Assembly: GCA_012839295.1 (NCBI GenBank)
Contig: DUNO01000047.1
Location: 1 to 45,334, forward strand
Direction of reading: 5' to 3'
DNA from: Clostridiales bacterium
Lineage (GTDB): Bacteria > Bacillota > Clostridia > Lachnospirales > Lachnospiraceae
DNA length: 45,334 bases
Shown here: piece by piece, positions 1 to 45,334 of the stretch
Layout of the letters: each line of letters begins with the position of its first letter
Numbering within the stretch: position 1 is the stretch's first letter
Made by a program: the position numbers and the translations under genes
Notes under the pieces: model-generated
Databases searched by the model: none
What the model saw: only the letters and a program-made list of their open reading frames with translations
Told to the model about the DNA's origin: nothing

Positions 1-7
1 ATATAAG

Positions 8-176
8 TTATCAGAAGTTGTATTCCAAACTTCTGATAAAAGGCGCTGTTTTTGCGCCGTGCATCTCGATTATCGGAACATATACTTGGTTCCGATAATA
101 TGATTGTGGTTATTTACTTTTGCCACCCCAATCATATTATAAGTTATGAGAACAGGAAGATGAATTTACTTCCTGT
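8..176. repeat. Run of five consecutive inverted repeats
   Basis: Five hairpin-forming inverted repeats follow one another with almost no gap. Arms are 8-19/28-39 (TTATCAGAAGTT), 42-46/54-58 (GGCGC), 69-79/89-99 (ATTATCGGAAC), 97-106/129-138 (AATATGATTG) and 152-159/169-176 (ACAGGAAG). They lie just downstream of the minus-strand gene ending at 191, so at least the last may act as its terminator. No coding region was seen in 1-190. The series may be a stack of terminators or an mRNA-stabilising 3' structure; function is inferred. Confidence 0.7.
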
Positions 177-190
177 AATATATTTATCTT

Positions 191-1525
191 TTACTTTTTT
201 GTCACCTTAAATGTAACATATTTGGTCAGACCGTTGGCCTGCACTTTGATCTTTGCAGTTCCGGCTTTTTTGGCGGTGACTACACCATTCTTATTTACTG
301 TTACTATCTTCTTATTTGAGGATGTATAAGTCACCTTGTTCGATGCACCTATCACAGATGTAGGCTTAATCGTATACTTTTTCCCAACCTTTAAGCCCAC
401 ATTATATTTGCTGAGGGTTAATGAAATCGGCCGGACTACTATTTTATAGGAAGCAGATAAGGCCGGGTTATCTGCACAGGTCGCCGTAATTACTGCCGAA
501 CCGGCTTTCTTTCCTGTTACCTTGCCACTTGCTGATACTGTCGCAATCTTTGTATCGGAGGATTTCCATACAAATTTTTGGTCCGTTGTGGAAGCCGGCA
601 ATATGATAGGCTTGGCTGACGTCAGTGTGGCATTCACATATATCTCCTGGAACCGGCTGCCATAGTAGGCGTATTGTGCCTTGTCTGCCCCATGATCTAT
701 AATATTATACTCAAAACCATAGGTGCCCTGGGGACGTGGTGAGCTTGTATTATCCCTGGTGACTTTGATATAATAGGTACCCTCCGACCATTGGAAGACT
801 TCCGGACCATATAAGATATAAGGACTATTTATTTTATTAAAGCTGCTGTCATAAACGGTAAAGGCTCTAAGCCAATTAACATCCAGCTGGTCATACCCCA
901 GGGGCTTCAACACAAAGCTCTGGTTCTTTCCAAGCTTAACTGAATAAATATCCACATCATCATCTTCGGATATAAAGCCTTTGATAGCGCCCCCTGTTAA
1001 TTCCATTGCCTGGTCAAAGGTTTGGTTAGGCTCTATTTCATTATTTTCAACAGGGATAAATTCAGCTTCCAAGGTATAATCACCGCCGGAACTAACCCCT
1101 TTCACCGCATAACAATAAGTACCTGCCTCAAAATATGAGCCAACTGATTCATATTCACCAGAATCATGGCCCTTATAATAATTCTTTTTATAAGTAGCAC
1201 TAAAATATGTTTTTGTGAGACCTTCATTCATAAAGGAGCATTCCACATCAAACCCGGGATATATTTGTATTCTCAAATAGCCCGGGGAAGGCAGGACAAG
1301 TTTATGGTACTGGGTGGTCTGCTGGTCCGCTATCTTAGCCTTGGCTACGCCGCTATTTAAGTCAAAGGTTATTGCATTGGCTACGGCGGCTGTGGTGGTT
1401 GTAGGAGCTGTACTGGTTGTCGTGGCTACAGCATCCGCTTTTACCGGCGTTATGCTGTTAACAGCAACAAAGCATAGAAGAAGCAATGCGCTTACTATTT
1501 TTTTGCCATTCGTCATAATTTTCAT
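191..1525 (-). CDS. Secreted protein with PPC-like region and two BIG_2 Ig-like domains
   Basis: A 444-residue exported protein. The N-terminus has a lysine followed by a hydrophobic stretch ending near VKADA, a normal Sec signal peptide. Residues about 155-260 (EPNQTF, then DDDVDIYSVKLG) resemble the bacterial pre-peptidase C-terminal (PPC) domain. Residues about 295-365 and 366-444 are two BIG_2 immunoglobulin-like domains, each with the typical VSASGKVTGKKAGSAVIT or VNKNGVVTAKKAGTAKIK strand pair. There is no catalytic domain, sortase motif or SLH domain, so it is probably a secreted adhesin or matrix-like protein. The start is supported by an AGGAGG site 8 bases upstream. A Thr/Ala-rich tract (about residues 34-50) follows the signal peptide. 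The substrate or partner is unknown. Confidence 0.85.
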   Translation of the reverse strand: MKIMTNGKKIVSALLLLCFVAVNSITPVKADAVATTTSTAPTTTTAAVANAITFDLNSGVAKAKIADQQTTQYHKLVLPSPGYLRIQIYPGFDVECSFMNEGLTKTYFSATYKKNYYKGHDSGEYESVGSYFEAGTYCYAVKGVSSGGDYTLEAEFIPVENNEIEPNQTFDQAMELTGGAIKGFISEDDDVDIYSVKLGKNQSFVLKPLGYDQLDVNWLRAFTVYDSSFNKINSPYILYGPEVFQWSEGTYYIKVTRDNTSSPRPQGTYGFEYNIIDHGADKAQYAYYGSRFQEIYVNATLTSAKPIILPASTTDQKFVWKSSDTKIATVSASGKVTGKKAGSAVITATCADNPALSASYKIVVRPISLTLSKYNVGLKVGKKYTIKPTSVIGASNKVTYTSSNKKIVTVNKNGVVTAKKAGTAKIKVQANGLTKYVTFKVTKK

Positions 1526-1712
1526 GTCATAATCCTCCTGTTAAAAGACACTCTGTCCATTCATCATCAGTTTGAAAACCTGATATATCTATAGACGATA
1601 TTAGCATCCATTTAGTTCCCTCTTTTTTTACCTTTTTTTGATTTTTATTACAATAGACCTACCCCTGATCGTTTCCTGCCCACGGACCGCCACATCAAAT
1701 TCCAGGGAGCCT

Positions 1713-2060
1713 TTAATATCCCCTTCCCAAAATCCGTTCCACGCTCTCCTGCACCGTCCCAACCATTTCCTCTTCAGCTCCAAGGCTGAAATTAAAAAAT
1801 ACGCCCTGCCCGCCTCCGGCACCGATTGCCGATATAAATATATTACTGCCATTCCCTACCACCGTAAGGCTCAGGCTCGCCCTGTTTCCATTTCTCATAA
1901 AGTATTTGTCATATACGCGGACTGCAATATTTACATTATTATTGGAATAATTACTTTCATCCACCAATTGCATGGATATTCCGCTGTCACTGACATCCCT
2001 GTCAATCTGGCGAAGCACCTCTTCAAAATTACCCGTGATCAATTTTTCATATTTTGCCAT
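1713..2060 (-). CDS. DUF6054-like protein
   Basis: A small cytosolic protein of 115 residues from the chosen start (MAKYEKLITG). An in-frame ATG upstream would overlap the strong AAGGAGG site, whereas the start at 2060 sits the usual distance after it. The pattern MAKYEK, then VRVYDKYFMRNGNRASLSLTV, then a glycine-rich AIGAGGGQGVFF resembles the DUF6054 family of Clostridia. No biochemical function is established for that family as far as I know. There is no signal peptide or membrane segment. It stands alone between two secreted-protein genes on the same strand, with gaps of roughly 75 and 190 bases, so co-transcription is uncertain. Confidence 0.7.
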   Translation of the reverse strand: MAKYEKLITGNFEEVLRQIDRDVSDSGISMQLVDESNYSNNNVNIAVRVYDKYFMRNGNRASLSLTVVGNGSNIFISAIGAGGGQGVFFNFSLGAEEEMVGTVQESVERILGRGY

Positions 2061-2135
2061 GGACATCTCCTCCTTAAATTCTATCAAAACATTTCACTGT
2101 GAACACAGGTTAATCTTTGGATTGACCATGCCGCT

Positions 2136-2642
2136 CTATTCCTCGAATTGAAGGATATCGCCCAAGTCAAACACCTGCTCCTCATAAACATCATCCTCAT
2201 CAACCCAGGATATCTTTACATCCTTTGCCTTAAATATATCCCTGATCCCTTGTTCATCCAGACCATGGGTATAAAGTACAAAGCTATAGCCATACTGGGC
2301 AAAATTCTCCTGAGGGTTATCCTGGCGGTAGGATCTTCCGAACCAGTACCTCTCCTCGTCATAGGAATTGGCTGCCTGCTTAACCTCCGGCATTAATATT
2401 TGCCTATTGGTGATTTCATCCGAATGCTTTACCTCTAAGGTAAATTCTATATTTTTAAAATCGGCCTTCGTAGGGCTTTCCAAGCCCGCAGTTCCTATGG
2501 ATTCATATTCTTCATCCTCCAGGTCGGATGCGCTAAAATGCAAGTTAATTACCGGGTCATCCCCTTCCTCCACCAAATGACAGGCTGCCAGGGTAAATGA
2601 CACAATTATCAAGAATAAAACACCTACCGTAAGTCTTTTCAT
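2136..2642 (-). CDS. Small lipoprotein of unknown function
   Basis: A predicted lipoprotein of 168 residues from the start at 2642, which has an AAGGGG site about 7 bases upstream. The longer in-frame reading lacks a good ribosome binding site. The N-terminus MKRLTVG plus a hydrophobic core ends in the lipobox LAAC, so Cys would be lipidated and the protein anchored on the outer face of the membrane. The mature part is acidic (HLVEEGDDP and a VDEDDVYEEQ stretch near the end) with no domain I recognise. Its 5' region carries an 18-bp inverted repeat (2662-2723) that could control it. Confidence 0.75.
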   Translation of the reverse strand: MKRLTVGVLFLIIVSFTLAACHLVEEGDDPVINLHFSASDLEDEEYESIGTAGLESPTKADFKNIEFTLEVKHSDEITNRQILMPEVKQAANSYDEERYWFGRSYRQDNPQENFAQYGYSFVLYTHGLDEQGIRDIFKAKDVKISWVDEDDVYEEQVFDLGDILQFEE

Positions 2643-2661
2643 CAGTATCCCCTTTATATGA

Positions 2662-2723
2662 AATAATAGTAAAATATAATGTCTGCTTCCATTACGGAAC
2701 CCCATTTATATTTTACTATTATT
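2662..2723. repeat. Long perfect inverted repeat upstream of lipoprotein gene
   Basis: Arms 2662-2679 (AATAATAGTAAAATATAA) and 2706-2723 are perfect 18-bp complements around a 26-base loop. The structure lies 20 bases upstream of the lipoprotein start, so it would be either an operator over the promoter or a hairpin in the mRNA leader. Function is inferred. Confidence 0.7.
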
Positions 2724-2879
2724 ATTTCACAACTACAACCATCTTTTTATAATTCCCTGGCATGAAGAAAGCCCTACAACCGCAGGTTATAAGGCAAAAA
2801 TTACCATATTATAATTCTTCCATACTGCCTTTTGGATTATCCTTCTTTTCACATCTTTGTAAAAAGGAAAGGCTCCTCT

Positions 2880-3863
2880 TTATAAATGCCCCTTCCTCCT
2901 GGCAACAAATGACACCCAATCCCCCATCCGGTTCACCTCAAGGATGGTAAAATGATTCCCCTCAAGGGCGCCGCGTACGGCCTCTTCCTTAGTGTCAATG
3001 ATCCCTGAGGTAATGAAGATTCCATCAGGCTTTAAGTTTTCAGGGATTACCTCCGATAAGGGAATGATGACATCCGCCAAAATATTCGCCACCACCAGGT
3101 CATATTTTTCCTTGCCAATCTGTGTACGGATCCCATCATCCTCAATAATGTTTCCCGTCATGAACATCAGGCTGCCGGTCCGCACGGGCAAACGGTTCAC
3201 CTCTGCATTTTCAATAGCGGAATTGGTCGCGTTCGGATCGATATCGATACCGAGGACTTCCTTTGCACCTAATTTTTTTGCAATAATGGACAGGATGCCG
3301 CTGCCGCTTCCTGCATCCAGCACCACCGTATTATCATGGATGTATTTTTTCATGCCGATAATGCAAAGCTTTGTGGTTTCGTGGGTTCCCGTTCCAAAGG
3401 AAGTGCCGGGGTCTATCTCTACCACCAGATCACCTGGACGATAATCCTCCAGCTCCTCCCAGGTAGGCTTGATCACAATCGTATCATCCACCCGGAAGGG
3501 CTTAAAGAATTCCTTCCAGTTGTTGATCCAGTCCTTGTCCTCCGTAACGGTAACCATAAGGTTCCCGCTTCCGATGGACACATAGCCAGCCAGCTCCTCC
3601 AGACCCGCATTAACCTCATGGAGCACCTCATCTATTTCCCTGCCCTCATCAACATAAAAGCTGATCTTGGCCGTTCCGTCATCCTCCTGCAGCTCCGGCA
3701 GGATATCGATAAACATTCTTTTCTGGTCCTCTTCGGATAACGGCACATTATCACTGATTTCAATCCCTGATATGCCCAGATCCCCCAGCATATCGCTGAT
3801 TAAATCTACTGCTTCCGTGGTTGTGTCCAAGGTTACCTTTGTCCATTTCATATCTTTTCCCAT
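2880..3863 (-). CDS. prmA: Ribosomal protein L11 methyltransferase PrmA
   Basis: Transfers methyl groups from S-adenosylmethionine to ribosomal protein L11 in the cytosol. The protein is 327 residues, near the usual 310-320. An N-terminal substrate-recognition domain is followed by a class I methyltransferase fold with motif I VLDAGSGSGILSI, the acidic loop VLGIDIDPNATNSA, and the PrmA motif YDLVVANILADVI. It is last in the hrcA-grpE-dnaK-dnaJ-prmA series, the normal place in Firmicutes. Two starts are possible: 3863 (MGKDMKW) with AGGG five bases upstream, or 3851 (MKWTKV), which matches the N-terminus of homologues. The choice is unresolved. A nested hairpin separates it from dnaJ. Confidence 0.95.
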   Translation of the reverse strand: MGKDMKWTKVTLDTTTEAVDLISDMLGDLGISGIEISDNVPLSEEDQKRMFIDILPELQEDDGTAKISFYVDEGREIDEVLHEVNAGLEELAGYVSIGSGNLMVTVTEDKDWINNWKEFFKPFRVDDTIVIKPTWEELEDYRPGDLVVEIDPGTSFGTGTHETTKLCIIGMKKYIHDNTVVLDAGSGSGILSIIAKKLGAKEVLGIDIDPNATNSAIENAEVNRLPVRTGSLMFMTGNIIEDDGIRTQIGKEKYDLVVANILADVIIPLSEVIPENLKPDGIFITSGIIDTKEEAVRGALEGNHFTILEVNRMGDWVSFVARRKGHL

Positions 3864-3943
3864 TCCTTCCCTGCAAATCGCAACTCATTCCAACAATAGC
3901 TTCCAGCAGCCGTGGCAGGACTTTCATCTGCTCCGGCAAAGAA

Positions 3944-4016
3944 AAAGAGCTTTTGCATGGGATGCGCCTGAAAAGCTTTCAGACACGCCCCGGTATCATT
4001 CCTGCAAAAACTCTTT
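3944..4016 (-). terminator. Nested hairpin between dnaJ and prmA
   Basis: An outer 14-bp inverted repeat (3944-3957 and 4003-4016, one mismatch) encloses an inner repeat CTGAAA-AGC-TTTCAG (3968-3982). It begins just after the dnaJ stop and has no clear U-run on the minus strand, so it is more likely an attenuating or processing structure than a full terminator. Confidence 0.5.
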
Positions 4017-4020
4017 ATGA

Positions 4021-5160
4021 TCATTTCCAGAATTTCTTTTTGCCCTTTGTTTCCGGTTCTGTGCTTTCCCCGGTGGTCTTTCCTGTCATTGCATCATCAA
4101 ATTTTCTTAATAACTCCTTCTGCTCCGCATTCAGACCCGTAGGCACCTGAACTACAAGGGTAACATAGTGGTCACCCCTGACAGCCTTGTTCCTGAGGCT
4201 TGGAACGCCCTTTTCACGCAGACGCACCTTGGTGTCCGTCTGTGTTCCCGGCTTCACTGTATAAATTACGTCACCGTCAACGGTGCTGATCCTCACATCC
4301 CCGCCCAGTACTGCGGTCGCATAGGAAATCGGTGCCGTTGAGAAAATATCATAATCCTGCCTCTGGAAAATCGGATGCCTGCTTACTTCCACCTCGACCA
4401 GTAAATCCCCTCTGGGTCCCCCGTTTGTTCCAGGCTCGCCCTTTCCGCGGATCCTCACACTCTGTCCGCTGTCAATGCCGGCGGGAATAGAAACCTTGAT
4501 CTTCTTTTTACTGCTGATATAACCGGTACCATAGCAATCCGGGCATTTATCCTTAATAATCTTTCCTGTACCTTTACAATCCGGGCAGGTCTGTACATTA
4601 CGGACCATACCAAACAAGGACTGCTGCGTATATACTACCTGACCTTTTCCACCGCACTTTGAGCAGGTCTCTGCCGTGGAGCCCGGTTTCGCACCGGAAC
4701 CATGACAGGTAGCACACTCATCCTTAAGCGTCAGCTCCAGCTCCTTCTCCGTACCGAATACTGCTTCCTCAAAGGTAATCCTGACAGCAGTACGAAGGTT
4801 AGCTCCTTGCATCGGTCCATTATTTGGTCTTCTGGTACGTCCTCCGAAAAGATCTCCAAAGATATCCCCGAAGATATCCCCCATATCCATTCCGGAAAAA
4901 TCGAACCCGCCGGCACCGGCACCTGCGCCGCCTTCAAAGGCAGAATGGCCGAATTGATCATACTGCCTGCGTTTATCGGCATCACTTAATACTGCGTACG
5001 CTTCGGACGCCTCTTTAAACTTAGCCTCTGCATTCTTATCTCCAGGGTTAGTATCAGGGTGGTATTTTTTCGCCAGCTGTCTGTATGCTTTTTTTAGTTC
5101 ATCATCGGTCGCTGTCCTGCTGACCCCTAAGACCTCATAATAATCACGTTTATCTGCCAT
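4021..5160 (-). CDS. dnaJ: Chaperone protein DnaJ (Hsp40)
   Basis: Co-chaperone that delivers unfolded proteins to DnaK and stimulates its ATPase. All four classical parts are visible: the J domain ([12 protein letters not shown] with KYHPDTNP carrying the HPD signature), a Gly/Phe-rich linker ([17 protein letters not shown]), a zinc-binding region with four CxxCxGxG repeats ([32 protein letters not shown]), and a C-terminal substrate-binding domain. Length is 379 residues, normal for the family. The start at 5160 (MADKRDYY) is preferred over an in-frame GTG at 5172, because the latter would overlap the purine-rich ribosome binding site. It lies downstream of dnaK in the CIRCE-controlled operon. 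Confidence 0.97.
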
Positions 5161-5377
5161 CTTCTCCTTCACCTTTCATAACGTTTCACGAATTCCATAA
5201 CACTAAACTCCTCTGCCTGTGGGCTTCCCCTCATGGAACTCTGTTAATACAACGGAAACAGGCCGCCACGCAGACCGCCTCTCCGGTATTAATTACGGTT
5301 TAAAGCCTTTATCTTTACTTACATTACTATCTATTATATCGATAATCCGTCATTTTTCAACCGCAATTTGTATGAAA

Positions 5378-5463
5378 TCCCTGGCAAGCGATATGTTCAC
5401 CTGCCAGGGAAAAATAATTTTGTTGGATCAAAATTATTCATAATTTTGTTAAGCCAAAATTAT
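5378..5463 (-). repeat. Three hairpins in the dnaK-dnaJ intergenic region
   Basis: The 318-base gap between dnaJ and dnaK has no gene. Close to the dnaK stop it holds three inverted repeats: 5378-5386/5402-5410 (TCCCTGGCA), 5413-5422/5429-5438 (AATAATTTTG) and 5440-5448/5455-5463 (ATAATTTTG). The last two are near-copies of each other. The AT-rich pair comes first after the dnaK stop in the transcript. This suggests 3'-end processing or attenuation that makes dnaK more abundant than dnaJ; inferred. Confidence 0.6.
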
Positions 5464-5478
5464 TCTATAATCTAGTAA

Positions 5479-7350
<1,872 letters not shown>

Positions 7351-7365
7351 CTATTCCTCCTTAAA

Positions 7366-8049
7366 TTAATTAACTACCTTAACCATACTGTGGCGAACCA
7401 CCATATCACGGTACATATATCCCTTTTGGAACTCATCTGATACGATGTTCTCTCCAAGATTCTCATCCTCGCCGTGCATCACTGCATTATGAAGATTTGG
7501 ATCAAATTCTTTTCCTACTGCGTCGATCGGCTTTAACCCGATCTCATCCAGCGCGGTCATCAACTGGCGGTAAATCATCTCGATACCCTGTGCAAAACCG
7601 CTTTCCTTTTCCTTATCCGTGACCGTGCCAAGCCCTCTTTCAAAGTTGTCGATAATCGGAAGGAGCTTTTCAATCATGCTCTTAATTCCCATATCGTACA
7701 TCGTCGCCTTTTCCTTCTCGGTACGCTTGCGGTAGTTTTCGAATTCTGCCATCGTCCTCATCAGACGGTCTGTCAGTTCCTCAATCTTTTGATCCTTTGC
7801 CGCAATTTCCTTGGATTTAGAATTTTTAAACAGGGACTTAACAGCTTTCTCCTGCTTTTCCCCTGCACTGCCGGGAGCCGCTTCCTCTTCCACCGCAGCT
7901 TCCTCTGCTACAGGCCCTGCTTCTGCCATAGCATCCTCTGCCACTGTGGCCTCTGCTTCCCCCATGTCATCAGTCACTTCTGTGGCTGCATTGTCAGCCT
8001 GTGTCTCTTCTATTACCTGATCCATAGACTCCTTTGACATATCCTTCAT
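7366..8049 (-). CDS. grpE: Nucleotide exchange factor GrpE
   Basis: Releases ADP from DnaK. About 227 residues from the start at 8049 (MKDMSKES), chosen because AAGGAG lies six bases upstream; an in-frame ATG at 8067 has no such site. A long acidic, Ala/Glu-rich N-terminal extension (residues about 1-75) precedes the coiled coil (DQKIEELTDRLMRTMAEFEN) and the beta domain ending in MVVRHSMVKVVN. The signature region FAQGIEMIYRQLMTALDEIG is present. It lies between hrcA and dnaK in the heat-shock operon. The acidic extension is longer than in many homologues but similar ones occur in Clostridia. Confidence 0.96.
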   Translation of the reverse strand: MKDMSKESMDQVIEETQADNAATEVTDDMGEAEATVAEDAMAEAGPVAEEAAVEEEAAPGSAGEKQEKAVKSLFKNSKSKEIAAKDQKIEELTDRLMRTMAEFENYRKRTEKEKATMYDMGIKSMIEKLLPIIDNFERGLGTVTDKEKESGFAQGIEMIYRQLMTALDEIGLKPIDAVGKEFDPNLHNAVMHGEDENLGENIVSDEFQKGYMYRDMVVRHSMVKVVN

Positions 8050-8108
8050 TGCTTTCTCCTTTTCCATGGCTGCTTTTCTTTATTATATTTCTCTGATGCG
8101 CCTGTATT

Positions 8109-9143
8109 TTAATTTGTCTTTTTCTTAAAGATATCATCCAGCTGGGTCATCAGGGATTGCAGGGTGCTGACCACCTTCTGGTAATCCATCCTCTTTGGTC
8201 CGATGATTCCTACCTTTCCGTATACACCTTCTTCTATTTCATAGGTTGCTGTTACGACGGAGCATTCCTTCATCGTCTCCACCGGCGTCTCATCACCGAT
8301 ATATACCTGGATTCCCCGGCTTTCCTCATCCTCCATCTTGTCATGGATCAGCTCTGAAAGCACCTTCTTTTCCTCCAGCGTATATAAAAGGTCGGCAGCC
8401 TTCTCCCGGTCGCTCAGCTCCGGATATTTTAAGATGTTGGTGGTTCCGGAGGTATAGATCTCAAGATCCTCCTCTTCCGAAACAGCCTGCATGATCGCAT
8501 CCAGTATATCATTTACAATGGTGCGGTAATCTCCTGCCTGCTCCTTCATCTGGGTGATGACCGGAAGGTTAATCTCTCCCAAATCAAGTCCCTGCAGGAA
8601 CGTGTTCATGATGATATTTAGCTTTAACAGTGTTTCCTTATTTAAGGGTGTCGTAATATGAATAATTTTATTCTTTACAATGTTTCTCTCAAATACGATG
8701 ACCGCCAGCAATTGGTTTTCCTCAACCTCGGTGAGCTGGAGGAACTTTACCTTTTTCTTATACTGGGGTGTGGTTACCATCGTCGTATATTGGGTATTCA
8801 CTGCAAGCAGCTTGGCTACCTGCTGCAAAATCAGCTCAAGCCGGTCTGCCTTCTCAAGAAGCTGTAGTTTAATATCTTCAACCTCCTGGTGCTTTTCCTG
8901 CAAAAGCATATCCACATATAACCGGTAACCCTTATCCGAAGGAATCCTGCCTGCAGAAGTATGGGGCTGCATTATATAACCCAATTCTTCCAGGTCAGCC
9001 ATTTCATTCCGGATCGTGGCAGAGCTTAAATTCAAATCCGTATATTTTGAAATGGTGCGCGACCCTACAGGCTCGCCTGTTTCGAGATAATTCCGGATAA
9101 TGGCCTGTAATATCTTCCATTTTCTATCATCCAACTGCTGCAT
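8109..9143 (-). CDS. hrcA: Heat-inducible transcription repressor HrcA
   Basis: Represses class I heat-shock genes by binding CIRCE; activity depends on GroEL in characterised species. The 344-residue protein starts with a winged-helix domain (GEPVGSRTISKYTDLNLSSA, then TIRNEMADLEELGYI), followed by the GAF-like and dimerisation parts (IQVYIGDETPVETMKECSVV; GIIGPKRMDYQKVVS). GAGG lies six bases upstream of the ATG. It is the first gene of the operon, and a perfect CIRCE lies about 50 bases upstream, so it is autoregulated. Confidence 0.97.
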   Translation of the reverse strand: MQQLDDRKWKILQAIIRNYLETGEPVGSRTISKYTDLNLSSATIRNEMADLEELGYIMQPHTSAGRIPSDKGYRLYVDMLLQEKHQEVEDIKLQLLEKADRLELILQQVAKLLAVNTQYTTMVTTPQYKKKVKFLQLTEVEENQLLAVIVFERNIVKNKIIHITTPLNKETLLKLNIIMNTFLQGLDLGEINLPVITQMKEQAGDYRTIVNDILDAIMQAVSEEEDLEIYTSGTTNILKYPELSDREKAADLLYTLEEKKVLSELIHDKMEDEESRGIQVYIGDETPVETMKECSVVTATYEIEEGVYGKVGIIGPKRMDYQKVVSTLQSLMTQLDDIFKKKTN

Positions 9144-9191
9144 ATTCTACCTCAATTTTGTTTTAGAGAGATTTCCTACCCATTTTTTCTG

Positions 9192-9218
9192 TTAGCACTC
9201 ATTCAAGTAGAGTGCTAA
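9192..9218. promoter_or_regulatory. CIRCE operator (HrcA binding site)
   Basis: TTAGCACTC (9192-9200), nine-base spacer, GAGTGCTAA (9210-9218): an exact match to the CIRCE consensus with the canonical spacer length. It lies 11 bases downstream of the -10 box on the minus strand, so bound HrcA would cover the transcription start. Confidence 0.98.
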
Positions 9219-9229
9219 CATCTATAAAT

Positions 9230-9258
9230 AAAATAACACTATCAATTTCTTTTGTCAA
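9230..9258 (-). promoter_or_regulatory. SigA-type promoter of the hrcA-dnaK operon
   Basis: On the minus strand TTGACA (9253-9258) and TATTTT (9230-9235) are separated by 17 bases. The location directly before CIRCE and hrcA supports it. The rest of 9259-9369 shows nothing recognisable. Confidence 0.85.
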
Positions 9259-9369
9259 GGCAATTTTAGAAATATTTTATTAAAAAGAGATTAGAGCTTT
9301 TTAAGCAAAATGGGGACTTCCTGGCATGGTAAAGAAGGCTTTTGTTGGAGAGCATTATGTTCTATTCGT

Positions 9370-9406
9370 CAAAAAGCCCCCACTTCAATTACAGATTAAG
9401 TGGGGG
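9370..9406 (-). terminator. Terminator after hemW
   Basis: A GC-rich stem, CCCCCACTT (9377-9385) with AAGTGGGGG (9398-9406), is followed on the minus strand by a CTTTTTG run. It begins five bases after the hemW stop, and separates lepA-hemW transcription from the heat-shock operon. Confidence 0.85.
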
Positions 9407-9410
9407 TGAT

Positions 9411-10613
9411 TCACTGTTCTAATAAAAACTCCGCTAATACCTGGTTGCTGACATCTATTCCGAAATCGGAAAGTCGGATGCGGTCTTCTTCTTCCGCTAA
9501 CAGCCCTTTTTTTACAAATTCCTGGATTGTCCCTGGATAAATGTCCTTCATCTCTTTTTGGAACCGGTGATAAAATCCGGCCTTACTGATTCCATCGCAC
9601 ATCCGCAAGCCCAAGAACATAAACTCTTCCATCTGCTGCGCTATGGTTAACTTGCAGGACTCGCGGATCAGGCCATCCGGAGCATCTGATTCGCAGAGCC
9701 TTATATATTGCTGCAGGCTGTCCGTCTTTGAAAACCGGGTACCTTGGATCAGGGAGGCTGCACCCAGTCCCAGCCCCAGGTAATCCGTGCCTGTCCAATA
9801 GGAGGAATTATGCCTGCACTCAAAGCCCTTTTTTGCATAGTTTGATATCTCATATCTGTAATAACCGTGGGCTTCAAGAATCTTCTTTGTCAGATGATAG
9901 ATTTCCCGTTCCGTATCCTCATCCGGCAGTAAGGCATATCCGGCGGCACCTTCCCGGTAGCAGTCATAAAACGGCGTACCCTCTTCAATGATCAGGCTGT
10001 AAGCGGAGATATGCTCCGGCTCCAAGGCAATTACACTGCGAAGCGTATCCTCCCAGGAGGAAAGGGTCTGCCCGGGCAATGCGGACATCAGGTCTATGTT
10101 AATATTGTAAAATCCCAGGGCTCTTGCCAGATGGAAATTATCCTTAAATTGCCCGTAGGTATGGATTCTTCCCAAGCCTTCCAGCTCCCGGTCCTGGGCG
10201 GACTGGAGGCCGAAGCTTAACCGATTGATGCCCGCCTGCCTATATATCCTTAATTTTTCTTCTGTTATGGTTCCTGGATTTACCTCGGAGGTGGCTTCCA
10301 GGCCTGTTTCCTTGAAACGGAACGCAGCCCGGAGGGCATCCATGATCCTCCCAGTCTCTCCTGCTTCCAAGCAGGAGGGTGTCCCACCGCCGAAGAATAT
10401 GGTCTGTACCTCATAATCTGTATAATAGGACTTGCAGGCGGTAATCTCCTTAATTAATGCCTCCACGTACCGTTTCTTCATCTCCTCCGTAGCCGGGGCT
10501 GATAAAAAATCACAATAATCACATTTTTTAACACAGAAAGGGATGTGGATATATAGGCCAAGGGGCTTGTCCCCATTGGCAGCAGGTTTTATTTTATCCA
10601 TTCTTATGCCCAT
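9411..10613 (-). CDS. hemW: Radical SAM haem chaperone HemW (HemN-like)
   Basis: A 400-residue radical SAM protein. The [4Fe-4S] motif CxxxCxxC is at Cys27, Cys31 and Cys34 (IPFCVKKCDYCDF). The residue after the adjacent Asp is Phe rather than the extra Cys of true coproporphyrinogen dehydrogenase HemN, so this is HemW, a haem-trafficking protein, rather than the oxidase. Other family motifs are IFFGGGTPS, EVNPGT and the RLSFGLQSA block. The C-terminal HemN domain (HNSSYWTGTDYLGLGLGAAS) is intact. The start is uncertain: no well-spaced ribosome binding site is seen, only AAGG near 10613 (MGIRMDK). It follows lepA by 78 bases as in many Firmicutes. Confidence 0.92.
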   Translation of the reverse strand: MGIRMDKIKPAANGDKPLGLYIHIPFCVKKCDYCDFLSAPATEEMKKRYVEALIKEITACKSYYTDYEVQTIFFGGGTPSCLEAGETGRIMDALRAAFRFKETGLEATSEVNPGTITEEKLRIYRQAGINRLSFGLQSAQDRELEGLGRIHTYGQFKDNFHLARALGFYNINIDLMSALPGQTLSSWEDTLRSVIALEPEHISAYSLIIEEGTPFYDCYREGAAGYALLPDEDTEREIYHLTKKILEAHGYYRYEISNYAKKGFECRHNSSYWTGTDYLGLGLGAASLIQGTRFSKTDSLQQYIRLCESDAPDGLIRESCKLTIAQQMEEFMFLGLRMCDGISKAGFYHRFQKEMKDIYPGTIQEFVKKGLLAEEEDRIRLSDFGIDVSNQVLAEFLLEQ

Positions 10614-10691
10614 GCCTTATACTGCACAAATCGCATGATACTGGCATGGATCCGGCTCCTCCTTCATATATATATTCTATTTCTTCTAACC

Positions 10692-12503
10692 TTAATCTTC
10701 GTCCAATTTTAATACGCTCATGAAGGCCTTCTGGGGGATTTCCACATTACCAATCTGCCTCATCCTCTTCTTTCCTTCCTTCTGCTTCTCTAACAGCTTC
10801 TTCTTACGTGTAATGTCACCGCCGTAGCATTTTGCAAGGACATCCTTCCTCATGGCCTTTACGGTTTCCCTTGCTATTACCTTGCTTCCGATTGCCGCCT
10901 GGATTGGGATCTCAAAGAGCTGGCGGGGAATCTCCTCCTTCAGCTTCTCGCACATCTTTCTTCCTCTTTCATAGGCGCTGTCGGCATGTACAATAAAGGT
11001 CAGTGCATCCACTTCTTCCTTATTAATAAGGATATCCAGCTTCACTAATTCGGACTGGACATAGCCCTTCAGCTCATAGTCAAAGGAGGCATAGCCCTTG
11101 GAGCGTGATTTCAACGCATCAAAGAAGTCATAAATAATTTCATTTAATGGCAGGTCATATTTTAACAGAGCTCTCGTTGTCTCCATATATTCCATGCCAA
11201 GGTAGACGCCGCGCCGTTCCTGGCAAAGTCCCATAATGGAGCCTACGAATTCCGTAGTCACCATAATCTCTGCCGAAACCATCGGCTCCTCCATATAGTC
11301 AATTTCCGAGGGATCCGGAAGATTGGTGGGATTCGTGATCTCAATGACTGAGCCGTCATTCTTGTGAACCTTATAGATAACGCTGGGCGCAGTCGTTACA
11401 AGATCCAGGTTATATTCCCGCTCCAGCCTTTCCTGGATGATCTCCAGATGCAGCAGGCCAAGGAAGCCGCAGCGGAAGCCAAAGCCCAGGGCTATGGAGG
11501 TCTCCGGTTCAAACTGCAGGGAGGCATCATTTAATTGGAGCTTTTCCAGCGCATCCCGCAAATCCGGATATTTTGCCCCATCCGCCGGATACATTCCACA
11601 GTAAACCATGGGGTGCACCTTCTTATAGCCGGGCAGGGGCTCTGCACAGGGGCGCCCATTATCCGTTACGGTATCCCCGACCCGGGTATCCTTCACATTC
11701 TTCAGGCTGGCTGTAATATAACCAACCATACCGGCAGACAGCTCCTGTGCCGGTATAAACTGTCCCGGCCCAAAGATACCAAGCTCGACAACCTCCGCGG
11801 TTGCACCGGTTGCCATCATACGGATCTCGGTACCCTTCCTGACGGTACCCTCCATAATCCTAAGAAATACAATAACTCCCTTATAGGGGTCATAGATCGA
11901 GTCAAAAATAAGAGCCTGCAGCGGAGCATTGCAATCTCCCTTTGGAGCCGGTATTTTCTCCACGATCTGCTCCAGCACCTGCTCTACATTGGTTCCAACC
12001 TTTGCCGATATCAGAGGGGCATCATGGGCTTCCAGCCCGATGACATCCTCGATTTCCGCAATGACACGCTCAGGATCCGCACTCGGAAGGTCTATTTTAT
12101 TAATAACCGGCATAATGTCCAGGTTATGGTCCAGAGCCAGGTATACATTCGCCAGGGTCTGGGCTTCAATTCCCTGGGCAGCATCTACAACCAGGATTGC
12201 CCCCTCGCAGGCAGCCAGGCTCCGTGAAACCTCATAGTTGAAATCCACATGCCCTGGGGTATCAATTAAATTAAAGACATATTCCTCCCCGTTCTTAGCC
12301 TTGTATACGGTACGAACGGTCTGTGCCTTGATCGTAATTCCTCTTTCCCTTTCCAAATCCATATTATCCAGTACCTGTGCCTGCATCTCCCGGTTCGTCA
12401 GCAACCCGGTCATCTCGATAATACGGTCAGCCAGCGTTGATTTACCATGATCTATATGAGCAATGATACAAAAATTCCTGATTTTACTTTGGTCTACAGC
12501 CAT
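10692..12503 (-). CDS. lepA: Elongation factor 4 (LepA)
   Basis: Ribosome-associated translational GTPase that can back-translocate stalled or mistranslocated ribosomes. The 603-residue protein has G1 [14 protein letters not shown], the G3 DTPGHVDF and G4 NKIDLP motifs, domain II, the EF-G-like domains III and V, and the LepA-specific C-terminal domain ([20 protein letters not shown]). AGGAGG sits six bases before the ATG, but this site lies in one arm of a perfect 10-bp inverted repeat (12507-12527), so initiation may be controlled by folding of the leader. It lies between spoIIP and hemW. Confidence 0.98.
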
Positions 12504-12506
12504 CCT

Positions 12507-12527
12507 AATCCTCCTATTAGGAGGATT
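12507..12527 (-). promoter_or_regulatory. Inverted repeat sequestering the lepA ribosome binding site
   Basis: Arms 12507-12516 (AATCCTCCTA) and 12518-12527 (TAGGAGGATT) are perfect complements around one base. The lepA Shine-Dalgarno AGGAGG (minus strand of 12510-12515) is in the arm nearest the start codon and would pair with CCTCCT in the other. This predicts a closed initiation site. Inferred from sequence only. Confidence 0.65.
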
Positions 12528-12633
12528 TCTCCTCCCGTTTCTCCTGTTTTTTTAGGAGGATTTCTCCTCCTGTTTCTCCTGTCTTTTAGGCGGATTTTCT
12601 CTCCTGCCCTTCAGGAGGATTTTTCCTCCTGAA
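12517..12633. repeat. Degenerate tandem repeats containing SD/anti-SD hairpins
   Basis: Four units beginning TTAGGAGG, TTAGGAGG, TTAGGCGG and TTCAGGAGG at 12517, 12552, 12586 and 12610 (period about 35, 34, 24). Units 1, 2 and 4 contain a small palindrome of GGAGGA with TCCTCC. They fill the space between the lepA leader and the spoIIP gene. Confidence 0.7.
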
Positions 12634-12728
12634 CCTTCATTCCACAAATATTCTGTATGATTATAACACATGGTGGAAATGCTGGCAAGATAATGCGGTT
12701 TTCATTTCATGTATTTTAAATCAACACT

Positions 12729-14222
12729 TTATTGCTGCTCCTGGGCCTCCCCGGATAACACCGCGTCCAGTACCTTAGCAAAGGGCGGCATGGCATTCAT
12801 CGCCTCCTCTACCGTATTATTCACGGTTCCCAGCTCAACCAGCAGGGATTTTGGACGGAAATGCAGGTTATACCGGTAGCTCTTTAAATAATTTTTCAAA
12901 AAGAAGCCCGGGTATTCAGAAACAGATTCCAGCTGCAGCTGCAGGCTGAAGGCCAAATTATCCTGCAGGTTTGGATTATCCAGGTATGTAATCGGTCCAT
13001 TCTGGTCCCGGCTAAGCCCGTTAAAGAGCATAACCTGTGCCGCCTTCTTCCCATCAATCGTGACGGTTTTGGCCTTGCCACTGTTCCTATGCAGGTCAAT
13101 GAGCACTTCAATCGAAGGATTTTCCTTCAAAACCTTTTCGACACCGTCTGCCGACTGGTTATAGGCCACATTCCGGTCCAGGGAGCCGTTTACGATATCA
13201 TAGGTGCTTTTATCATGGATTACATTATATCCGTAATCCTCTTCCAATATTTTTGCCAAATAGCTGCCGACCCCCACTACGGTGTCCTCTGCTTTTCCCG
13301 GCCTGCTGTCGATAAATTCTTCCTGTGAATGGGTATGGTAAATCAGGATCTGGGGCTTTTTATTATCCTGCTTTATGGTCATGTCCTTGGAAAGAAGCTT
13401 TTCCCCGTTGAACACGGCTTCGCTTATGGTAGTAGAGCCATCCACAATATAGAAGTTCCTTACAAGGTATTGGACATCCTTCATTTTTTCCAGGGTATAG
13501 CTGGCACGGCTGTCGGTTGCCACAGTCTCTACTGCATCATCCTCCGCCTGCGCCGATGAATCCTCTGCATCCTCATCATGAAGGTCACTTTTCTCATAAT
13601 TGACCTTCAGCTGCTCATCCATATACTCTCCGTCTCCGATCAAGTCTCCTGTCTCTGAGCTCTTCATGACCGCTCCGTTGGTCAGCAGGTATTCCTGGCC
13701 GACCTGGTCACTGTTTATTGCAAAAACAGATAAGCCCTTGCCCTGTGCCTGGAGGCCATTCTTCTGATTATCCTCCCCCTGGCTGTCATTCCCTAGGCTA
13801 TTACTTCCTTGGCTATTACTCACTTGGCTGTCATTCCCCTGGCTGTCATCCCTGCTCTTGAAAGGGGACGTGCTGTCCCTGTTATAACCATTAAACCTCA
13901 AGGCTGAGTCCTGCGCATTCACCATAACCGCCCTGTCATCCTCAATAAAATCCCCCAGGGCCAGGGTATCTCCAAACAGGCTCACGGGAAATGCATACAG
14001 CTTGCCATCTTCATCAGCAGAATACTTTAACAGGGGTGAGCCTGATTCCATCAGATTGATGCATAGCTTCGCACTTAAAGCGTCCATCAGTCCAGCTTGA
14101 CCCATTTCTTCCGTAAATGTAATCGTGGCAAACCGGAGCAATAAATAGACCGCTGCGATCACCATAATTGACCAGAGGACAGGATATATTTTAAGTCTGA
14201 TACGGATACGGATTTTCTTCAT
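12729..14222 (-). CDS. spoIIP: Stage II sporulation protein P (SpoIIP)
   Basis: Peptidoglycan amidase and endopeptidase of the SpoIID-SpoIIM-SpoIIP engulfment machine. An N-terminal membrane helix (VLWSIMVIAAVYLLLRF) anchors it outside the mother-cell membrane. A long low-complexity linker follows, then the catalytic domain with the family motifs ILIYHTHSQEEF, VLIDLHRNSG and LLVELGTVNNTVEEAM, which carry the expected zinc-binding His and Glu residues. The start at 14222 (MKKIRIRIRLK, GGTG five bases upstream) is preferred to a TTG at 14264. At about 497 residues it is longer than many homologues because of a Ser/Asp/Gln/Asn-rich repeat near residues 120-160. It lies between gpr and lepA. Confidence 0.95.
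   Translation of the reverse strand: MKKIRIRIRLKIYPVLWSIMVIAAVYLLLRFATITFTEEMGQAGLMDALSAKLCINLMESGSPLLKYSADEDGKLYAFPVSLFGDTLALGDFIEDDRAVMVNAQDSALRFNGYNRDSTSPFKSRDDSQGNDSQVSNSQGSNSLGNDSQGEDNQKNGLQAQGKGLSVFAINSDQVGQEYLLTNGAVMKSSETGDLIGDGEYMDEQLKVNYEKSDLHDEDAEDSSAQAEDDAVETVATDSRASYTLEKMKDVQYLVRNFYIVDGSTTISEAVFNGEKLLSKDMTIKQDNKKPQILIYHTHSQEEFIDSRPGKAEDTVVGVGSYLAKILEEDYGYNVIHDKSTYDIVNGSLDRNVAYNQSADGVEKVLKENPSIEVLIDLHRNSGKAKTVTIDGKKAAQVMLFNGLSRDQNGPITYLDNPNLQDNLAFSLQLQLESVSEYPGFFLKNYLKSYRYNLHFRPKSLLVELGTVNNTVEEAMNAMPPFAKVLDAVLSGEAQEQQ
13772..13850 (-). repeat. Tandem 15-18 bp coding repeat in spoIIP
   Basis: About five imperfect copies of a unit encoding D/N-S-Q-G-N/S (DSQGNDSQVSNSQGSNSLGN) in the linker of SpoIIP. 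The plus-strand DNA shows repeated blocks related to CTTGGCTGTCATTCC. Such repeats change copy number easily. Confidence 0.8.
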
Positions 14223-14313
14223 TATTACACCAGTGCCTTTCAATGTTTTTGATGACCTATTCAAAAAAATGAATAGGGCGTTTAACCAAGTTGAGAGCAG
14301 GCCTTAGCTTTAC

Positions 14314-14357
14314 TGGCCGGCGTTTTACCGGCCAAAGCTTTACCGGCTATAGCTTTG
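14314..14357. repeat. Overlapping inverted repeats between gpr and spoIIP
   Basis: TGGCCGG (14314-14320) pairs with CCGGCCA (14328-14334), and CAAAGCT (14333-14339) pairs with AGCTTTG (14351-14357). Together they form alternating short ACCGGC/AGCTTT blocks in the 263-base gap between the two spore genes. No U-run makes a classical terminator. The rest of the gap shows nothing. Confidence 0.55.
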
Positions 14358-14485
14358 CCAGCCATGCTTTAAAACATTGCCTGCTCTATTATATTTCCAG
14401 ACAGCTGATTTTATAACCCTTTCCTGGTAAAACCTGGTGCGGACAAAATGGATTTTGACCGGCAAGCCAAAGCTCCCGGGCATTT

Positions 14486-15403
14486 CTATGCCCGGGCTTC
14501 CAGCTCCGCAAAGCAGGAGTTTAAGGCCTCCGATACGGTGTAGCTGATCCGTTTGATGGATTCATCAATATTCTTCGGCGTTACAAACATATTATCGATC
14601 TGCTGTTCCCTCACCTCGGAGATAAATTTATCAATATCCTCCTGTCCAAAGCCGCTCTGCTCCATATATTTTGTCAAGGTATCCGCCACAATCGTCGCGG
14701 CATCAACCACTGTAGGAATTCCTAAGGCAATGACTTTAATCCCCAGGCTTTCCTCGTTTAAAGCCTTACGGTTGTTACCTACCCCTGAGCCGGGGCTGAT
14801 CCCCGTATCCGTAAGCTGGATCGTGGTATTCACCCGGCTTACACTCCTGGAGGCCAATGCATCAATTACAATTAGCAGCTTGGGATTCGTTTCCTTAATA
14901 ATACCCTTGATAATCTCCAGTGCCTCCATGCCGGTCTGGGCCATGACCCCAGGCGATATTGCGCTTACGCTTCCCATATGGTGCTTCTCTTTAAACTCAT
15001 TGCCAAATTCACGGATCAGATGCCTGGTGATAAATAAATTATCCACCACCTGGGGTCCCAAGGCATCCGGGGTAACCTCCCTGTTTCCCAGTCCGACTAC
15101 CAGAATTTCCTCCCTCTTTAGGTCGCCCGCCAATTTTCTGAGCTGCTTTGCGACCTCCTCGGAAACAGGCTTGTGGTAATCCTCATCCGACTGCACAATC
15201 TCAGGAGCCTCAATTGTAATATAGGTGCCCATGGGCTTTTGCATTGCCCTTGCACCCTTCTCATCCTTAATGATGACCGTTGAAACCCGGATCTTATTCT
15301 TCTCATCATAATCCTCAGTGAGCACCACGCCCTTGATCTCCACATCGTCATCGGGAAAGCTTTCCCTCGCTTCCAGCGCTAAATCCGTACGAATTTTATT
15401 CAT
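14486..15403 (-). CDS. gpr: Germination (spore) protease Gpr
   Basis: Aspartic-type endoprotease that degrades small acid-soluble proteins at germination; made as a zymogen in the forespore. The 305-residue protein begins MNKIRTDLALEARESF, where the IRTDLA motif is the known propeptide and cleavage region. LVVGLGNREVTPDALGPQ and LLIVIDALASRS are the two conserved blocks with the catalytic acids. GGAGG five bases upstream fixes the start at 15403, not the longer in-frame reading. It is first of the gpr-spoIIP-lepA order and divergent from rpsT. A SigG promoter would be expected but I could not identify one with confidence. Confidence 0.95.
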   Translation of the reverse strand: MNKIRTDLALEARESFPDDDVEIKGVVLTEDYDEKNKIRVSTVIIKDEKGARAMQKPMGTYITIEAPEIVQSDEDYHKPVSEEVAKQLRKLAGDLKREEILVVGLGNREVTPDALGPQVVDNLFITRHLIREFGNEFKEKHHMGSVSAISPGVMAQTGMEALEIIKGIIKETNPKLLIVIDALASRSVSRVNTTIQLTDTGISPGSGVGNNRKALNEESLGIKVIALGIPTVVDAATIVADTLTKYMEQSGFGQEDIDKFISEVREQQIDNMFVTPKNIDESIKRISYTVSEALNSCFAELEARA

Positions 15404-15462
15404 AGACACCTCCGAAATAATATCATGTCCTTTATTTTCTTCAAAGTTTTTCAAAATATGTA

Positions 15463-15491
15463 TTGACAGAATTATTCCTATCGACTACTAT
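15463..15491 (+). promoter_or_regulatory. Promoter of rpsT
   Basis: TTGACA (15463-15468) and TACTAT (15486-15491) are 17 bases apart, followed by a second TATAAT-like sequence. It is correctly placed about 150 bases upstream of rpsT and gives a leader of about 140 bases. Confidence 0.8.
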
Positions 15492-15499
15492 ATAATAGT

Positions 15500-15638
15500 A
15501 TGTTTCCATTAGAGCGTCCGTGTCCGGATTTAATGAAACAATTGATACGAGCAATCAAATGCAAGCTGATATCCCACTCTCAAATTCGATATCCTTGGAG
15601 GTTTGGTTGAAAATATTTTATAATTGGAGGTGTATGAA
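15500..15638 (+). promoter_or_regulatory. Long rpsT mRNA leader with duplicate Shine-Dalgarno
   Basis: The leader carries two GGAGG sites. The first (CTTGGAGGTTTGG, about 15594-15606) has no suitable start behind it. The second (15626-15630) is eight bases before the UUG start. Two GATATC motifs flank the middle section. A weak start plus a long leader fits autogenous control by S20, as known in E. coli; inferred here. Confidence 0.45.
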
Positions 15639-15902
15639 TTGGCTAATATTAAATCTGCGAAAAAGAGAATCTTAGTTAACAGAACCAAGGCTGCCAGAAA
15701 TCAGGCAATTAAGTCCAAGGTTAAGACCATGATTAAAAAAGTTGATGCTGCTGTTGCAGCCGGAGATAAAGAGCTTGCTAAAACAAACTTAGTTATAGCA
15801 GTTTCTGAGATTGAAAAGGCTCGCTCAAAGGGTGTTTTCCACAGGAATACCGCAGCAAGAAAGGTATCCCGTTTAGCAAAGGCTACAAATTCTATAGCTT
15901 AA
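15639..15902 (+). CDS. rpsT: 30S ribosomal protein S20
   Basis: An 87-residue basic protein that binds 16S rRNA early in 30S assembly. Its sequence is typical: (M)ANIKSAKKRILVNRTKAARN, KTMIKKVDAAVAAGDKELAK, FHRNTAARKVSRLAK. The start is TTG at 15639, eight bases after GGAGG; the first in-frame TTG at 15624 would overlap that site and give an N-terminus unlike any S20. It is the only plus-strand gene of the core block, transcribed divergently from gpr with its own promoter and terminator. Confidence 0.97.
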   Translation: MANIKSAKKRILVNRTKAARNQAIKSKVKTMIKKVDAAVAAGDKELAKTNLVIAVSEIEKARSKGVFHRNTAARKVSRLAKATNSIA

Positions 15903-15937
15903 TTAATTTAAAAGGTGCGCCGCTGGTGCACTATGTA

Positions 15938-15967
15938 AAAGGCTGTCACTCTGTGGCAGCTTTTTTA
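15938..15967 (+). terminator. Terminator of rpsT
   Basis: Stem GCTGTCAC (15942-15949, one G-U pair) with GTGGCAGC (15953-15960), TCT loop, then six T residues. It lies 36 bases after the rpsT stop. Confidence 0.9.
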
Positions 15968-16100
15968 TGATTTATAAAGCAAAGACAGGAGAAATATATA
16001 CTGCACATCTCTCCTGCCTTACTAGATCAATATCTTAATATCTTATTTAGTATCCTTTTATTCCATTTACACCTTATTATTCCATGGTCCGGTTATTGTA

Positions 16101-18365
16101 TTAATAAAAGATACCCTTCTTCTGTACATTGATAAAGTTCATAAGGAAATCAACTGCCTGGATTCTTGTAAGGTTTGCCTTCGGATTGAAGTTTCCGTCT
16201 GCTTCAGCATCCATTAGGCCATATCCCTTTGCAAGGGCAACGGCACCATAATATTTGGAAGTAATGCTGTTATCGTCCAGATATCCTGTCTTATAGATGC
16301 CCTGCAGCTTCGACATCTTCTCAAGTCCAAGCTTCACAATGAACAGGTTCGCCAGCTCTTCCTTCGTTATTAATTGCTTGCCTTCTCCGCTGGACTCTAT
16401 TAGTTTTTCATCGCCATAACCCATATCGGAGAATAATTTGTTGATCTCAGCTACGGTAATCGTCTGGTCCGGGTTGAATTTTCCTCCCTCAAAACCAATG
16501 TTCATGTCAGCCAGCAGCAGTATATTGCGGTTCTCGGCCGAATCCGTAATATCACTGTAGGTATAGGCCTGGGCACCGGTGTAGGGCTTGCCGTTATAAT
16601 CCAGCTGCCCGCCGGTGAAAGGCGAAATATAGGCGGGTGACAGATCAGGACGGTATACCAGGCGGACGCCATACCCTATGGAATATGCAGCACTGCCCTG
16701 CTTGCCCGAGCTGTCCTTATTCGTGGAATAAATCTCATATTTTAATCCGTAGTCCTCATTTCCCAGATAATAATCCATTGCCTGGGCAGGGGTAATTACT
16801 CCCTTGGCAGATTCAAACACTACATTATCATCCCAGTTTGCACCGTAGGAATAGATTTTGCCGGTAACGCCGTCAACGGATCCATATAGATAGTTATTCG
16901 GATACTCAACATTTTCATTGGTACGGTTATACTGGTAGCTGTAACCTCCATAGATCGGGGTGTTATCCTTCTGGTAGCCGACTACAAGCTCATCATTCAC
17001 TGTGGAAAGAACACTATTCTTAAAGCGCACGCTGGCCTGCTGTGCCAGGAATTTTTCAAGAATTGCCTGGCTCTTCTTCTTGTCATATTTTACGGTAACA
17101 TTCTTCCAGCTCTGTGTCGCATCATTATAATAGCCCTTCATGCTTGAATAGAAGGAAAGGATCTGTCCGCTGACCGCATCGACGGAGGCATAGGCATAAG
17201 CCCTGTAGCTGCCGTCTCCCTTTGATTTGGTGGTTGGTTCCGGGTCACTCAGGCTAATATTCCATACATAAGAATTTTCGCCCTTCGTTCCCCACTGCTT
17301 ATTTAAGGAGGCAGTGATGGATTTTAAGCTGTCCTCCAGATATAAGGAATCATTCTCCGTTATTATACTGATGGCCTTTGATTTTGATATAATATTCTTC
17401 AGCTCGGATATCTGCTTGATTTCTGCCTCCGTCAAAGCCTGTTCTGTGGAACCGGCACCCATATCGGCAGCACCAGCAAAATTTGCGCTTTCCTTAGTGG
17501 CAACCGCATCATTTTGTGTAATCCATTCTGATTTTGTCAGATAAATCTTACCTGTATTTGCATCGACGGAAATATAGTTCTCGGAGGGCTCATATACCAA
17601 AAAGGCTTTGACCTCGCTTGTGCCGTCCTGCTTAAAGGTGCGGAAATAATTAGAACGGTAAACCAGCTTCATCTCCATATTTTCCTTGATCAGCCTGGCA
17701 GCCTCTTCCTTGGTTATCTTAGCCGTTGCCGCCGGGACGGAAGCGTCATAGAGCCAATTAATGTTGGCTGAAGTCGGTTCCCCTGTCACGCTGCTCACAT
17801 AAACAGTTACACCGTTGTCAGGAAAGTCCACATTATTGCCTACCCTTTGATAATTGTAAATATAATTTCCTCCATAGATCCCGTCATAATTAGAATTCAG
17901 GTATTCTAATTTTCCGTTGGTCTCAGGAGCGATTTTCTTGATAAAAGCGTCTGCCTTATCCTTTAGTTCCGACCTCAAATACTTTGCCACACCTGCGTTT
18001 TCCTTTGAATTATCATACTGGTAAAAAGAGGTGATGTGGTAATCGGCATCACAGTTTACCTGGAGGTAGGAATTATCCTTCGGGTTACTCCAGGACAGGG
18101 ACCAGGAAGCACTTGAATACACGCCGGAATCGTTAAAGTAATAATTAAAATCTGTATAGGCGCTGGGTACGTTTATCCTTGCCTTCACCTCCCGGATCGC
18201 CTTCTCGAGGCCTTCCGTGGTCGGCTCCCCTGCAGTTGCAAGAGATGCACTCGCCTTTGCTGCTATTGCTGCTTCAGGAGCCGCCGCACCGGCAGCATCC
18301 GTATGCATTGGCAGGGCTGTCGCCACTAAGGCTATGCTTAGTAATAATGCCACTTTTCTTTTCAT
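16101..18365 (-). CDS. YcdB/YcdC-type PepSY surface protein with C-terminal SLH domains
   Basis: About 754 residues from MKRKVALLLS (GGAG ten bases upstream). A signal peptide ending near MHTDAAGA is followed by two similar halves (residues about 50-290 and 320-560) with PepSY-like blocks: TKEEAARLIKENMEMKLVYR, ISVDANTGKIY, NYLYGSVDGVTGKIYSYGANW. This is the layout of the YcdB/YcdC domain family, which may bind or inhibit a protease; the role is not established. Residues about 600-754 form S-layer homology repeats (FNPDQTITVAEINKLFSDMG, FNPKANLTRIQAVDFLMNF), which attach it non-covalently to the cell wall. It stands alone, pointing towards rpsT. Confidence 0.85.
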   Translation of the reverse strand: MKRKVALLLSIALVATALPMHTDAAGAAAPEAAIAAKASASLATAGEPTTEGLEKAIREVKARINVPSAYTDFNYYFNDSGVYSSASWSLSWSNPKDNSYLQVNCDADYHITSFYQYDNSKENAGVAKYLRSELKDKADAFIKKIAPETNGKLEYLNSNYDGIYGGNYIYNYQRVGNNVDFPDNGVTVYVSSVTGEPTSANINWLYDASVPAATAKITKEEAARLIKENMEMKLVYRSNYFRTFKQDGTSEVKAFLVYEPSENYISVDANTGKIYLTKSEWITQNDAVATKESANFAGAADMGAGSTEQALTEAEIKQISELKNIISKSKAISIITENDSLYLEDSLKSITASLNKQWGTKGENSYVWNISLSDPEPTTKSKGDGSYRAYAYASVDAVSGQILSFYSSMKGYYNDATQSWKNVTVKYDKKKSQAILEKFLAQQASVRFKNSVLSTVNDELVVGYQKDNTPIYGGYSYQYNRTNENVEYPNNYLYGSVDGVTGKIYSYGANWDDNVVFESAKGVITPAQAMDYYLGNEDYGLKYEIYSTNKDSSGKQGSAAYSIGYGVRLVYRPDLSPAYISPFTGGQLDYNGKPYTGAQAYTYSDITDSAENRNILLLADMNIGFEGGKFNPDQTITVAEINKLFSDMGYGDEKLIESSGEGKQLITKEELANLFIVKLGLEKMSKLQGIYKTGYLDDNSITSKYYGAVALAKGYGLMDAEADGNFNPKANLTRIQAVDFLMNFINVQKKGIFY

Positions 18366-18700
18366 AAAAATCATTCTCCTTTCTATTTCCACCTGTTCTT
18401 TTATCCGTATACGAATCCCAATTCAAAGATCTCCGGAAGCCTCCGGGAAAGCCTCGCATATAACCTTTTCCAAAAGCTTTCCATCCAAGTCCTTTACCAG
18501 GAATTCATATTTCCTCTATTAGACGCTGCAGAAAATACCAAGGTTGCATTTTTATGTTAGTTTGGTCAAATTTTTCATGCCAGCCTTCGACACCGGATGA
18601 CATGCCCTGGTACCATGTCGTCTATATTTATCGTTGACAGCTCCCTCTACCCTTCCAGGTCTGTTTATTCATAATCAGGCACCCTTATAGCATAATAGCT
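18366..18700. other. Intergenic region, 335 bp
   Basis: No gene is seen. It holds one inverted repeat, GACATG (18599-18604) with CATGTC (18614-18619), shortly after the DUF1697 gene end. No promoter for the SLH gene could be assigned with confidence. Confidence 0.5.
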
Positions 18701-19255
18701 TTATAAGGAAGACAGCATTTCATATAATTTATTGACTGTCTTCCAGTTCCGGGCGGTAGCTGAATGAAATGGTCTATCGATGCGGGTAACCAGCTTCGAC
18801 TTGCGTATACTTTGAGGGGAAAGAAAATACAGCTCCCTTTCTCCTGCCCGCAGCATATCCGGGCCAATGTACCCTTTGTATATTCCTTCAAGCTGGGACT
18901 GCTCCGGTGGATTGCCCAGAAAATAGACATAGAGGTGTTCGACCTGCGGATCGGCAGCTTCCGCTGCGGCTATTTCCTCTTCCGAAAATGGAAGGCGGCC
19001 AATCAACGCACGGATTTCATCTTCGCTCCTTATAAATACATCTCTTTCAAACCCAAAGCGCCCGGCAAAGCCTGTCTGTACCATCTCACGCAAAGCCGTT
19101 TCCTCCAGTGCAGTCTCAACAACTGCATTGCCGCTCTGGATATAAGTCTCCGCCCTGTCCATCCCTAACTCAAGGAATAACTGCTTTAAATCCTTCATCT
19201 TTACAACATTTTTACCACCAACATTGATTCCCTTAAAAAGTACAGCATATTTCAT
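18701..19255 (-). CDS. DUF1697 domain-containing protein
   Basis: A 184-residue cytosolic protein matching DUF1697: N-terminal YAVLFKGINVGGKNVVKMKD, the block AETYIQSGNAVVET, then FFLSPQSIRKSKL-like and a final TARNWKTVNKLYEML. The family has no established reaction. It begins seven bases after the stop of the methyltransferase gene upstream, so the two are probably one transcript. There is no signal peptide. Confidence 0.88.
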   Translation of the reverse strand: MKYAVLFKGINVGGKNVVKMKDLKQLFLELGMDRAETYIQSGNAVVETALEETALREMVQTGFAGRFGFERDVFIRSEDEIRALIGRLPFSEEEIAAAEAADPQVEHLYVYFLGNPPEQSQLEGIYKGYIGPDMLRAGERELYFLSPQSIRKSKLVTRIDRPFHSATARNWKTVNKLYEMLSSL

Positions 19256-19261
19256 TTGATT

Positions 19262-20002
19262 TTACCTCGTATCTGTTATTTTTGACGCCTTAACCAACAG
19301 CATCATCGGCCTTCTCATCTCATCCTTCATCCCCGGAAACCCCATCATGCCTTGCTCCGGCATCGCTTCTTCAACCCTTTCAATAAAAAAGCCGCACTGC
19401 AACAGCCCGTTTATGATTTGGGTGAGGGTATGGTGCTGTTTCGTTACCTCCTGTCCCAAAAAGTGGGTCTGGCGCAGTCCTGGGTAGAAATAGTTATCAA
19501 CAGGCCAGTATAAGGCATTTCCTTCATTATCATAGATCCAGTCCTGGTTAACGCTTCCCGTAAAAACAGGATGCTCAATATTAAATAAGAAAATCCCATT
19601 GTCCTTTAACGTCCGGTAAACATTTTTATAAATTCCATTTAAGTCCTCAATGTAGTGCAGCACTAAATTTGAAACAACAAGATCAAAGGTATCCTGAGGA
19701 TAATCATAAGCGTCCATTCCACACACTTTGTAATTAATCCTTTCGTCAGCATTCCTCTCCCTTGCCGTTGCGATCATTTTTTCGCTTAAATCTATCCCAA
19801 CCACACCATCAGCCCCGCATTCGACTGCATATTTACAATGCCAGCCATAGCCGCACCCTAAATCCAGAACTTTTTTATCCGTCAAATCCGGAAACAAGGG
19901 TTTCAGCTGGTGCCATTCACCTGCTCCCTCCAGCCCCTTCTGGCTGCGGTACATCTTTGAATATTCCTTAAAAAATTTTTCATCATCATAAACATTACTC
20001 AT
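19262..20002 (-). CDS. Class I SAM-dependent methyltransferase
   Basis: A 246-residue methyltransferase of the UbiE/small-molecule type. Motif I is VLDLGCGYGWHCKYAVECGA, followed by VVGIDLSEKMIATARE (acidic residue binding the ribose), the FDLVVSNLVLHYIEDL segment and IFLFNIEHPVFTG. The substrate cannot be told from the sequence. GAGATAAG four bases before the ATG is a weak ribosome binding site. It precedes the DUF1697 gene in a probable two-gene unit. Confidence 0.88.
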   Translation of the reverse strand: MSNVYDDEKFFKEYSKMYRSQKGLEGAGEWHQLKPLFPDLTDKKVLDLGCGYGWHCKYAVECGADGVVGIDLSEKMIATARERNADERINYKVCGMDAYDYPQDTFDLVVSNLVLHYIEDLNGIYKNVYRTLKDNGIFLFNIEHPVFTGSVNQDWIYDNEGNALYWPVDNYFYPGLRQTHFLGQEVTKQHHTLTQIINGLLQCGFFIERVEEAMPEQGMMGFPGMKDEMRRPMMLLVKASKITDTR

Positions 20003-20081
20003 TTTTCTTATCTCATTTCATTCTAAATTTTATTTCCAGATGCCGAGGCCATATCCCCTCTTACAATGCTGTGCAAGTCAC

Positions 20082-20479
20082 TTAATCGTCCTTTCGCCTC
20101 AGCTTATGCAACCTTTTATACTCGTACATCTTTTCATCTGCGGCGCTTAGCAGATCTCTTGCCTGTAAAATGTTATCCGGCGCTACCTGGATGACCCCAT
20201 AGCCGACGCTGCGCCCATACGGATAATCAGCAAAGGCTCTTCTGCAAGAGCATGATCGTCCTTTATAGTAAGGGCCGCCCCAATTTCTGCGACATTAAAC
20301 CCACTGTCACGAAGATAGATTATTTTATTTAAAACAGGTATTTGTTCGACGGAATACATACGATACCCTGTCCACGGGTCAACCTCTGCCGGTTTCAAAA
20401 TCCCTGCCTCATCATAATATCGGAGCATCCGGATTGTTACTTGTGTCAGTTTTGAAAATTCTCCTATTTTGAACATCAC
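20082..20479 (-). pseudogene. MerR-family N-terminus joined out of frame to a GGDEF C-terminus
   Basis: From 20479 the reading frame encodes a MerR helix-turn-helix (FKIGEFSKLTQVTIRMLRYY, then DEAGILKPAEVDPWTGYR) for about 80 residues. In another frame, 20240-20082 encodes the tail of a diguanylate cyclase (GGDEF) domain: GRSVGYGVIQVAP, then LLSAADEKMYEYKRLHKLRR before a stop. The middle of both genes is missing. This looks like a deletion that fused two neighbouring genes and left a frameshift. The 98-residue MerR frame could still be made but lacks an effector domain. Confidence 0.8.
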
Positions 20480-20575
20480 ATCACCACCCTATCACTTATC
20501 ATTATACCCATTACATAATTATACTTCAAGCTGATAAATGTTTGCTACCTGGCAATGCTATAAACAAAAAGAAGC

Positions 20576-22330
20576 TCAAAGCTGTCCAATCGCCCATCCC
20601 TCCGCTTTTTCCCGAATATTGATAAAGCGCCGGTAGAGCCCCTCCTGCCCCATCAGCTGGGAGTGAGTTCCCTTTTGGGTAACCCGGCCTTCATCAATGA
20701 CCAGAATCTGATCTGCATTTTCAACGGTGGCAAGCCTGTGGGCAATGACAATAATTGTTTTTCCATGGGTCAGGCTGCTGATGGCCTGTTGGATCAGGTG
20801 CTCATTTTCCGGGTCTATGCTGGCGGTGGCCTCATCCAAAATTACGATGGGCGCGTTTTTTAACATAGCCCGGGCTATGGAGATGCGCTGCTTTTCGCCG
20901 CCGGACAGGGTGGAACCGCCCTCGCCGACCAGGGTGTCGTACCCTCCGGGAAGCGCCATGATAAAGTCGTGGCACCGGGCCGCTTTGGCCGCTGCTATCA
21001 TCTCTTCCTCCGAGGCATTTGGATTGCCAAACAGGATATTATTTCGGATGCTGTCATGAAACAGGTAGACATTCTGGAACACCATGCTGATGTTTTTCAG
21101 CAGGGAATCACAGGTGAATTCCCGGACGTCTCTCCCTCCCACGGTAATTTCACCTTTTTGTATGTCGTAAAATCTGGCCAGCAGGCTGCATATGGTCGTT
21201 TTTCCGCTGCCGGAGGGCCCCACGATGGCCGTCGTCGTGTTTTCCGGGATTAGGAAGGATACATTGCTTAAAACCTCCCGGCTGTCGTAGCCAAAGGACA
21301 CCTCCCGAAAGGCGATATCGTAATGGCTGATGGCAATTTCCTTTCCATCCTTATCAATAAATTCCGTATCTTCAATATTCTTTAGCTTGCTGTGGACGGT
21401 GTCCAGCATCTCCAGAATATGCAGGGAATTGTTTGCGGCTTCAATGGAGTTAAACATAATGAAGCTGTACACAATCATCATGATCGCCATGGGCAGCTGC
21501 ATCCTGCCATCTATAGCAGAAAGCGCTGTAATCAGCATAATGGCGCTGGTGCCCAGATAGAGCCCCAGCCTGTGCAGCGCGTCAAAGGGTGCGTAGTTTT
21601 TCTCCATTTTAATATTGATGTCCCTGGATTTCTTATATGCCCGGAAAAGTCCTGCGGATGCGGCTCCCTGTTGCTTAAAGGATTTGACGACTGCCATTCC
21701 CCTGACATACTGCACGATTTCATCTGCCATTTCATTGATGCTCTCCTGACGTACCGGAGAGTTTTTCCTGCTTTGCCCTTCGATCATCTGCAGGCCCACG
21801 GATGAAATGATGACGGCCAGCACAGCCGCAAGGGCGATGCCGGGTGAAAATGAAAACAGGAACAGGATGGTAATGAGAAGAAATATGTAGCTGTCCACAA
21901 TGCTGTTGATGGCATTCATTGCCTGTACCTCGAAAAAAGCAAGATCCGTCGTTACGGCGGTATTCAGTTCTCCCGTATTGTTTTTTTGCAGGAAGCCAAG
22001 GGATACCCGCTTTAAAATATCCCCGATTTCCAGCCGCTGCTCCGCTGTTACCTCATGGGCGATGCTGTCCTGCTTCGTCGCCCTGAGATAGCTCAGAAGC
22101 CACCTGAGCAAAATGGAGCCGGCAATTGCGCCGGTAAGCAGGAAGACATAGCTTTTCTCAAGCCTTGCGACACCGTTTACATCCTCTAAAATCACCCTGA
22201 TGGTATAGGCTCCGCAAACCACTGGGACAGCGCCCAATATATTGCCGATTAGTGAAAACACAATGCCTGCGTATAATCTTCCTTTAAACTTATCCATCAT
22301 TTGAAAAAGATTCTTAAGTATCCTGATCAT
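20576..22330 (-). CDS. ABC exporter half-transporter, subunit B
   Basis: A 584-residue type IV ABC protein: six membrane helices (residues about 1-310) followed by an ATPase domain with Walker A VGPSGSGKTTICSLLARFYD, signature LSGGEKQRISIARAM, Walker B IVILDEATASIDPENE and the H-loop VIAHRL. The start at 22330 has AAGGAGG seven bases upstream. It overlaps the stop of the preceding half-transporter by four bases (ATGA), so the two are translationally coupled and almost certainly form a heterodimer. The substrate is unknown; MDR-type or peptide/siderophore export or import are alternatives. It is transcribed downstream of tetR. Confidence 0.92.
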   Translation of the reverse strand: MIRILKNLFQMMDKFKGRLYAGIVFSLIGNILGAVPVVCGAYTIRVILEDVNGVARLEKSYVFLLTGAIAGSILLRWLLSYLRATKQDSIAHEVTAEQRLEIGDILKRVSLGFLQKNNTGELNTAVTTDLAFFEVQAMNAINSIVDSYIFLLITILFLFSFSPGIALAAVLAVIISSVGLQMIEGQSRKNSPVRQESINEMADEIVQYVRGMAVVKSFKQQGAASAGLFRAYKKSRDINIKMEKNYAPFDALHRLGLYLGTSAIMLITALSAIDGRMQLPMAIMMIVYSFIMFNSIEAANNSLHILEMLDTVHSKLKNIEDTEFIDKDGKEIAISHYDIAFREVSFGYDSREVLSNVSFLIPENTTTAIVGPSGSGKTTICSLLARFYDIQKGEITVGGRDVREFTCDSLLKNISMVFQNVYLFHDSIRNNILFGNPNASEEEMIAAAKAARCHDFIMALPGGYDTLVGEGGSTLSGGEKQRISIARAMLKNAPIVILDEATASIDPENEHLIQQAISSLTHGKTIIVIAHRLATVENADQILVIDEGRVTQKGTHSQLMGQEGLYRRFINIREKAEGWAIGQL

Positions 22331-24093
22331 GCTAACACCTCCTTGCTGCCTGCCCTGACAGACCATTTCTTTGCCCCGATATGAGCCTGCCACATTTCAC
22401 TGTAAAGAGGGCTCTTTTGAAGCATAGCTTCATGGGTTCCGGATTGCTCGACTTTCCCCTGGTTGATCAGAAGGATGTTATCGGCATTCTTGATGGTGGA
22501 GAGCCGGTGGGCAATGACCAGCAGGGTTTTTCCTTTGGTCAGCTCCGCTATGGCCTCCTGTATCTTCGCTTCATTCTCGGGATCCGTGAAGGAAGTGGCT
22601 TCGTCCAGTATAATGATTGGGGCATTTTTTAGGATGGCGCGGGCTATGGTGATTCTCTGCCGTTCCCCGCCGGAGAGCTTATCCCCCGCTTCTCCCGCCA
22701 TAGACTGGTAGCCCTTTTCCAGCTTGCCTATGAATTCATCGCATTGAGCCTTCCGTGCTGCTTCCAGCACCTGGGCGTCCGCCGCCTTCGGATTTCCCAG
22801 CCGGATATTCTCCATAATGGAGCAGTTGAACAGAAAATTATCCTGTGTGACAAAGCTCACCTCATCTGCAAGCTGGGTCAGGGGAATATCCTTTATATTC
22901 ACACCGCCGATGGTGATGCTTCCCTTTGTAGTATCCCAGAAACGGGCGATCAGCCTTGCCAGCGTGGATTTACCCCCGCCGGAGGGTCCAACTACCGCGC
23001 TGAAGGAATTCTCGGGTATGGTCAGGCTGACATCATGCAATACATCCTCTTTGCCGGTATAGGAGAAAGTCACATGCTCCAGCCGGATATCGTGTTTTTT
23101 AATGGGCCTTTCCCTGGAAACCTGGGGCAGTTCCCCGATGTCAAAGGTCTTATTGATGGAGCTGACTGAGTATTGGATTGATTTGATTTGGTTGAAAAAC
23201 AGGATAAACCGTCCCAGACTGCTGACAAGCCCCATGGACAACAGCATGGCCATGGTAATATCCGGGAGGGTGGCGCTGCCCGAAAGGTACATAAGCGTCC
23301 CGATGGGAAGCACGCCAAGCAGGGTGGAGGGCAGGATGACTGACCCCAGGGTTGTGTATTTCCAAGTGGATTTATACCAGTCAAGGGTTGTTTTCTTGAA
23401 GCTCTCCACGGCCCTGCGATATTTTTCGTAGGAGGTGGTGGACTGATTGAAGGCCTTTACTACTTCAATTCCTTCCACGTATTCCACAACGACATTATTC
23501 ATATGCTCATTGGATTCCATATATTTTGAATAGGTTTTGTTATATCCGCCGAGCATGATGCCATATGGGATCATGGAAAGGGGTACCGTAATCAGGGACG
23601 CCAGTGCCAGACGGAAATCAATCACACACAGATAGCCAAACACTGCCAGTGGCAGAACAAGGGCTGCCGCTCCCTCCGGTATTACATGGGCCAGGGGAAT
23701 CTCGATGGTTTCTACCTGATCGACTACAATACTTTTCACCTTACCGGCGGACAGCCCCTGGGTAATGCCCAGCGGTGCCTTAAGCAGCTTATCTGCTATC
23801 TTTTTTCGCATGATTTCAAGAATCGTATAAGCCGACACATGGGACAGGGTTGTGGAGATGGCATGGAATACCACCTTGATTAAAAACCCTAAAGCACATA
23901 CCAGGCTCCAATAAATAATTGCCCCGGATGTGGCCGAGTTATCAAAAAACAGAACCATCACATGATAGGCCGCTACAAAAGGGGCAATGCTTCCTGCCAC
24001 AGAGATAAGCGCGCAGGCTATGGATAGCAGCAGCTTTCCCTTGCAGGGCTTTGCATAGGACAGAATACTGCCCATAACGCCATTTTTCTTCAT
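22327..24093 (-). CDS. ABC exporter half-transporter, subunit A
   Basis: A 588-residue transmembrane-ATPase fusion, partner of the gene that overlaps its end by four bases. The ATPase domain shows Walker A VGPSGGGKSTLARLIARFWD, Q-loop VSFVTQDNFLFN, signature LSGGERQRITIARAI, Walker B IIILDEATSFTDPENE and VIAHRLSTIKNADN. The catalytic Glu is present in both subunits, so neither site looks degenerate. The N-terminal half has six predicted helices. It is preceded by a 75-base gap after tetR. The substrate is unknown. Confidence 0.92.
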   Translation of the reverse strand: MKKNGVMGSILSYAKPCKGKLLLSIACALISVAGSIAPFVAAYHVMVLFFDNSATSGAIIYWSLVCALGFLIKVVFHAISTTLSHVSAYTILEIMRKKIADKLLKAPLGITQGLSAGKVKSIVVDQVETIEIPLAHVIPEGAAALVLPLAVFGYLCVIDFRLALASLITVPLSMIPYGIMLGGYNKTYSKYMESNEHMNNVVVEYVEGIEVVKAFNQSTTSYEKYRRAVESFKKTTLDWYKSTWKYTTLGSVILPSTLLGVLPIGTLMYLSGSATLPDITMAMLLSMGLVSSLGRFILFFNQIKSIQYSVSSINKTFDIGELPQVSRERPIKKHDIRLEHVTFSYTGKEDVLHDVSLTIPENSFSAVVGPSGGGKSTLARLIARFWDTTKGSITIGGVNIKDIPLTQLADEVSFVTQDNFLFNCSIMENIRLGNPKAADAQVLEAARKAQCDEFIGKLEKGYQSMAGEAGDKLSGGERQRITIARAILKNAPIIILDEATSFTDPENEAKIQEAIAELTKGKTLLVIAHRLSTIKNADNILLINQGKVEQSGTHEAMLQKSPLYSEMWQAHIGAKKWSVRAGSKEVLA

Positions 24094-24168
24094 TCCTTTT
24101 CCTCCCTCTTTCGGTTAGAATCAACTAACCAATTATTAAAAAATTTAGGGTTTTTCCTCATTCTAAGG

Positions 24169-24780
24169 CTAAAACCCCAGAACCGCCTGCCAGTTAAAGA
24201 ATTTTGTAATAATGGTACAATGATGCAGCGCTTTCTCTTTGGGAAAATCATGTATGACGGTTTCAAACAAAGTAGACCAATAGGCCGTCAAAAGAATGTG
24301 GAGCTCATCCTCATCCACTTGATTTTCTGTAAGTCCATGGGAAAAGGCTTTCTCAATAAAATCCATGGTATGCTTTGAGTTCTCCGCCACAAAATCATTT
24401 AAAAAAGTCGAGTAAGCGGATCCCCCGGAGCAGCACAAAAGAAGCTTAAAACCGTCGAATCTTGCATAAAGAAACTCAATCCACCTTTTATGGGTTTCTT
24501 CGGACATATCCCACACCAATTGCATTTCTTCCCGTTCCAAATGCTCATAGTTATTCTTTTCAACAGCTTCAACCAGCGCATTAATATCCCTAATCGTCGG
24601 TTCCAATACGGCTGCAAATAATTCCTCTTTTCCAGAAAACCTCTTATAAAGGGCGCCGGTTGTTACTCCGGCTTTTTGGCAGATCTCACGCAGGGAAGCA
24701 TTGGCAAACCCCTTCTGCAAAAATTCTTCCTTTGCGCTTTCCAGTATTTTTGGATCAATATTGCTGTCGGGCAGTGACAT
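24169..24780 (-). CDS. TetR-family transcriptional regulator
   Basis: A 203-residue regulator with the TetR helix-turn-helix at residues about 28-60 (ASLREICQKAGVTTGALYKR, then FSGKEELFAAVLEP) and an all-helical ligand domain. GGGAG lies about eight bases upstream of the start. The gene immediately precedes the ABC pair on the same strand, and its promoter contains two abutting dyads, so it very probably represses its own operon and thereby the transporter, with release by the transported compound. Confidence 0.92.
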   Translation of the reverse strand: MSLPDSNIDPKILESAKEEFLQKGFANASLREICQKAGVTTGALYKRFSGKEELFAAVLEPTIRDINALVEAVEKNNYEHLEREEMQLVWDMSEETHKRWIEFLYARFDGFKLLLCCSGGSAYSTFLNDFVAENSKHTMDFIEKAFSHGLTENQVDEDELHILLTAYWSTLFETVIHDFPKEKALHHCTIITKFFNWQAVLGF

Positions 24781-24797
24781 GGTTTGCTCCCTTCTTG

Positions 24798-24827
24798 AAT
24801 AACATCGTTATCGATAACACTGTTATC
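24798..24827. promoter_or_regulatory. Tandem TetR operator, two abutting 15-bp dyads
   Basis: 24798-24812 (AATAACATCGTTATC) and 24813-24827 (GATAACACTGTTATC) are adjacent 15-mers, each an inverted repeat of (G)ATAAC and GTTAT(C) with a three-base centre. They lie directly downstream of the -10 box of tetR. Confidence 0.85.
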
Positions 24828-24856
24828 AGTATATTGCATTTATTTATGCCTGTCAA
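24828..24856 (-). promoter_or_regulatory. Promoter of tetR-ABC operon
   Basis: On the minus strand TTGACA (24851-24856) and TATACT (24828-24833) are separated by 17 bases, abutting the operator dyads. A very good SigA-type match. Confidence 0.9.
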
Positions 24857-24932
24857 TACTAAACTGTAAGCCTTATGATAATTATAATTTTCCTAGTTCC
24901 AGATAATCTTCCTGAAAACACCCATGCTTGTA
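24855..24932 (-). pseudogene. 3'-end remnant of a C39-like protein gene
   Basis: About 78 bases match the end and downstream flank of the intact gene at 34984-35742 (compare 34947-35024). The minus strand reads SMGVFRKIIWN and a stop, as against SMGIFRKIIWN in the intact copy. Nothing of the 5' part is present. It abuts the tetR promoter. Confidence 0.85.
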
Positions 24933-24937
24933 TCAAG

Positions 24938-25058
24938 CTACCACACCCTTGCGCATAAGAAAAGACATGCTCTTCCACTTTAGCCGGAAAGCATGTCTTT
25001 GTTAATTGTCTATCTTAAATGCCGCCGCAACACGGTTTTTTATTTCCCGTTAGGGCTG
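24938..25058. repeat. Dispersed repeat copy 1 (terminator plus Cys-rich tail)
   Basis: Closely related to 37436-37554. It includes the inverted repeat AAAGACATGC (24961-24970) with GCATGTCTTT (24991-25000), a plausible bidirectional terminator, and the coding tail ending CCGGI. This copy's hairpin would end transcription of the importer operon upstream. Confidence 0.8.
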
Positions 25059-25113
25059 CAAGCCCAACCTGGATATTTTCTGAACTATAAAATTCTACAT
25101 AGGAATATCCTTC
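25015..25113 (-). pseudogene. Orphan C-terminal tail ending in CCGGI
   Basis: An open stretch of 32 codons with no start: it begins after a stop at 25114-25116, reads EGYSYVEFYSSENIQVG onwards, ends TGNKKPCCGGI, and is followed by TAA. The parent family is not recognised. A related tail (NVNKTCCCGGI) is found at 37512-37568 beside the same hairpin, so both are probably 3' ends of duplicated, deleted genes. Confidence 0.55.
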
Positions 25114-25137
25114 TCATCTTCAAACAGCGATTATCCA

Positions 25138-26112
25138 TTATCTGGCTGTCTTTGCCTGGTTGGCCAATTCTATTTGATGACTTTTTTTCTGATAATTGTC
25201 AAAAGCAATCGCTAATGCCAGTATTGTACCTTTCATAATATACTGGGAATAGATGCTAAGTCCCATAAGCTGCATTCCATTTGAAATAATGCCTAATAGC
25301 ATAACACTGATAAACATATTGGTTATATTTCCTTCCCCACCATTGAAGGAAATTCCTCCAAGTACACATGCACTGATACAAATAAACACCGCATCTGATG
25401 CGATACCCGGGCTGGCGGTTCCGGTACGTGCTGTTAAAACCATTGCAGCAATCGCTATAAAAACACCGGAAAGAACAAAAGAGGCAACACGTATGAATTT
25501 TGTATTAAGACCAGCCATCCGGGCTGCTTCTTCATTTCCTCCCAGAGAATAGATATGCCGTCCGAAATACATTTTCTTCAATATCACATATGCAATTGCA
25601 TACATGACAAACATGATAATGACACTCATAGGAAGCCATCCAAATAAATACTTCTGCCCAATTGCTTTAAAAGAATCCGGAAAATTAAAGAAGGTCGAGC
25701 CTCCGCATAGTACATAGGCAATTCCCTGAAAAATTGTCATTGTGGCCAAGGTCGCAACCATTGGGTGTACTTTAAGTTTTATGGTGATCAGTCCGTTGAA
25801 TAAACCAAGACTTCCCCCCAATAAAATACCAATAAAAATAATCAGCGGAACAGGAATGGCGTTATTTTGCAGTAACATTCCGCAGATTACACTGACAAGT
25901 CCCATCTGCCAGGATACTGAAAGATCAGCTCCACCGGCAATCATTACAATTGCAATACCCATCGTAGCAACTACCAGATATGAATTCTGTACAAAAATAT
26001 TTGTAAGATTATGTACACTGAAAAATGCATCCGTAGTAATAGCAAAAAATATAATTGCCAATACTAAAATAATAGGAAGATAAAATTTATTGATTATTTT
26101 CTTTACAACCAT
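25138..26112 (-). CDS. Sugar-type ABC importer permease (RbsC/MglC family)
   Basis: A 324-residue integral membrane protein of the branched/ribose permease family (BPD_transp_2), with about nine or ten hydrophobic segments and the family blocks GIAIVMIAGGADLSVSWQMG and YSLGGNEEAARMAGLNTKF (the EAA-like cytoplasmic loop that meets the ATPase). It starts one base after the ATPase gene stop, so they are co-translated. It is the last gene of the catabolic operon, followed by the terminator-like repeat at 24961-25000. The cargo is a sugar or sugar-containing compound by family; here I infer a glycoside. Confidence 0.92.
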   Translation of the reverse strand: MVVKKIINKFYLPIILVLAIIFFAITTDAFFSVHNLTNIFVQNSYLVVATMGIAIVMIAGGADLSVSWQMGLVSVICGMLLQNNAIPVPLIIFIGILLGGSLGLFNGLITIKLKVHPMVATLATMTIFQGIAYVLCGGSTFFNFPDSFKAIGQKYLFGWLPMSVIIMFVMYAIAYVILKKMYFGRHIYSLGGNEEAARMAGLNTKFIRVASFVLSGVFIAIAAMVLTARTGTASPGIASDAVFICISACVLGGISFNGGEGNITNMFISVMLLGIISNGMQLMGLSIYSQYIMKGTILALAIAFDNYQKKSHQIELANQAKTAR

Positions 26113-26113
26113 C

Positions 26114-27628
26114 TTAGACCGCCTCTTTTCTGAGTTTTGATTTTTTCTCCATTGCGTCCGAAATGATATGCATAATCTTTACCTGACTAGCTTCTTTACC
26201 ATCGATTTCGCCTGCAATACATCCGTCTGCTAAAACATAAATTCGATCTGACATACCAAGGAGTTCTTCCATATCAGAACTAATTAAGAGAATGGATTTT
26301 CCCTCATTCACCAAATCAGCCATTAGCCGATAGATTTCCTGCTTTGCCCCTACATCAATTCCACGCGTAGGCTCATCAAAAATAATCAATTTACTTTCCG
26401 TTGTTAACGCTTTGGCAATAACGACTTTTTGTTGATTACCACCGCTTAAGCATTCAACCCTTACGTCCGGTGCCGGAGCTGCAATCAATAGCTTACTAAT
26501 ATATTCTTCAACAACATTACTCATTTTCTTAAATCCCATGAATCCTTTTGGGCTTAATTTCTTAAGAATAGAAATCGTTATATTCCAATCTATCCCAAAA
26601 GTGAGTAATACACCTTGATGTTTTCGATCTTCCGGTATAAATCCTATATGATGTGCAATTCCGCTGCGTGGTGATGTAATATTGACTTCTTTTCCCTCTA
26701 TGAAAACCTGTCCACTCTTTTTTAAGTCAACTCCATATATCATACGTGCTAATTCAGTACGGCCGGCACCTAACAACCCTCCCAATCCGACAATCTCACC
26801 TTTCTTCACATATAAATTAATATCATAGTTGCTATTTCCAGTTAAATTTTTAATTTCAAGCATATTTTCATCGCTTTGATAGGTTCTTTCCGGAAATGTT
26901 TCCTTCAGGTCACGATCTACCATTAATTTAATCAAACTCTCACGTTCCACTTCATTTGCGTTCAGTGTCTTAACTACTTCACCATCGCGAAGTACAGTGA
27001 TTCTGTCTGACACTCTAAAGACCTCATCCATTCTGTGCGAAATATATATTATTGATACACCTTGCTTTTTTAATTTTTCTATGATAAGAAACAAGTTGTC
27101 AATTTCTTCTGAGGTAAGCGGTGCCGTCGGTTCATCGAGTACAAGAAGCTTTACACCTTTTGAAATTGCTTTTGCAATTTCAACCAATTGCTGCTTTGCA
27201 GTAGTCAAATCCCCTACCTTTTTTCTTGGGTCAATCTTGATACCCATTTCCCTGAAAACATTATCTGCTATTTTTATCTGTGATTTATAATCAACAAATA
27301 CGCCGTCAACCTCGCCAAGACAAATGTTTTCCGCTATAGAAAGCGCTTCAACAAGGCATAGTTCCTGATATACTATTTCTATTCCAAGCTCTTTCGATCC
27401 TTTTGGTGTCATATGGCTAAATTCTTTACCTTCCCAGCAAATCGTTCCTTCATCGGGTATTACGGCACCACTAAGTGCCTTTATTAATGTAGATTTACCG
27501 GCGCCATTTTCACCAATCAGCGTATGAACTTCCCCTTTGAATATATCAAGGGAAATATTATTATTTGCAACTACTCCGGGATAACGTTTTGTCAATCCTT
27601 GAAGTGATAATAATATATTATCAGTCAT
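26114..27628 (-). CDS. Sugar-type ABC importer ATP-binding protein (RbsA/MglA family)
   Basis: A 504-residue protein with two fused ATPase domains. Domain 1 has Walker A IGENGAGKSTLIKALSGAV, Walker B LLVLDEPTAPLTSEE and HRMDEVF. Domain 2 begins with the variant GGLLGAGRTELARMIYG and has LSGGNQQKVVIAKALTT and LIIFDEPTRGIDVGAKQEIY. This pattern is standard for RbsA/MglA, in which the second site is altered. The start at 27628 (MTDNILLS) has AGGAGG six bases upstream; the longer in-frame reading does not. A strong hairpin separates it from the binding-protein gene upstream. Confidence 0.95.
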   Translation of the reverse strand: MTDNILLSLQGLTKRYPGVVANNNISLDIFKGEVHTLIGENGAGKSTLIKALSGAVIPDEGTICWEGKEFSHMTPKGSKELGIEIVYQELCLVEALSIAENICLGEVDGVFVDYKSQIKIADNVFREMGIKIDPRKKVGDLTTAKQQLVEIAKAISKGVKLLVLDEPTAPLTSEEIDNLFLIIEKLKKQGVSIIYISHRMDEVFRVSDRITVLRDGEVVKTLNANEVERESLIKLMVDRDLKETFPERTYQSDENMLEIKNLTGNSNYDINLYVKKGEIVGLGGLLGAGRTELARMIYGVDLKKSGQVFIEGKEVNITSPRSGIAHHIGFIPEDRKHQGVLLTFGIDWNITISILKKLSPKGFMGFKKMSNVVEEYISKLLIAAPAPDVRVECLSGGNQQKVVIAKALTTESKLIIFDEPTRGIDVGAKQEIYRLMADLVNEGKSILLISSDMEELLGMSDRIYVLADGCIAGEIDGKEASQVKIMHIISDAMEKKSKLRKEAV

Positions 27629-27649
27629 TTTGTACCTCCTGTAATATAA

Positions 27650-27687
27650 GGCGCAGTTTCTATACATTAATGTCCGAAAACTGCGCC
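27650..27687 (-). terminator. Attenuating hairpin between binding-protein and ATPase genes
   Basis: GGCGCAGTTT (27650-27659) pairs with AAACTGCGCC (27678-27687). On the minus strand the stem lies just after the lipoprotein stop and lacks a strong U-run, so partial termination or 3'-end protection is likely. This would give more binding protein than ATPase and permease, a common arrangement. Confidence 0.7.
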
Positions 27688-27709
27688 TTTTTTTATACTG
27701 GCCGTTTCA

Positions 27710-28780
27710 TCAGAAGCCAAAATCCGCCATATTATCAGCCGTTGCAATATCTACATTAACTGGATAAAATTTTTCATAATTTCCGTTTATGATATCCATG
27801 CACTGTTTTGCAATATCCTCGCAGGCTTTGGTTATATTACCGCCATTGACGCAGGCAGTACGGATAACATCCGTGCCCTGTGCCGCATTCTTGATAGACT
27901 CTGCTATTTCTGCATTTAGGTCTACTGTAAATATTCCAAAATCTGTATAATCATTAATTACAGAACCTTCAGCCATTACTGTCGAACGAACGCCCAAAGC
28001 CATTTCACCTGAGCAAACAACAAACAGATTAATGTCTCCCTTATATTTCGTAATAAGATTTTCTGTTGCAGATTGGGCATAAGACTGAGATGTCTCCCAT
28101 TGTACTTCTTCCATAATATTTAACTGTGGATATTCTTTTAACTTTTCACAAGTAGCATTAAAACGCTCTGTTTCACTTCCTGCCCCAATACCGCCAATAA
28201 CAATAGTATTAATGGAACCCTCCGCTGCATCAGGGAAATGTTCTTCTATCCACTCCATAGTTATTTGCACTAATGTATGTGCAACCTTTGTTTCATCTCC
28301 TCCCCGGAAGCTCGTACGATATTGCTCTCCCGGATCTTTAATAAAAGCAAATACCGGAACGCCTGCCGCCATTGCACGTGAGCACGCATCCGAAATAGCG
28401 TTTGGATCTACTGCAATGGTAAAAATCAAATCGTATCCCTGGGTAACACAGTTATCAATCTGTTCAATTTGTCTGACCGCATCCATGTCCGCATCAATAA
28501 TATCCATTTCAGCACCTTGGTCTGCCAGCTTTGCCCTGATATTCTCATAATAAAAATTCCAGAAATCACCTTCTGTTGTCATAGTACATAATGCAACTTT
28601 TTTTGCATCCTTTAATGCTTCTGTTACCTCTGCGGATTGCGTAATGTTTCCTTGTGTCCCATTTTCCTGTGTCCCACCTGCTGTGTCTGTACTGCCTGCT
28701 TTTTGGCTGCAGGCTGTAAACATACACATAACCATTACCAGTGAAAGAGCCATGCTAAGAATTCTTCCCGTTTTTTTCAT
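27710..28780 (-). CDS. Sugar-binding lipoprotein of ABC importer (Peripla_BP_4)
   Basis: A 356-residue extracytoplasmic solute-binding protein. Signal peptide with lipobox MFTAC (Cys24 lipidated), then a Gly/Thr-rich spacer, then two Rossmann-like lobes: ALCTMTTEGDFWNFYYENIR, the family block IDNCVTQGYDLIFTIAVDPN, and RTACVNGGNITKACED. This is the Peripla_BP_4 class that binds pentoses, hexoses, and autoinducer-2-like ligands. The partners are the ATPase and permease genes downstream. It lies after the TIM-barrel gene with a gap containing a perfect palindrome. The ligand is unknown; I infer a glycoside or its sugar. Confidence 0.93.
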   Translation of the reverse strand: MKKTGRILSMALSLVMVMCMFTACSQKAGSTDTAGGTQENGTQGNITQSAEVTEALKDAKKVALCTMTTEGDFWNFYYENIRAKLADQGAEMDIIDADMDAVRQIEQIDNCVTQGYDLIFTIAVDPNAISDACSRAMAAGVPVFAFIKDPGEQYRTSFRGGDETKVAHTLVQITMEWIEEHFPDAAEGSINTIVIGGIGAGSETERFNATCEKLKEYPQLNIMEEVQWETSQSYAQSATENLITKYKGDINLFVVCSGEMALGVRSTVMAEGSVINDYTDFGIFTVDLNAEIAESIKNAAQGTDVIRTACVNGGNITKACEDIAKQCMDIINGNYEKFYPVNVDIATADNMADFGF

Positions 28781-28841
28781 ATTACCTCTCCTTATCCTTT
28801 TTACTTTATTTCTCTAATCCGTCATCTTCGGATTAAAGAGT

Positions 28842-28862
28842 ATAAACAGTTAAACTGTTTAT
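28842..28862. promoter_or_regulatory. Perfect palindrome upstream of binding-protein gene
   Basis: Arms ATAAACAGTT (28842-28851) and AACTGTTTAT (28853-28862) are perfect complements around a single A. A second inverted repeat, TAATCCG (28815-28821) with CGGATTA (28829-28835), follows closely. They may be an operator for an internal promoter or part of a leader structure. Confidence 0.65.
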
Positions 28863-28882
28863 TACCTGGATACTGCCTGCGG

Positions 28883-29869
28883 TTACAGGGTTTTTTCTTT
28901 TATGATTCTCCGTTCCATCGCAATATGGCGTTTTACCATTTCAATACCGCTATAATCACCTGCACATTCAAATTCCGTCATAATAAATCCGTCATATCCG
29001 CTTTCTGCCACAACAGGAAGAATTTCATCATATGGAATACTTGCCTCCTTCAAATCTTCTCCGATATAATGGCACTTTCCATGCATTTCAAAGCATCTTG
29101 GCATGATTTCCTTCAGTCCCTCCAGTTCCTTCCTGCAATCCTTCTTAAACTGGACAAATCCATACATCTGGGTAAGTACCGACATCGCGGCCGGTGAAGG
29201 ATCTATTTTTAAGACTCTCTCAATTGCCTCCTTCTGTGGCACTTCATCATATTTCATTTCAGCCATCATTTGCAAAGTTGACTCTTTTACGCCTGCTTCT
29301 AATGCTTGATCCCAGTACGGTTTGTTTGGTTTTGTTGCAAAAATCCCAAAGTCAGGTACAAATCCTATATAAGGTGAATTGCACTTATCATATGCTTCCC
29401 GGTAAGCTTCAATCATAGGTGTAAATGGTGTTTCCGGATTATGTATTTCAATTCCCACCCTGATTCCATACTCCTCGGCATACGGAGCCAATCTGACCAT
29501 TGCATTTGGGGAAAGCAGAAACTGTTGTCTTACAGTTGTACACCCCAGTTTATGTGCACTTTTTAAATCGTTAATGGCCATTCCCAGCATCTCGTCTTCT
29601 GTTAAATCTCTATCCCTTCGCATACCCCTATCCATATTAGCGGCATAGCATACCGGCCAGATTCCATATTTCGCCGAGCATTCCCTGATAAATCCGGCAA
29701 AGCTGTCTGAAACATAAGGATATGAAGGTATCATTTGTGTTGCAACAATTTCATAACCCTCCGCACCAACCTGCGCTGCTGTTCTTATGCAATCTTCCAG
29801 GCTAAGCTGACCACGGACATATTCATTGGTAAAGCTGAATAAGGTACATCCTACTTTAAATTTTGCCAT
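28883..29869 (-). CDS. TIM-barrel protein, probable C-glycoside deglycosidase alpha subunit (DgpC-like)
   Basis: A 328-residue protein of the sugar phosphate isomerase/epimerase TIM-barrel superfamily. Candidate metal-binding residues in family positions are Glu141 and His143 (VGIEIHNPE), Asp173 (GFVPDFGIF), His263 (FEMHGKCH) and Glu299 (IMTEFE). In characterised C-glycoside deglycosidases the alpha subunit binds Mn2+ and uses a histidine as base; His143 is a candidate here. The next gene upstream is the small DUF6379 subunit, and before it a Gfo/Idh dehydrogenase, the same set as DgpA/B/C. An ordinary sugar isomerase is the alternative. That it acts on 3-keto glycosides is inferred from the neighbours. 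Confidence 0.72.
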   Translation of the reverse strand: MAKFKVGCTLFSFTNEYVRGQLSLEDCIRTAAQVGAEGYEIVATQMIPSYPYVSDSFAGFIRECSAKYGIWPVCYAANMDRGMRRDRDLTEDEMLGMAINDLKSAHKLGCTTVRQQFLLSPNAMVRLAPYAEEYGIRVGIEIHNPETPFTPMIEAYREAYDKCNSPYIGFVPDFGIFATKPNKPYWDQALEAGVKESTLQMMAEMKYDEVPQKEAIERVLKIDPSPAAMSVLTQMYGFVQFKKDCRKELEGLKEIMPRCFEMHGKCHYIGEDLKEASIPYDEILPVVAESGYDGFIMTEFECAGDYSGIEMVKRHIAMERRIIKEKTL

Positions 29870-29900
29870 TTATGACCTCCTGTTTATCTGCCGTCTTCCA

Positions 29901-30332
29901 TTAATCTAATACCGGCAATGTCTTGATACCGCTGCCATCATAGCACATATATTGGTGATCCGGTCCGATCGGCATATAGGGTGAACGAAAAATTACCTTA
30001 AAATCAATCTTATGCTCTCCGGCCGAAAGTCCCCCTTTTTTGTATACGCGGACTGTTGCCGGCTCAAGCACCGTCCAGAACTCGGTATAACATTCGCCTA
30101 ACTGGCAGACGTCAAATTCCTTTTCATTAATACAGAACTTGATATCCTGCTCCTTTACTTTTAAACCGTCGACTGTAACCTCAAACTCCTCAATATCTGA
30201 CAGATAATGACCTCGGTAATAGTTCAGGCGCACCTCAAACTGGTAGCCCGATTTTTTACCGTTGATATATGTATTTTTCAAACTATGATCACTGATTGCA
30301 TCTACCAGATTCATACGTAAAGCAAAAGCCAT
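29901..30332 (-). CDS. DUF6379-type protein, probable C-glycoside deglycosidase beta subunit (DgpB-like)
   Basis: A 143-residue all-beta protein from the start at 30332 (MAFALRMNLVD), with AAAGGAA seven bases upstream. An in-frame ATG at 30359 would overlap the stop of the oxidoreductase gene. Conserved-looking blocks are FEVRLNYYRGHYLSDIEEFE, EDIKFCINEKEFDV-like and FRSPYMPIGPDHQYMCYDGS. This matches my recollection of DUF6379, whose characterised members are beta subunits of C-glycoside deglycosidases and pair with a TIM-barrel alpha subunit. The TIM-barrel gene starts 31 bases downstream. Its function without the partner is not known. Confidence 0.72.
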   Translation of the reverse strand: MAFALRMNLVDAISDHSLKNTYINGKKSGYQFEVRLNYYRGHYLSDIEEFEVTVDGLKVKEQDIKFCINEKEFDVCQLGECYTEFWTVLEPATVRVYKKGGLSAGEHKIDFKVIFRSPYMPIGPDHQYMCYDGSGIKTLPVLD

Positions 30333-30358
30333 AATTAAGTTCCTTTCCCGCCAAATCA

Positions 30359-31462
30359 TTAAAAGCGAATTTCTTTATTTTCAGCTGCTGACAGATAAAT
30401 CCCTTCTAAAATCTTTGTAACCATGAGAGCCTCTTCCGGTTTTACCAACGGTTGGGTTTTATTCTGGACCGCTTGCAGCCACTGTCTGATATCAATGGTT
30501 CCTTCTTCTCCGCCACCGCCGCCGAAATATGCAACTCCTCCAACCGGAGAAATAATCTCCTCCATTAACTGCCCATTTCTTCCCCGGTTATAGATCAGTT
30601 CATTTTTGGAATAGCTCATGCCTGAATGTATTTCAGCCCCTGCTTCCGTACCGCAAAGCGTCGTGGATGCTTCACGGGATTCCCGTATATTTAATGCCCA
30701 GCTTGCTTCCAGGCTAACGACTGCGCCATTTTTCATCTTGATTAGTCCCAGCGCTGAATCTTCCACTTCATAGGTCTTAGGATCCCAAGCTCCGAATAAG
30801 TTGCCTTCTGTAGCCTGCTGCAACCCCCCCAATTTATAAAAGACAGAACCTGTTACACTATCAACTTCATAATTATTCATGCACCATAATGTGATATCCA
30901 GCGCATGGGTTCCGATATCAATCAACGGTCCGCCTCCCTGTTTTTCTTTATCCATGAATACTCCCCAGGTAGGGACACCTCTTCTGCGCAGTGCATGTGC
31001 TTTTGCAAGATAAATATCTCCTAAATCACCTTTCATACATGCGGCATGAAGATTCTGGACTTCCGGACGGAAGCGGTTCTGATATCCTACCGTAAACTGC
31101 ATACCGGATTCCTTCCACGCCTCTACCATTTTCTCTGCTTCCTCTGCACTGTGGGACATGGGTTTTTCACAATATACATGTTTCTTTGCCGCAAAAGCTT
31201 TCATAGAAATTTCACTGTGTGACACATTCGGCGTACAGATATGAACAACATCAATATCCGTATTTGCCAATAATTCAAGATAATCCGTATAAATCTTAGC
31301 ACCAGGTACACCAAATTCTCCTGCTGCTTTCACTGCCTTCTCTTCAATAATGTCACAGAATGCAATTAGTTCATTTAGGTCGGAATTCGCCTTTAACGCC
31401 GGAAGATGCTTCTGATTCGCAATTCCACCGCAACCGATCATACCTATTTTTAATTTACCCAT
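30359..31462 (-). CDS. Gfo/Idh/MocA-family oxidoreductase, probable glycoside 3-dehydrogenase (DgpA-like)
   Basis: A 367-residue NAD-dependent dehydrogenase. Rossmann motif KIGMIGCGGIANQKHLPALK, the family motif HVYCEKPMSHSAEEA (catalytic-site EKP), and the C-terminal domain with KEKQGGGPLIDIGTHALD (His-containing sugar-binding motif). AAGGAG lies 11 bases upstream of the ATG. It is the first gene of the catabolic operon. In the DgpA/B/C system such an enzyme oxidises the C3'' hydroxyl of the glucosyl group, which activates the C-glycosidic bond. The same reaction on O-glycosides or a simple inositol/sugar dehydrogenase are alternatives. Confidence 0.85.
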   Translation of the reverse strand: MGKLKIGMIGCGGIANQKHLPALKANSDLNELIAFCDIIEEKAVKAAGEFGVPGAKIYTDYLELLANTDIDVVHICTPNVSHSEISMKAFAAKKHVYCEKPMSHSAEEAEKMVEAWKESGMQFTVGYQNRFRPEVQNLHAACMKGDLGDIYLAKAHALRRRGVPTWGVFMDKEKQGGGPLIDIGTHALDITLWCMNNYEVDSVTGSVFYKLGGLQQATEGNLFGAWDPKTYEVEDSALGLIKMKNGAVVSLEASWALNIRESREASTTLCGTEAGAEIHSGMSYSKNELIYNRGRNGQLMEEIISPVGGVAYFGGGGGEEGTIDIRQWLQAVQNKTQPLVKPEEALMVTKILEGIYLSAAENKEIRF

Positions 31463-31598
31463 TTTTCGTTGTTATCTCCTTCCTTACCAGTTCTTATTTC
31501 ATTCTTATTCTACATGTATTTCATTTCCCTGGCTTCTTCACTTCTGCAACCATTCTTAATACAAAAATGACATTTATTATTTATATTTTTAAGAACAT

Positions 31599-31640
31599 AA
31601 AAAGCAGGTCAAAATCCATACATAGGATTTTGACCTGCTT
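31599..31640 (-). terminator. Terminator of the AraC-GH39 regulator gene
   Basis: A perfect 16-bp stem (31602-31617 and 31625-31640) with a seven-base loop, followed on the minus strand by TTTTT. It ends the regulator transcript 20 bases after its stop. The remaining 31463-31598 should hold the promoter of the oxidoreductase gene; it is AT-rich with no clear -35/-10 pair. Confidence 0.9.
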
Positions 31641-31659
31641 CATTTTTAACTTTCGATTT

Positions 31660-34065
31660 CTACATTTGTTTACTTAAGCGAATATAGGCTATTTCATTGG
31701 CATGCATTTGAATAACTATTTCTCCTGTTCCATTTTCTATCTTATACTTCTGTATTGTGTTTTTTGGTTCGCATACCCGGCGGAAATACTGAATATCATT
31801 TCTTGATAATGCCCTGTCGTAATCCATTTCCCTCCAAATATTAAGAACACTGCCGCATTGTTCATTGATACGGTATGTTTGCATCCGATAAATTCCATTC
31901 TCAAGGTTTTTCAGTTTGATACATATTTCCAGCATGTCTCTGTCTTCATAATACTTCCAATCGTTTTTCTTCTCAATCTCATCTTCCCTTGTTAAAAAAT
32001 AGTTATAATTTAACCTTTTCTGGTTATGGCAAACAATACCATAGGTCTGATGCAGATCTGCTGTAATAAGATAATTTTCCCCTCTTCCAATGAAATATGG
32101 ATAAAGTTGATTTAAGAATTCAAAGGCAAAGGCTGCCGGTTTCATAATGCCGTCTTTCGTCAGCAATCCCATACCTCCATTCAACAGGGTATTGGAATCA
32201 TAATATTCCGAAACTCTGTCACTGCCAAGAAAATATCCAATCTCATCTACTTTTCCATAAACATCCAGTATATTTTTTACAATGTAGGCACCCTTAAAAC
32301 AGGTATCATTGATTGCATTCCTGTCAGAAATTGATAAATTCCATTCTGTCAGGTACAGTTTAATATCTGTCATCCCTACCTCTGCCATTTCTCTTTTTAA
32401 TTCTTCGATACTATGCAAAAGAAATTCCGAATCAGCTACTCTTAAGGAATACTGATCCAGCTTCTCTTTTCCCCTGATATAGGCATAGTTTAAGCCTGAA
32501 ATAAAATCAGGTTTTTGATGAAACATCCATTCCTTAAGAAATTCAGAGTTTGACCCGGTAACAGCTAAAGCCTCCAGGCCACATCCCCCAATTTCTAACT
32601 TTGCTGTGTATTTTCGGATGATTTTATAAGTATGATTGAATAATTCAAAATAGCTGCCAATTGCAGAATCACCTTTATAGTAACGCTCATCATACCAAAG
32701 TTCCATTCTCCAGGTGTCTAATTCACCGGCTCCATACCGGTCAATCAGATGGCTCATTAATGCATGTATCACACCATCCCATTGCTTAAGACTATGAAAC
32801 CGCACACCCGTATCCTCATATACAAGCGCAGACTGTACGGTTTTATGAATCCTTCTTGGTTTTTGTCCAAGTTCTATATGCGGCTTTATTCCTTGCAATA
32901 ATAGAAAATCCAAAATAGAATCCAGTCTTGAAAAATTATACTCCTGCCCTTCGCTGGTAATGTCTATCAAAAGTTTTGGGGAGAAAATATTCCAGAAACG
33001 TACATATTGGAATCCCAGGGCTTCTTTTAAAAGTATCATATGTTCTCTTACTTCGGATTGGAGCATATCCTCAGCAGAACCGCCATTTATCATCTTATTC
33101 CAGAATGGTTTAATAAGAGTGCTGTTTTCTGCTGAATATTCCATCTGAATCTTTTCGGATTTTTCTTTCTCCCGTTCTATCCCATCCTCCCGTAAGAATT
33201 GTTCCAGTCTTTCTTCAATCACCTCTATATTCTCTTTGTTTTCTTCTTTATTTATCTGTTTTTTTGATTTTTTCCTCACTGCTGACGGGGTCTCACCATA
33301 GGTCTTTTTGAATGCTTTGTTAAATACGGCTAAGCTCGTAAAGCCGTTATTAAAGGCAATTTTCGTTACCGGATTATTCGTATACAGTAATTCATCTATC
33401 GCATAATTCAACCGGATATTCGTGAGGTATTCCGTGAACTTCATTCCATAGCTTCTTTTGAAAAACCGGGAAAGATAAGCAGTTGAGAGGTACAATTTTT
33501 CAGATAATTCTTTCAGGCTAATTGATTGGTTATAATTTGCCCTGATATAGTTGTTTATCTGCATCAGCCGTTCTTCAAACTTATCTTTTTCATCTGCGTT
33601 ATCCTTACTGGATTCCTGTACAAGAAAATGCACCGTAAGAATATCTATCATCTGATAGCATAGTGATATATATCCAAAGCTAGCCATGCCTTTCTGTATA
33701 CCTAAATAATGATTCAAAAGCTGTTTAATGACTCCCCGCAATTTATCATAGGATTCGCCATCACTAATTGTTGAGTTACACCAGAAAATAATATTCACAC
33801 TTTGAAAAACAGTATTGATTAATCCATAATCTATCTCGAACAAAGCATAGAGAATATCAACAGACGCTTCAAAACTATATTTCTTATTTGCATTTATAAT
33901 TAGGATATCATCCGCTTTTAGATGAGACTGCTGCTCCCCTACTTTAATATCCATCCTTCCCTCTATGATATAAAATAGCTGGATATTCTGCTGGAAATGC
34001 TCTGTTAATTTTTGGTTATTTAATACTTTGACAAGTACGCTATCCTTTCGTTTGTAATTGTCCAT
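31660..34065 (-). CDS. AraC-family regulator fused to a GH39-like glycoside hydrolase domain
   Basis: An 801-residue fusion. Residues about 20-90 form a cupin-type AraC sensor (FYIIEGRMDIKVGEQQSHLK). Residues 165-265 form the two-HTH AraC DNA-binding domain (SISLKELSEKLYLSTAYLSR, then IAFNNGFTSLAVFNKAFKK). After a charged linker, residues about 320-800 resemble GH39 beta-xylosidases: YVRFWNIFSPKLL, the acid/base region WRMELWYDE (Glu455) and the nucleophile region LYLTEWN (Glu574). Both catalytic glutamates are kept, although the usual Asn before Glu455 is Met. It is divergent in function but on the same strand as, and just before, the oxidoreductase operon, so it is the likely activator. No signal peptide, so it acts in the cytosol. 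GGAGG precedes the start. Confidence 0.88.
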   Translation of the reverse strand: MDNYKRKDSVLVKVLNNQKLTEHFQQNIQLFYIIEGRMDIKVGEQQSHLKADDILIINANKKYSFEASVDILYALFEIDYGLINTVFQSVNIIFWCNSTISDGESYDKLRGVIKQLLNHYLGIQKGMASFGYISLCYQMIDILTVHFLVQESSKDNADEKDKFEERLMQINNYIRANYNQSISLKELSEKLYLSTAYLSRFFKRSYGMKFTEYLTNIRLNYAIDELLYTNNPVTKIAFNNGFTSLAVFNKAFKKTYGETPSAVRKKSKKQINKEENKENIEVIEERLEQFLREDGIEREKEKSEKIQMEYSAENSTLIKPFWNKMINGGSAEDMLQSEVREHMILLKEALGFQYVRFWNIFSPKLLIDITSEGQEYNFSRLDSILDFLLLQGIKPHIELGQKPRRIHKTVQSALVYEDTGVRFHSLKQWDGVIHALMSHLIDRYGAGELDTWRMELWYDERYYKGDSAIGSYFELFNHTYKIIRKYTAKLEIGGCGLEALAVTGSNSEFLKEWMFHQKPDFISGLNYAYIRGKEKLDQYSLRVADSEFLLHSIEELKREMAEVGMTDIKLYLTEWNLSISDRNAINDTCFKGAYIVKNILDVYGKVDEIGYFLGSDRVSEYYDSNTLLNGGMGLLTKDGIMKPAAFAFEFLNQLYPYFIGRGENYLITADLHQTYGIVCHNQKRLNYNYFLTREDEIEKKNDWKYYEDRDMLEICIKLKNLENGIYRMQTYRINEQCGSVLNIWREMDYDRALSRNDIQYFRRVCEPKNTIQKYKIENGTGEIVIQMHANEIAYIRLSKQM

Positions 34066-34135
34066 ATAACCCTCCGTTTCTAAGATATCCCAATTACGTA
34101 GATTTACATTTCCTCAACGACACTAATCGTCTCTT

Positions 34136-34258
34136 GATATGGACGGATATGTGTTACTATCTACAGCAAGTATATACCGTTTTCTTCCATAGCAGGAGGC
34201 GATAGCGGGGTTATTGCTTTTTAATTAGTTTCATCCGCTGTCCTCCTAAAGATCATTT
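34136..34258 (-). pseudogene. Internally deleted copy of the C39-like gene
   Basis: 34136-34211 is nearly identical to 35087-35162, and 34214-34258 to 35721-35766 including AGGAGG, the start and codons for MKLIKKQ, after which a stop follows. About 560 bases between the two parts of the intact gene are missing. It is a duplicate that collapsed by deletion. The flanks 34066-34135 and 34259-34372 show nothing else. Confidence 0.85.
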
Positions 34259-34372
34259 GTAATTTATCCAAACCGTTAAATTCTGATTGTCGCTACTTTT
34301 ACAACCGGTACTGTTATCATCTGCTGATTTTAGTATAGTGTTTATTTGTTCATCCTACAAGACTAATTTTGA

Positions 34373-34774
34373 TATGATATCAAGGGTAAACAATATCTGA
34401 AAACCGGAAACAAGTACTACGCAGCAGATATAGGCCTTCGTTATAATGTGTTGGGGACAAAAAAAGCCGATGCGGGCCATATTTTAGAGAATGTAGTTTT
34501 CTTGGAGCTTCTGCGCCGGGGGTATAAGGTATATGTAGGTAAAGTAGGGGCTGCAGAGGTTGATTTCATTGCTAACGGTGACGAGGGAGAAGAATATTAT
34601 CAGGTAACCTATACATTAAACGACGCGGACGGAAAGACTTTGGAGCGGGAGCTTGCACCACTGGATGCCATCAATGACCATAATCCAAAATATTTATTAA
34701 CAATGGACTACGGCCCCTTGGTTTCCCACAATGGAATCAAACAAATAAATGTATTGGATTGGCTCCTGAAATAG
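34373..34774 (+). pseudogene. C-terminal fragment of a DUF4143 AAA ATPase
   Basis: A 5'-truncated reading frame open from a stop at 34370-34372. It encodes YLKTGNKYYAADIGLRYNVL, then GHILENVVFLELLRRGYKVY and EVDFIANGDEGEEYYQVTYT, the DUF4143 nuclease-like domain found at the C-terminus of a large family of AAA ATPases (PF13635 type). The whole ATPase part is absent. An internal ATG or GTG would give at most a 108-130 residue remnant without a ribosome binding site. It is the only plus-strand coding trace between 16 and 40 kb. Confidence 0.85.
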
Positions 34775-34818
34775 CCCTTCAAAGATTTCTGTTACTTCGT
34801 CCCTCTGTTGAACAACTC

Positions 34819-34863
34819 GGTTTAACTACGTTAAACCCAAAATAGATTTAACGTCATTAAACC
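34819..34863. repeat. Strong imperfect inverted repeat
   Basis: Arms 34819-34835 (GGTTTAACTACGTTAAA) and 34847-34863 match at 15 of 17 positions around an 11-base loop. Each arm itself contains a TTTAAC/GTTAAA dyad. It lies between the DUF4143 fragment and the C39-like gene and has no U-run. It could be an operator or recombination end. Confidence 0.7.
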
Positions 34864-34983
34864 AAAGGGGCGATTGCTGGGAATTCTTATGATGCCGGGC
34901 ATCGCTGGCTTTCCTCGTAGGGAGATGTAAAGGGAATATTATTCTAATACTAAACTGCGTGCCCCATGATAATTACAATTCTC

Positions 34984-35742
34984 CTAGTTCCAGATAATCT
35001 TCCTGAAAATACCCATGCTTATGTAATATAAATAAGGCTCTACCCTACTCTTCACTGCTCCATCGTAATAATAGCTTGTCCCGGATGATATGGACGGATA
35101 TGTGTTACTATCTACAGCAAGTATACTGCTATTTTCTTCCATAGCAGGAGGCGATAGCGGGGCTATCCCCGGGCTTGACACATAATAATAAAATTCCGTA
35201 TCCTGGACCTGAACCAATCCAGAGGAAATAGGTATCCTGCCATATGGGACAGCATCGGAAGGATCGGCACAATAAAACATTTCATTCGTATAATCCGTAA
35301 GCAATACTGCATGGGATCTAGGGGAACGTATCTGATCAAATAGTACGATTCCTTCCGGATGAAGCTCTAATAATAGCAATGCTTCATTTACCGGATCAGC
35401 CCCAAAGGGAGCTTTATTAACAGTGATACCTTCGTAGGTGAAGTTATATTTAAGCCCCACACCTTCAATCCATGCCTGACTCTTAACTTTATCTACAGTA
35501 ATATCAGCCCAGTCTGCATAGCCCGACAGCATGGCAGCTCTTCTAATCAGCATCGTCGCTGCAACCAGCGTACATTGCAGGTCTCCATTCACCTGCTTGA
35601 GAAATATATCAGGATTATTGATTTCATCAAAGGTTACCGCACCTACCCCATGTGTAAAGCATTTTCCCAATAAGCCTATATCCATTACAGAAATAACCAT
35701 AATTAAAACCAAAGCTATCATTTGTTTCTTAATCAATTTCAT
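34984..35742 (-). CDS. C39-like (papain-fold) exported protein
   Basis: A 252-residue protein with an N-terminal hydrophobic segment (MIALVLIMVISVMDIGLLG) that is a signal peptide or anchor. The central part resembles C39-like cysteine peptidases: NGDLQCTLVAATMLIRRA holds the candidate catalytic Cys, and RSPRSHAVLLTDYTNEMFYC the candidate His, followed by ADPSD. The C-terminal third, rich in Ser/Tyr, is not recognised. AGGAGG lies seven bases upstream. The same family left two fragments in this window (24855-24932 and 34136-34258), so the locus has duplicated. The substrate is unknown and peptidase activity unproven. Confidence 0.75.
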   Translation of the reverse strand: MKLIKKQMIALVLIMVISVMDIGLLGKCFTHGVGAVTFDEINNPDIFLKQVNGDLQCTLVAATMLIRRAAMLSGYADWADITVDKVKSQAWIEGVGLKYNFTYEGITVNKAPFGADPVNEALLLLELHPEGIVLFDQIRSPRSHAVLLTDYTNEMFYCADPSDAVPYGRIPISSGLVQVQDTEFYYYVSSPGIAPLSPPAMEENSSILAVDSNTYPSISSGTSYYYDGAVKSRVEPYLYYISMGIFRKIIWN

Positions 35743-35832
35743 CCGTTGTCCTCCTAAATATCATTTACCGTTATAAAATATAACAATAATAAAAAATATA
35801 ATAGAGTTCCTATCTTTCGTTCTCTTTCCAGC

Positions 35833-36291
35833 TTAACCTTCTGCCTGAATTTTCACTTTTTCGTACTGGTAGAGCCCTGCGTCCACCGTCATGCGGCACA
35901 TCGTGAGCTCCAAATCAAAACGGCGCTTACCACAGCTGCCCGGATTGAGGAATAGCACTCCATCAATAACTTCTGCAAAATATTTGTGGGAGTGTCCATA
36001 GACCACCACATCCACATTTGTCAAGTGTTTTGGGACATCCTTCTTGTTATGGACGATGAAGAATCTCACGCCTTCTATAGTGACGTCAATGCTTTTCGGC
36101 AGGGCTTCTGCCCAATCCTTGTCGTTGTTGCCGCGCACCACATAGGTTTCTCCCAGTTGCCTCATGGTCTCGACAATGTATGGGGTGTTGATATCACCGG
36201 CGTGGATGGAGCAATCGGCTGCGGCCAGTTCAGCTATGACCTGCTCCCGCAGCAGGCCATGGGTATCGGATAGGATTGCAATGTGTTTCAT
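35833..36291 (-). CDS. YfcE/MJ0936-type metallophosphoesterase
   Basis: A 152-residue calcineurin-like phosphodiesterase. Motifs: AILSDTHGLL (metal-binding Asp and His), IHAGDIN (GD), VVRGNNDKDWA (GNND), FIVHNKK and VVVYGHSHKYF (GHSH). It probably hydrolyses a phosphodiester in the cytosol; the natural substrate is unknown. The start at 36291 (MKHIAILSD) has GAGG five to six bases upstream. A longer in-frame reading would run into the end of the upstream nucleotidyltransferase gene and is not supported. Confidence 0.92.
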   Translation of the reverse strand: MKHIAILSDTHGLLREQVIAELAAADCSIHAGDINTPYIVETMRQLGETYVVRGNNDKDWAEALPKSIDVTIEGVRFFIVHNKKDVPKHLTNVDVVVYGHSHKYFAEVIDGVLFLNPGSCGKRRFDLELTMCRMTVDAGLYQYEKVKIQAEG

Positions 36292-36358
36292 GGGTTCCTC
36301 TTTCTCAATGCTGTTAATAATCTTAGGACTGACCTGGTTCTGCAAACCAGAGATCCTA

Positions 36359-37219
36359 TTATAAACAGTTTCCCTCATAAACCTTATTCATAACATTGAT
36401 AAGATATATTCTCATATTCTCTTCATCTTGTTTGTTGTAGGTATAACCAAAATGGTCTGCAACCTGTACGGCAAGTAAACTGAACATATCGCATGCAATA
36501 AATATTGCCTTCCACATGCTATCGTCATCACTGCCTGAATAAGTCATTAAATATTGTTCATATATCTCAGAGGGTAAATAATGTTTAAAATATTTTCCCA
36601 TTTTACCTGCTGAAACACGAAAATCTGTGGTCATGCCAATATACCACACTATCATTTCATGTAATTCCTCGCGGACAACATTGTGATATATTAACATGGC
36701 ATAAGGTATTTCATTACGGGCAATGCCCTTTGCTACATTTTGTAAGCACCACCAAAAATCATTGCAGCAGGACAGATAAAATAACTCAGATGGGGCTTTC
36801 ATGATATAGTCACTATCGCTTGCCTGGGGAAATGGCGGTAAAATACCGTCTTTATCCAGCAATGCTATACTCAGGCTATCATTACCGATAAGCTCAAGCT
36901 TTTGAATTGGAATAAGAGTCAGGTCAAGACGGTTACCATCGGTAAATAACATCATCCAATTAAAATGTCCTGCACCACTTGGATTACGCATTGCTTCAGG
37001 CATTTGCAGCATAAGCCTGTCGCCGAAAACATCTATCCAGCTATTATCAGCGGTAAATGCCTCAAGATTATCAACTACATAAACAATATCATAATCCTGA
37101 TAGACATCTTTCGGTGCGTTAGGATTAGTGCGTGAGCCATTCATATATACCGCCCGTACACGTGAATCTTTCTCTGCTGTATCCAATATCAATTCAAACA
37201 TTTCTTTTTCTGTCCGCAT
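36359..37219 (-). CDS. ANT(6)-like aminoglycoside nucleotidyltransferase
   Basis: A 286-residue member of the streptomycin (aminoglycoside 6-) adenylyltransferase family. The nucleotidyltransferase motif is VRAVYMNGSRTNP, then DVYQDYDIVYVVDN (the Asp pair that binds Mg), followed by DRLMLQMPEAM and MLLFTDGNRLDLTLIPIQ. Length matches AadE/ANT(6). Whether it inactivates streptomycin cannot be told from sequence, as many chromosomal relatives of unknown activity exist. It lies directly downstream of a truncated epimerase fragment, suggesting local rearrangement. No strong ribosome binding site is seen. Confidence 0.88.
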   Translation of the reverse strand: MRTEKEMFELILDTAEKDSRVRAVYMNGSRTNPNAPKDVYQDYDIVYVVDNLEAFTADNSWIDVFGDRLMLQMPEAMRNPSGAGHFNWMMLFTDGNRLDLTLIPIQKLELIGNDSLSIALLDKDGILPPFPQASDSDYIMKAPSELFYLSCCNDFWWCLQNVAKGIARNEIPYAMLIYHNVVREELHEMIVWYIGMTTDFRVSAGKMGKYFKHYLPSEIYEQYLMTYSGSDDDSMWKAIFIACDMFSLLAVQVADHFGYTYNKQDEENMRIYLINVMNKVYEGNCL

Positions 37220-37238
37220 AGGATATACCTGCCTATTA

Positions 37239-37376
37239 TTAAATAATTATGGTAGCCTGGACATACGGCCGGCTTTGGCCTCTGGTAATGTTTGTAACCC
37301 CATATCCAGCCTTGATTAGCTTCGGAACTAAATATGAACCTATATGACCACAACTGCCGGTAACCACAACTTTCAT
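37239..37376 (-). pseudogene. N-terminal fragment of an NAD-dependent epimerase/dehydratase
   Basis: Forty-five codons beginning MKVVVTGSCGHIGSYLVPKL, the Rossmann GxxGxxG motif of an extended SDR epimerase, then KAGYGVTNITRGQSRPYV, and a stop at 37239-37241. AGGAGG precedes the start at normal distance. The remaining 250-300 residues of the family are absent, so a deletion joined it to the ANT(6)-like gene region. Confidence 0.85.
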
Positions 37377-37435
37377 ATGAATATTCCTCCTAACGTTCTA
37401 ATCTATCTACATGATGTAAAACTCTTATATCCATT

Positions 37436-37568
37436 CTACCACGCGCTTGCGCATAAGAAAAGACATGATCTTCCACTTAGCGGAAAAACATGCCTTTGTT
37501 GGCTGTTTATCTTAAATACCGCCGCAACAACAGGTTTTATTTACGTTAGGGCTTTCTGCTGTTGAATT
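37436..37568. repeat. Dispersed repeat copy 2 (terminator plus CCCGGI tail)
   Basis: Positions 37436-37554 closely match 24938-25058. The unit contains an imperfect hairpin (AAAGACATG with CATGCCTTT) and, on the minus strand at 37568-37512, a startless 18-codon tail NSTAESPNVNKTCCCGGI. The repeat overlaps the last codons of the PBP fragment at 37541. Confidence 0.75.
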
Positions 37569-38356
37569 TCAACGCCCTTCAGATCAGCCTTGCTCTCCAT
37601 GACAGCTGCTACAGTGGCATCGCTTACTTTAGACGCAACCGTAATCTGAAGATACTTTGGAAAATTGCAGAATAACGCGTATCGAACACTCATGATTTTC
37701 AGAGTATCTTCTACGGAATATTTATCAGATATATTAAACATATGGGTATAGCCATTGCCGGTACCGATTCGCAGGAACTCATAAACATCTTGCGCGGTCG
37801 CATTTAGCTGCTCTTCGGTCAGGTTACCATCCTTAAGAACATAGGCAAAGGCATTCTTCTTAAATCGAGTCAGGGCTGAGCCTTCCACGGTAAACTCTAA
37901 TTCACCCGATTCATTCTGCCTGATGTAAAATTCGTTATAAAGGGAGTCTCCATTATCTTCTATTATTTTGATCAATTTATGGATGATGTCATTATATTCA
38001 TCATCAGGAACCGCGGTATCTTCCATGACAACTGAATAAGAAAACTCATTCGTAGCTAAAAGAACTCCGTTACGGTCATAGATATTACCGCGGGTACTTT
38101 GGTCATGTACATTCATTGACCCTTGTTCTGAATCACTTTGCCCATAGGCACTCCCATTTATTTCTACATTATTATTGGTGTTGCTAGATACTATTGCACT
38201 TATAAATACCAATCCAAAAAAAACAGAAAGAATTAAGCGGGCGGTAGGATTAAATCTCTTATATTGGTACATAACAAAAATCCCAATAGGAGCAAAAAAG
38301 ATTAACATAACCCACATAAACCATGTTTTTTCATAAAATTTTTGAATGCTACCCAT
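37541..38356 (-). pseudogene. Truncated PBP2-like (FtsI/MrdA family) protein, N-terminal part only
   Basis: 271 residues: two hydrophobic segments near the N-terminus (MWVMLIFFAPIGIFVMYQ and LSVFFGLVFISAIVSS), then a region starting STRGNIYDRNGVLLATNEFS, which is the RGxIxDRNGxxLA start of the dimerisation domain of class B penicillin-binding proteins. It ends at VMESKADLKGVEIQQQ, the place where full PBPs go on to the transpeptidase domain. No SxxK motif exists, so it cannot be a transpeptidase. The end coincides with the dispersed repeat at 37436-37554. AGGAGG supports the start, so a shortened membrane protein may still be made. Confidence 0.75.
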
Positions 38357-38433
38357 AACTTCCTCCTATGAATCTTTAGTAATAATTTTACATATAAAAT
38401 ATCATGGCAATTCCGCTTCCTAAGACAAATACA

Positions 38434-38853
38434 TCATATAGTTCCGAATATTTGCCCATCTATGCTAATTATTTCATCAATGGGGATCACTGTGCCATCA
38501 GTCATAACGACAACCTGTTCATGATTGTCCATCTTTTTAACCGTACTGGTAGCAGTAACATAGGCTCCTCCATTTTTCTTCGCGTCCGGCTGAAAGTAGG
38601 TAATTGCGATTTCGGGACGCTCTTTAAGCCGGTCTGCTATGACCTGTAGCTTATTGCCCAAGATATCCTTCATAGATTCGTCCAATTCTATTCTCTCATC
38701 AGTCAGCCTTGCAGTTTCCTTGATGGCACCAGCATGCCCGGTTAGTGCGGCGAAGGGGGAAAACTGGGCTGCCCGGTCGATGATTGACATAGGAGGGTGT
38801 GCCGCAGAAACATGGTGTGGCAGATGAATGATATCGTCATAGTCCTTTGTCAT
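38434..38853 (-). CDS. YolD-like protein
   Basis: A 139-residue protein of the YolD-like family, commonly next to a Y-family polymerase in Firmicutes. Diagnostic blocks: MSIIDRAAQFSPFAALTGHA, AVLTDERIELDE-like (ARLTDERIELDE), and PEIAITYFQPDAKKNGGAYV. Its start overlaps the polymerase stop by four bases (ATGA), so translation is coupled. The role is not well defined; a regulatory or accessory part in translesion synthesis is assumed. No signal peptide. Confidence 0.93.
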   Translation of the reverse strand: MTKDYDDIIHLPHHVSAAHPPMSIIDRAAQFSPFAALTGHAGAIKETARLTDERIELDESMKDILGNKLQVIADRLKERPEIAITYFQPDAKKNGGAYVTATSTVKKMDNHEQVVVMTDGTVIPIDEIISIDGQIFGTI

Positions 38854-40373
38854 GCCTTGTGCCCTCCGATCTGATTATTCCGGTCTAATGTGGTAGCCCC
38901 TTCCTCCAGGTTCATCCCCTTCAGTACGGCGTTTTTACCGAATTTCTTTTTTATCTCCAGCATTGCCTTCTGTACCTTTTTTTCCCGCTCAAGCTCGGCT
39001 GCTTCTTTCTCTTTTTGAGCCTGTACGGCTGCATAATCCGTAAAAAGGTCAAGCTGTTCAAAGCTGTCCGTCTTTTGGACGGCTGCCTCATCCACAACAT
39101 GGTTCGCCGCTATATTGACCCTCCTGACCAGAAGGTTTTTGTCAACGATGCGTTCAAACAGCTCTGTAACAGCATCCATAATCAGCTTTGTCGAGGAGGT
39201 CTGTCTGCCAAGGTTCGTCGTACCATGGGCATGTTTCGGAACGGCTCGCCCGTAGTGGTCAATGGTGACCTCCCCCTGATATAATTTCTTTATCTCCGGG
39301 TTTGTCAGGTTTTCAATATCATATCCGACCGTCAAAACAAGCTGGTCGGTCACAAGCCTTTTATCCACCAGATCCAGTACCAGCAGATCCGTCATTTCCC
39401 GTACGATCAGCTTCGCCTTGTCAAAGGGATAGGCATATTGTAGTACCTGACCCGATATGATACTGTTTGTACTTGGTTTATACGCTTTAATATCAGCCAT
39501 CGTACATGGCTCCCAACCCCATGCGTGGTCGATCAGCAGCTCCGCATTGATGCCAAACAGCTTGTACAGCAGATCTTCGTTGTAATAATCGCCAGGCTTA
39601 CCGAGGGAGCATCTTGCGATATCCCCCATGGTAAAGAGGCCTTGTTCCTCCAGCTTCTTCGCATATCCCCTTCCAACGCGCCAGAAATCTGTCAGGGGGC
39701 GGTGCGGCCATAGCAAGCGGCGGTAGCTCATTTCGTCCAGCTCAGCAACCTGCACGCCGTTCTGATCCACCGGAATGTGCTTTGCCTGGATATCCATCGC
39801 AACCTTGCAGAGGTACAAGTTTGTGCCAATCCCTGCCGATGCCATAATGCCGGTGGCTTTAAGGACATCAAGAATCATTTTTGTGGCAAGCTCACGGGCT
39901 GAAAGATTGTATGTGCCCAGATAATCGGTAGCATCAATAAGAACCTCGTCTATGGAATAGACATGGATATCCTCGGGTGCGATGTATTTCAAGTAGGTAT
40001 TGTAGATCCGTGTGCTGTATTCTATATAAAGAGTCATCCTTGGTGGAGCAATAAGATAGTCCAACGAAATACCTGGTGAGGATTTTACTTCAGTATCGTT
40101 GGAGGATGATCCAGAAAAGACCCGTCCTGGCGCCTTGAGTAACCGTGCTGCATTTACTTCCTTGACCTTCTGCACGACTTCAAACAGCCTTGCCCTGCCG
40201 GAAATCCCGTATGCTTTGAGGGAAGGGGATACGGCGAGGCAAATGGTTTTCTCAGTACGGCTTGCATCAGCGACAACAAGATTAGTGGTCACCGGATCAA
40301 GCTTCAGTTCCATACACTCGACCGAAGCATAGAAGGATTTTAAGTCGATTGCGATATACGTCCTATTCTTCAT
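38850..40373 (-). CDS. Y-family DNA polymerase (UvrX/DinB-like)
   Basis: A 507-residue translesion polymerase. Catalytic motifs: YIAIDLKSFYASVECMELKL (Asp of motif I) and HVYSIDEVLIDATDYLG (SIDE motif with catalytic Asp-Glu). The thumb/little-finger part follows (WRVGRGYAKKLEEQGLFTMG helix-hairpin-helix), then a charged tail. This layout matches UvrX/YqjW-type proteins. AGGAGG lies about 17 bases upstream of the ATG, unusually far, and no other in-frame start is closer. It forms a coupled pair with the YolD gene. An SOS (LexA) box would be expected upstream but I could not assign one. Confidence 0.93.
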   Translation of the reverse strand: MKNRTYIAIDLKSFYASVECMELKLDPVTTNLVVADASRTEKTICLAVSPSLKAYGISGRARLFEVVQKVKEVNAARLLKAPGRVFSGSSSNDTEVKSSPGISLDYLIAPPRMTLYIEYSTRIYNTYLKYIAPEDIHVYSIDEVLIDATDYLGTYNLSARELATKMILDVLKATGIMASAGIGTNLYLCKVAMDIQAKHIPVDQNGVQVAELDEMSYRRLLWPHRPLTDFWRVGRGYAKKLEEQGLFTMGDIARCSLGKPGDYYNEDLLYKLFGINAELLIDHAWGWEPCTMADIKAYKPSTNSIISGQVLQYAYPFDKAKLIVREMTDLLVLDLVDKRLVTDQLVLTVGYDIENLTNPEIKKLYQGEVTIDHYGRAVPKHAHGTTNLGRQTSSTKLIMDAVTELFERIVDKNLLVRRVNIAANHVVDEAAVQKTDSFEQLDLFTDYAAVQAQKEKEAAELEREKKVQKAMLEIKKKFGKNAVLKGMNLEEGATTLDRNNQIGGHKA

Positions 40374-40426
40374 GTTCGTTCTTTGAGCGCCTCCTTTAAA
40401 AAATTATCTGCTCGATGAATTGGAAT

Positions 40427-40618
40427 TTATTTGTCATTATCTTTTGTTTTCAAGAATACAAACAAAAGACCAATTATCCCAATAATCAACCCAATTAATA
40501 CCCATGGAACGCTAACCCCAATACCAAGATCAGAAAAACAATTATTTAGGCTATCAGATGCTAACCCTAAAACTATTCCAAATAAAATTAGTGCAATTCC
40601 TTGTATTTGTTTTTTCAT
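40427..40618 (-). CDS. Small two-helix membrane protein
   Basis: A 63-residue hypothetical protein with two hydrophobic helices (GIALILFGIVLGLASDSL and VPWVLIGLIIGIIGLLFVFL) and a charged C-terminus KTKDNDK. GGAGG precedes the ATG by ten bases, so it is probably real. No function can be assigned. It stands alone upstream of the polymerase gene on the same strand. Confidence 0.6.
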   Translation of the reverse strand: MKKQIQGIALILFGIVLGLASDSLNNCFSDLGIGVSVPWVLIGLIIGIIGLLFVFLKTKDNDK

Positions 40619-40691
40619 TATAGGTATTCCTCCGTTAAATTCTGATTAATCTGTTTGATTTATCCATAATATAGCATCCACTTGATTGCCA

Positions 40692-40742
40692 AATATACTT
40701 ATATATGAAAAGTATCAGATGTATTTCAGGTATAAGTATATT
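40692..40742. repeat. Perfect 12-bp inverted repeat in intergenic region
   Basis: AATATACTTATA (40692-40703) pairs with TATAAGTATATT (40731-40742) around a 27-base loop. It lies in the 300-base gap before the broken tipA-like gene. Otherwise this gap shows only the promoter at 40894-40924. Confidence 0.6.
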
Positions 40743-40893
40743 ATAGCTGAAAACAACGATTATGTCTCCTACTTATATTGCTATTGTGCTCTCAAGTAGG
40801 GACTAATAATTTTTATTTTTCTTGCAAATACAAATACTATATAATACCATCAAAAATACCCCAAAACACCAACAAAACGCCATCAAAAAAGTC

Positions 40894-40924
40894 TTGACTA
40901 TTATGCTGCGTTATAGTTTACAAT
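40894..40924 (+). promoter_or_regulatory. MerR-type promoter with 19-bp spacer
   Basis: TTGACT (40894-40899) and TACAAT (40919-40924) are 19 bases apart, the long spacing characteristic of promoters activated by MerR-family proteins. It drives the broken tipA-like gene 25 bases downstream. Confidence 0.7.
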
Positions 40925-40949
40925 GGTCTTTGCAGGGAGAGTGAAAGCA

Positions 40950-41182
40950 ATGAATGCAAAAGAAGTGGCAAAAATAACCGGTGTGAGTGTGCGCACACTA
41001 CAACATTATGACACAATTTCAGTTCTTAGTCCAAGCCGTAATATTCTCTGGAAGCTTTTGCCGGGGTCGGTCAAATGTATGTTGCTGACGAAAGGTTTAC
41101 TGTAAATGTAGGCAAATATGGCGACGGTCTTTCTAAGTTTTTATCCGAAGCCATGAAAATTTATGCCGAAAGCAAAAAATAG
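40950..41182 (+). pseudogene. TipA-type MerR regulator with internal deletion
   Basis: The start (AGGGAG ten bases upstream) encodes a MerR HTH, MNAKEVAKITGVSVRTLQHY, up to LSPSRN (about residue 31). After a deletion the frame shifts. In another frame the sequence from about 41050 encodes the C-terminal end of a TipAS domain: EAFAGVGQMYVADERFTVNV, ending MKIYAESKK and TAG. About 170-200 codons of the normal gene are missing. A short nonfunctional product of about 50 residues would be made from the first frame. Confidence 0.85.
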
Positions 41183-41198
41183 TTCGACATAAGCATAT

Positions 41199-41250
41199 AA
41201 GCAGGATACTGACAATGTGATATTTCAAATTGCCAGTATCCTGCTTTTTA
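41199..41250 (+). terminator. Terminator of the broken tipA-like gene
   Basis: AAGCAGGATACTG (41199-41211) pairs with CAGTATCCTGCTT (41234-41246), followed by TTTATTT. It lies 16 bases after the stop. Confidence 0.85.
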
Positions 41251-41341
41251 TTTGTTTTTGGCATTTTAAGAAATTGCATCTTTCTATCAGGCGGTAAACA
41301 ATAGCTTATCGTATGATTTGTGAATAAAAACTGTCCCCTGT

Positions 41342-41369
41342 AAACGGCATGGCTTTTACCATGCCGTTT
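41342..41369. repeat. Hairpin, probable terminator between convergent genes
   Basis: AAACGGCATGG (41342-41352) and CCATGCCGTTT (41359-41369) form a perfect 11-bp stem with a six-base loop. It lies between the convergent broken tipA and intact tipA-like genes. Confidence 0.75.
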
Positions 41370-41418
41370 GTTGTTGTAAGAATCTTTACTTCAACGCTCA
41401 GGAATCCCATTTTTAAAG

Positions 41419-41450
41419 GAAACGGCGGCTTTGACTTTGATCGCCGTTTC
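41419..41450 (-). terminator. Terminator of the tipA-like gene
   Basis: GAAACGGCG (41419-41427) pairs with CGCCGTTTC (41442-41450), followed on the minus strand by CTTTAAAAATG. It lies 28 bases after the stop of the gene at 41478. Confidence 0.6.
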
Positions 41451-41477
41451 TCCAGCTAATCCAATTTTTAAGATATT

Positions 41478-42215
41478 TTACCTGGCTGCGTAGCTTTCTG
41501 CGGCAAAGCAAATATAATAACTTAATCCTACCTGCCGGCCTTCAATCATCTTTCTGTGAAAATCGTCTGTCATTAAAAATCGTGTTTGGGCAGCAAAGCT
41601 CTTTGCATCAATACTCATATCCTGTTGCATAAACTGGATATGCTTATCAATTGCCTCTATTACGCTCTTATCCTCGACGCTCACGCCATTTTTTAGGGAA
41701 TTTGCCATGAAAGCCGTGAAACTTATTGCTTCCTTTGCCTTTTGATTCATGGTATCAGCATCAATTTTACTTGTGTCAATTTGATAATCGTATTTTTTCT
41801 GTAAATGCTCATTCTGCTCCGTAAGTGCATCCGTCCACTCCTTTTTGTTTAGGCCAATAAACATCTTATCCTTATTCATAGGTACTCCTTTCTGTTCGTG
41901 TTGGATTGTTTCTTCCAGTGTGCTCAGAATTCCTTTAAGCCTCTGCTCTTGCATTTTCAGCAAAGAGTATTGTTCGCGTAAGCATTGTAGCCGATTGGAT
42001 TCGTTGTCCAATGCAGCCTTGATTTTGTCCAAAGGAAAATCAAGTTCTCGATAAAACAAAATTTGTTGCAACCGTCTCAGTTCTTGGTCGCCATAGTAGC
42101 GATAACCATTTTCCGCTACGCTTTCCGGCATTAACAGTCCGATTTTTTGATAATGATATAACGTCTTAATTGTCACATCGGATAGTTTAGCTACTTCATG
42201 CACTGTATACGGCAT
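41478..42215 (-). CDS. TipA-type MerR-family transcriptional regulator
   Basis: A 245-residue regulator: a MerR helix-turn-helix (YTVHEVAKLSDVTIKTLYHY, then ENGYRYYGDQELRRL), a dimerisation coiled coil (SLLKMQEQRLKGILSTLEET), and a C-terminal TipAS domain (residues about 120-245) that binds small antibiotics in TipA. AAGGAGG lies seven bases upstream. The promoter has a 19-bp spacer holding a short palindrome, typical of autoregulated MerR genes. A related but broken gene lies 300 bases away in convergent orientation. The inducing ligand is unknown. Confidence 0.93.
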   Translation of the reverse strand: MPYTVHEVAKLSDVTIKTLYHYQKIGLLMPESVAENGYRYYGDQELRRLQQILFYRELDFPLDKIKAALDNESNRLQCLREQYSLLKMQEQRLKGILSTLEETIQHEQKGVPMNKDKMFIGLNKKEWTDALTEQNEHLQKKYDYQIDTSKIDADTMNQKAKEAISFTAFMANSLKNGVSVEDKSVIEAIDKHIQFMQQDMSIDAKSFAAQTRFLMTDDFHRKMIEGRQVGLSYYICFAAESYAAR

Positions 42216-42236
42216 CTTTTCACCTCCTTGTCGCCC

Positions 42237-42267
42237 AGTATAAACTCTTACCTCAGGTAGGGGTCAA
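42237..42267 (-). promoter_or_regulatory. MerR-type promoter with 19-bp spacer and palindromic operator
   Basis: On the minus strand TTGACC (42262-42267) and TATACT (42237-42242) are 19 bases apart. The spacer contains TACCTGAGGTA, an 11-bp palindrome, as expected for a MerR-family operator. Confidence 0.85.
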
Positions 42268-42411
42268 GCTTTTTTTGAATTTTTTGCTTTTAATCACATC
42301 TTCAAATGAAAAAAGCATAGCATCTCCTTGACGAAAATACTACACCTTTTGACGACTGTGGCACTCAGGGGCAATTATTTTAGATACGTTTACCTTTAGA
42401 ATATATTGTAA

Positions 42412-42443
42412 ACGGGAGACCTCCACAAGGGGATATCTCCCGT
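42412..42443. repeat. Hairpin downstream of chrA remnant
   Basis: ACGGGAGA (42412-42419) pairs with TCTCCCGT (42436-42443) around a 16-base loop. It probably once terminated the minus-strand gene whose tail lies at 42452-42547. Confidence 0.65.
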
Positions 42444-42451
42444 GAAATAGA

Positions 42452-42547
42452 TTATTCCAAGGATTCGATTCCGCTTATGTCAGCCTTGCTGTTCTTTAGA
42501 AATGCAAGTGAGATATTATCGGCACGGCAATTCTCAAATCGGGCTTT
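42452..42547 (-). pseudogene. Orphan C-terminal fragment of unknown gene
   Basis: In the same frame and directly after the stop of the chromate-transporter fragment, the minus strand encodes KARFENCRADNISLAFLKNS, then KADISGIESLE and TAA. There is no start codon. I do not recognise the family. It reads like a genuine protein end followed by a terminator-like hairpin. Confidence 0.4.
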
Positions 42548-42685
42548 TTATAAACTCTTTTTATCAATCAAATCATGCTTTTCACATAATTCCCTTTCAA
42601 TGACAGGCAGCATAGCCATACCGCCTGAAAATGTAAAGGCTCCTGCCAATAAATAAACCTTAAGCAATATTGACGTAGCAGACAC
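42548..42685 (-). pseudogene. N-terminal fragment of a chromate transporter (ChrA family)
   Basis: Forty-five codons starting at GTG 42685: (M)SATSILLKVYLLAGAFTF, then SGGMAMLPVIERELCEKHDL and a stop. The block FTFSGGMAMLPVIEREL is the FTFGGGxAMxPxxxRE signature near the start of CHR-domain chromate transporters. The other 130-350 residues are absent. The start has no good ribosome binding site. Confidence 0.75.
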
Positions 42686-42748
42686 CACAGCGCGTCAATC
42701 TGCCGGTGGATGTTTAGGCAGAACCCCCAAAGTTATTTGAATATCATA

Positions 42749-42777
42749 TTGACTTTTTTAGATTTGAAGCATATATT
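42749..42777 (+). promoter_or_regulatory. Promoter of arsR-family gene
   Basis: TTGACT (42749-42754) and TATATT (42772-42777) are 17 bases apart, 36 bases before the arsR start. The AT-rich sequence around the -10 box is a likely operator site. Confidence 0.7.
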
Positions 42778-42813
42778 ATATCATATTAAGTATTTTGAAT
42801 TTGAGGTGAGAAC

Positions 42814-43128
42814 ATGGCGACCGCATATGAGGAACATGCGAAGGTATTCAAAGCCTTCTGTGATGAAAAGCGGCTACGTATCCTTGAACTGCTCCGGAGC
42901 GGTGAAAAATGCGCTTGTGTGCTGATAGAACAGCTTGATATACCGCAGTCCTCACTGTCTTATCACATGAAAATACTCTGTGAATCGGGTATTGTGGACA
43001 GCAGGCCAGAGGGCAAATGGACCCACTATAAGATAAGCGATAAAGGTAGCAATGAAGCGATGGTGCTTTTGAAGGCGATCACCACACCCAATGCGGCGGC
43101 AGAGGAAAGCATTAGCTACAAGAGGTAA
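42814..43128 (+). CDS. ArsR/SmtB-family metalloregulator
   Basis: A 104-residue winged-helix repressor. HTH: IEQLDIPQSSLSYHMKILCE. The segment GEKCACVL carries a Cys-x-Cys pair at the position of the ELCVCDL arsenite-binding motif of ArsR, so As(III)/Sb(III) or another soft metal is the likely inducer. A third Cys (ILCESG) and one in FCDEKR are also present. GAGGTG lies five bases before the ATG. Own promoter and terminator are present. The permease and thioredoxin-like genes follow on the same strand. Confidence 0.92.
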   Translation: MATAYEEHAKVFKAFCDEKRLRILELLRSGEKCACVLIEQLDIPQSSLSYHMKILCESGIVDSRPEGKWTHYKISDKGSNEAMVLLKAITTPNAAAEESISYKR

Positions 43129-43160
43129 AAAGCCATCTAATGCAACAAGATGGCTTTTTA
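43127..43160 (+). terminator. Terminator after arsR-family gene
   Basis: AGCCATCT (43131-43138) pairs with AGATGGCT (43148-43155), flanked by AAAA and followed by TTTTA. It separates arsR from the permease gene, so the latter needs its own promoter. Confidence 0.9.
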
Positions 43161-43190
43161 CAGGTACATCAAATCGAAAAAAGTGGATTT

Positions 43191-43223
43191 GTCACTAGTG
43201 ACTTGAAATCAAGTGACTTGAAT
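43191..43223. promoter_or_regulatory. Probable ArsR operator upstream of permease
   Basis: GTCACTAGTGAC (43191-43202) is a perfect 12-bp palindrome, immediately followed by ACTTGA and TCAAGT (43201-43214). AGTGACTTGAA occurs twice (43198-43208 and 43213-43223), 15 bases apart. It lies between the arsR terminator and the permease, the place for a second ArsR-controlled promoter. A clear -10 box was not assigned. Confidence 0.6.
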
Positions 43224-43302
43224 AAAGAAATACCTGTAGCATTTTACGTCAATTTTCTTGAATAATCCATTTATAAAATTATGAAAGTGAGGTTATATCA
43301 CA

Positions 43303-44322
43303 ATGCAAATAATCAAATCCATCTGGAACTTTTTTCAAAGCCAAATCCTCGGTATGGGATGGCTCAATGATCTGATAGGCTCCGGCCTGTCGGCGCTGGG
43401 GCTTGATACAACAAACCGATGGACAGGGAGTATACAGTTTTTCCTCTATGATGTAATAAAAATCACAGTGCTGCTGTGTTTCCTCATTTTCCTCATCAGC
43501 TACATCCAGAGCTATTTTCCGCCAGAGCGAAGCAAGAGGATACTCGGGCGTTTCCACGGTATTGGTGCGAACTGTATCGCGGCGTTGCTTGGCACAGTAA
43601 CGCCATTCTGCTCCTGCTCATCCATCCCACTATTTATCGGTTTCACCAGTGCAAGGCTGCCATTGGGTGTGACCTTCTCGTTCCTTATTTCTTCCCCAAT
43701 GGTTGATCTCGGCTCTCTACTTCTGCTGATGAGTATTTTCGGAGCGAAAATTGCTGCTACATACGTTGTACTGGGTTTGGTCATAGCCGTTGTAGGAGGT
43801 ACGCTTATCGAAAAGCTGCATATGGACAAATATGTTGAGAACTTCATCCTCACAGCGGGAAGCGTAGACATCGAATCTCCTGACCTAAGAAAGAAAGACA
43901 GGCTGGTTTTCGCTAAAGAGCAGATGCTGAATACCTTCAAAAAGGTATTCCCTTATATCCTCATTGGTGTTGGTATCGGTTCATTCATTCACAACTGGAT
44001 ACCTGAAGAATGGGTGGCAATGGTGCTTGGCAACAATAATCCTTTCGGTGTTGTACTGGCGACGATTATCGGAGTTCCCATGTATGCTGACATTTTCGGC
44101 ACCATCCCCATTGCGGAAGCACTGTTCTACAAAGGTGCGCAGCTTGGAAGTATTCTGTCGTTTATGATGGCTGTTACCACACTGTCCTTGCCGTCCATCA
44201 TCATGCTTCGCAAGGCAGTCAAGCCGAAGCTGTTAGCGCTGTTTATCGGAATCTGTACTGTTGGCATTATCATTGTGGGCTATCTGTTTAATGTGATTCA
44301 AGCATTGACTCGGATACACTGA
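43303..44322 (+). CDS. YraQ/ArsP-type permease (DUF318)
   Basis: A 339-residue membrane protein with about eight helices. The diagnostic block is LLGTVTPFCSCSSIPLFIGF, with the CSCSS cysteines conserved in the DUF318/ArsP permease family; a second conserved block is VPMYADIFGTIPIAEALF. Family members export organoarsenicals or act with thioredoxin-like partners. The thioredoxin-like gene downstream and the ArsR regulator upstream support a metalloid or thiol-redox role. No strong ribosome binding site was found other than GTGAGG about ten bases upstream. Confidence 0.9.
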   Translation: MQIIKSIWNFFQSQILGMGWLNDLIGSGLSALGLDTTNRWTGSIQFFLYDVIKITVLLCFLIFLISYIQSYFPPERSKRILGRFHGIGANCIAALLGTVTPFCSCSSIPLFIGFTSARLPLGVTFSFLISSPMVDLGSLLLLMSIFGAKIAATYVVLGLVIAVVGGTLIEKLHMDKYVENFILTAGSVDIESPDLRKKDRLVFAKEQMLNTFKKVFPYILIGVGIGSFIHNWIPEEWVAMVLGNNNPFGVVLATIIGVPMYADIFGTIPIAEALFYKGAQLGSILSFMMAVTTLSLPSIIMLRKAVKPKLLALFIGICTVGIIIVGYLFNVIQALTRIH

Positions 44323-44332
44323 CCACTTATGA

Positions 44333-44560
44333 GCTGCCCATCATTATCGATTTTGGAGCCGATTTATCCTCGGCATACTGATGATGTTATTGTACTCCAT
44401 CGGCCACGGCATCCTGGCGATTATTGCTGGAACATCGATGGGCTTTGTTCAAAAATTTTCACAGAGTAAAAAATACAGCAAGGTAAGCACCATCCTCAAA
44501 ATTGTAATGGGGTCGCTTATCTTGCGCATCGGCTTCTATATGTTCTATCCTGGTTTCTAA
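44333..44560 (+). pseudogene. C-terminal fragment of a CcdA-like thiol-disulfide membrane protein
   Basis: An open stretch of 75 codons with no start, beginning after a stop at 44330. It encodes RFILGILMMLLYSIGHGILA, then GTSMGFVQKFSQSKKYSKVS and VMGSLILRIGFYMFYPGF, the last helices of the CcdA/DsbD-type transmembrane protein. The first 150 or so residues, including the redox cysteines, are missing. It lies between the permease and thioredoxin genes, so the normal order permease-ccdA-thioredoxin has been broken by a deletion. Confidence 0.85.
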
Positions 44561-44586
44561 AAATATTTATAAAGGAGATTGTGATT

Positions 44587-44946
44587 ATGGCTTTGTTTGG
44601 CAAGAAAAAGAAAGAAGAAACCGCCTGCTGTTGTGGTGGCAACTGTAATAATGAAAGCATGGCGAAAGCCGAGGTCGCAAAGACTGAAGGCGCATCTGTC
44701 AAGATACTCGGGTCAGGATGCGCCAAGTGTAACCAGCTTGAGGCTGCGACAAAAGCAGCTCTTGAGCAGCTCGGCATGGATACTACTATTCATCATGTGA
44801 CCGACTTTTCTCAAATTGCTTCCTATGGCGTGATGACCACGCCTGCCCTTGTGGTAGATGGCAAAGTGGTTTCCTACGGCAAGGTTCTCAAAACCGATGA
44901 AGTGGTAAAGATATTGCAAAAAGTTTCTAAAGAGCAAGGAGGTTGA
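44587..44946 (+). CDS. Thioredoxin-like (TM0996/MTH895 family) small redox protein
   Basis: A 119-residue protein. The core is a glutaredoxin-like fold with active site GSGCAKCNQLEAATKAALEQ (CxxC), the cis-Pro block YGVMTTPALVVDGKVVSYGK, and a C-terminal helix. An unusual N-terminal extension FGKKKKEETACCCGGNCNNE adds four more cysteines. The start at 44587 has AGGAGA nine bases upstream; a GTG at 44581 is less likely. It probably passes electrons to, or binds a metal(loid) with, the permease system. There is no signal peptide, so it is cytosolic. Confidence 0.9.
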   Translation: MALFGKKKKEETACCCGGNCNNESMAKAEVAKTEGASVKILGSGCAKCNQLEAATKAALEQLGMDTTIHHVTDFSQIASYGVMTTPALVVDGKVVSYGKVLKTDEVVKILQKVSKEQGG

Positions 44947-44982
44947 ACTGACACGAAAAGAATTTGACTTCTTCATCTACTA

Positions 44983-45126
44983 TTATCGAATCCCCTCCAA
45001 TATATGGCTCAGCAGTCGGACAGAATCATCTTCAGGTATCAAACCTTCCAAGCTTAATGGTTAAAACCAGTTATATCCGCCATTAAATTCGGTATAATTT
45101 TTCTTGTGTAATTGTGTTAGTCGCAT
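44983..45126 (-). pseudogene. N-terminal remnant of an IS1182-like transposase
   Basis: From ATG 45126 the frame encodes MRLTQLHKKNYTEFNGGYNW, then an in-frame TAA, then PLSLEGLIPEDDSVRLLSHI and a stop at 44983-44985. The block LIPEDDSVRLLSxILE is typical of the N-terminus of IS1182-type (DUF772) transposases. It is inactive through the stop codon and truncation. Confidence 0.75.
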
Positions 45127-45190
45127 AACTAATTATACTATTTTTGCGGGTTCTTCGGAATCCGTATTTTTAATTTTATGCCAATAAAAA

Positions 45191-45219
45191 GGGAGCTGTT
45201 ACTCCACTGAACCGCTCCC
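45191..45219. repeat. Short inverted repeat near window end
   Basis: GGGAGC (45191-45196) pairs with GCTCCC (45214-45219) around 17 bases. It lies between the two transposase traces. The rest of 45127-45250 shows nothing. Confidence 0.5.
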
Positions 45220-45249
45220 CGTCAAGTAGACAACTAAAAAAATAAATTT

Positions 45250-45287
45250 TTCTCTGCCAGTAGGTTTCATCCTACTGGCAGTTTTTA
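45250..45287. terminator. Bidirectional terminator
   Basis: CTGCCAGTAGG (45254-45264) pairs perfectly with CCTACTGGCAG (45271-45281), loop of six. It is followed by TTTTTA on the plus strand and by GAAAAA on the minus. It ends the gene that enters from the right. Confidence 0.8.
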
Positions 45288-45334
45288 TGCTGCTTGTAAA
45301 TACATGTTGTATTTTTCGATAGGTGTTACTACAC
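45285..45334 (-). CDS. C-terminal end of a gene running off the window, probably a transposase
   Basis: The minus strand reads VVTPIEKYNMYLQAA and TAA (stop at 45285-45287), with the 5' part beyond 45334. The TPIEKY pattern resembles the ends of integrase-core transposases (TPxE), but so few residues do not allow a family call. A terminator-like hairpin follows it. Confidence 0.45.
   Translation of the reverse strand, partial: VVTPIEKYNMYLQAA

Follow-up and report, generated by a model that had tools for sequence, protein, structure and literature searches.

The window, that is the whole stretch of 45,334 nucleotides analysed here, carries six minus-strand ORFs between 25138 and 31462, and their positions and gene identities agree with those of an earlier sequence-only reading of this DNA. 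In the direction of transcription they code for a DgpA-type glucoside 3-dehydrogenase of the Gfo/Idh/MocA family (30359–31462, 367 aa), a DgpB-type beta subunit (CGDB/DUF6379; 29901–30332, 143 aa), a DgpC-type TIM-barrel alpha subunit (28883–29869), a substrate-binding lipoprotein of the CUT2/RbsB type (27710–28780) with a lipobox FTAC recognised by eye, a double ABC ATPase of the RbsA/XylG/AraG type (26114–27628) and a permease of the RbsC/AraH type (25138–26112). A Pfam profile search of the six proteins returned, in the same order, GFO_IDH_MocA, CGDB (PF19906), AP_endonuc_2, Peripla_BP_4, ABC_tran in two stretches and BPD_transp_2. The operon holds no second TIM-barrel (hydratase) gene. Two features were absent from the earlier gene list: a regulator gene upstream of dgpA (31660–34065, minus strand, 801 aa; PF12833, PF02311, PF01229), which joins an AraC-type module to a GH39-like domain, and between the two genes a 29-bp palindrome, GGTCAAAATCC-7-GGATTTTGACC (31607–31635), which is terminator-like once its outer pairs and T-tract are included (31601–31641). 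While dgpB and dgpC lie 31 nt apart, dgpC and the lipoprotein gene are separated by 102 nt, and thus co-transcription of the dgp and importer genes stays a prediction. The ATPase probably starts at Met14 of its ORF (27628), preceded by AGGAGG, and a GC-rich hairpin, GGCGCAGTTT...AAACTGCGCC (27650–27687), read by eye between the lipoprotein and ATPase genes, could possibly act as a 3′ stabiliser or as an attenuator. The source genome (6.36 Mb) has 14 DgpB-family genes, tied for the highest number among 298 genomes of the family.

The gene set closely resembles DgpABC/PuCGD of the puerarin-degrading gut strain PUE (7xr9, 7bvr), with dgpABC together and identities of 50–76%; in PUE the three genes share one operon, according to the accessible text of PMC11170127. 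DgpA is 75.7% identical to PUE DgpA (7xr9) across 362 positions, DgpB 50.0% to PUE DgpB and DgpC 51.4% to PUE DgpC, and the closest solved relative of both subunits is the DgpB/DgpC pair of 9m3a (57.3% for 9m3a_B, 55.9% for the alpha chain). The 143-residue protein belongs to DUF6379/CGDB (PF19906, E 5.1e-38; phmmer 3.9e-54 with 9m3a_B and 1.8e-43 with DgpB 7bvr_B), and its length, as given earlier, is right when translation starts at Met10 of the 152-aa ORF, a start chosen because the two closest solved homologues begin there. By its PDB matches, the TIM-barrel protein belongs with DgpC (9m3a_A 1.4e-122, 7bvr_A 6.1e-117); nine PDB sequences match it at E ≤ 0.1, and the sole entry not of CGD type reaches only 1.3e-3. 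On this grouping, its reading as an inositol or xylose isomerase was rejected. Both proteins thus came out opposite to the outcomes named beforehand as refuting, namely no relation to DUF6379, or grouping with isomerases and no Mn site. The five residues proposed as metal ligands, E141, H143, D173, H263 and E299, are exactly in place, yet His143 has to be taken off the list of ligands, being the catalytic base in PuCGD in the accessible part of PMC8563793. K265 and E301 are present as well, so that the predicted Mn site would consist of E141, D173, H263, K265 and E299, and by alignment DgpC retains every one of the seven residues that were probed in PuCGD, both those of the metal site and the catalytic pair H143 and E301. 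On these sequence grounds, membership of the locus in the DgpABC/PuCGD kind is well supported.

The sequence-only reading had been cautious about specificity for C- over O-glycosides, and this caution is partly answered. As in PUE, Tyr39 of the beta subunit is kept in the window DgpB, and likewise in 84 of 90 DgpB-family rows; in the accessible text of PMC10628242, the DgpB Y39F mutant lost >99% of C-glucoside cleavage while O-glucoside cleavage fell only 2.4-fold. The same source reports that PuCGE also cleaves 3-keto-O-glucosides such as 3-keto-phlorizin, and exclusive C-specificity can therefore not be claimed. Moreover, residue 303 of the alpha subunit is Ala in the window and Tyr in PUE, where Tyr303 is described, in the part of the literature accessible, as contacting puerarin near the 7-hydroxyl of daidzein; because of this exchange, puerarin specificity is not claimed for the window DgpBC. 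It could be argued that the enzymes apply this oxidation and elimination mainly to O-glucosides, or to 3-oxo-glucosides of other kinds, with C-glucoside cleavage incidental. The activity on 3-keto-phlorizin, the many O-glucosides that D3dgpA oxidises (PMC11239390, accessible text) and the divergent aglycone-side residue 303 would all fit such a view. Nevertheless, we consider it unlikely, as the retained Tyr39 is needed for C- and hardly for O-cleavage, and the closest characterised relatives are C-glycoside enzymes.

The importer is of the CUT2 type, as had been read from the sequence, and resembles RbsABC, XylFGH and AraFGH in having a lipoprotein, a double ATPase and one permease. Its linkage to the dgp genes holds true, though it is not unusual, recurring at 13 of 81 DgpB genes (raw count). 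Unlike those systems, it has no specificity model that reaches its cut-off: the ATPase scores 496–509 bits with the XylG, AraG and RbsA models (PRK13549, PRK11288, PRK10762), below their cut-offs, and the lipoprotein is remote from solved chains (best 2e-11). Among the matches listed at E ≤ 1e-25 (the best six or fewer candidates per genome, hence a lower bound), seven of the eight genomes with lipoprotein relatives carry DgpB, and a comparison of coordinates by hand puts four of the eight non-self relatives at most 6 kb from a DgpB gene. The importer might simply serve a free monosaccharide and be a mere neighbour of the dgp genes, as the architecture of its family would suggest and as would the best models of the ATPase and permease, those for xylose, arabinose, multiple monosaccharides, galactose and ribose. 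With all these scores below cut-off and the closest lipoprotein relatives clustering at DgpB loci, we regard this as possible, at about one chance in three, and propose the glucoside itself as the substrate.

The regulator starts with a cupin/AraC-binding domain, followed by HTH_18 (79 bits), with HTH_AraC in two stretches, that is an AraC-type DNA-binding domain with two HTH motifs. Its C-terminal half belongs to the same family as the GH39 beta-xylosidases and matches their structures (4m29, 2bs9) at E about 1e-40. Unlike these enzymes, it is fused to the AraC-type module and lacks the acid/base motif (NEP replaced by YDE in the alignment) and the active-site His, while the nucleophile Glu is retained. 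None of 39 fusions near DgpB keeps the Asn-Glu dyad, 2 keep the His and 35 the nucleophile, whereas all three are kept in 17 of 17 stand-alone GH39 proteins. These controls are a favourable choice, since of the 15 fetched stretches that supplied them, 14 correspond to top-scoring GH39 rows. The fusion could still be a bifunctional enzyme and regulator with an active GH39 domain; besides the nucleophile, 4 of the 39 have a Glu at the acid/base column, and in a metagenome study an "AraC" ORF was surmised to act on pNP-xyloside (PMC4730625, accessible text). In view of the window protein's own substitutions and of the dyad count, we find this very improbable, and the AraC-GH39 fusion is likely a sensor whose glycosidase-derived domain appears to be catalytically dead. 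A structure prediction of the regulator, built from five sequences, had a mean pLDDT of 54.3, which is too low for comparing folds.

These fusions are strongly linked to dgp genes. In DgpB-bearing genomes, 34 of the 62 listed GH39 ORFs of fusion length have a DgpB gene at a distance of 10 kb or less (1.26 expected), against 0 of the 10 stand-alone GH39 listed, and DgpB occurs in 18 of the 29 genomes for which fusion-length ORFs were listed, compared with 9 of the remaining 269 (Fisher 3.6e-15). Rows were sorted by ORF length into 76 fusion-length (708–984 aa) and 37 stand-alone ones, leaving out rows for the second half of a gene already counted, weak rows of stand-alone length (below about 80 bits), ORFs of more than 1000 aa, G264 (771 aa, 33 bits) and G272 (677 and 588 aa); the AraC part was checked in the fetched loci, and the GH39 counts are lower bounds from the best five or fewer candidates per genome, the source genome being scored in full. 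The window regulator itself has full-length matches (E ≤ 1e-60) in at least 24 of 298 genomes (best three or fewer candidates per genome), and 17 of those 24 carry DgpB. For 41 of 81 DgpB genes, no fusion lies within 10 kb in the fetched sequence, which partly ended at contig ends. Regulator and DgpC distances were uncorrelated overall (Spearman -0.04, 36 pairs, one of which, L019, included a TIM-barrel gene other than a genuine DgpC), and co-evolution was thus rejected as proof of their pairing. At four loci (L009, L010, L014, L016), regulators 48–58% identical to that of the window adjoin DgpC proteins 59–61% identical; L100 breaks this pattern (regulator 53%, DgpC 27%).

The palindrome lies 24 nt past the regulator stop and 144 nt ahead of dgpA. 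It was spotted on reading the sequences listed by a Gibbs motif search upstream of dgpA, a search whose scores were barely above those of shuffles (14.3 vs 12.9–13.4 bits at width 12, 17.7 vs 15.7–16.6 at width 18). The exact pattern occurs twice in the 6.36-Mb source genome, both times at AraC-GH39/dgp-type loci; across 298 genomes it gave 47 sites in 37 genomes, compared with 33 sites in 31 genomes for a reversed pattern used as control. Ten DgpB genomes have exact sites, 18 in total, of which 11 fall no more than 3 kb from a DgpB gene or a fusion and 7 do not. In a subset taken post hoc, the seven genomes that combine a site with both DgpB and a fusion, 11 of 14 sites are this close (0.15 expected); leaving out the window site, which had contributed to the pattern, the figure is 10 of 13. 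A relaxed scan, run first on the fetched loci as a whole and thus also on coding DNA, gave 68 matches vs 32–37 in shuffled sequence, and for this reason the count was restricted to intergenic, strongly palindromic sites: 28 in 72,166 bp beside dgp, AraC-GH39 or transporter genes and 5 in 90,805 bp elsewhere. In an alignment of 21 rows, the outer pair formed by columns 7 and 39, outside the selection pattern, is Watson-Crick in 20 with four pair types; the core owes part of its agreement to the search pattern, which had no such bearing on the outer pairs, the T-tract, the location and the match in a new genome. The latter, G520, was the best match (56.4 bits) of a covariance model, R1, from outside its training set, and flanks a GH39 gene. 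Among 392 genomes of the order, R1 had matches in at least 111 (best 14 candidates per genome); of 30 loci returned, a GH39 gene adjoins 3 (G520, G533 and the window), and the other 27 have neither GH39 nor dgp genes within about 1.5 kb. An Rfam search of 31400–31760 gave five matches at E ≤ 1, none of which came near the gathering score.

A terminator-like palindrome recurs at AraC-GH39/dgp loci. It may yet do no more than end transcription of the regulator gene as an ordinary intrinsic terminator, without any specific part in regulation, and we give this somewhat less than an even chance. Its place just past the stop codon, its strong stem (RNA fold z -8.6 for the window copy) and T-tract argue for it, as do R1 matches of 19–31 bits that follow other AraC-GH39 stop codons and ordinary terminators elsewhere that the model picks up at up to about 45 bits. 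On the other hand, the same CAAAA/TTTTG core is seen in different genera and in paralogues (an agreement due in part to the search pattern), the exact pattern is found only twice in the source genome, and the copies at L011, L012 and L108 lie between divergent genes, where they are unable to end an upstream gene. A role as operator or leader attenuator is what we propose for the conserved palindrome. Speaking against our reading, the L011 copy folds only weakly as RNA (z -2.2, 8 of 200 shuffles equally good).

Carbon-linked plant glucosides are very stable to ordinary enzymatic hydrolysis, and host absorption is affected by which gut bacteria free the aglycones. We interpret these genes as serving the catabolism of aryl C-glucosides, probably compounds resembling plant flavonoids, with a probability of about 0.7 for the whole scheme of import, oxidation by DgpA, elimination by DgpBC and switching by the AraC-GH39 protein. 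The importer would take up the intact glucoside, as proposed from the three enzymes having no signal peptide visible by eye and from DgpA working with NAD. DgpA would then oxidise the glucosyl C3-OH, the 3-oxo-glucoside would be bound at the Mn site of the DgpB-DgpC complex, His143 would remove the C2 proton, and elimination would split the C-C bond between sugar and aglycone, releasing the aglycone and 1,5-anhydro-D-erythro-hex-1-en-3-ulose. The adjacent fusion may switch the locus, presumably by binding a glycoside with a degenerate glycosidase domain that could not hydrolyse it.

The dgpABC gene set of this gut-type bacterium is of a known kind; what is added here is the importer linkage and the glycosidase-derived regulator. 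The window has an Rbs-type importer in line and AraC-GH39 upstream, PUE having been compared on its dgpABC genes alone. Within the Lachnospiraceae, the accessible text of PMC11170127 describes several copies of dgpBC and dgpA in Catenibacillus scindens and C. decagia, with dgpA apart from dgpBC in C. scindens, unlike the window; its main-text passages on regulators, as far as accessible, concern other genes. Sensing, switching and substrate supply of dgp operons were not found in the accessible parts of the open-licence literature searched. The recurrent regulator, the candidate operator and the locus-linked subfamily of binding proteins offer handles for substrate prediction, for finding inducible clusters in genomes and for C-glycoside biosensors. 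Tentatively, and at slightly under even odds, we suggest that gut Lachnospiraceae control C-glycoside breakdown through a dedicated family of dead-GH39 regulators, whose domain would hold a glycoside without cleaving it, sense compounds that resist hydrolases and act via the conserved palindrome or hairpin heading the operons. The two Catenibacillus species have 21 and 28 GH39-family matches, numbers called rarely so high (PMC11170127, accessible text); if our suggestion is true, dead-GH39 regulators would also explain why Catenibacillus has so many "GH39 genes" without matching activity.

The enzyme genes within 25138-31462 belong firmly, on sequence grounds, to the DgpABC kind of C-glycoside deglycosidase. 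The sequence-only reading had proposed a Gfo/Idh/MocA dehydrogenase, a small DUF6379-type protein, a TIM-barrel protein and an RbsABC-type importer, and all six ORFs were confirmed on the minus strand with their Pfam families. In order of transcription they are dgpA (30359-31462; GFO_IDH_MocA), dgpB (29901-30332, 143 aa from Met10; CGDB PF19906, 5.1e-38), dgpC (28883-29869; AP_endonuc_2), a lipoprotein (27710-28780; Peripla_BP_4), a double ATPase (26114-27628, from Met14; ABC_tran twice) and a permease (25138-26112; BPD_transp_2). Upstream of dgpA lies a regulator gene (31660-34065), in which Pfam finds a GH39 domain joined to an AraC-type module. Downstream of the permease, a gene of TetR type (24169-24780) has a good promoter-like site at 24856-24828 (11/12 positions) and probably begins a separate transcription unit. 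Elsewhere, the window carries a Streptomycin adenylyltransferase-family gene (36359-37219; PF04439, 4.2e-111), partly overlapped by a metallophosphoesterase gene at 35833-36378, a 271-aa protein with a PBP dimerisation domain (PF03717) alone, no transpeptidase domain being found (37541-38356), and a 763-aa protein (16101-18392) that combines a YcdB/YcdC repeat with an S-layer homology domain.

Using phmmer against PDB, the closest chains were 7xr9 for DgpA (6e-193), 9m3a_A (1.4e-122) and 7bvr_A (6.1e-117) for DgpC, and 9m3a_B (3.9e-54) and 7bvr_B (1.8e-43) for DgpB. Over the aligned parts printed, identity to gut strain PUE was 274/362 positions for DgpA, 70/140 for DgpB and 166/323 for DgpC. 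Excerpts of PMC8563793 give the metal set of these enzymes as Glu/Asp/His/Lys/Glu and, in the PUE enzyme PuCGD, His143 as the base, H143A keeping 10.4% activity; window DgpC has all 7/7 metal and catalytic residues, E301 among them. The residues listed earlier (Glu141, His143, Asp173, His263, Glu299) were exactly placed, although His143 had been taken as a candidate metal ligand. A beta Y39F mutant lost >99% of C-glucoside activity while O-glucoside activity fell only 2.4-fold (PMC10628242, excerpt); Tyr39 is present in window DgpB and in 84/90 DgpB-family rows, the six others including two visibly misaligned fused proteins and one truncated row. Since alpha Tyr303 of the PUE enzyme is Ala in window DgpC, puerarin is not assumed as the substrate. 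In Dorea MRG-IFC3, substrate specificity is attributed to DgpBC, not DgpA (PMC11239390, excerpt). The cleavage chemistry of the window enzymes would follow that of characterised relatives, from which it is taken. In fetched loci of relatives (L009:1854-4782, L016:4717-6760), dgpABC is adjoined by a further pair of a dgpA-like and a TIM-barrel gene (348-349 and 304 aa), which the window operon lacks and whose products are candidates for hydration and reduction.

The window's own genome (6.36 Mb, 82 contigs) holds 14 DgpB-family genes, the maximum among 298 family genomes, shared with one other (G086); DgpB occurs in 3/34 genomes of the genus, its own included, and in 28/298 of the family sample (27 above cut-off). 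Six dgpBC and 11 dgpA were reported for C. decagia in excerpts of PMC11170127, counts at a 33% identity threshold that are not comparable with ours. The full catalytic set is present in 13 DgpC partners of this genome; a different TIM-barrel protein (L019:7472-8407) also passed the partner filter. One 263-aa copy on contig C48 (L019:11050-11841) lacks the catalytic Glu pair and lies beside a DgpB with Trp at the Tyr39 position (L019:11846-12262), the pair adjoining an AraC-GH39 gene accompanied by the palindrome described below; it is possibly non-catalytic or of new function. Single-chain DgpB-DgpC fusions make up 6/81 DgpB-family genes (L021:5660-7078, L031, L032, two in L049, L068).

No CUT2 specificity model reached cut-off for the window importer, and its lipoprotein is remote from solved proteins. 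With no more than 6 candidates per genome scored across the 298 family genomes, the nearest lipoprotein relatives (E <= 1e-25) occur in at least 8 genomes including its own, 7/8 of which carry DgpB. By hand comparison of coordinates, 4/8 non-self matches lie <=6 kb from a DgpB gene (G276:C86, G126:C41, G000:C14, G060:C67), those in G100 and G156 about 11 and 19 kb away, that in G086 about 73 kb off, and G207 is without DgpB. For 81 DgpB genes, drawn from the own genome, its genus and the family sample, the genomic context was available: a window-type lipoprotein, ATPase and permease lie within 8 kb in 13 cases and an MFS_2 transporter in 22. Following dgpC in nine near loci taken from titled records, MFS_2 was found in five, MatE in two and the Rbs triad in none (0/9), L014 having the triad upstream. 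Given this variety, the transporter is exchangeable around a constant dgpABC core.

The GH39 half of the regulator matches beta-xylosidase structures (4m29, 4.3e-41), yet in alignment with 2bs9 and 4m29 the acid/base NEP reads YDE and the His is gone, the nucleophile Glu being present. Among 66 distinct fusions from the fetched loci, the 39 lying <=10 kb from a DgpB gene have Asn-Glu in 0/39, Glu at the acid/base column in 4/39, His in 2/39 and the nucleophile in 35/39; Asn-Glu is present in 6 of the 27 others (5 without context), and 17/17 stand-alone GH39 proteins keep all three features. Of the GH39 ORFs in the own genome, 14 are of fusion length, 8 of them no more than 10 kb from a DgpB gene, and 3 stand alone. 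Across DgpB-bearing genomes, 34/62 listed fusion-length ORFs lie within this distance (1.26 expected from interval coverage) and 0/10 stand-alone GH39; conversely, 40/81 DgpB genes have a fusion this near. DgpB is present in 18/29 genomes with fusion-length ORFs, against 9/269 without. Linkage to DgpB loci and loss of enzyme residues are well supported. The architecture as such is not new, AraC-like domains being already known on some GH39 proteins (PMC8543862, excerpt); no report of the link to C-glycoside loci or of the residue loss was found in the open-licence literature searched. A sensing role is putative. Regulator and DgpC distances showed no overall correlation, which could mean that the ligand does not follow the enzyme substrate or that modules have been reshuffled. 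The predicted regulator structure had pLDDT 54.

Between regulator gene and dgpA, a perfect 11-bp inverted repeat with 7 bases between (31607-31635) is prolonged by five further outer pairs and accompanied by a T-tract. A search of the own genome for the exact pattern GGWCARAAN{12,13}TTYTGWCC gave two sites, each adjoining an AraC-GH39 gene and a dgp operon, against 0 for the control. A relaxed scan of the fetched loci gave 28 sites in 72,166 bp of intergenic DNA beside dgp, AraC-GH39 or transporter genes, compared with 5 in the 90,805 bp lying elsewhere. When 21 distinct strong sites are compared, the two outer pairs nearest the repeat, which played no part in site selection, are complementary in 21/21 and 20/21, the second with four pair types. 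Such complementarity without fixed identity speaks for an RNA hairpin. RNA folding of three copies gave z of -8.6 (window), -6.1 (L093) and -2.2 (L011). The constant CAAAA/TTTTG core, itself partly ascertained, would fit protein contact. The palindrome lies between divergent genes in L108 and in L011 and L012, near kin of one another. Searching 392 order-level genomes with a covariance model, which also gives ordinary terminators scores as high as about 45 bits, the best match (56.4 bits) was in G520, a genome outside the training set, following an AraC-GH39 gene with dgpA-type genes in the locus and no DgpB in the 19.5-kb stretch fetched. Another new genome, G533, scored 40.4 bits at a locus combining AraC-GH39 with dgpA, dgpB and dgpC. 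The palindrome may be an operator, attenuator or terminator. At two loci (L192:8750-9835, L193:8810-9763), AraC-GH39 and palindrome are followed by FMN_red-family and MFS_2 genes, dgp-type genes alongside; the FMN_red-family product possibly reduces the freed aglycone.

Excerpts of PMC11170127 report 21 GH39 matches in C. scindens and 28 in C. decagia, numbers rare elsewhere, and negative beta-glucosidase and xylosidase tests for C. scindens. We infer that many of these Catenibacillus matches may be AraC-GH39 regulators like that of the window.
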